Shown one piece after another: positions 1 to 22,278 of a stretch of DNA of 22,278 nt. Below the pieces are notes generated by a model. That model searched no databases, had not been told where the DNA came from, and saw nothing but the letters and a program-made list of their open reading frames with translations. The position numbers and the translations under genes are program-made. This DNA is from a virus, in the IMG/VR virus record IMGVR_UViG_3300045933_000037, positions 1-22,278 of that record. One strand, written 5' to 3'. Numbering within the stretch: the stretch's first letter is position 1; each line of letters starts with the position of its first letter.

Positions 1-85
1 ATGGACTTTTACTTCTTTAACGCGCCGCGTCAACCACCATGCCCCTTTGGCTTAGACGACGCGCTGTGCGACCCCCGCCTATCCC

Positions 86-244
86 TTACGGGTCCGTAGG
101 GTAGCACGCCTTCCAAGCTCGGTGGTAGAAAATCTTTAATGGTTCGTCTGCTAAGGAGCCCGTCACCGCATCCCGCCTGGGGAGTCTTTACTCCTAGCGA
201 GCCGGTTACTTCTCTTTCCTTTACAGGTCCATAGGGTAGCATGC
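86..244. repeat. Imperfect 24-base direct repeat pair
   Basis: Copies lie at 86-109 and 221-244, 135 bases apart. They share the core GGTCC(A/G)TAGGGTAGCA and differ at three positions, all transitions. Read leftward both copies fall in one open frame and encode (M/V)LPYGPV; two of the three changes are then silent and the third swaps ATG for GTG. This could mean two tiny leftward ORFs or duplicated regulatory sites. No ribosome binding site precedes the upstream copy. The remainder of 1-240 shows no convincing gene on either strand. Confidence 0.6.
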
Positions 245-430
245 ACTCAAACGTTCACTGATTGAACAGATCTCGAGTGTGCTTGTGAAATGGGGTTACA
301 AGCGTATTAGGTGCGCCTAATGTTGATTCTTAGGTGAGCCTACGGTATGCTAGTGATACCCTGGGAGGGTATCGCGCTCATTTAACTGACCAACCCCGGG
401 CCAGGCGTTCGCTTCTACCTGCGCCCGGGG
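242..430 (+). other. Hairpin-rich non-coding stretch, possible structured RNA
   Basis: Successive hairpins are visible: CACTC 244-248 with GAGTG 275-279, enclosing GTTCA 253-257 with TGAAC 263-267; GCTTGT 281-286 with ACAAGC 298-303; ATTAGG 306-311 with CCTAAT 316-321; TAGG 331-334 with CCTA 339-342; GATACCC 355-361 with GGGTATC 367-373; and CCCCGGGCCAGG 394-405 with 418-430, one base bulged. Two flanking G-U pairs near 242-243/280-281 weakly favour the plus strand. The stretch lies just past the end of the leftward operon and no convincing ORF covers it. No U-tract follows the stems, so a simple terminator is not shown. It might be the edge of a larger structured RNA continuing leftward. Confidence 0.35.
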
Positions 431-476
431 CTCTGGTTAGCCTAGCTGGGTCATTTCAGTTGGCCTCAGTAGGTTT

Positions 477-707
477 TCAAAGAGATGGCTTAATTACCTT
501 CGGCCTACACCAACAGTCGCGCGACAGACTATGAGGTCGCCCCTGGCGCTCGCTCTCGATTAGCGCCTTCACAAATATCTCGGCGTCGCGCCGCGACAAC
601 TTGATCTGTTTCGACTTCGGATAGGCGCGGCATCGCTCCCGTGTACAAAGTGGACCATGACCGCATACGCCAAAACCAGCGCGCCGAGCGCTGCTATTCT
701 CCCTCAC
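477..707 (-). CDS. Small cysteine-rich hypothetical protein (76 aa)
   Basis: I do not recognise a named family. The start is the GTG at 707-705, which overlaps the TGA of the preceding 32-aa gene (GTGA), matching the operon pattern. Cysteines occur as CGHGPLC, a further C in RERC, and a C-terminal DCWCRP motif of the kind often seen at the ends of small phage proteins, which suggests metal binding. The middle (KLSRRDAEIFVKALIE) looks like a short helix. It is the last gene of the long leftward operon. The upstream in-frame ATG at 761 is less likely because it would run through the neighbouring small gene. Confidence 0.55.
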   Translation of the reverse strand: MRENSSARRAGFGVCGHGPLCTRERCRAYPKSKQIKLSRRDAEIFVKALIESERQGRPHSLSRDCWCRPKVIKPSL

Positions 708-802
708 GACCAGTCGCCCGTCTGCCACATCACCAGACACGGGAGCCAGCATAGCGGACACAGGATTATAAACACCGTGACGAAGCGATTAAGCCACCTC
801 AT
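704..802 (-). CDS. Micro-protein with one membrane helix (32 aa)
   Basis: ATG at 802 overlaps the TGA of the preceding gene (ATGA), and its own TGA overlaps the GTG of the next gene (GTGA), so it sits exactly between two translationally coupled neighbours. The short charged N-terminus MRWLNR is followed by a hydrophobic stretch of about 20 residues (VTVFIILCPLCWLPCLVMW) with three cysteines. A tiny inner-membrane protein or lysis/spanin-type peptide is possible, but nothing in the sequence fixes the role. It falls below usual ORF length cut-offs. Confidence 0.55.
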   Translation of the reverse strand: MRWLNRFVTVFIILCPLCWLPCLVMWQTGDWS

Positions 803-1131
803 CGTGCCACCAACCATCTATTGTACGCGCTCGTCCCGACCTTCGGATACCCGCCCAAGCGTTCAGCCTGGCGCCGATTGGAGCGATTGGAGCGCATCTT
901 GATCACGGCCGGCGTCGTCCCATCCATCTTCGCCCGAGCCTCATACGAGCTCAAGCCCGACTCGCGCAGCTTCCAGTATCTGCGATTGTAATTGTATCGG
1001 TTGACGTGGCGGAACTCCTCGGCACGCATCCCCGACTTGTACGCCATTGCGCCATTCCAGTCCGTCTCGAGGATCAGGCGGGCGAACCAGTAGAGCATGA
1101 GCTTGTGGACGTTCTTGTAGAGGGCTCTCAT
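799..1131 (-). CDS. Hypothetical basic phage protein (110 aa)
   Basis: No family recognised. The ATG at 1131 overlaps the stop of the metallophosphoesterase gene in an ATGA arrangement, so translation is probably coupled. The protein is basic and rich in Arg, Tyr and Asn (for example RHVNRYNYNRRYWKLRESG). The segment LSSYEARAKMDGTTPAVIKMRSNR could form a helix-turn-helix of the sort that recognises DNA, but this is a weak resemblance. There is no signal peptide or membrane segment. Confidence 0.7.
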   Translation of the reverse strand: MRALYKNVHKLMLYWFARLILETDWNGAMAYKSGMRAEEFRHVNRYNYNRRYWKLRESGLSSYEARAKMDGTTPAVIKMRSNRSNRRQAERLGGYPKVGTSAYNRWLVAR

Positions 1132-2705
1132 ACCGAGCAGTGAAAGTCTACGCGGAATCGGCCGCGTCTTTCAACGACTGACACGTTGATGACCACAACG
1201 CCAAGATCTGCCGGAACCATTCCTCCGCGTTCTGCGTATCCAGCCTCAACCCCGGATAGGTACGCTCTCTGGAAAGATCCAGAGCCAACAACGTATCGTT
1301 TAATTGAACCCTGAGAGTAATCAAGTCCGCTCCTTGGATATGCGAGTTTGGCGTTGTCGTGGCCGCTTATGACGATATGGGCCGTTGGGGCAATCTCGGC
1401 AAACTTCATACGCTTCTGTACACGACCACCAGGCGTTTGCGCGCCTCCAGAGCCGTGATACGCCAGCACGTCTAAGTATTGAGAGTGCGGTAATTGTAAA
1501 CGCACGAGAGCTACTCCATCTCCCGCAAAATCTGCCCTTAACTGTTGTGCCACCCATTGATCCGTCGTCTTCCCTATCCACGCGCCACTCACCTTCTGAA
1601 CGCCAAACCTATAGACGTGATGACCCGTGAGCATAAAAAGCGTGCGGCGGCGCAATTGCGGAACATACTCCACAAACTCCTTGATATTGTCCCATACGCG
1701 CTGCTCAATCGTCTGCCGCGTGGTCTCGTAGAGCTCGGCGGCCGAATAGCGCATCCGATTGCTCGGAGACATAAAGTCGAGGTAATCCCCCAGGCCACAG
1801 AGGCGCACCACCGAGCCGCGCTTCTCCTCGTCAACAATCCACTCCATGAGGTCCCGAAGTCGGTTGCGATCGCATTCATCAGTGTTATGCATCGCGTAGC
1901 CTTCGGCGAAGTATGTCCGTGTCGTGGTGCCCATAACCGCGACTGGTTCATCGCCGACGTCATGGACCGATACAACGCGGACATAAGTTGAGCCACGTCG
2001 AGTGCGTACTTCTTCAAGCGGCAGTTTAGCCATGAGTCGGCCGGGTCGGATCTGGCCGAGAAATCGGAAGATCTCTCCGGTGCCGCCAAGCACCCGGAGT
2101 ATCCATACTCGCGACTTGTCGGCCTGCTTGTACCGGCCATGCCTAAAGCCCTTCTCTTCTAGAAGCCGAGCCGCGAATTCATATGTGGGGCCTTCATTCT
2201 GTCCGGCCTGCATTGTAAGAATCCGCTTGCTGCGCTCAAGAACGAGACACCCCTCGCCATCAAAGAATCCAGCCAACCACCCCGCTTCCCATGATTGATC
2301 GTCACGCCACGGCGTAAACGAGCGAACCACGCATTGACCGGGCAGCAACTGAGATGAGGTCCGCCACTGGAGACCCTTATATCTCGTGAGCCACGGGTGA
2401 TTATGCGTCGTGACGATCTTTTCGCCGGTTTCAAGCTCCACGGCGAGACATGGCCGCGTGTCGATTTTGTGCGATACAACGGCCGATGGGCGAAGATGCC
2501 TCGCGCCGTTCTTGCCCGGAGATGGCTTCTCATCGAACCCAATAAGTTCATCGCCAGTCTTGAGGTCGCCGGCTCGTCGCCATCGAAGATCGCGACATAG
2601 GATCTTGTGATCCACATGCACGCAGTCAAAGTGGATATCACCTATAGGAACGAGCTTGAATTGCTGCCCTGGGCGTATGGGTATGTGGTACGCCTTGCGG
2701 AACAT
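1128..2705 (-). CDS. Phage metallophosphoesterase interrupted by an intein
   Basis: A calcineurin-like phosphoesterase of about 278 residues after splicing, with a 247-residue intein inside it (525 aa total). Metal-binding motifs are GDIH at residues 22-25, GDYLD at 306-310, GHH at 361-363 (the usual GNH position) and GHDN at 448-451. The family hydrolyses phosphomono- or diesters, including nucleic acids; the phage substrate is unknown. The intein begins at Cys28, directly after GDIHFD, and ends at His273-Asn274, with Thr275 as the first residue of the C-extein. ATG at 2705 directly follows the TAG of the DUF1599-like gene. Without splicing the first metal site would be split from the rest of the enzyme. 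Confidence 0.92.
   Translation of the reverse strand: MFRKAYHIPIRPGQQFKLVPIGDIHFDCVHVDHKILCRDLRWRRAGDLKTGDELIGFDEKPSPGKNGARHLRPSAVVSHKIDTRPCLAVELETGEKIVTTHNHPWLTRYKGLQWRTSSQLLPGQCVVRSFTPWRDDQSWEAGWLAGFFDGEGCLVLERSKRILTMQAGQNEGPTYEFAARLLEEKGFRHGRYKQADKSRVWILRVLGGTGEIFRFLGQIRPGRLMAKLPLEEVRTRRGSTYVRVVSVHDVGDEPVAVMGTTTRTYFAEGYAMHNTDECDRNRLRDLMEWIVDEEKRGSVVRLCGLGDYLDFMSPSNRMRYSAAELYETTRQTIEQRVWDNIKEFVEYVPQLRRRTLFMLTGHHVYRFGVQKVSGAWIGKTTDQWVAQQLRADFAGDGVALVRLQLPHSQYLDVLAYHGSGGAQTPGGRVQKRMKFAEIAPTAHIVISGHDNAKLAYPRSGLDYSQGSIKRYVVGSGSFQRAYLSGVEAGYAERGGMVPADLGVVVINVSVVERRGRFRVDFHCSV
1884..2624 (-). mobile_element. Intein with LAGLIDADG homing-endonuclease domain
   Basis: Residues 28-274 of the metallophosphoesterase ORF. 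The N-terminal splicing block starts with Cys28 and contains AGDLKTGDELIGF. Block B is around IVTTHNHPWL (98-106), with the expected Thr and His. The C-terminal end is AEGYAMHN followed by Thr. The central domain has one clear LAGLIDADG motif (WLAGFFDGEG, 143-152) and about 80 residues typical of single-motif LAGLIDADG nucleases, which usually act as dimers. All expected splice residues are present, so protein splicing looks intact, and the conserved nuclease motif suggests homing could still be active. Confidence 0.9.
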
Positions 2706-3041
2706 CTAGGAGCATTCTCGTTCTTCCCACAACTGAAGCGCATAATCGACATAATTGTGAATGTCCTTCACCGTATCACGTACAGACTCGCCGGCGACTG
2801 CGGGGTCAACGCCGGGCTCCATTAATGAAATGAGCCGCATGAATTTATCGGATAGGCGCACCAAAATCCCGCGCTCAGCGGTCGGTACTATTCCTAACAA
2901 TTCTGCCACTGTTAGGTTGAATAGGGTATTGCCCCCCTGTTGCTGTTGACGGTTATAATCATGTCCTTTGCGTTGGATAATCGCTAGCGAATCCTCGAAC
3001 ATTTTGCGACGGAAATCTAAGACGCTTTCTAGGCTAGGCAT
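2706..3041 (-). CDS. DUF1599/Nmad1-like phage protein (111 aa)
   Basis: The pattern KGHDYN near residues 25-30, LVRLSDKFMRLISLM, and DTVKDIHNYVDYALQLW near the C-terminus match the DUF1599 family, also called nucleotide modification associated domain 1, common in phages and thought to act in nucleotide or DNA-base metabolism. The exact reaction is not known. The start at ATG 3041 (MPSLESV) overlaps the end of the DUF4406-like gene by 13 bases. A longer frame to 3143 exists, but its N-terminus is just the neighbour read in another frame. The next gene, the phosphoesterase, begins immediately after its stop. Confidence 0.72.
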   Translation of the reverse strand: MPSLESVLDFRRKMFEDSLAIIQRKGHDYNRQQQQGGNTLFNLTVAELLGIVPTAERGILVRLSDKFMRLISLMEPGVDPAVAGESVRDTVKDIHNYVDYALQLWEERECS

Positions 3042-3379
3042 ATGATTTCTAGTCCTAGCGCGATGCCCAAGGCCCGCTCTGCCGTCGCGCCCTTGCTGTG
3101 CTCCCAGCCTGGCAGCAACGCAATGGCATCGGCGTGAGCGCAAATCCAGGCCGTATCCGCTCCGAGAGCATCGCGGAGCGAAAAGCCCTTAGCGTTTGCG
3201 TCGGCTAAGTCGCCAACTGGACTAGAGGCTATATCTGTGCCGTGCTTTGCCTCATCGCGTTCGGCCGGATTAAAGACCGTGTGCCCGTTGGCGCGTAACT
3301 TCTTGGCAGCGTCATGGAAGGCCGGGAAGTTGAAGAATGGTATGCCGCGCATCGGACCAGCGATATAGATGTTACTCAC
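3029..3379 (-). CDS. DUF4406-like nucleoside 2-deoxyribosyltransferase-fold protein (116 aa)
   Basis: The N-terminal signature IYIAGPMRG followed by FNFPAFHDAAKKLRANGH and VFNPAE is typical of DUF4406 proteins, which share a fold with nucleoside 2-deoxyribosyltransferases. The C-terminal LLPGWEHSKGATAERALG block is the usual second conserved motif. The likely substrate is a nucleotide or deoxynucleoside, consistent with the adjacent DUF1599-like gene, but activity is unproven. GTG at 3379 is preferred because it overlaps the upstream stop as GTGA and begins right before the conserved strand; an in-frame start at 3400 would add only seven residues. Confidence 0.82.
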   Translation of the reverse strand: MSNIYIAGPMRGIPFFNFPAFHDAAKKLRANGHTVFNPAERDEAKHGTDIASSPVGDLADANAKGFSLRDALGADTAWICAHADAIALLPGWEHSKGATAERALGIALGLEIICLA

Positions 3380-3770
3380 TTGTACTCCTTGAGGAAGCAC
3401 CGGGTAAACCCGGCGGCCTTGACGGCGGCGTTGAGCTGCTCGTCGGTCGGGAGGCCAGGAACGACCTCCAGGAAGTCTCCGTCAACACGACCAAATGCGG
3501 CGTCTGCGTTCCTTTTCCCGCGCTGCGCTTGATGATCACCACTCCAAGTCGGCCTCTTGAATCGGCTATCCGCTCGCACTCGATCGCTAGCCGTTCGATC
3601 TGCGCCAGCGAGATTCGTGACACGTTCTTGACCTGGCCTACGACGTCGGTCCATGTTCCGTCCTCCTTGAGACCAAAGTCTAGTCTGCCGCCAGTGTTAG
3701 CCGGGAAACGTGTTCCGCCCATAATGCCTGCAGCGGACCTCTCGATTGCCTTCCAGCCCTTACGAGACAT
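3376..3770 (-). pseudogene. Resolvase-like (PDDEXK-type) nuclease gene with an apparent frameshift
   Basis: The frame starting at ATG 3770 gives MSRKGWKAIERSAAGIMGG, then LDFGL, DVVGQVKNVSRISLAQIERLA and LGVVIIKRSAGKG. This resembles small phage nucleases of the Holliday-junction-resolvase/PDDEXK type. After PHLVVLT this frame degenerates into Ser/Pro/Arg-rich sequence ending at 3372. The -1 frame continues sensibly as GDFLEVVPGLPTDEQLN to FLKEYK and stops at 3376, overlapping the next gene's GTG exactly. The shift lies near 3478-3490. The usual catalytic E-x-K appears as Q-V-K. No slippery heptamer was seen, so a one-base deletion or assembly error is likelier than programmed frameshifting. 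The start overlaps the previous gene by 11 bases. Confidence 0.65.
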
Positions 3771-4119
3771 CTTCCATCGCTGGCGCGAAGTCCTGCAAGA
3801 TCTCTGGGTGCGCTCGAGCCGTGGCAATGGTCCCATACTGGATGAGCTCCATGTCCAGCGGCAGTCGCCCGCACCATTCGCAGCACCCCGCAAGAATATG
3901 CTGCCGCGTAGGATCTTGGCAACTTTGGCGATACCGCTCGTCAAGATATCGGCGACAGGCGGAGCAGCACGAGCCCCCATCATGGTGATTCACGGGGCCG
4001 ATCATGCCAATCTCGGCTCGGGCCTCCTTCAGCGTAGTCGCAGTGCGATCCTTGGGCTTACGGGTTCGGCGATGGGACGGGAAAAGGCCGGTCGTGCCGT
4101 ACTTGCGTGGTCCGCCCAT
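3760..4119 (-). CDS. Putative zinc-binding hypothetical protein (119 aa)
   Basis: No family recognised. Two CxxC pairs (CCSAC and CCEWC, about 34 residues apart) suggest a zinc-binding module in the C-terminal half. The N-terminal third is basic (PSHRRTRKPKDRTATTLKEAR). ATG at 4119 has a GGGGG-type ribosome binding site a few bases upstream, but it overlaps the preceding zinc-ribbon gene by 62 bases, far longer than any other overlap in this operon. The two ORFs may therefore be halves of one protein split by an indel near 4058-4119. The end overlaps the nuclease-like gene by 11 bases. Confidence 0.6.
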   Translation of the reverse strand: MGGPRKYGTTGLFPSHRRTRKPKDRTATTLKEARAEIGMIGPVNHHDGGSCCSACRRYLDERYRQSCQDPTRQHILAGCCEWCGRLPLDMELIQYGTIATARAHPEILQDFAPAMEDVS

Positions 4120-4252
4120 AATGACCCCCAAGCTGATCGACAAGGTACTTTGTGAACTCCAAGACCGCACATCGCTCACAGCGGACGCCCCGGATGGTGG
4201 GGAAGGTGGACTTGTCATGGGCGGGGCGTCGGCAGTGCGGGCACTCGATCAT
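4058..4252 (-). CDS. Small zinc-ribbon protein (64 aa)
   Basis: The N-terminus IECPHC, followed about 18 residues later by CERC, forms a clear C-x2-C...C-x2-C zinc ribbon. ATG at 4252 overlaps the previous stop as ATGA, supporting the start. The last 20 or so residues lie within the region overlapping the next ORF and look like out-of-frame sequence (RPFPVPSPNP). The true protein may continue into the 119-aa frame. The function is unknown; small zinc ribbons in phages often bind DNA or RNA polymerase. Confidence 0.6.
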   Translation of the reverse strand: MIECPHCRRPAHDKSTFPTIRGVRCERCAVLEFTKYLVDQLGGHYGRTTQVRHDRPFPVPSPNP

Positions 4253-4431
4253 GGCCGTATTTGGGCCTCTAGTCGCTTCAACTCAGCCCGCAGATAGTTG
4301 ACCTCGTTGATAAGCATGCCAATCGCGTAAAAGGTGCCACGCTGAATCCAAGGATGTAGCGGAACATCATCAAGACTATCCCCCAGATCCGCCGCATGCT
4401 GCCGGTGACTCGCAGCGTCATCGAGGGTCAT
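4249..4431 (-). CDS. Small hypothetical protein with C-terminal helix (60 aa)
   Basis: Unrecognised. The start at ATG 4431 (MTLDDAASHR) overlaps the stop of the membrane micro-protein as ATGA, and its own stop overlaps the next ATG in the same way. The C-terminal third (AIGMLINEVNYLRAELKRLE) is a good amphipathic helix or short coiled coil. There is no signal peptide. Its position within a tightly coupled operon argues that it is translated. Confidence 0.6.
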   Translation of the reverse strand: MTLDDAASHRQHAADLGDSLDDVPLHPWIQRGTFYAIGMLINEVNYLRAELKRLEAQIRP

Positions 4432-4556
4432 GGGTCCGCCTTCAGCCGATTGCACCCCGGCCGCTCATCCGCCCCGAACACGAGCATGATGCCGATGAAG
4501 AACCCCAAGAGGAACCCGGCTGCCATTGAGAGCCCGACCCAGAACAGCGTCATCAT
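4428..4556 (-). CDS. One-helix membrane micro-protein (42 aa)
   Basis: After MMTLFWVG comes a hydrophobic helix, SMAAGFLLGFFIGIMLVFGA, then a short polar tail (DERPGCNRLKADP). ATG at 4556 overlaps the stop of the NeuA-like gene as ATGA; a second ATG follows at once. It lies directly downstream of the nonulosonic acid genes, so a membrane role linked to surface glycan is possible, but nothing more can be read from the sequence. Confidence 0.6.
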   Translation of the reverse strand: MMTLFWVGLSMAAGFLLGFFIGIMLVFGADERPGCNRLKADP

Positions 4557-5251
4557 GGCTTTCCCCTCATGATCCTCTCCACCTCGGCGATGTCCTCGAG
4601 CGTGTCGATGTTGACGAGCGGGTCGTCCTGGATGAGCACCGCCCCGGCATTCTTGCCCATGATGGTCTTCTGATCCAGCAGGCACTCCCGCGTGAAGGCG
4701 TAGGCGGCCCCGTTGCGGTAGTGGACTCCGTATTCATCAAGTTGCTGTCGGGCGATGATGCGCGGCCCCTCGATACGGTCCCAATACCCCAACTGCCCAG
4801 TAGTCGTGACCCATAACTGCTTGAGCGGATGATATTTCATTGGCGTGCGCGATACCGTCCACACCGAGTCATATCCGCCCGCGATGAGCCGATGGACCGC
4901 CCACGTCACATGCCTGGGCTTCCGTAGGGGGCACGTGGGCTGCAGCATGACCACCACGTCATAGGCCCCCTCGTCCACCGAGTGCAGCACGTGGGTCAAG
5001 ACCTGGAGGTCGCTGATGAAATCGCCCCCGAGGTCGTCTGGGCGGCGAAATGGGACGCGCAGGCCCTCCTGGTGGGCTATCTTCATGATCTCCGGGTGAT
5101 CCGTCGAGCAGATCGCCATATCGACCCACGGGAGGGCTTTCACCACATCGGCGGTATAGGCGATGAGCGGGCGCCCACAGACTGGGTAGATATTCTTCAG
5201 CGGGATGCCCTTGCTCCCGCCTCGGGCCGGGACGACGACGAGGACCCTCAT
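4553..5251 (-). CDS. neuA: Acylneuraminate cytidylyltransferase (CMP-nonulosonic acid synthetase)
   Basis: This 232-aa protein is the length expected for a single-domain NeuA-family enzyme, which couples a nonulosonic acid (sialic, legionaminic or similar) to CMP from CTP in the cytoplasm. Visible motifs are PARGGSKGIPLKN at residues 8-20 (nucleotide binding), STDHPEI near 49-55, LQPTCPLR at 103-110, and the C-terminal acidic IDTLEDIAEVE. ATG at 5251 is chosen because it overlaps the upstream stop as ATGA; a start 12 bases earlier is possible. The NeuB-like synthase lies one small gene upstream, so the pair can make and activate the sugar. KdsB or pseudaminate relatives are the main alternatives; the exact sugar cannot be read. 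Confidence 0.9.
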   Translation of the reverse strand: MRVLVVVPARGGSKGIPLKNIYPVCGRPLIAYTADVVKALPWVDMAICSTDHPEIMKIAHQEGLRVPFRRPDDLGGDFISDLQVLTHVLHSVDEGAYDVVVMLQPTCPLRKPRHVTWAVHRLIAGGYDSVWTVSRTPMKYHPLKQLWVTTTGQLGYWDRIEGPRIIARQQLDEYGVHYRNGAAYAFTRECLLDQKTIMGKNAGAVLIQDDPLVNIDTLEDIAEVERIMRGKP

Positions 5252-5436
5252 GCCTGCCAGCATGTATCACCCACCGGGGTCCTTCCGATCAGTTGAACCT
5301 GCACGGGGTCCATAGACAAGACCTCAGCGATGTACTCCGGCGACTTTCCCTCATTAAGCCACTCATTAATCAGTAAATGGCGTATGTGGAGAAAGTCTCC
5401 CCAATCCGCCCTGCAATCACAGACCGCCCACCCCAT
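5248..5436 (-). CDS. Small putative helix-turn-helix protein (62 aa)
   Basis: ATG at 5436 shares one base with the stop of the NeuB-like gene (TGATG), and its own stop overlaps the NeuA start. The segment LINEWLNEGKSPEYIAEVL, continuing to SMDPVQVQLI, has the spacing of a helix-turn-helix, with a glycine-containing turn. It could bind DNA or simply be a small helical accessory protein. Two cysteines near the N-terminus (CDC) and one near the C-terminus are present. It is tucked between two sugar-pathway genes. Confidence 0.6.
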   Translation of the reverse strand: MGWAVCDCRADWGDFLHIRHLLINEWLNEGKSPEYIAEVLSMDPVQVQLIGRTPVGDTCWQA

Positions 5437-6793
5437 CAGTGCCCTCCCCACCCCTCCACGATAGTCTTCCGCTCCTCCCGCTTCAGTGCCGTGATGAGCG
5501 GATCGGAGTAAAAGGAGTCGTCGTTGTGGTGCGTCGTGGAGATCTCCTCGATGATGGCGCCCATGATGTGAGTGGCCGTAAATGAGTGCCATACGCCCGG
5601 CTTGATAACTACGGTATCCCCCGGCCACAGCGTCTGCATGCCACCATCTAGGGTGACATTTAGAGCCCCAGAGAGGATCTGGAATGTCTCCTCCTTCTTG
5701 TTGTGGTAGTGCCGCGGGTGCCCCTGCCCTGGCGTCAACACGATCAACTTCTTGCAGTACTCCCGGTTGACCACGTTGATGATGGTGGCGCCCACGTAGG
5801 GGAAGCGCACGAGCCCGTGATGGTGTGAGAGCTCCAACTTGAAGTCGGGCGGGGGCGCGATCTTCGCCTCGGCCAGCATCGTCCGGACGGTATAGACGGC
5901 TTGGGAGATGATCTCCTGGACGGGATCGCGTGGCGTCGGAGGCTGAATCCGCCTCAACTCCTGGAGCGCGGCTTGCTCCTCGGGTGGGGACTCGGGCCGC
6001 TCGGTGGCGCCGCAGAGGGTCCGGGCGCTCTGATAATCCCTGATCCACTGCTCGACATAACCCGGCCCCGCAGAGTAGGCGTTCAGGGATATGGGGTTGG
6101 GGTCGACGGACATCGTTGTGTCTATGCCAACATGGCGCTCAAAGATCCGGGCGCCTTGCGCGTAAGCGATGCCAATGGGCGAATGCTGCCACCTCCCCTC
6201 ATGCGACGAGAACCCGATCACCTTGTCCGGGTAGCGTCGGCACAATGCACCAATCTGGTGCAACTGGAAGTGCTCGGCGGGCGTCGGATAGATGGAGACG
6301 CAGTGCATGATGGCATGGTGGACGTTGGCCCAGTCGAGGAAACGCGACACGTCGTCGATCTCCCGCATGGTGAGGCCACCCGTGGAGAAGATGACGGGCT
6401 TTCCGGCCTTCGCCACCTTCTCAATCAGCGGCCAGTCCTTGTTGGACGGCGAGCCGACCTTGATGACCTCAATGCCCATCTCCACAATCTTGTCCACCGA
6501 CGCCTCATCGAACGGCGTGCACATCGTGATAAGGTCATTCTTCCGGATCTCCTCGACGAGCACGGCGAACTCATCCCACGAGAGCCGCGTCTCGAGGAAT
6601 CGCTTGATGTGCTTACTCGGCGGCACGGAGTGAACGAAGGTGTCGAGGTCCCGGAACTGCAACTTGACCGCCGCCCGGATGCCCTTCTCTTTGGCGATCC
6701 GGGCCATCTCCTGAATGATCCTCTTCCCGTGCTCCACGCTGCCCTGGTGGTTGTTCGCCATCTCGAAGATGAACAGGTCGCGGAAGTCGAAGG

Positions 6794-6797
<4 letters not shown>
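5436..6797 (-). CDS. neuB: NeuB-type nonulosonic acid synthase fused to a C-terminal cupin
   Basis: 453 aa. Residues 1-265 form a NeuB/SpsE-type TIM barrel: FEMANNHQG at 11-19, AVKLQF at 43-48, VIKVGSPSNKDWPLI at 111-125, HCVSIYPTP at 165-173, GFSSHEGR at 195-202 and FERHVGID at 219-226. The family condenses phosphoenolpyruvate with an N-acyl-mannosamine-type sugar. The usual C-terminal SAF/antifreeze-like domain is absent. After a Pro/Glu-rich linker, residues 345-430 form a cupin with metal ligands in HYHNKKEETF (363-372) and His404. ATG at 6797 has AGGA upstream and overlaps the previous stop as ATGA. The frame continues upstream only through the shadow of the Ala-repeat gene. The substrate is unknown. 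Confidence 0.9.
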
Positions 6798-7511
<714 letters not shown>

Positions 7512-7519
<8 letters not shown>

Positions 7520-7706
7520 TGTTTCCCTCCGGGAACAGGATCGGGGCGAGGGCCGCGCGGTCCATGAAGCCCGAGAACTCCCACCCGCAGCGATCCACGC
7601 CTCGCACGTAGACCGATGCGCCCGCCTCGTCGTCATTGAGGAAGGTGATGTCGGCCGTGTGAATGTACGTCCTGACCTCGACTACCTTGTCCCTGTCCGT
7701 CGTCAT
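7512..7706 (-). CDS. First gene of leftward operon, hypothetical (64 aa)
   Basis: No family recognised. ATG at 7706 has a near-perfect AAGGAGGAT ribosome binding site at 7710-7720 and lies some 20 bases downstream of a strong promoter. The sequence has alternating strands and turns (VVEVRTYIHTADITFLNDDE, then SVYVRGVD), suggesting a small beta-rich cytoplasmic protein, ending FPEGNNG. The leading position suggests an early phage protein. A longer frame exists to 7817, but it would start inside the divergent regulator region. Confidence 0.75.
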
Positions 7707-7727
7707 ATCCGATCCTCCTTGACCCAG

Positions 7728-7756
7728 AGTATCCCACAACGGAGATGGCGTGTCAA
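7728..7756 (-). promoter_or_regulatory. Strong sigma70-type promoter for the leftward operon
   Basis: Read leftward, TTGACA (7756-7751), a 17-base spacer and GATACT (7733-7728) form a near-consensus promoter. The predicted start near 7721 sits just before the AAGGAGG site of the 64-aa gene. The AT-rich stretch behind it (7751-7780) is unusual in this GC-rich sequence. A weaker rightward match, TTGCAA (7765-7770), 17 bases, CATCAT (7788-7793), lies back to back with it and could drive the regulator gene. A rough direct repeat, CAATAATTTT (7754-7763) and CAATTTAATTTT (7768-7779), is a candidate operator. Confidence 0.75.
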
Positions 7757-7791
7757 TAATTTTCTTGCAATTTAATTTTACGCGTGGCATC

Positions 7792-7992
7792 ATGGGGTCC
7801 ATGAAGATACGCCACAAGCCGCGCTATGCGATAGTGACCCTGATGAAGGCCCGCCGCGTGAGGGGTATCGACGTGGCGGCCAAGGTCGGCACCAGCCAGT
7901 CTACCTTTACCAGGGTCATTGCGCGGGACCCTCGCGTGGCCGAAGATATCCGAGAAAAGGTCTGGGCAGAGCTAGAGCGGGTGCTGGCATGA
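7792..7992 (+). CDS. Cro/CI-like helix-turn-helix regulator (66 aa)
   Basis: A small basic protein with a helix-turn-helix in GIDVAAKVGTSQSTFTRVI (about residues 25-43) and a helical C-terminus (AEDIREKVWAELERVL). It is the first rightward gene and faces the leftward operon across an 85-base AT-rich control region, the usual place for a phage regulator acting on divergent promoters. It may start at ATG 7792 or at 7801 (MKIRHKPRY), which has GGGG upstream. Its stop overlaps the next ATG (ATGA). Confidence 0.7.
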   Translation: MGSMKIRHKPRYAIVTLMKARRVRGIDVAAKVGTSQSTFTRVIARDPRVAEDIREKVWAELERVLA

Positions 7993-8294
7993 CCCCCGCC
8001 GACCGTATGGTGCCGGACGAGATGTCCGGACACGGACGCGAGCCCAAGGAAAACCCGGGCCGCGACGCCGGGATGAAATCGGCCGGCGAGGCTAACGCCC
8101 TGCGTGACGAGATTTCTCGCCTTAGTGAGGCGCTAAATCGGGAGATCCATGATCGCGGCAACCGGATTCTAGTGCGCGATTATGTGGAAATGCTCCGGGC
8201 GGCTTTGGCGGCGTGCCATCTTGTCTTCGGCAACCAACTGGCCTGGGAGACGATCCGCAAGGATCACCCGATCGTGCGGGAGGTGGAGGAGTAA
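7989..8294 (+). CDS. Hypothetical protein with central coiled coil (101 aa)
   Basis: Unrecognised. The polar, probably disordered N-terminus (about 30 residues) is followed by a helical stretch with heptad-like spacing (ANALRDEISRLSEALNREIH) and then VRDYVEMLRAALAACH. ATG at 7989 overlaps the regulator stop as ATGA. The oxygenase gene follows immediately after its TAA, and GGAGG within its last codons serves as that gene's ribosome binding site. Confidence 0.65.
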   Translation: MTPADRMVPDEMSGHGREPKENPGRDAGMKSAGEANALRDEISRLSEALNREIHDRGNRILVRDYVEMLRAALAACHLVFGNQLAWETIRKDHPIVREVEE

Positions 8295-8948
8295 ATGGCC
8301 GACATGTCCGACTTCGACACGACCTATGGCCTGCGCCATTATGGCATCATGATGCTCGGGGAACGCCTCTCCCCGCTCGTGTGCCACGACCTCCGCGTCA
8401 CGGGCCAGAAGCTCCGTAACGCCGACTACGCCCGGGTCCACGAGACCGAGAGCGGCTGGCGCATCAATATCACGCCGAGCCGCGTCGATCGCGCCAAGGC
8501 GTGGAACAGCCTCGCGACGGCAACGGGCGTGGTCGAGCGCGTCGCCCACATCGCCGATGACTTCCTCGGCCGGGGCTGGGGCATCAATCAGTACATTTGG
8601 GACTACTCGGGCGTAACGGCCGAGCCCCTGTTCCCGCTCCACGTGGATGACTTCGACAACTGCCGGGCGCTGAAGGTGTACGTGTACCTCGAGGCCTGCG
8701 ACGCCGATCAGGCCCCGCTGATCTACGACGGGACCACGGTGCCGGGGAAGATGGGCACGGTCCTGCTGTTCGACCCATCCCGCGAGCACGGGTCACAGAA
8801 CGTGCGGCGGGGCGTGCGCTACATCTACCGGGCGCATTTCGTGGAGCGGAAGTACGTGTTGCGTCACCTGCCGGAACAGTTGCCGTGGTATCTGAAGCCG
8901 GTGTCGCGGGTGATGCGAGCAGTTCACACAAAGAGGAGGAGCGAATGA
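8295..8948 (+). CDS. 2-oxoglutarate/Fe(II) dioxygenase-like protein (217 aa)
   Basis: The iron-ligand pattern H-x-D...H is seen as FPLHVDDF (His116, Asp118) and SREHGSQ (His165), with nearby arginines (171-175, RRGVR) able to bind 2-oxoglutarate. The strands between (ALKVYVYLEACDADQAP, then GTVLLFD) fit the double-stranded beta-helix of the PhyH/prolyl-hydroxylase type. The enzyme would hydroxylate a small molecule, protein, nucleic acid or sugar; the substrate cannot be read. ATG at 8295 directly follows the upstream TAA, with GGAGG in front. It is coupled to the next gene by ATGA. Confidence 0.72.
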   Translation: MADMSDFDTTYGLRHYGIMMLGERLSPLVCHDLRVTGQKLRNADYARVHETESGWRINITPSRVDRAKAWNSLATATGVVERVAHIADDFLGRGWGINQYIWDYSGVTAEPLFPLHVDDFDNCRALKVYVYLEACDADQAPLIYDGTTVPGKMGTVLLFDPSREHGSQNVRRGVRYIYRAHFVERKYVLRHLPEQLPWYLKPVSRVMRAVHTKRRSE

Positions 8949-9385
8949 AGACGGTACTCGATCAGGTTCAGAGGTTTTATCCGAAAGTGCGGAGGGTTGT
9001 GGATGGCCAGCGGCGGGTTAGGGTAACCGTGGCCACATCAGATCTCAGGGGGTCAAAGAAAAAGGCCCCAGACAACTGCGCTATGGCGCGGGCGTGTACG
9101 CGCGCATTTGCGCTCGACGGCGCCGTGATCCGTCCGTCCGTGGCGTACTTTGTACGGGGCAGGACCGCGACGCGCTACAGAGTTCCGCAGTCTATCTATC
9201 GCGAGATAGTGTCATTCGATCGCCACGGGGATTTCCGGCCCGGCGAATACCACTTGCGCCCCGTAGACCCAGCGCACAGGGTCGGTCGGCATCAGGGCGG
9301 CGCCGGGAAGAAGAACAGGGCCGCGAAGAGTCGGCGCAGCACGCCGCGCGCCTACCATCGGACACTCGGAATACGAGCGGTCTAG
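8945..9385 (+). CDS. Hypothetical basic protein (146 aa)
   Basis: ATG at 8945 overlaps the oxygenase stop (ATGA) and follows AGAGGAGG. The middle (VTVATSDLRGSKKKAPDNCAM, then GAVIRPSVAYFVRGRTATRY) alternates strands and turns, followed by VPQSIYREIVSFDRHG. The C-terminal 40 residues are very basic (GAGKKNRAAKSRRSTPR) and could contact nucleic acid. I do not recognise a family. Confidence 0.65.
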   Translation: MKTVLDQVQRFYPKVRRVVDGQRRVRVTVATSDLRGSKKKAPDNCAMARACTRAFALDGAVIRPSVAYFVRGRTATRYRVPQSIYREIVSFDRHGDFRPGEYHLRPVDPAHRVGRHQGGAGKKNRAAKSRRSTPRAYHRTLGIRAV

Positions 9386-9396
9386 TAAATAACGAA

Positions 9397-9421
9397 GGCG
9401 CCCGGTGACGAGCCGGGCGCC
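9397..9421 (+). other. GC-rich hairpin in 5' leader
   Basis: GGCGCCCGG (9397-9405) and CCGGGCGCC (9413-9421) form a perfect 9-bp stem with a 7-base loop. It lies between the 146-aa gene and the next start at 9439, in one of the few intergenic gaps of the rightward operon. No U-tract follows; instead GAGGAGGAGG, the ribosome binding site of the next gene, comes right after. It is more likely an RNA-processing, stability or translation-control hairpin than a terminator. Confidence 0.6.
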
Positions 9422-9438
9422 CGAGGAGGAGGACGACC

Positions 9439-10194
9439 ATGAACGAGCCAACTGTACCACAGGTCAAGCCGTACCCGGAAACCCTGATGCTGTTCGACCG
9501 CGCCGATGACGCGGCGATCGCCAACCGCCTAACGCGCGGGGCCATCCTGCGCGAGTACGTCTACGCCTTCAAGCAGTCCGGCCAGATGATCTACGGCCTC
9601 GGCGTGGACGGGGCCGAAGCGTGCAAGCGGGAGTTGGCGAAGACCGGCGAAGTGATCCGCGAGGATGACATCGTGCTCATGAAGGAGGATGCGGAGACGG
9701 CCTACTTCAAGGCGTTCGCGTCCCGGTGGGTCATCCGCGAGAACAAGGAAGAGAAGCGGCTCGATACCGTCGTCGAGCTCAAGCGCCAGCCGAAATTCAT
9801 CACGCGGCGCAACGGGGAGTTGGAGGCGAATCCGTTTTGGTTCGAGCAGGGTGGCAGCAAGGCCATGCGGAACGCGATCCTGAACCTCATCCCCGAGGAT
9901 ATCAAGCAGCGGGTCGTCAGGATGTATAAGGATGAGGCGAAGGTGGTCGAGATGACGCCCGAGGTCGGGGATGCGATGACGCATGAAGCCAATGCCTCGT
10001 TCAAGGAGAAGGATGAGCGGGCGGCGCTCGTCAAGCGGCTGCAGGATCGGTGGCGGGAGTTGGAACTCACGCGGTCGCAGGTCCACATGATCCTCGTAAA
10101 GCGCGGGCTGTCGAAGCTCCTGGCGACGGCGGATGCGGACTGGTCTACGGTGGACCTGGCGATCATTCAGGACCTGCTCGCGGAGGCGTCGTGA
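9439..10194 (+). CDS. Possible recombination or ssDNA-annealing phage protein (251 aa)
   Basis: The layout (EYVYAFKQSGQMIYGLGVDG, then a strand-rich region, then NPFWFEQGGSKAMRNAILN and LIPEDIKQRVV) resembles an uncharacterised phage/archaeal family with the pattern 'SKAxRNAIxxLIPE' that I associate loosely with RecT/Sak-like annealing proteins. The C-terminus (LTRSQVHMILVKRGLSKL) is helical, like a small DNA-binding or SAP-like segment. The family link is by pattern only. ATG at 9439 has a GAGGAGGAGG ribosome binding site. The stop shares a base with the next ATG (TGATG). Confidence 0.55.
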   Translation: MNEPTVPQVKPYPETLMLFDRADDAAIANRLTRGAILREYVYAFKQSGQMIYGLGVDGAEACKRELAKTGEVIREDDIVLMKEDAETAYFKAFASRWVIRENKEEKRLDTVVELKRQPKFITRRNGELEANPFWFEQGGSKAMRNAILNLIPEDIKQRVVRMYKDEAKVVEMTPEVGDAMTHEANASFKEKDERAALVKRLQDRWRELELTRSQVHMILVKRGLSKLLATADADWSTVDLAIIQDLLAEAS

Positions 10195-10286
10195 TGATCA
10201 TCCCCTCGGTCTACATCGCGCTCGCGGTCTACGGTCGGCCGAGCAATCGGTGGGCGCTCCTGTGGTCGTACCTGGTGCGGCGATGA
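10194..10286 (+). CDS. Micro-protein (30 aa)
   Basis: ATG at 10194 overlaps the upstream stop by one base (TGATG), and its TGA overlaps the next ATG (ATGA). The product starts MIIPSVYIALAVYG and ends in a basic SYLVRR, and could be membrane-associated. Its length is below normal annotation limits; the coupling on both sides is the main evidence. Confidence 0.45.
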   Translation: MIIPSVYIALAVYGRPSNRWALLWSYLVRR

Positions 10287-10390
10287 GCCCCGATCACATC
10301 ATGATCAAGATCGGGCTAACTCTCTTCGTCACTGGCTTCGTAATCTTTATCGCGTGTTTCTTGGTAGCGCTGTGGAGGGGCTTCAGATGA
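10283..10390 (+). CDS. One-helix membrane micro-protein (35 aa)
   Basis: MSPDHIMIKI is followed by a strong hydrophobic helix (GLTLFVTGFVIFIACFLVAL) and a short WRGFR tail, typical of a single-pass inner-membrane peptide. ATGA overlaps occur at both ends. It sits between the possible recombination gene and terminase, where small phage membrane proteins of unknown role are common; a holin is not excluded but is not shown. Confidence 0.6.
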   Translation: MSPDHIMIKIGLTLFVTGFVIFIACFLVALWRGFR

Positions 10391-10707
10391 CCGAATCCGA
10401 GCGCGAAGCCCGCGAGCGGAAGGTCTGGAAGCAGGAAAAGCCCGCGTGTACGTGCACGCCGGTCAATCCGAGGCACCGGGAGGGGTATAAGTGCATCACG
10501 AAGGACCAACTCGCCGCGTGGTGGCGTGCGACTTCCCGGCCGGGGCGCGTGGTGGTCTCCGACTGGGCGAAGCGCATGGCGTGGTTGTGGTTGCAGTTTG
10601 ACCAGGACCCGGAGGCGAAGCGGTTGAGCGGGCGTCAGGACCTCGGCGGCGACCGATGGGACGACGCGGCGGGGATGACGGAGATGCAAAAGGAGATGTT
10701 TCGATGA
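10387..10707 (+). CDS. Hypothetical protein upstream of terminase (106 aa)
   Basis: Start at ATG 10387 (ATGA overlap). The N-terminus is charged and helical (TESEREARERKVWKQEK), followed by CTC and a later C, then ITKDQLAAWWRATSRPGRV and DWAKRMAWLWLQFDQDPEA. The Trp-rich helical middle is distinctive, but I do not recognise the family. Position two genes before the large terminase makes a small-terminase role conceivable; it lacks an obvious helix-turn-helix, so this stays speculative. Confidence 0.62.
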   Translation: MTESEREARERKVWKQEKPACTCTPVNPRHREGYKCITKDQLAAWWRATSRPGRVVVSDWAKRMAWLWLQFDQDPEAKRLSGRQDLGGDRWDDAAGMTEMQKEMFR

Positions 10708-11201
10708 TCCTAGACGAATTCGCCGCCACGCCCGAGCGCCCAAGCGTGGCGATGTTAATTGCCCGCATCGCCGCCCTCGAAGCCGAACTCGCGGAGGCGA
10801 AGGACGAGATAATCAAACTCCGCGCAGATATTATCTGGATCGCAAAGGACCGCGACGACAACAGGCAGTGGGCCGAAGATCGGGCGACCGTTGCTGTCGA
10901 AATGGCGGATCAGCGAGATCAAGCACGGCAGGCCCTCGCGGAGCGGACGCGGGAGCTAGAGGCGTGGAAAACAAATTGTCGGGAGTATGGTGAACAGTTT
11001 GAGCGCGATGAACAGGAGCGCACCGAAGCCTGGGCGGCGATCCGGGCGCTGAGCACACCGCGCACGATTCTAGGTGGGGCCAAAGAATGCGTATGGTGTG
11101 GGTGCCGGTGGTTAGAAGGTGAGGAGCCGCCTCATGGTCGAGCCTGCCGGATTGTCGAGCACGCCCCCGCCATCGCCCGCGCCAGCCAGGGGAAGGGATG
11201 A
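10704..11201 (+). CDS. Coiled-coil protein with C-terminal zinc motif (165 aa)
   Basis: Residues about 15-110 form a long coiled coil (IARIAALEAELAEAKDEIIK onward). The C-terminus has CVWCGCRW, followed about 14 residues later by HGRAC, a plausible small zinc site. ATGA overlaps link it to both the 106-aa gene and terminase. A long coiled coil just before the large terminase would fit a small-terminase or DNA-packaging accessory, but the usual N-terminal helix-turn-helix is not visible. The function is not assigned. Confidence 0.62.
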   Translation: MILDEFAATPERPSVAMLIARIAALEAELAEAKDEIIKLRADIIWIAKDRDDNRQWAEDRATVAVEMADQRDQARQALAERTRELEAWKTNCREYGEQFERDEQERTEAWAAIRALSTPRTILGGAKECVWCGCRWLEGEEPPHGRACRIVEHAPAIARASQGKG

Positions 11202-13012
11202 AATTCCCGCTCGCCAACTTTGAAAAGTTCTGCACGGCCCTCGCCATCCCGGCCAAGGATCACTCGGGCACCTTCCGGATGAAGACGCTGTACTCCACAC
11301 AAAAGTATTTCCTCCGGGAAGTGGCGGCGGGGCTCGAGAACGACGTGCATGACTTCTTGGTGCTGAAGGGGCGCCAGCAAGGTTTGACCACAATCACCGA
11401 CGCCTTGGACCTCTACTGGCCCCAGCGCTATGAAGGCATCCAAGGAATCATGGTGGCCGATGACGACGACAACCGAGAAGTCCGACGCGACATCATCCGA
11501 AGCATGTACTACAGCGTGCAGGATGAGTCCTTTCGGCTACCAGTGCGAGTCGATAACGGCAACATGCTGGCTTGGTCGAACGGATCGCGCCTGCTTTGGT
11601 CGCAAAGCGCCACCAAGTCCAGGGGCACGAAAACCAAGCTCGGTCGAGGCAAGGGAATCTCCTACCTCCACGCCGACGAGTTCGACGCCTGGACCGACCC
11701 CCGGGCGGTGATGGGCCTGCGGGCCTCCCGCTCCGACCGCCACCCGCGACGACTCTACACTTGGGCTTCAACCGCACAGGGCCACGGCGTCCTGTGGGCC
11801 GCATGGAGGGAGCATGAGCACTCCGCTACTACACGGCGTATCTTTATCCCTGCCTGGCGGCACAGTCTCAATTACGTTGAGCACGCCAATCGCGCTGTCT
11901 GGGACATTTACGGCAGCGATCGACTTAGCGATGATGAGCGACTCTGGGTCCGTGCTGTGGCGGAAATCTATGGAGTTGAGTTACCGCCCGAATACCTCGT
12001 CTGGTACCGATGGAAGCTAGCGGAGGACATGCACGGCGACGAGGCCATGATGGCGCAGGAGCACCCGAACCTGCCCGAGGACGCCTTCCAATCCTTCGGC
12101 AACAAGTTCTTCCGGCCGGCGCTCATTCGCCAACTCCGCGCCGGGGCCGCGCAGGCACCCAAGCCGCACGGGTACAAGTACGAATGGGGGAGATGGCTAG
12201 ATGACACGCAAATCGAGAAGTGCGACCCGAGAGAAGACGGCGCCGTCACGGTCTGGGAAGAACCGGACCCGGAAGGGGTCTACATCGTCGCGTGTCATCC
12301 TGCGTATTCCTCGTCGGCTGAAGCGCCAGATGATGTCGTCCAGGTCTGGCGAGCGTATCCAGATTCACTTGTTCAGGTCGCGGAATACGTTGTACCCGGA
12401 GGTGATCTCACTGTGCGATGCGCGTGGGCGTGTTTGCATCTGGCTGGGTCATACCGACAAAATCGCCCGTTCGCAGATGTCTACTTCGTGATGGACGTGG
12501 AGATGACCGGCTTTAGCGTGCTGAACGAGATCATGCGATTCGAGCAGCGCGGGTGGGGCCAGCGGATTCAGGGTAAGCACGACCTCCAGAACATGATTGG
12601 CGCCGTGCGCCATTACTACTTCCGCCGGCCGGATTCTCTCGCCCGAGGCGTGCGCGCCGTCGAGTGGAAGTCGCAGGCCAGTTTCCGCCCCTGGCTGCTC
12701 AACCAGATCCGCGACGTGCTCGAGAACGGGCACGTGGAGATCCGCTCCCCGGAATTGATCGACGAGTTGCAGGCGATGCGGCGCGGCGAGTTGCAGGACG
12801 CGGACGTGATCACGGCGGGCGCGGGCGGGGAGTATTCGGAGTGCCGGGTGCTCGCGGCGGCGATGGCGGTGGAGCACTGGTTCACGAACGTCCAGCCGGA
12901 GATTCAGGGCCGCTTCGCGCCGAAGATGGTGAAACCCGAAGAGACCAATGTGCTCTCGGTGCTCGCGGGAAACTTCATCGGCCGCGTGATGAGGACAGGG
13001 AGAGGGATATGA
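11198..13012 (+). CDS. terL: Terminase large subunit (604 aa)
   Basis: The DNA-packaging motor. The ATPase domain has a Walker-A variant GRQQGLTT (58-65) without the canonical GK, as in many phage terminases; a Walker B strand ending YLHADE (156-161); and a coupling motif TWASTA (188-193). The C-terminal nuclease-like domain follows: YIVACHPAYSSSAEAPDD (362-379), VYFVMDVEMTG (428-438), GGEYSECRVLAAAMA (543-557). Relatives normally have Asp where His367 stands and a D-D pair where Glu547-Cys549 lie, so the nuclease centre looks altered. Length is normal. The start is coupled to the upstream gene by ATGA. Confidence 0.92.
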   Translation: MKFPLANFEKFCTALAIPAKDHSGTFRMKTLYSTQKYFLREVAAGLENDVHDFLVLKGRQQGLTTITDALDLYWPQRYEGIQGIMVADDDDNREVRRDIIRSMYYSVQDESFRLPVRVDNGNMLAWSNGSRLLWSQSATKSRGTKTKLGRGKGISYLHADEFDAWTDPRAVMGLRASRSDRHPRRLYTWASTAQGHGVLWAAWREHEHSATTRRIFIPAWRHSLNYVEHANRAVWDIYGSDRLSDDERLWVRAVAEIYGVELPPEYLVWYRWKLAEDMHGDEAMMAQEHPNLPEDAFQSFGNKFFRPALIRQLRAGAAQAPKPHGYKYEWGRWLDDTQIEKCDPREDGAVTVWEEPDPEGVYIVACHPAYSSSAEAPDDVVQVWRAYPDSLVQVAEYVVPGGDLTVRCAWACLHLAGSYRQNRPFADVYFVMDVEMTGFSVLNEIMRFEQRGWGQRIQGKHDLQNMIGAVRHYYFRRPDSLARGVRAVEWKSQASFRPWLLNQIRDVLENGHVEIRSPELIDELQAMRRGELQDADVITAGAGGEYSECRVLAAAMAVEHWFTNVQPEIQGRFAPKMVKPEETNVLSVLAGNFIGRVMRTGRGI

Positions 13013-13119
13013 TATCCACCTTGCTACACCCCCACGTCAGGATATTGGCCGGGCGCCCCGCCAAGTTCACATTGGCGAAAGCTGGTGTGTTCAACTCCCA
13101 AGGGTGTAGCAAGCTATGA
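13009..13119 (+). CDS. Micro-protein overlapping a structured element (36 aa)
   Basis: ATG at 13009 overlaps the terminase stop (ATGA) and its stop overlaps the next ATG (ATGA). That double coupling is the main reason to call it. The peptide begins MISTLLHPHVRIL and ends GVFNSQGCSKL, without recognisable features. The DNA forms a strong branched fold (see the 13020-13113 entry), so the region may be RNA rather than, or as well as, protein. Confidence 0.4.
   Translation: MISTLLHPHVRILAGRPAKFTLAKAGVFNSQGCSKL
13020..13113 (+). ncRNA. Candidate three-stem structured RNA element
   Basis: A perfect 12-bp closing stem, CTTGCTACACCC (13020-13031) with GGGTGTAGCAAG (13102-13113), encloses two hairpins. 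One is TTGGC (13045-13049) with GCCAA (13060-13064). The other is CACATTGGC (13068-13076), GAAA tetraloop (13077-13080), GCTGGTGTG (13081-13089), a 9-bp stem that includes three G-U pairs. G-U pairs with a GNRA loop point to the plus strand. The shape is that of a three-way junction, as in riboswitches, ribozymes or processing elements. I could not match it to a known class. Confidence 0.45.
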
Positions 13120-13598
13120 AACCCCACGCTGACTTCGCCTGCAACTCCAAGACGTGCAAGACCGCGAAGGGGGCCACGGTCTACGACCTCCCCGTGAATG
13201 CGACGCGGTGCCCCGTGTGCGGGACGAAAAAGATTATCCGGTTGTTCAGCCCGCCCAACATCTCGCGCGGGATCGCCAAGCGCTCGGATGCGTTCGTGGA
13301 GCCGGTCTACACGGAGAAGCGGCAGCAGAAAGACCGGGCGAAGGAGGCCAATCGCCGGAGCCCGATGCTGGCCGTGGACCCGAACGGACCAGGCGGGCTC
13401 TCGGGTGCGGTAGCGCGAGCGACCGGGCTTGCCATGCCGCCACTGGGGCCGGCCGGGGCGGCGCGGCCGACGTCGGGGATTACGGACGCCGGGCTCGCGG
13501 GAATCAAGAGCGCGGGCGCGGTGCGGGTGCCGACCGGGGAAGTCAGGCGTTGGAAGCCGTCGCCGGATGAGATCGCACAGGCGAGGAGGGAAGCGTAA
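13116..13598 (+). CDS. Zinc-ribbon protein, FmdB-like N-terminus (160 aa)
   Basis: The N-terminal 45 residues hold Cys at CNSKTCKT and CPVCG, followed by KIIRLFSPP, a zinc ribbon like that of FmdB-type putative regulators. The remainder is Pro/Gly/Ala-rich and low-complexity, ending EIAQARREA. It lies between terminase and portal in the packaging module, so a head or packaging accessory is possible. The last codons overlap a 17-base repeat (13578-13594) that recurs at 13732. ATG at 13116 is coupled by ATGA. Confidence 0.65.
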   Translation: MKPHADFACNSKTCKTAKGATVYDLPVNATRCPVCGTKKIIRLFSPPNISRGIAKRSDAFVEPVYTEKRQQKDRAKEANRRSPMLAVDPNGPGGLSGAVARATGLAMPPLGPAGAARPTSGITDAGLAGIKSAGAVRVPTGEVRRWKPSPDEIAQARREA

Positions 13599-13702
13599 TG
13601 ATGGAGTTGTGGCGACTTATGGCGTTTTTCTTCGCTGGATTCTTTACCGTAGCGGGCTTGCTTTTTTGGGCTATCGGGTTCGGCTGGGTAAAACCGCAAT
13701 GA
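13598..13702 (+). CDS. One-helix membrane micro-protein (34 aa), cassette X
   Basis: ATG at 13598 shares a base with the upstream TAA (TAATG) and follows AGGAGGG. MMELWRLMAFFF leads into a hydrophobic helix (AGFFTVAGLLFWAIGFGW) and a short KPQ tail: a single-pass membrane peptide. It is much less GC-rich than its neighbours, which hints at separate acquisition. Its stop overlaps the following remnant ORF (ATGA). Confidence 0.55.
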   Translation: MMELWRLMAFFFAGFFTVAGLLFWAIGFGWVKPQ

Positions 13703-13752
13703 GAACCCTCGACCAACTCAAGCATCTGGCGCAGGCGAGGAGGGAAGCATGA
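13699..13752 (+). pseudogene. 17-codon hybrid remnant ORF
   Basis: Encodes MRTLDQLKHLAQARREA. Its first ten residues equal the start of the gene at 13922 and its last seven equal the end of the 160-aa gene at 13116-13598, so it is a junction of two duplicated ends rather than an independent gene. It retains an ATGA overlap on each side, so ribosomes could still pass through it and keep coupling intact. Confidence 0.7.
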
Positions 13753-13925
13753 GCGGAAAGCGCGTGCTACATTGCTGGGCCGGAAACATGGATGATCTGG
13801 AGTTCGGTTCCGAGGAATGGGCTGAGGCGATGGGCAAGCCATCGGGCACTTGCATGCTAGAGAGTGGACATAGCGGGCCGCACGACTTCACGCCAGATAG
13901 CGATATCGAGGTGGAGTTTCTATGA
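13749..13925 (+). CDS. Small Cys/His protein (58 aa), cassette Y
   Basis: ATG at 13749 follows AGGAGGGAAGC and overlaps the remnant's stop; its TGA overlaps the ATG at 13922. The C-terminal CMLESGHSGPHDF matches a C-x-L-x2-GH-x-GPH motif that I associate with many small phage proteins and that probably binds a metal. An upstream Cys-Trp (LHCWAGNMDD) may contribute. The 98-aa protein at 16594-16890 has a related ending (CLRPAGHKDGH). The function is unknown. Confidence 0.6.
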   Translation: MSGKRVLHCWAGNMDDLEFGSEEWAEAMGKPSGTCMLESGHSGPHDFTPDSDIEVEFL

Positions 13926-14251
13926 GAACCCTCGACCAACTCAAGCATCTCGTTCCCAGTGGCCCCGCCCAAATCGTCCACATGGGCCTCGGCGGGCCGT
14001 ACCAACTCCAGACCCCGAAACTGGTGCTCGTCCACCACATCCAACGGCTTGAAGTCGCTGAGTATCTATGCCGCCTTTGGAATATCGCGTCAACATGGCA
14101 TACAATGGGGCCGGATGATTCTGCCGGGGGATCAGGACGACAGGAACTCGATATATCGAAATACGATCCGGGAGTGCCTACAGTCGCAGGACCGGAGGCG
14201 GGCATATTACCGGCGGCTCCGACAACTCGCGCTCCACGGAAGCGACGGTAG
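13922..14251 (+). CDS. Hypothetical protein before portal (109 aa)
   Basis: Begins in repeat B. Residues 1-62 look genuine (IVHMGLGGPYQLQTPKLVLV, then HHIQRLEVAEYLCRLWNIAS). The remainder, from about 14110, lies in a 137-base overlap with the portal gene and has shadow-like composition ending APRKRR. Either the gene truly overlaps, or it is fused to the portal and split by an indel. ATG at 13922 is coupled by ATGA to cassette Y. Confidence 0.5.
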   Translation: MRTLDQLKHLVPSGPAQIVHMGLGGPYQLQTPKLVLVHHIQRLEVAEYLCRLWNIASTWHTMGPDDSAGGSGRQELDISKYDPGVPTVAGPEAGILPAAPTTRAPRKRR

Positions 14252-15947
14252 CCAGGTCGTAGTCCAGAACAAGCTGCGCGAGTGGGCCTCAAACTCTAGC
14301 GCCTACTGCTACGCCCCCGAGTTCGTGAAGTTCGGCGCCACGCTGCCGCCGCGCTACGGCGATCAGTGGACCGAAGAGCTTGGGGTTATCCGCAACGAGA
14401 TCGCGGAGTTATTCTCCCACTCCGGGCTCGACATGACCTTCGGCCTCGCCGTGGACTGGGCGCACATCTATCCGTGCATGTTCGTCAAGGTGATCACGTC
14501 CGGTGGCGAGGTCTGCCCGGAACTCATCGAAGACCCCGCCGACGTGGGGGTGTGGGAAGAGAACCGGCCGTTTGAGAAGCAAGAAGCCCTCGTGCACACC
14601 TTCTCGATGAACCTGCACGCGGTGATTCGGCTCTTCTCGGGGGCAATACCGGACGCCGGCGACCGCGATCGCCTGATCCGACTGGCGCGAGAGCATGCGA
14701 CCCGCGGGCCGTCCGGTGGCGCTCTCGCCCCGGCTATCCCGCGCCTCATCCTGGCCGCGGCCTCCCCCAACATGATCGGCGCCGTCCAGAATATGCCGAT
14801 TCTGAACCTCGCCGAGCCCGAGGTCATGGCCGATGTGGTACCGATGTGCGAGCTCTGGATCAAGGACGACCTCGCCTACCCCGCGTGCGCCCAGTGCGAC
14901 CACGGCGAAGGCGATGAGGTCCACCACGGGGCGACCAAGGATCACGAATTCCAGAAGTCGGGGAAGCATACCTGGGAGTGGCGCAAGGTGCTCGGGATGG
15001 GTCGCTGGGGCGAGGAGATTCTGTGGGGCTCCCTGAATCCCCTGCTGAGGCAGCGCCAGCCGATCCGCCAACTCTGCCTCGAGCCGGTCACCAATTACGC
15101 GTATGGCTTGTCGCCGATGGACCCACTGGTGAACCTGCAACTCTGGAGCGAGGATCTACTCCGGAAGCATGACAACCTGCTCGACCTCCAACTTGACCCT
15201 CCCATCGCCATCATCGGGCTGTCCAACGTGGACAACGAGCGGGCGAAGTTGCTGCGGATGCCAGGCGGGACCTTCACGATGTCCAATATCCCCAACGCCG
15301 ACATCCGCCGTTTCTCCCCGGAGACGCCACCGGATACGGCGGGCATGCACCAACTGATTGACCAGAAGTTTGACCGGCAAGGCGGGCTGCCGCTCGGTGC
15401 CAGTGGGACGCCAGGAGAGGCGAATATGCGCTCGGCCGGTCAGATGACCGCCGGTGCCGCCCTATCCTCACCCCGCACCAATCGGCGGGCGATGCGGGTG
15501 GAGGATTCCCTCGAGGAGATTTCGACCGACACGCTACGCCTGCGGCGGCGGACCAGCAAAGACCCCCTGCGCGTGCCACTGAACGAACCCGATCCGACGA
15601 CCGGGAAGCCCTATCGGTCCTTCCTGCTGTCGCAGGTCCCGGGTGAGGTTAGGGTACGGGTCTCGGCCCACTCAGCCTCCCCACTATTCCGCAACGAGAT
15701 GCGTGAGTTGGCGGTGATCCTGAAGCGTGAGGGCGCGATCGGGCTGGAGAGTTTCATTGAGTTGATCGCCCCGCCGATGGAAGACATCCTGCGCCCGAAG
15801 GCGCGGCAGATCGAGAAATCGGGCGGGGAGATCAAGAAGCAGGCGCTCGCGTCGAGGCAGCAGGAGGCGCAGGCGAAACTGATGCAGGCGCAGGTGAAGG
15901 TCGCTCAGGCCGCGACGCCGCGGGCGAGCGGCAGTCCTACTTCGTAG
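14115..15947 (+). CDS. Portal-like protein (610 aa)
   Basis: Located immediately after the packaging module and of the size expected for a phage portal. An N-terminal helical segment (NTIRECLQSQDRRRAYYRRL) is followed by an alpha/beta core (VDWAHIYPCMFVKVITSGG) and a late region with NVDNERAKLLRMPGGTFTMS and ADIRRFSPETPPDTAGM, then SSPRTNRRAMRVEDSLEEIS, a pattern typical of portal stems and wings. The C-terminus is a charged Gln/Ala helix (QQEAQAKLMQAQVKVAQA). The portal would form the dodecameric ring through which terminase pumps DNA. ATG at 14115 is my choice; the frame is open upstream to 13959 but with shadow composition. The end overlaps the convergent methyltransferase gene by 11 bases. 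Confidence 0.75.
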   Translation: MILPGDQDDRNSIYRNTIRECLQSQDRRRAYYRRLRQLALHGSDGSQVVVQNKLREWASNSSAYCYAPEFVKFGATLPPRYGDQWTEELGVIRNEIAELFSHSGLDMTFGLAVDWAHIYPCMFVKVITSGGEVCPELIEDPADVGVWEENRPFEKQEALVHTFSMNLHAVIRLFSGAIPDAGDRDRLIRLAREHATRGPSGGALAPAIPRLILAAASPNMIGAVQNMPILNLAEPEVMADVVPMCELWIKDDLAYPACAQCDHGEGDEVHHGATKDHEFQKSGKHTWEWRKVLGMGRWGEEILWGSLNPLLRQRQPIRQLCLEPVTNYAYGLSPMDPLVNLQLWSEDLLRKHDNLLDLQLDPPIAIIGLSNVDNERAKLLRMPGGTFTMSNIPNADIRRFSPETPPDTAGMHQLIDQKFDRQGGLPLGASGTPGEANMRSAGQMTAGAALSSPRTNRRAMRVEDSLEEISTDTLRLRRRTSKDPLRVPLNEPDPTTGKPYRSFLLSQVPGEVRVRVSAHSASPLFRNEMRELAVILKREGAIGLESFIELIAPPMEDILRPKARQIEKSGGEIKKQALASRQQEAQAKLMQAQVKVAQAATPRASGSPTS

Positions 15948-16515
15948 CCAGAAACGCCGCCCGATTCCGCCCGAGCCACCAGCCGTGGCAGCTGGACCGC
16001 GTGATGTTCGTGAATCCCGCCATGTGGAGCCACGATTCAATGGCCCGGCGTGAGGGGAGATGGGTCACGTTGAGGCTCAGGTGATAGCGGCGCTTTACCT
16101 CCTCAGACGGCGGGTGCAGAATCTCCACGACGTTAGCCCGCCGCAACCACCACTTCCGGATGGTGGCACTTTCTAGGACAAGTGTGCCACCTGGCACCAG
16201 CCAGTCATAGAAGTGCCGGATCAGCCGGTACTGCTCCTTGACGTGGTAGAGGACGCCAGTACACCAGATGAGGTCGAGGGGCTTCGGGGCCGGGATGGTG
16301 AGCACGTCCAGCGCTACATGCTCGATGACCGTCCCGCCCGAGATGATGTTGACCCGATCGCGCCCTGGTAGGTCCACGAGAGTCAATAGCTTCGGCTTGA
16401 GCGTAAGCAGGCGCCGCGTGTCGAGCCCATCCTTGGGGCCGACCTCCAGTACGCGGGCCACCCTCGCGGACGAGTAGGTGCGGTAGTCTCCGAACAGTCG
16501 CGCCCGGTACTCCAC
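15937..16515 (-). CDS. Class I SAM-dependent methyltransferase (192 aa)
   Basis: The SAM-binding motif I is VLEVGPKDG (22-30), followed by LVDLPGRDRV (motif II region), DLIWCTGVLYHVKEQYRLI (81-99) and LVPGGTLVLES (106-116), as in small-molecule, sugar or tRNA-wobble-type methyltransferases. The substrate is unknown. The start is GTG at 16515, without a clear ribosome binding site. It opposes the portal gene and ends inside it by 11 bases. An inverted repeat separates it from the next leftward gene. Confidence 0.8.
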   Translation of the reverse strand: MEYRARLFGDYRTYSSARVARVLEVGPKDGLDTRRLLTLKPKLLTLVDLPGRDRVNIISGGTVIEHVALDVLTIPAPKPLDLIWCTGVLYHVKEQYRLIRHFYDWLVPGGTLVLESATIRKWWLRRANVVEILHPPSEEVKRRYHLSLNVTHLPSRRAIESWLHMAGFTNITRSSCHGWWLGRNRAAFLATK

Positions 16516-16527
16516 TAGGCGCTCAAA

Positions 16528-16591
16528 TCGGCTACGGGCTCGCCGGGCATCACGAGTTTAACGGCTTATGGTGAGCCGCTCCCGTAGCCGA
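16528..16591. other. Large inverted repeat between leftward genes
   Basis: TCGGCTACGGG (16528-16538) pairs perfectly with CCCGTAGCCGA (16581-16591), and CTCGCC (16539-16544) pairs with GGTGAG (16570-16575), including a G-U pair on the plus strand, with a short bulge between the stems. The 25-base loop holds no gene. It sits between the 98-aa gene and the methyltransferase and could be a two-way terminator without a U-tract, or a boundary of the inserted block. Confidence 0.7.
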
Positions 16592-16593
16592 CA

Positions 16594-16890
16594 TTACGCG
16601 GGCTTCACCCCGTACTGGTGCCCATCCTTGTGCCCGGCCGGGCGCAGGCAGACCGGCGAATCCTCATCGCCTTTGCGCTGAGGTTTGCCGCAGATCGCGC
16701 CAGACCCAAGCGCGGCCTTCGCGGTCACCGGCTCCGGGCGCAACTCGCGCAGGACCGCCAGCGCCACGTTCTGCGAGGCCAGCCGGGTGCTCATCGCCTT
16801 GCCGGTCCCGACCTCTTCGGCGAGGTCGGCTAGCAGGCGCTCCAAGCGTTCGATGCGCTCCAAGTCGTTGAGTCCGTGGTCCTTCTTCAT
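16594..16890 (-). CDS. Coiled-coil protein with Cys/His tail (98 aa)
   Basis: ATG at 16890 follows AAGGAG with good spacing and overlaps the preceding stop as ATGA. Residues 5-35 form a helix with heptad-like leucines (LERIERLERLLADLAEEVG). The C-terminal third has ICGKP and VCLRPAGHKDGHQYG, a C...C-x5-GH-x2-GH pattern probably binding zinc and similar to the end of the 58-aa protein at 13749-13925. The function is unknown. A longer frame to 16995 reads through the preceding small gene. Confidence 0.65.
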   Translation of the reverse strand: MKKDHGLNDLERIERLERLLADLAEEVGTGKAMSTRLASQNVALAVLRELRPEPVTAKAALGSGAICGKPQRKGDEDSPVCLRPAGHKDGHQYGVKPA

Positions 16891-17021
16891 TTCGTCTCCT
16901 TCAAGAATGGGGCGCTTCGCGCCCGGAGTGAACTCGCCCAGCGGGTGACCGCATTGTGCAACAGCAGGCACGCCCGCAATTCCACGTCCAGCCACGTCAT
17001 GCGCAGGATGCGGAGGATCAT
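16887..17021 (-). CDS. Micro-protein (44 aa)
   Basis: ATG at 17021 overlaps the stop of the Fis-like gene (ATGA) and follows GGGGGGC; its own stop overlaps the next ATG. The peptide is helical and basic (MILRILRMTWLDVELRACLL, ending FLKETK). It might be membrane-associated or bind DNA; no family is evident. Coupling on both sides is the main support. Confidence 0.5.
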   Translation of the reverse strand: MILRILRMTWLDVELRACLLLHNAVTRWASSLRARSAPFLKETK

Positions 17022-17194
17022 TTGCCCCCCGCTGTGGGGGTCATCAAATGAAACTGTTTGACGAGCCGCTGTAGATAGTTGCGGTCGATTTTGAGCGCCC
17101 AGGCGGTATGCGTTTTGTTCCAGCCGTGACGTTCTAGGGCCTTGGCAAGAATGCGTTTCCGCGCATCGTTTACCTGGTCTGTGTAGGTCTTCAC
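17018..17194 (-). CDS. Fis-type helix-turn-helix protein (58 aa)
   Basis: Found by translating the gap: GTG at 17194 overlaps the HNH stop as GTGA, and TGA at 17018 overlaps the next ATG. The sequence RKRILAKALERHGWNKTHTA, followed by WALKIDRNYLQRLVKQF, is the HTH_8/Fis pattern (helix, 'GWNxTxxA', recognition helix 'DRNYLxRLxK'). Fis-type proteins of this size bind DNA as dimers. It is too short for common ORF cut-offs. It may regulate the block's own promoter or phage genes. Confidence 0.75.
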   Translation of the reverse strand: MKTYTDQVNDARKRILAKALERHGWNKTHTAWALKIDRNYLQRLVKQFHLMTPTAGGK

Positions 17195-17595
17195 GCCACC
17201 ACTCGACGACGCAGATAGGATTCTCGGCTACAGATGCGGCAGACATAAGCCACGCGCCACGTCTCCTTGGTGCGGGTCTTGCGGTGGCCTTTCGGGCAAT
17301 GGTAGCGCGGCCTATTGGCCCACGGCATGTGGCCGCGCTGGGCGTTTTTACGATTGGTCGTGATCCTAATATGTGAAGGATTGACGCATTGCTTATTGCA
17401 GCACAGGTGGTCGCATACTCGTCCCCGACGAATCCTGCCCCGATGGAGTTCATAGACAAGACGATGGGCTAGGCGTGTGCGCCCCGGAATGTTAATACAA
17501 CCATAGCCCGATTTATGTAGCGATCCGAGCCAAAGCCAACATCCCGACATAGGCTCGGGCTCGATTAGGCGATGTATTTTGTCCGGGACAATCAT
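17191..17595 (-). CDS. HNH homing-type endonuclease (134 aa)
   Basis: The N-terminus DKIHRLIEPEPMSGCWLWLG and GYGCINIPGRTRLAHRLVY, then CDHLCCNKQCVNPSHIRITT and NRKNAQRG, match the HNH_3 nuclease pattern, with catalytic His63, Asn72 and His75. A C-terminal zinc pair (YHCPKGH...CRICSRE) completes it. Such free-standing nucleases cut DNA and often spread by homing. ATG at 17595 is supported by a promoter immediately upstream; the frame could extend to ATG 17688, adding a CGDCG segment, but that would place the promoter inside the gene. It is the first gene of the leftward block. Confidence 0.82.
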   Translation of the reverse strand: MIVPDKIHRLIEPEPMSGCWLWLGSLHKSGYGCINIPGRTRLAHRLVYELHRGRIRRGRVCDHLCCNKQCVNPSHIRITTNRKNAQRGHMPWANRPRYHCPKGHRKTRTKETWRVAYVCRICSRESYLRRRVVA

Positions 17596-17604
17596 CCCGC
17601 CAAA

Positions 17605-17633
17605 AATATACGACAAATTCTCCCAAGTGACAA
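17605..17633 (-). promoter_or_regulatory. Promoter of the inserted leftward block
   Basis: Read leftward: TTGTCA (17633-17628), 17-base spacer, TATATT (17610-17605). The AT-rich -10 is striking in this GC-rich region. The predicted start falls near 17598, only a few bases before ATG 17595, so the HNH message may be nearly leaderless. The stretch 17634-17771, up to the next rightward gene, holds nothing else I can support. Confidence 0.65.
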
Positions 17634-17771
17634 GTTGGCCGCAATCCCCACATTCTATCCGGCAGTGGCGACGCGAGGAGTGCGTCATGCGCGCGCAGCG
17701 CGAAGAAATCTGGTGAATGCGAGAGCAAATCGCCGGAACAGCGGGCGCACGTCCCGCACCAAGGGCCGGTA

Positions 17772-18197
17772 ATGCCAGGAATGCCTGACGCCGATATCGC
17801 CGCTCCGCCGATGCCGGTCCCGGCCCCCGCGCCGGTCCCGGACGGCTCCACAGGCCCAGCGACCACCATCCCCGGCGCGGCAGGCATGGAAGCCCAGGCC
17901 CCGTTGTGGGTGGATTCGGCACTCAACTTCCTCCGGAAGGCCGCGCGCGTTGAGGATGCCAAGAGCGATCGGGCCAAGGCGCTCCGTAAGGCGATGGAAG
18001 AGCTCGCCAAGGTCTACGGCGTCCCGTCGCCAGACCTCACGAAAGCCAGCCTGAAGATGGCTGAAGAGACGATGCCCGCCGTGGGGCCAACCAATCCCGC
18101 GGCGTTCGCCGACATGATGCGCCAAGTAGGCGCCAATCGCGCAGGGCAACCCGCCCCAGCGCTCGCACCACAGACGCCCGCGACGGCGGGCGCATAG
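17772..18197 (+). CDS. Pro/Ala-rich hypothetical virion-type protein (141 aa)
   Basis: The N-terminal 35 residues are Pro/Ala-rich (APPMPVPAPAPVPDGS), then a helical core (WVDSALNFLRKAARVEDAKS, DRAKALRKAMEELAKVYG) and a Pro-rich tail. Its position between portal and scaffold-like genes suggests a head-assembly or portal-associated protein. ATG at 17772 is followed by a second ATG three codons later. No family recognised. Confidence 0.62.
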   Translation: MPGMPDADIAAPPMPVPAPAPVPDGSTGPATTIPGAAGMEAQAPLWVDSALNFLRKAARVEDAKSDRAKALRKAMEELAKVYGVPSPDLTKASLKMAEETMPAVGPTNPAAFADMMRQVGANRAGQPAPALAPQTPATAGA

Positions 18198-18207
18198 GAG
18201 AAGAGAC

Positions 18208-18465
18208 ATGGCAGAGCAGCCTGGCGTGATGGGCCCCGGTTCGTATCCGATTCGCGATCCCCGCGACAAGTCGATGGAATCCGGCCGGATGCTGAACCCG
18301 CCCCGCTTCATGGGTCGCGGTGGACTCAGCGGCCCGAGCAAGTGGGAAGGCAATCGGTCGCCCGGCGAGCAGTCCGGTGACGGTAACGTCATCAAGCTCG
18401 AAGGCGGCGGGCCGACCGGCGTCAAGGGCGCCAAGAAGACCAGCCAGTCGCAGATGGGGGCCTAA
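18208..18465 (+). CDS. Gly-rich small hypothetical protein (85 aa)
   Basis: ATG at 18208 follows AGGAGAAGAGAC, a good ribosome binding site. The sequence is polar, Gly/Pro/Ser-rich and probably disordered (GPGSYPIRDPRDKS, KLEGGGPTGVKGAKKTSQSQ). It ends at TAA 18465, directly before the GTG of the scaffold-like gene. It is possibly a minor head component; nothing specific can be assigned. Confidence 0.6.
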   Translation: MAEQPGVMGPGSYPIRDPRDKSMESGRMLNPPRFMGRGGLSGPSKWEGNRSPGEQSGDGNVIKLEGGGPTGVKGAKKTSQSQMGA

Positions 18466-19074
18466 GTGCCGGACCAGGAAATCGACCCACGGATCACCCT
18501 CATCGAGAAGGCTTGGGCCACCAAAGAGGCCCGGCCCCATCTCGAGCGGTCTCTCAAAATCGCCTTCCCGAATGCCGACATTCCGGGGCTTGCCCTGCGA
18601 GAGGCTACCGAGGCGACCGAGGCGAAGCTGGCCGAGCGCGAGGCATCAATCGACGCCAAGCTTGCGAAGTTCGAGGCCGATCGCGACCACGAGCGGGCGA
18701 TCAACGACCTCGCCAAGCAGGGGTACAAGGCGGACGACATCAAGGCCATCGAAGACATCATGGCGAAGGAAGGCATTGGCCTGCATTCCAACGCGGCCAT
18801 CGTCTACGACACCCGCCGCCAGGTGGCCGCCCCGCGCACCCCGTCCGTGGAGCCCCGAGGCAGCATGAGCCCGAAGGCGTACGGGCGTGGCGCTCATGCC
18901 GCCTACTTCAACGGGATCATGGAGGGGGAGTTTCATCACCCCGGCGAGGACTGGGCGCGGGACAAGGTCGACATGATTCTGGAGGATTTCAAGCACAACC
19001 GGGCCGAGGCGGAGGTCAAGTGGGCCGACCCGTCCTATTGGCCAGCATCACCCAATTTTCCGGTGAAGGCGTAA
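18466..19074 (+). CDS. Scaffold-like protein (202 aa)
   Basis: Begins at GTG 18466 immediately after the upstream stop. The central part is strongly helical and charged (ATEATEAKLAEREASIDAKL, KFEADRDHERAINDLAKQG), typical of phage head scaffolding proteins, and it lies upstream of the major capsid gene, as scaffolds usually do. The C-terminal half (YFNGIMEGEFHHPGEDWARD) is less typical. It would guide capsid assembly and then be lost. Assignment is from position and composition, not from a family motif. Confidence 0.55.
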   Translation: MPDQEIDPRITLIEKAWATKEARPHLERSLKIAFPNADIPGLALREATEATEAKLAEREASIDAKLAKFEADRDHERAINDLAKQGYKADDIKAIEDIMAKEGIGLHSNAAIVYDTRRQVAAPRTPSVEPRGSMSPKAYGRGAHAAYFNGIMEGEFHHPGEDWARDKVDMILEDFKHNRAEAEVKWADPSYWPASPNFPVKA

Positions 19075-19084
19075 GGAGACTGGA

Positions 19085-19813
19085 ATGAAAACCCGCTGGA
19101 TTGCGATTGCGATTCTCGTAGCCCTGGCCGTCAGCTTCGCGCCGCTGTCCAGCCGGGCGCAGTCGACGATTCCCATGATTTCGCATGGGATCATCAACGC
19201 GACGGTGGCCTCAGTCAACGCGGCCAACACGACCGCCGAAATCCTGCTGTATGAGTTCACGGTCCCGGCCTCGTTCCTGGCGTCGTGGACCACGAGCAAC
19301 CGGGCCTTCGGCTCGGCGCCCATGCATCTACGCCTGAACGGCGGCATCAAGACGCTAGGGACCGTGGGCGGCATCACGGGTAACTCGCTTGCCGTGAGCA
19401 TCGGCGGTTCGACCGCGACGATGATGGTCGTCAACGGCAACGCGCTTCCGCCTGATCTTGGCGCGGGTACGGCGTGCGCCGGCGCGGCGCAAGGGGCGGC
19501 GGCCTGTCAAGCTCCGGTGGCGCTCGACGTGATGTTCTCGCCGATCGCAACCGTGATGTCCCAGAACTGCACGGACCTCCGCGTGTGTAACCCGTCCGTG
19601 TATATGTCGGGCCGGTTCGTCGTGGCCTCGACCAACCAGGGTCAGGCGAACTATCAGTTCACGACCGAGACGACTTACAACGTGGCCTCGCTGTCCGCGC
19701 TCAACCTCAACAGCGCCTCGAGCTACACGATCAAGGTGCTCTGGCGTTGGGGCTCGGCGGCGTCGGGCAACTCGCTGAACATCTATAACGGCGTGCTCAA
19801 GCTCGGGTTCTAA
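19085..19813 (+). CDS. Exported beta-rich protein in the structural module (242 aa)
   Basis: A clear Sec signal peptide opens the protein: KTR, hydrophobic core IAIAILVALAVSFA, and a cleavage site after SSRA (about residue 25). The mature part is Gly/Ser/Thr/Asn-rich with many strands (GTVGGITGNSLAVSIGG; TMMVVNGN; SSYTIKVLWRW, ending GVLKLGF), resembling phage fibre or decoration beta-sandwich proteins. Two cysteine pairs (CAGAAQGAAAC; CTDLRVC) could form disulfides outside the cytoplasm. ATG at 19085 follows AAGGAGACTGGA. Export is odd for a virion protein. Confidence 0.72.
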   Translation: MKTRWIAIAILVALAVSFAPLSSRAQSTIPMISHGIINATVASVNAANTTAEILLYEFTVPASFLASWTTSNRAFGSAPMHLRLNGGIKTLGTVGGITGNSLAVSIGGSTATMMVVNGNALPPDLGAGTACAGAAQGAAACQAPVALDVMFSPIATVMSQNCTDLRVCNPSVYMSGRFVVASTNQGQANYQFTTETTYNVASLSALNLNSASSYTIKVLWRWGSAASGNSLNIYNGVLKLGF

Positions 19814-21033
19814 TGACCGAACTCAAGCGGCTCTGGTGGATCCCGGTGGCGGGGGCGGTTGTTGCGCCCCTCGTCACCTGGTTTCCCATGCTGGCCTATC
19901 GCTTCCCGTGGATCGGCCTGCCGCAGTATCAAGCGGCCCAGGGCATCGACTTCTGGTCATCGCAGACCTTCTTCCTCGCCGCGATGACCACCATAGCGTT
20001 TCTGATCTTTCGACAGGACCGATATCTCGGGCTCGCGGTCGGACTCGCGGGCCTCGGTATCTTCTGGCGCGGGGCGCACCTAGACCCAACGCATTCGATC
20101 ATGTTCGGCCTCGGGGCGCTCCTCGTCGCAGTCATGCGCTACACGCCGATGCGCTATCACATGCGGATCGCGTCAGTGCTCGCGGGCCTCGGCGTGTTTG
20201 AGCTCCTGTACGTCTCTCAGCAACTCTTTCTCGGCTACGACATCCTCTGGGGTCCGCTGATGGGCGGCCAGTTGGTGATGCCGTGCGGGAGCGCCGAGTA
20301 TCAGGCCGCGCTCCTGAAGAATCCCCAACTGACGTGCGGGCCAATCCAGGCACTCGGGACCATCGGGACGGTTGACGCCGCGTCGGCCTACATCGCCATT
20401 CTGGCCCCGCTGATGCCGTGGTGGACGCTGCCCGCGGTGCTCCTCGTGGTCTGGAAGTCGCACGCGGTGTCGGCCACGCTCGCGCTCGCGGCGGGCCTCG
20501 GCGTGAAGTACCGGCATAACAAGTGGGTCGTGATCCCGCTCCTGAGCATCGTGGCGTGGATGGCCTACGCCTCGGCCTTTGCGAAGAGCATCAACCCGCT
20601 AGCGGCGCACCTGACCGGGCGCGGCGCTATCTGGGGCTTTGCGGCGAGCGATTGGGTCCGGACTGATCCCCTGGTCGGCTATGGCCTCGGGGGTTGGGCC
20701 AACAGAATCCCGGCGCTCCAGATCCAGCACCAATTCGCGCCGACGAAGGAGCTCTGGCGCGAGGCCCACAACGAATACCTTCAGTGGATCGTGGAGGCGG
20801 GCGTCATCGGCCTGATCCTTCTTGCCATGTGGCTCTGGACTCATCGCGCGATGTTCGCGCATCCGGTCTGGGGCGGCTCGCTGGCGGCGTTGGGCGTGAA
20901 TGCCCTGACCTTCTTCCCCATGCACGTTGTGCAGATTTCGCTGGTCGGATTGATCCTTGTCGGGTTGGCGACAGCCCAAACCCGTACTGTTGCTGACCTA
21001 ACATCGCCCCACGAATGGGGCCAGGAGAACTAA
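19813..21033 (+). CDS. O-antigen ligase/polymerase-like membrane protein (Wzy_C type)
   Basis: 406 aa with roughly ten hydrophobic segments. The hallmark periplasmic loop is present: LTGRGAIWGFAASDW (267-281), DPLVGYGLGGW (285-295) and REAHNEYLQWIVEAGVIG (316-333), as in WaaL ligases and Wzy polymerases. An upstream cytoplasmic KSHAVSATLALAAG (215-228) matches the conserved pre-loop motif. These enzymes transfer or polymerise O-antigen on undecaprenyl carriers at the outer face of the inner membrane. ATG at 19813 shares a base with the upstream TAA (TAATG). The gene sits between scaffold-like and capsid genes. Ligase and polymerase cannot be told apart. Confidence 0.85.
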   Translation: MTELKRLWWIPVAGAVVAPLVTWFPMLAYRFPWIGLPQYQAAQGIDFWSSQTFFLAAMTTIAFLIFRQDRYLGLAVGLAGLGIFWRGAHLDPTHSIMFGLGALLVAVMRYTPMRYHMRIASVLAGLGVFELLYVSQQLFLGYDILWGPLMGGQLVMPCGSAEYQAALLKNPQLTCGPIQALGTIGTVDAASAYIAILAPLMPWWTLPAVLLVVWKSHAVSATLALAAGLGVKYRHNKWVVIPLLSIVAWMAYASAFAKSINPLAAHLTGRGAIWGFAASDWVRTDPLVGYGLGGWANRIPALQIQHQFAPTKELWREAHNEYLQWIVEAGVIGLILLAMWLWTHRAMFAHPVWGGSLAALGVNALTFFPMHVVQISLVGLILVGLATAQTRTVADLTSPHEWGQEN

Positions 21034-21034
21034 C

Positions 21035-22051
21035 ATGCCGCTGATTGGTACTGGTGCGGTCCCGGGTGGTGCGATTGGAACGGAGCTCACGGTCGTCACG
21101 CGACGCGCCTTCGTCCCAAAGATGGTCGTGCAGATCTACAGGGCCACACCCGTCCTGTCGGCCTGCCTCGCGAACGCTCAGACGGCCAGCGGCGGCGTAT
21201 CGTCGGTGACGATCCCGGTCCAGGGCCTGCCGTTCACCACGGCGCAGGCGACCGACTACTCGGGCGCGTTCACTCAGCCGACTGTGCAAAACGGCTCCTT
21301 CGAGGTCGATGTCAACCTCGCGGCGGTCGTGGTGCCGATTCCGTTCCCGGGTCTCGAGGGCCTGATCCAGCTGAACGCCGCCGTCGTGCCGCTGATCGAG
21401 GCGCGCATGAATGACGCGGGCAACCAGATCGCCGACTACCTCTCGACGGCGTTCCTGACCGGCGCGGGTGGCGGCATCAACGTCGACTCGCTTCGGTTGA
21501 TGGCCGGGACCGCGGCAGCGACGGCGGGCCAGGGCACCTACGGCAACATCGACGGCGCCGCGAACGACTGGTGGCGGGCCAACGTCCGCACCGTCTCCGG
21601 CAACCCGACCCGGGCGCTCGTGCTGCGCGACATCGTGAGCGCGACCAAGTTCGCCTCGGGTGAGTCGCCGAACATCGCCGCGGCAGGGCCGGGCACGTGG
21701 GAGTTGCTGTCAGAGGACTTCCTGAGCCTGGAGCAGTACCTCATCACCCCGCAGCAGTCGTTCGACCAGTCGAACCTCGGCGCCCGTGCGGGCTTCACGG
21801 CGCTGATGATCGGCGCGGTCCCGGTGTACATGGACCTCGGCATTCCTGAGGGCGAGATCTGGTACTGGAACACCCGCTACCTCGCCGCGTACATCCACGA
21901 GGCGGCAGCGTTCGCGTTCACCGGATTCGCCTCGACGCTGCCGAACAACCAGCTTGGGTACGTCGGCGCGCTGGTCGTTCTTCTGAACTTCGTCTGCGCC
22001 AAGCGGAAGACGATCACGGTGGCGACCGGCTACAACAGCAACGTGGTCTGA
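21035..22051 (+). CDS. Major capsid protein (338 aa)
   Basis: The N-terminal arm (RRAFVPKMVVQIYRATPVLS, then VTIPVQGLPFTTAQATDYSG), PIPFPGLEGLIQLNAAVVPL, IEARMNDAGNQIADYLS and a late SFDQSNLGARAGFTALMIG match the layout of HK97-fold phage coat proteins of this size. It would form the capsid shell. The ATG at 21035 follows CAGGAG, two bases after the stop of the ligase-like gene, so the two are probably co-translated. The protein is complete, ending at TGA 22051. Coat-family assignment is by pattern and context. Confidence 0.88.
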   Translation: MPLIGTGAVPGGAIGTELTVVTRRAFVPKMVVQIYRATPVLSACLANAQTASGGVSSVTIPVQGLPFTTAQATDYSGAFTQPTVQNGSFEVDVNLAAVVVPIPFPGLEGLIQLNAAVVPLIEARMNDAGNQIADYLSTAFLTGAGGGINVDSLRLMAGTAAATAGQGTYGNIDGAANDWWRANVRTVSGNPTRALVLRDIVSATKFASGESPNIAAAGPGTWELLSEDFLSLEQYLITPQQSFDQSNLGARAGFTALMIGAVPVYMDLGIPEGEIWYWNTRYLAAYIHEAAAFAFTGFASTLPNNQLGYVGALVVLLNFVCAKRKTITVATGYNSNVV

Positions 22052-22093
22052 GAAGTAGGGCGAACGTAGCGACTACCTAGAAAGGAGGCTCGG

Positions 22094-22278
22094 GTGTTCG
22101 GAGACCGTTCAACGCGCCTCCTTCTTGTCCTCACGCTGGGGATCGTGCTCGGCTTCGTAGCCGGGTTCGTCCTCTGGCTCACCGTGAGTCCCATCCCGGC
22201 CGACGCACAGGGCGTCGGATTCTTCGGCACCTCTGCGACCGGAAGCCGGACCAATTGCGACGCCATTACCTCGCCCGT
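22094..22278 (+). CDS. Exported or membrane-anchored protein, 3' end outside the window
   Basis: Starts at GTG 22094 with a strong AAAGGAGG ribosome binding site (22081-22088). The first 61 residues contain a basic N-region (GDRSTRLL), a hydrophobic core (LVLTLGIVLGFVAGFVLWL) and a signal-peptidase-like PADAQG near residue 39, followed by GVGFFGTSATGSRTNCDAIT. It is the second Sec-type protein beside the capsid gene. The function is unknown and the frame is still open at the window edge. Confidence 0.7.
   Translation, partial: MFGDRSTRLLLVLTLGIVLGFVAGFVLWLTVSPIPADAQGVGFFGTSATGSRTNCDAITSP

Follow-up and report, generated by a model that had tools for sequence, protein, structure and literature searches.

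Phage genes that alter surface glycans have mostly been described from temperate phages, where they serve in lysogeny, and the acceptor of WaaL is the LPS core. Phage genes for Wzy_C proteins (in D3 and VarioGold) and a phage gene for a NeuB-family protein (in DLP4; PMC6469090, in part) are already in print. The Wzy-beta of D3, together with Iap, changes the O-antigen, and D3 blocks superinfection (PMC4815439, in part), while the Wzy_C gene of VarioGold and the gene next to it are thought by their authors to act in lysogeny (PMC9658991, in part). Among the O-oligosaccharyltransferases, pilO adjoins a pilin gene, pglL lies beside comP in A. baylyi, and 21 of 31 PglL homologues were adjacent to or near pilin genes; a context outside LPS loci was used in that work as an argument (PMC3643930, in part). 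The consulted part of the same paper states that simple sequence comparison cannot separate WaaL from PglL, and that PilO is likewise without the PglL motifs. In open-licence PMC text, a body without subscription papers and preprints, we found no report of a Wzy_C-type enzyme inside a head module, nor of a phage that encodes both an oligosaccharyltransferase and an exported substrate for it.

The window, meaning the whole stretch of DNA analysed here, is 22,278 nt long (IMG/VR record IMGVR_UViG_3300045933_000037, positions 1–22,278), and its features are listed in Table 1. The terminase-like gene and the portal-position ORF, the latter with no family match in Pfam or PHROGs, form an ordinary packaging and head region. 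An earlier, sequence-only reading held that an exported protein and an O-antigen ligase-like enzyme intervene between the scaffold and coat genes, with spacings of one and two bases. Both genes do intervene, but 'scaffold' describes a position only, the gene being given that name by no library (Pfam, PHROGs). The spacing differs slightly from that reading and consists of a one-base overlap followed by a single intervening base: the stop codon of the exported-protein gene shares one base (TAATG) with the ATG that starts the enzyme ORF, and one base separates the enzyme stop from the capsid ATG, which is preceded by AGGAG. In an annotated relative (MW202753) the order is terminase, portal, several small genes and capsid, and the last three genes ahead of the capsid gene are hypothetical. 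Going by gene order, the enzyme would be expressed late and at a high level; a scan for promoters and terminators was near chance (2 found versus 1.0, and 4 versus 2.9).

Table 1. Features of the window
Feature	Position	Strand	Basis
525-aa ORF; flanks resemble metallophosphatase by eye	1128..2705	-	LAGLIDADG match; weak intein-splicing match below cut-off
CMP-sugar cytidylyltransferase, nearest PseF	4553..5263	-	PF02348, 58.1 bits
NeuB-family (nonulosonic acid) synthase with C-terminal cupin	5436..6797	-	PF03102, 133.9 bits; PF07883, 49 bits
Protein with long Ala/Asp/Tyr low-complexity tract, overlapping the NeuB gene start	6794..7519	-	
Terminase-like gene	11198..13012		phrog_2, E 1.7e-6
Portal-position long ORF	13959..15947		Position alone
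Methyltransferase, between portal-position and scaffold-position genes	15937..16515	-	PF13489, 48.6 bits
Scaffold-position gene, 202 aa	18466..19074	+	Gene order in relatives
Exported partner, 242 aa; signal-type N-terminus and beta-sandwich, 4 Cys past residue 30	19085..19813	+	Alignment, model, BFVD
Wzy_C/WaaL-superfamily polytopic membrane glycan transferase (predicted), 406 aa	19813..21033	+	PF04932, WaaL 7tpg, R270/H319
Major capsid protein, 338 aa	21035..22051	+	phrog_9953 major head protein, E 1.5e-25
Start of fibre-like protein, hydrophobic signal-type N-terminus	22094..22278	+	By-eye call; 379 aa complete in L002 12282-13421

The fibre-like gene is the next after the capsid gene. Its stretch in the window had no family match in Pfam or PHROGs. 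The encoded protein has a recurrent Cys pair, and its Cys count was even in all five phages compared, omitting one signal-segment Cys of L006.

The enzyme scored 41.5 bits against PF04932 (Wzy_C; cut-off 31.7). Across records, PF04932 was over its cut-off in 14 of 14 carriers, one of which (G016) passes only with neighbouring matches added, and in 0 of 16 non-carriers, these representing 16 of the 72 non-carrier loci. In a protein scan of seven of the ten family members at E 0.1, PF04932 matched six, and together with one chance family was all that matched; PglL_A (PF15864) and Wzy_C_2 gave no match in these seven. A weak match to TfpM was found in one of the seven (E 0.0072, 15.4 bits against a cut-off of 600). 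The enzyme model was of middling confidence (pLDDT 66). When the top 1000 Foldseek matches were re-examined by VIA-align, WaaL (7tpg) ranked best, with a Z of 12.6 over 285 residues, although helical models can commonly give Z values below about 13; the SEDS enzymes FtsW and RodA came second (Z 8.2–10.4) and all others scored 5.8 or less. Plain Foldseek of the model against the PDB gave no match at E 0.001. The match to the WaaL fold is nevertheless trusted, since it is consistent across sequence, residues and ranking and the enzymes ranked next have the same GT-C type B fold, which is the fold predicted for the phage enzyme from its model.

An arginine and a histidine (R270 and H319 in the window) were invariant in all ten members of the enzyme family, 48–56 residues apart. 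The corresponding pairs are R288/H338 in E. coli WaaL (spacing 50) and R298/H349 in N. meningitidis PglL (spacing 51; PMC3643930, in part), the equivalence being drawn from motif and spacing. For the third WaaL/PglL arginine (R215/R224, 73–74 residues before the second) no conserved counterpart was found at that distance in the ten members. Sequence searches of the PDB with the enzyme family or the exported family found nothing at E 1, PHROGs held no good match to either (best E 0.14 and 0.011), and tblastn with two members of the enzyme family and with the exported protein found nothing in 50,697 phage records. The dN/dS of the enzyme was 0.20–0.25 in four pairs, indicating purifying selection. 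The description of the gene as O-antigen ligase-like is borne out by the PF04932 score and the best fold match, and its product is, as judged from sequence, a member of the O-antigen ligase superfamily. That superfamily also includes polymerases and protein O-oligosaccharyltransferases, and a strict O-antigen ligase would be one candidate role.

A hydrophobic segment opens all 11 aligned copies of the exported protein, and near the likely cleavage site an Ala and a Gln were each present in at least 90% of them. The number of Cys past residue 30 was even in 10 of 10 exported proteins (none in five, two in four and four in one), which weakly fits disulphides outside the cytoplasm. The model, again of middling confidence (pLDDT 71.6), is a beta-sandwich. 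A Foldseek search of BFVD returned many phage proteins at probability 1.00 (best E 9.1e-10, TM to query at most 0.54), mostly unnamed; those named included a pectate-lyase-superfamily protein (E 2.0e-8) and the KP34 capsule depolymerase (E 9.2e-7). On its model, the exported protein appears to resemble phage fibre or tailspike proteins. A lectin function is not claimed, as the PDB matches were to a generic beta-sandwich only (Z up to 7.8; TM about 0.25). Ser/Thr was conserved in 11 of 11 copies at two columns of the alignment, where it may be structural, and dN/dS was 0.31–0.48. Pairing by mirror tree was tried and set aside, the exported–enzyme distance correlation (0.92) being the same as that between the exported and scaffold-position proteins (0.92).

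The search for the same gene order in related contigs, proposed with the sequence-only reading, found exported protein, enzyme and capsid gene in this order in 16 records. These represent ten distinct phages, with L092–L096 counted as one phage and the window, L002 and L003 as another. An identical enzyme protein was found in the same order in IMG/VR 3300045968_000057 and 3300045947_000051. More divergent enzymes were 65% identical to that of the window in the best segment (L006), 39–48% identical (L007–L011, L092–L096 and L097) or 44% identical (L114, on a contig of a Chloroflexi MAG). A chimeric assembly join at this place, which that reading had named as a refuting finding, was looked for and is excluded by the two other records and by the divergent copies, including that on the MAG contig; the chance that the arrangement reflects chimeric assembly or misannotation is negligible.

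In all ten phages the exported gene lies directly before the enzyme gene in the same orientation, with a gap of −8 to +6 nt, and the pair lies upstream of the capsid gene; together with the purifying selection on the enzyme, this marks the arrangement as beyond chance. Among the records searched, the exported family profile matched carriers only, with three copies in G004. This constant adjacency, together with absence where the enzyme is absent, supports the earlier suggestion that the exported protein is the partner of the enzyme. The capsid gene begins within 40 nt of the enzyme in six of the ten phages and about 220–900 nt past it in the other four. The interval holds an opposite-strand ORF in L114, a small ORF in L097, and a small ORF with a second exported copy in L011, while L007 has a gap of similar size to that of L114.

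In four of the ten phages (L007 9866–10021, L008 9897–10021, L097 7367–7498 and L114 9729–9884), the capsid ORF is extended in frame at its N-terminus by about 40–50 largely hydrophobic residues with one or two hydrophobic segments, and an AGGAG-type sequence lies ahead of its ATG. In these four, the usual capsid protein could possibly be made from a downstream GTG start, and a membrane-tethered capsid precursor is one candidate for the extended product, which may also be something else.

The enzyme was not matched in 72 (L012–L083) of the best 80 capsid loci. Eight of these 72 have less than 700 nt ahead of the capsid gene and say little; in all of the remaining 64, a scaffold-position ORF of 150–260 aa ends 12–119 nt before the capsid gene. 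In a capsid tree of 57 different rows, the ten carriers and L012 grouped together (100/100), apart from 46 non-carriers, and carrier state changed twice; L012 is the nearest relative without the pair. This tree has no known root, and the branch of L092 is long. One gain, with loss in L012 or its early branching, would be enough. From the tree and the non-carrier data the pair therefore looks like an old part of the head operon, vertically kept in one group, rather than a recent insertion. The pair might instead be a moron-like passenger unconnected with head assembly and retained for a host-directed function that has nothing to do with its neighbours. Relatives lacking the pair, L012 included, would fit this, as would other insertions beside it, such as the opposite-strand ORF of L114. 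However, the same place has been kept in one group through divergence to about 40% identity, and the two genes overlap or are tightly spaced in all ten phages, so we regard a passenger as very improbable. In one relative without the enzyme (L067; G009 31849–32886), two proteins with signal-type N-termini are encoded before the capsid gene.

The NeuB-cupin and cytidylyltransferase genes of the window (4553–6797, −) are on the opposite strand and distant from the head genes. PF03102 and PF02348 were over their cut-offs, but the NeuB-family protein was below the NeuB_NnaB and PseI equivalog cut-offs and the cytidylyltransferase scored 118.3 bits against PseF, below the cut-off of 205.7. NeuB was found in 4 of 14 carrier records, from three phages (window/G001, G002 and G005), and in none of 16 others; a cytidylyltransferase was found in G001, G002 and G005 among the 18 records examined. 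As three of the six long carrier records (G003, G004 and G006) lack NeuB and several of the remaining carriers are known from fragments, synthesis of a nonulosonic acid by the phage is not a general feature of the system. The region at about 12900–23600 of G005 (43 kb) holds many enzyme types of the nonulosonic acid pathway and a second Wzy_C protein. Besides NeuB and the cytidylyltransferase, this phage encodes a UDP-GlcNAc 2-epimerase, a DegT aminotransferase, an NAD-dependent epimerase/dehydratase, a formyltransferase and an oxidoreductase. Its second Wzy_C protein is a relative of the enzyme in the head operon (hhalign 97.4%, E 9e-12) and scored 30.9 bits as the called protein, just below the Pfam cut-off, and 34.7 bits as the open frame. 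That the methyltransferase gene of the window is tied to the glycan pathway is a guess.

The reading we favour, at a little less than an even chance, is that the enzyme is a glycan transferase acting on the exported fibre-type protein, the two forming an O-oligosaccharyltransferase/acceptor gene pair. Its observed base is the family, predicted fold, conserved residues, adjacency, conservation, signal-type N-terminus and sugar genes, and from there we infer donor, acceptor, timing and purpose. Because of its family (WaaL/PglL/Wzy, GT-C type B), the enzyme would take its glycan from a lipid-linked donor, with the active site on the outer side of the inner membrane. The upstream-encoded protein would be its dedicated partner, exported via the signal peptide, and would receive the glycan in an organisation like that of pilin/PilO or ComP/PglS. 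In the window lineage this glycan may contain a nonulosonic acid made by the phage through the NeuB/cytidylyltransferase pair. Once glycosylated, the protein might have an extracytoplasmic role in late infection, such as receptor masking or the decoration of released particles. The exported protein is the first choice as acceptor because of the fixed order, the joint absence elsewhere, the context outside LPS loci and the precedent of O-oligosaccharyltransferase genes lying beside those of their targets.

The sugar genes that some of these phages carry, the enzyme relative inside the G005 sugar cluster, the purifying selection on the enzyme and the export-type features of the partner also favour a glycosylation pair. 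Against it stand the missing PglL_A and Wzy_C_2 matches in the seven members scanned, where PF04932 matched six and TfpM weakly one, the third arginine without a conserved counterpart, and the closest solved fold being that of WaaL, which acts on LPS core. The exported–enzyme distance correlation is also no higher than that with the scaffold-position protein, NeuB is present in just half of the long carrier records, and no acceptor site can be read from the exported protein alignment. Both models are only middling, with Foldseek alone blank for the enzyme. A fuller version is rather unlikely to be right in all its parts: a PilO/PglS-like transferase in the head operon would glycosylate the phage's own exported fibre-type protein, a part of the adhesion apparatus or a receptor-masking decoy, which would mature extracytoplasmically during head building, with phage-made nonulosonic acid used in some lineages.

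A close rival, somewhat doubtful but to be taken seriously, is that late in infection the enzyme acts as a ligase or polymerase of glycan on host LPS or on some other surface polymer, such that progeny or competitors no longer adsorb, with the exported protein as a helper or receptor mask. WaaL as the nearest solved fold argues for this, as does the location of an enzyme relative in the G005 sugar gene cluster, and there is the precedent of D3 Wzy-beta, which changes the O-antigen in a phage that blocks superinfection (PMC4815439, in part). The pair also evolves faster than the neighbouring head genes, as surface-active proteins often do: among L007, L008 and L114, identity was 73–82% for the exported protein and 84–89% for the enzyme, but 96–99% for the capsid core and 99% for the scaffold-position protein. 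However, the pair lies in a structural operon and not in a lysogeny cassette, and no match to a tyrosine integrase (PF00589 alone was used) was found in any of 18 records. A change made only at the end of the lytic cycle would have little time to act, hhalign shows no relation to D3 Wzy-beta (0.3%), and the fixed pairing with one exported protein is left unexplained.

The enzyme family was found once in the contigs of 84,980 species, in a scan with two peptide patterns that gave 61 stretches, of which one was confirmed. This was on a 38-kb contig of a Chloroflexi MAG, and the contig includes the phage module. The capsid protein was found in 2 of 400 genomes of the same phylum, that MAG and one weak match (E 5.2e-4). 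When 201 genomes including this MAG were searched with the enzyme profile, 15 others matched, distantly and over the C-terminal half at best (best 2e-9). The contig (L114/G013:C59) is thus a carrier-group phage contig binned in a Chloroflexi MAG, which may reflect either the host or misbinning.

Proteins encoded elsewhere in these phages bear on a further possibility, that exported, glycosylated fibre-type proteins meet and attach to particles during lysis, so that part of the virion would mature outside the cytoplasm. Using a home-made heuristic, soluble signal-peptide-like proteins numbered 4, 7, 3, 7, 2, 6 and 5 in the long carriers G001–G006 and G013:C59, one of the two in G005 being probably spurious, against 1 in G009 and none in the other six of seven long non-carriers. 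The count leaves out G008, G021 was covered to 40,000 of 41,734 bases, and two records are fragments, G007 (17 kb, 0) and the carrier G010 (20 kb, 3). A cruder count from longest ORFs, which is unreliable in GC-rich genomes, separated the groups less well, giving 9, 8, 6, 4, 0 (G005), 8 and 4 for carriers and 1, 3, 0, 1, 0, 2, 0, 2 and 0 for nine non-carriers. Host differences could be behind the contrast, because GC differs between carriers (62–68%) and non-carriers (44–56%, except G007 at 69%).

The higher count in long carriers, the likeness of the exported partner to fibre or tailspike proteins and the hydrophobic extension on the capsid ORF of four phages are in keeping with such decoration. 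We consider it improbable, however, as the count is heuristic and confounded by GC and probably by host, with the cruder count less clear, and G009 has exported proteins without the enzyme. We know of no tailed phage that is built in this way.

Overall, the enzyme and its exported partner have a stable place in the structural operon of a group of environmental phages without a detected tyrosine integrase, which suggests that during particle building the carriers add sugars to the host surface or to a secreted protein. Should the acceptor be the exported protein, these phages would encode a system for protein O-glycosylation together with its substrate and, in some lineages, the supply of sugar. 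Should it be the host surface, remodelling of that surface would be timed to virion assembly.

Of the known systems that bear comparison, FlaGrab of a Campylobacter phage is a phage protein that binds a nonulosonic-acid glycan; it recognises a glycan of the host, and the abstract and outline of PMC7099621 note no enzyme partner. Wzy-beta, the O-antigen polymerase that D3 encodes with Iap and an acetylase, is also a phage-encoded membrane enzyme with the Wzy_C motif, to which the enzyme family shows no relation beyond that motif. Its gene, encoded on the opposite strand, is located past the tail genes and a few kb from a putative tail fibre gene that it follows, whereas the window enzyme is in a head operon. 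In VarioGold (VG_p25/VG_p26), a gene for a protein with an N-terminal signal peptide directly precedes the Wzy_C gene, as here, but in an opposite-strand cluster of a temperate phage (PMC9658991, in part). The likeness is one of arrangement in an unrelated setting, and could fit either a glycosylation pair or action on the host surface.

WaaL has the closest solved fold and shares the Arg and His type with the phage enzyme, but the phage gene is outside an LPS locus and the third arginine was not found at the expected distance. PilO, PglS and PglL differ in having a pilin as acceptor, where the phage candidate is a fibre-type beta-sandwich; the phage enzyme sits in a head operon, has no PglL_A or Wzy_C_2 match in the seven members scanned, and its PilO/PglS/PglL-like activity is predicted only. 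As in those systems, where the enzyme gene lies beside that of its acceptor (pilin or ComP), a Wzy_C membrane enzyme with an Arg/His pair at similar spacing adjoins, outside LPS loci and in the same orientation, the gene for an exported protein.
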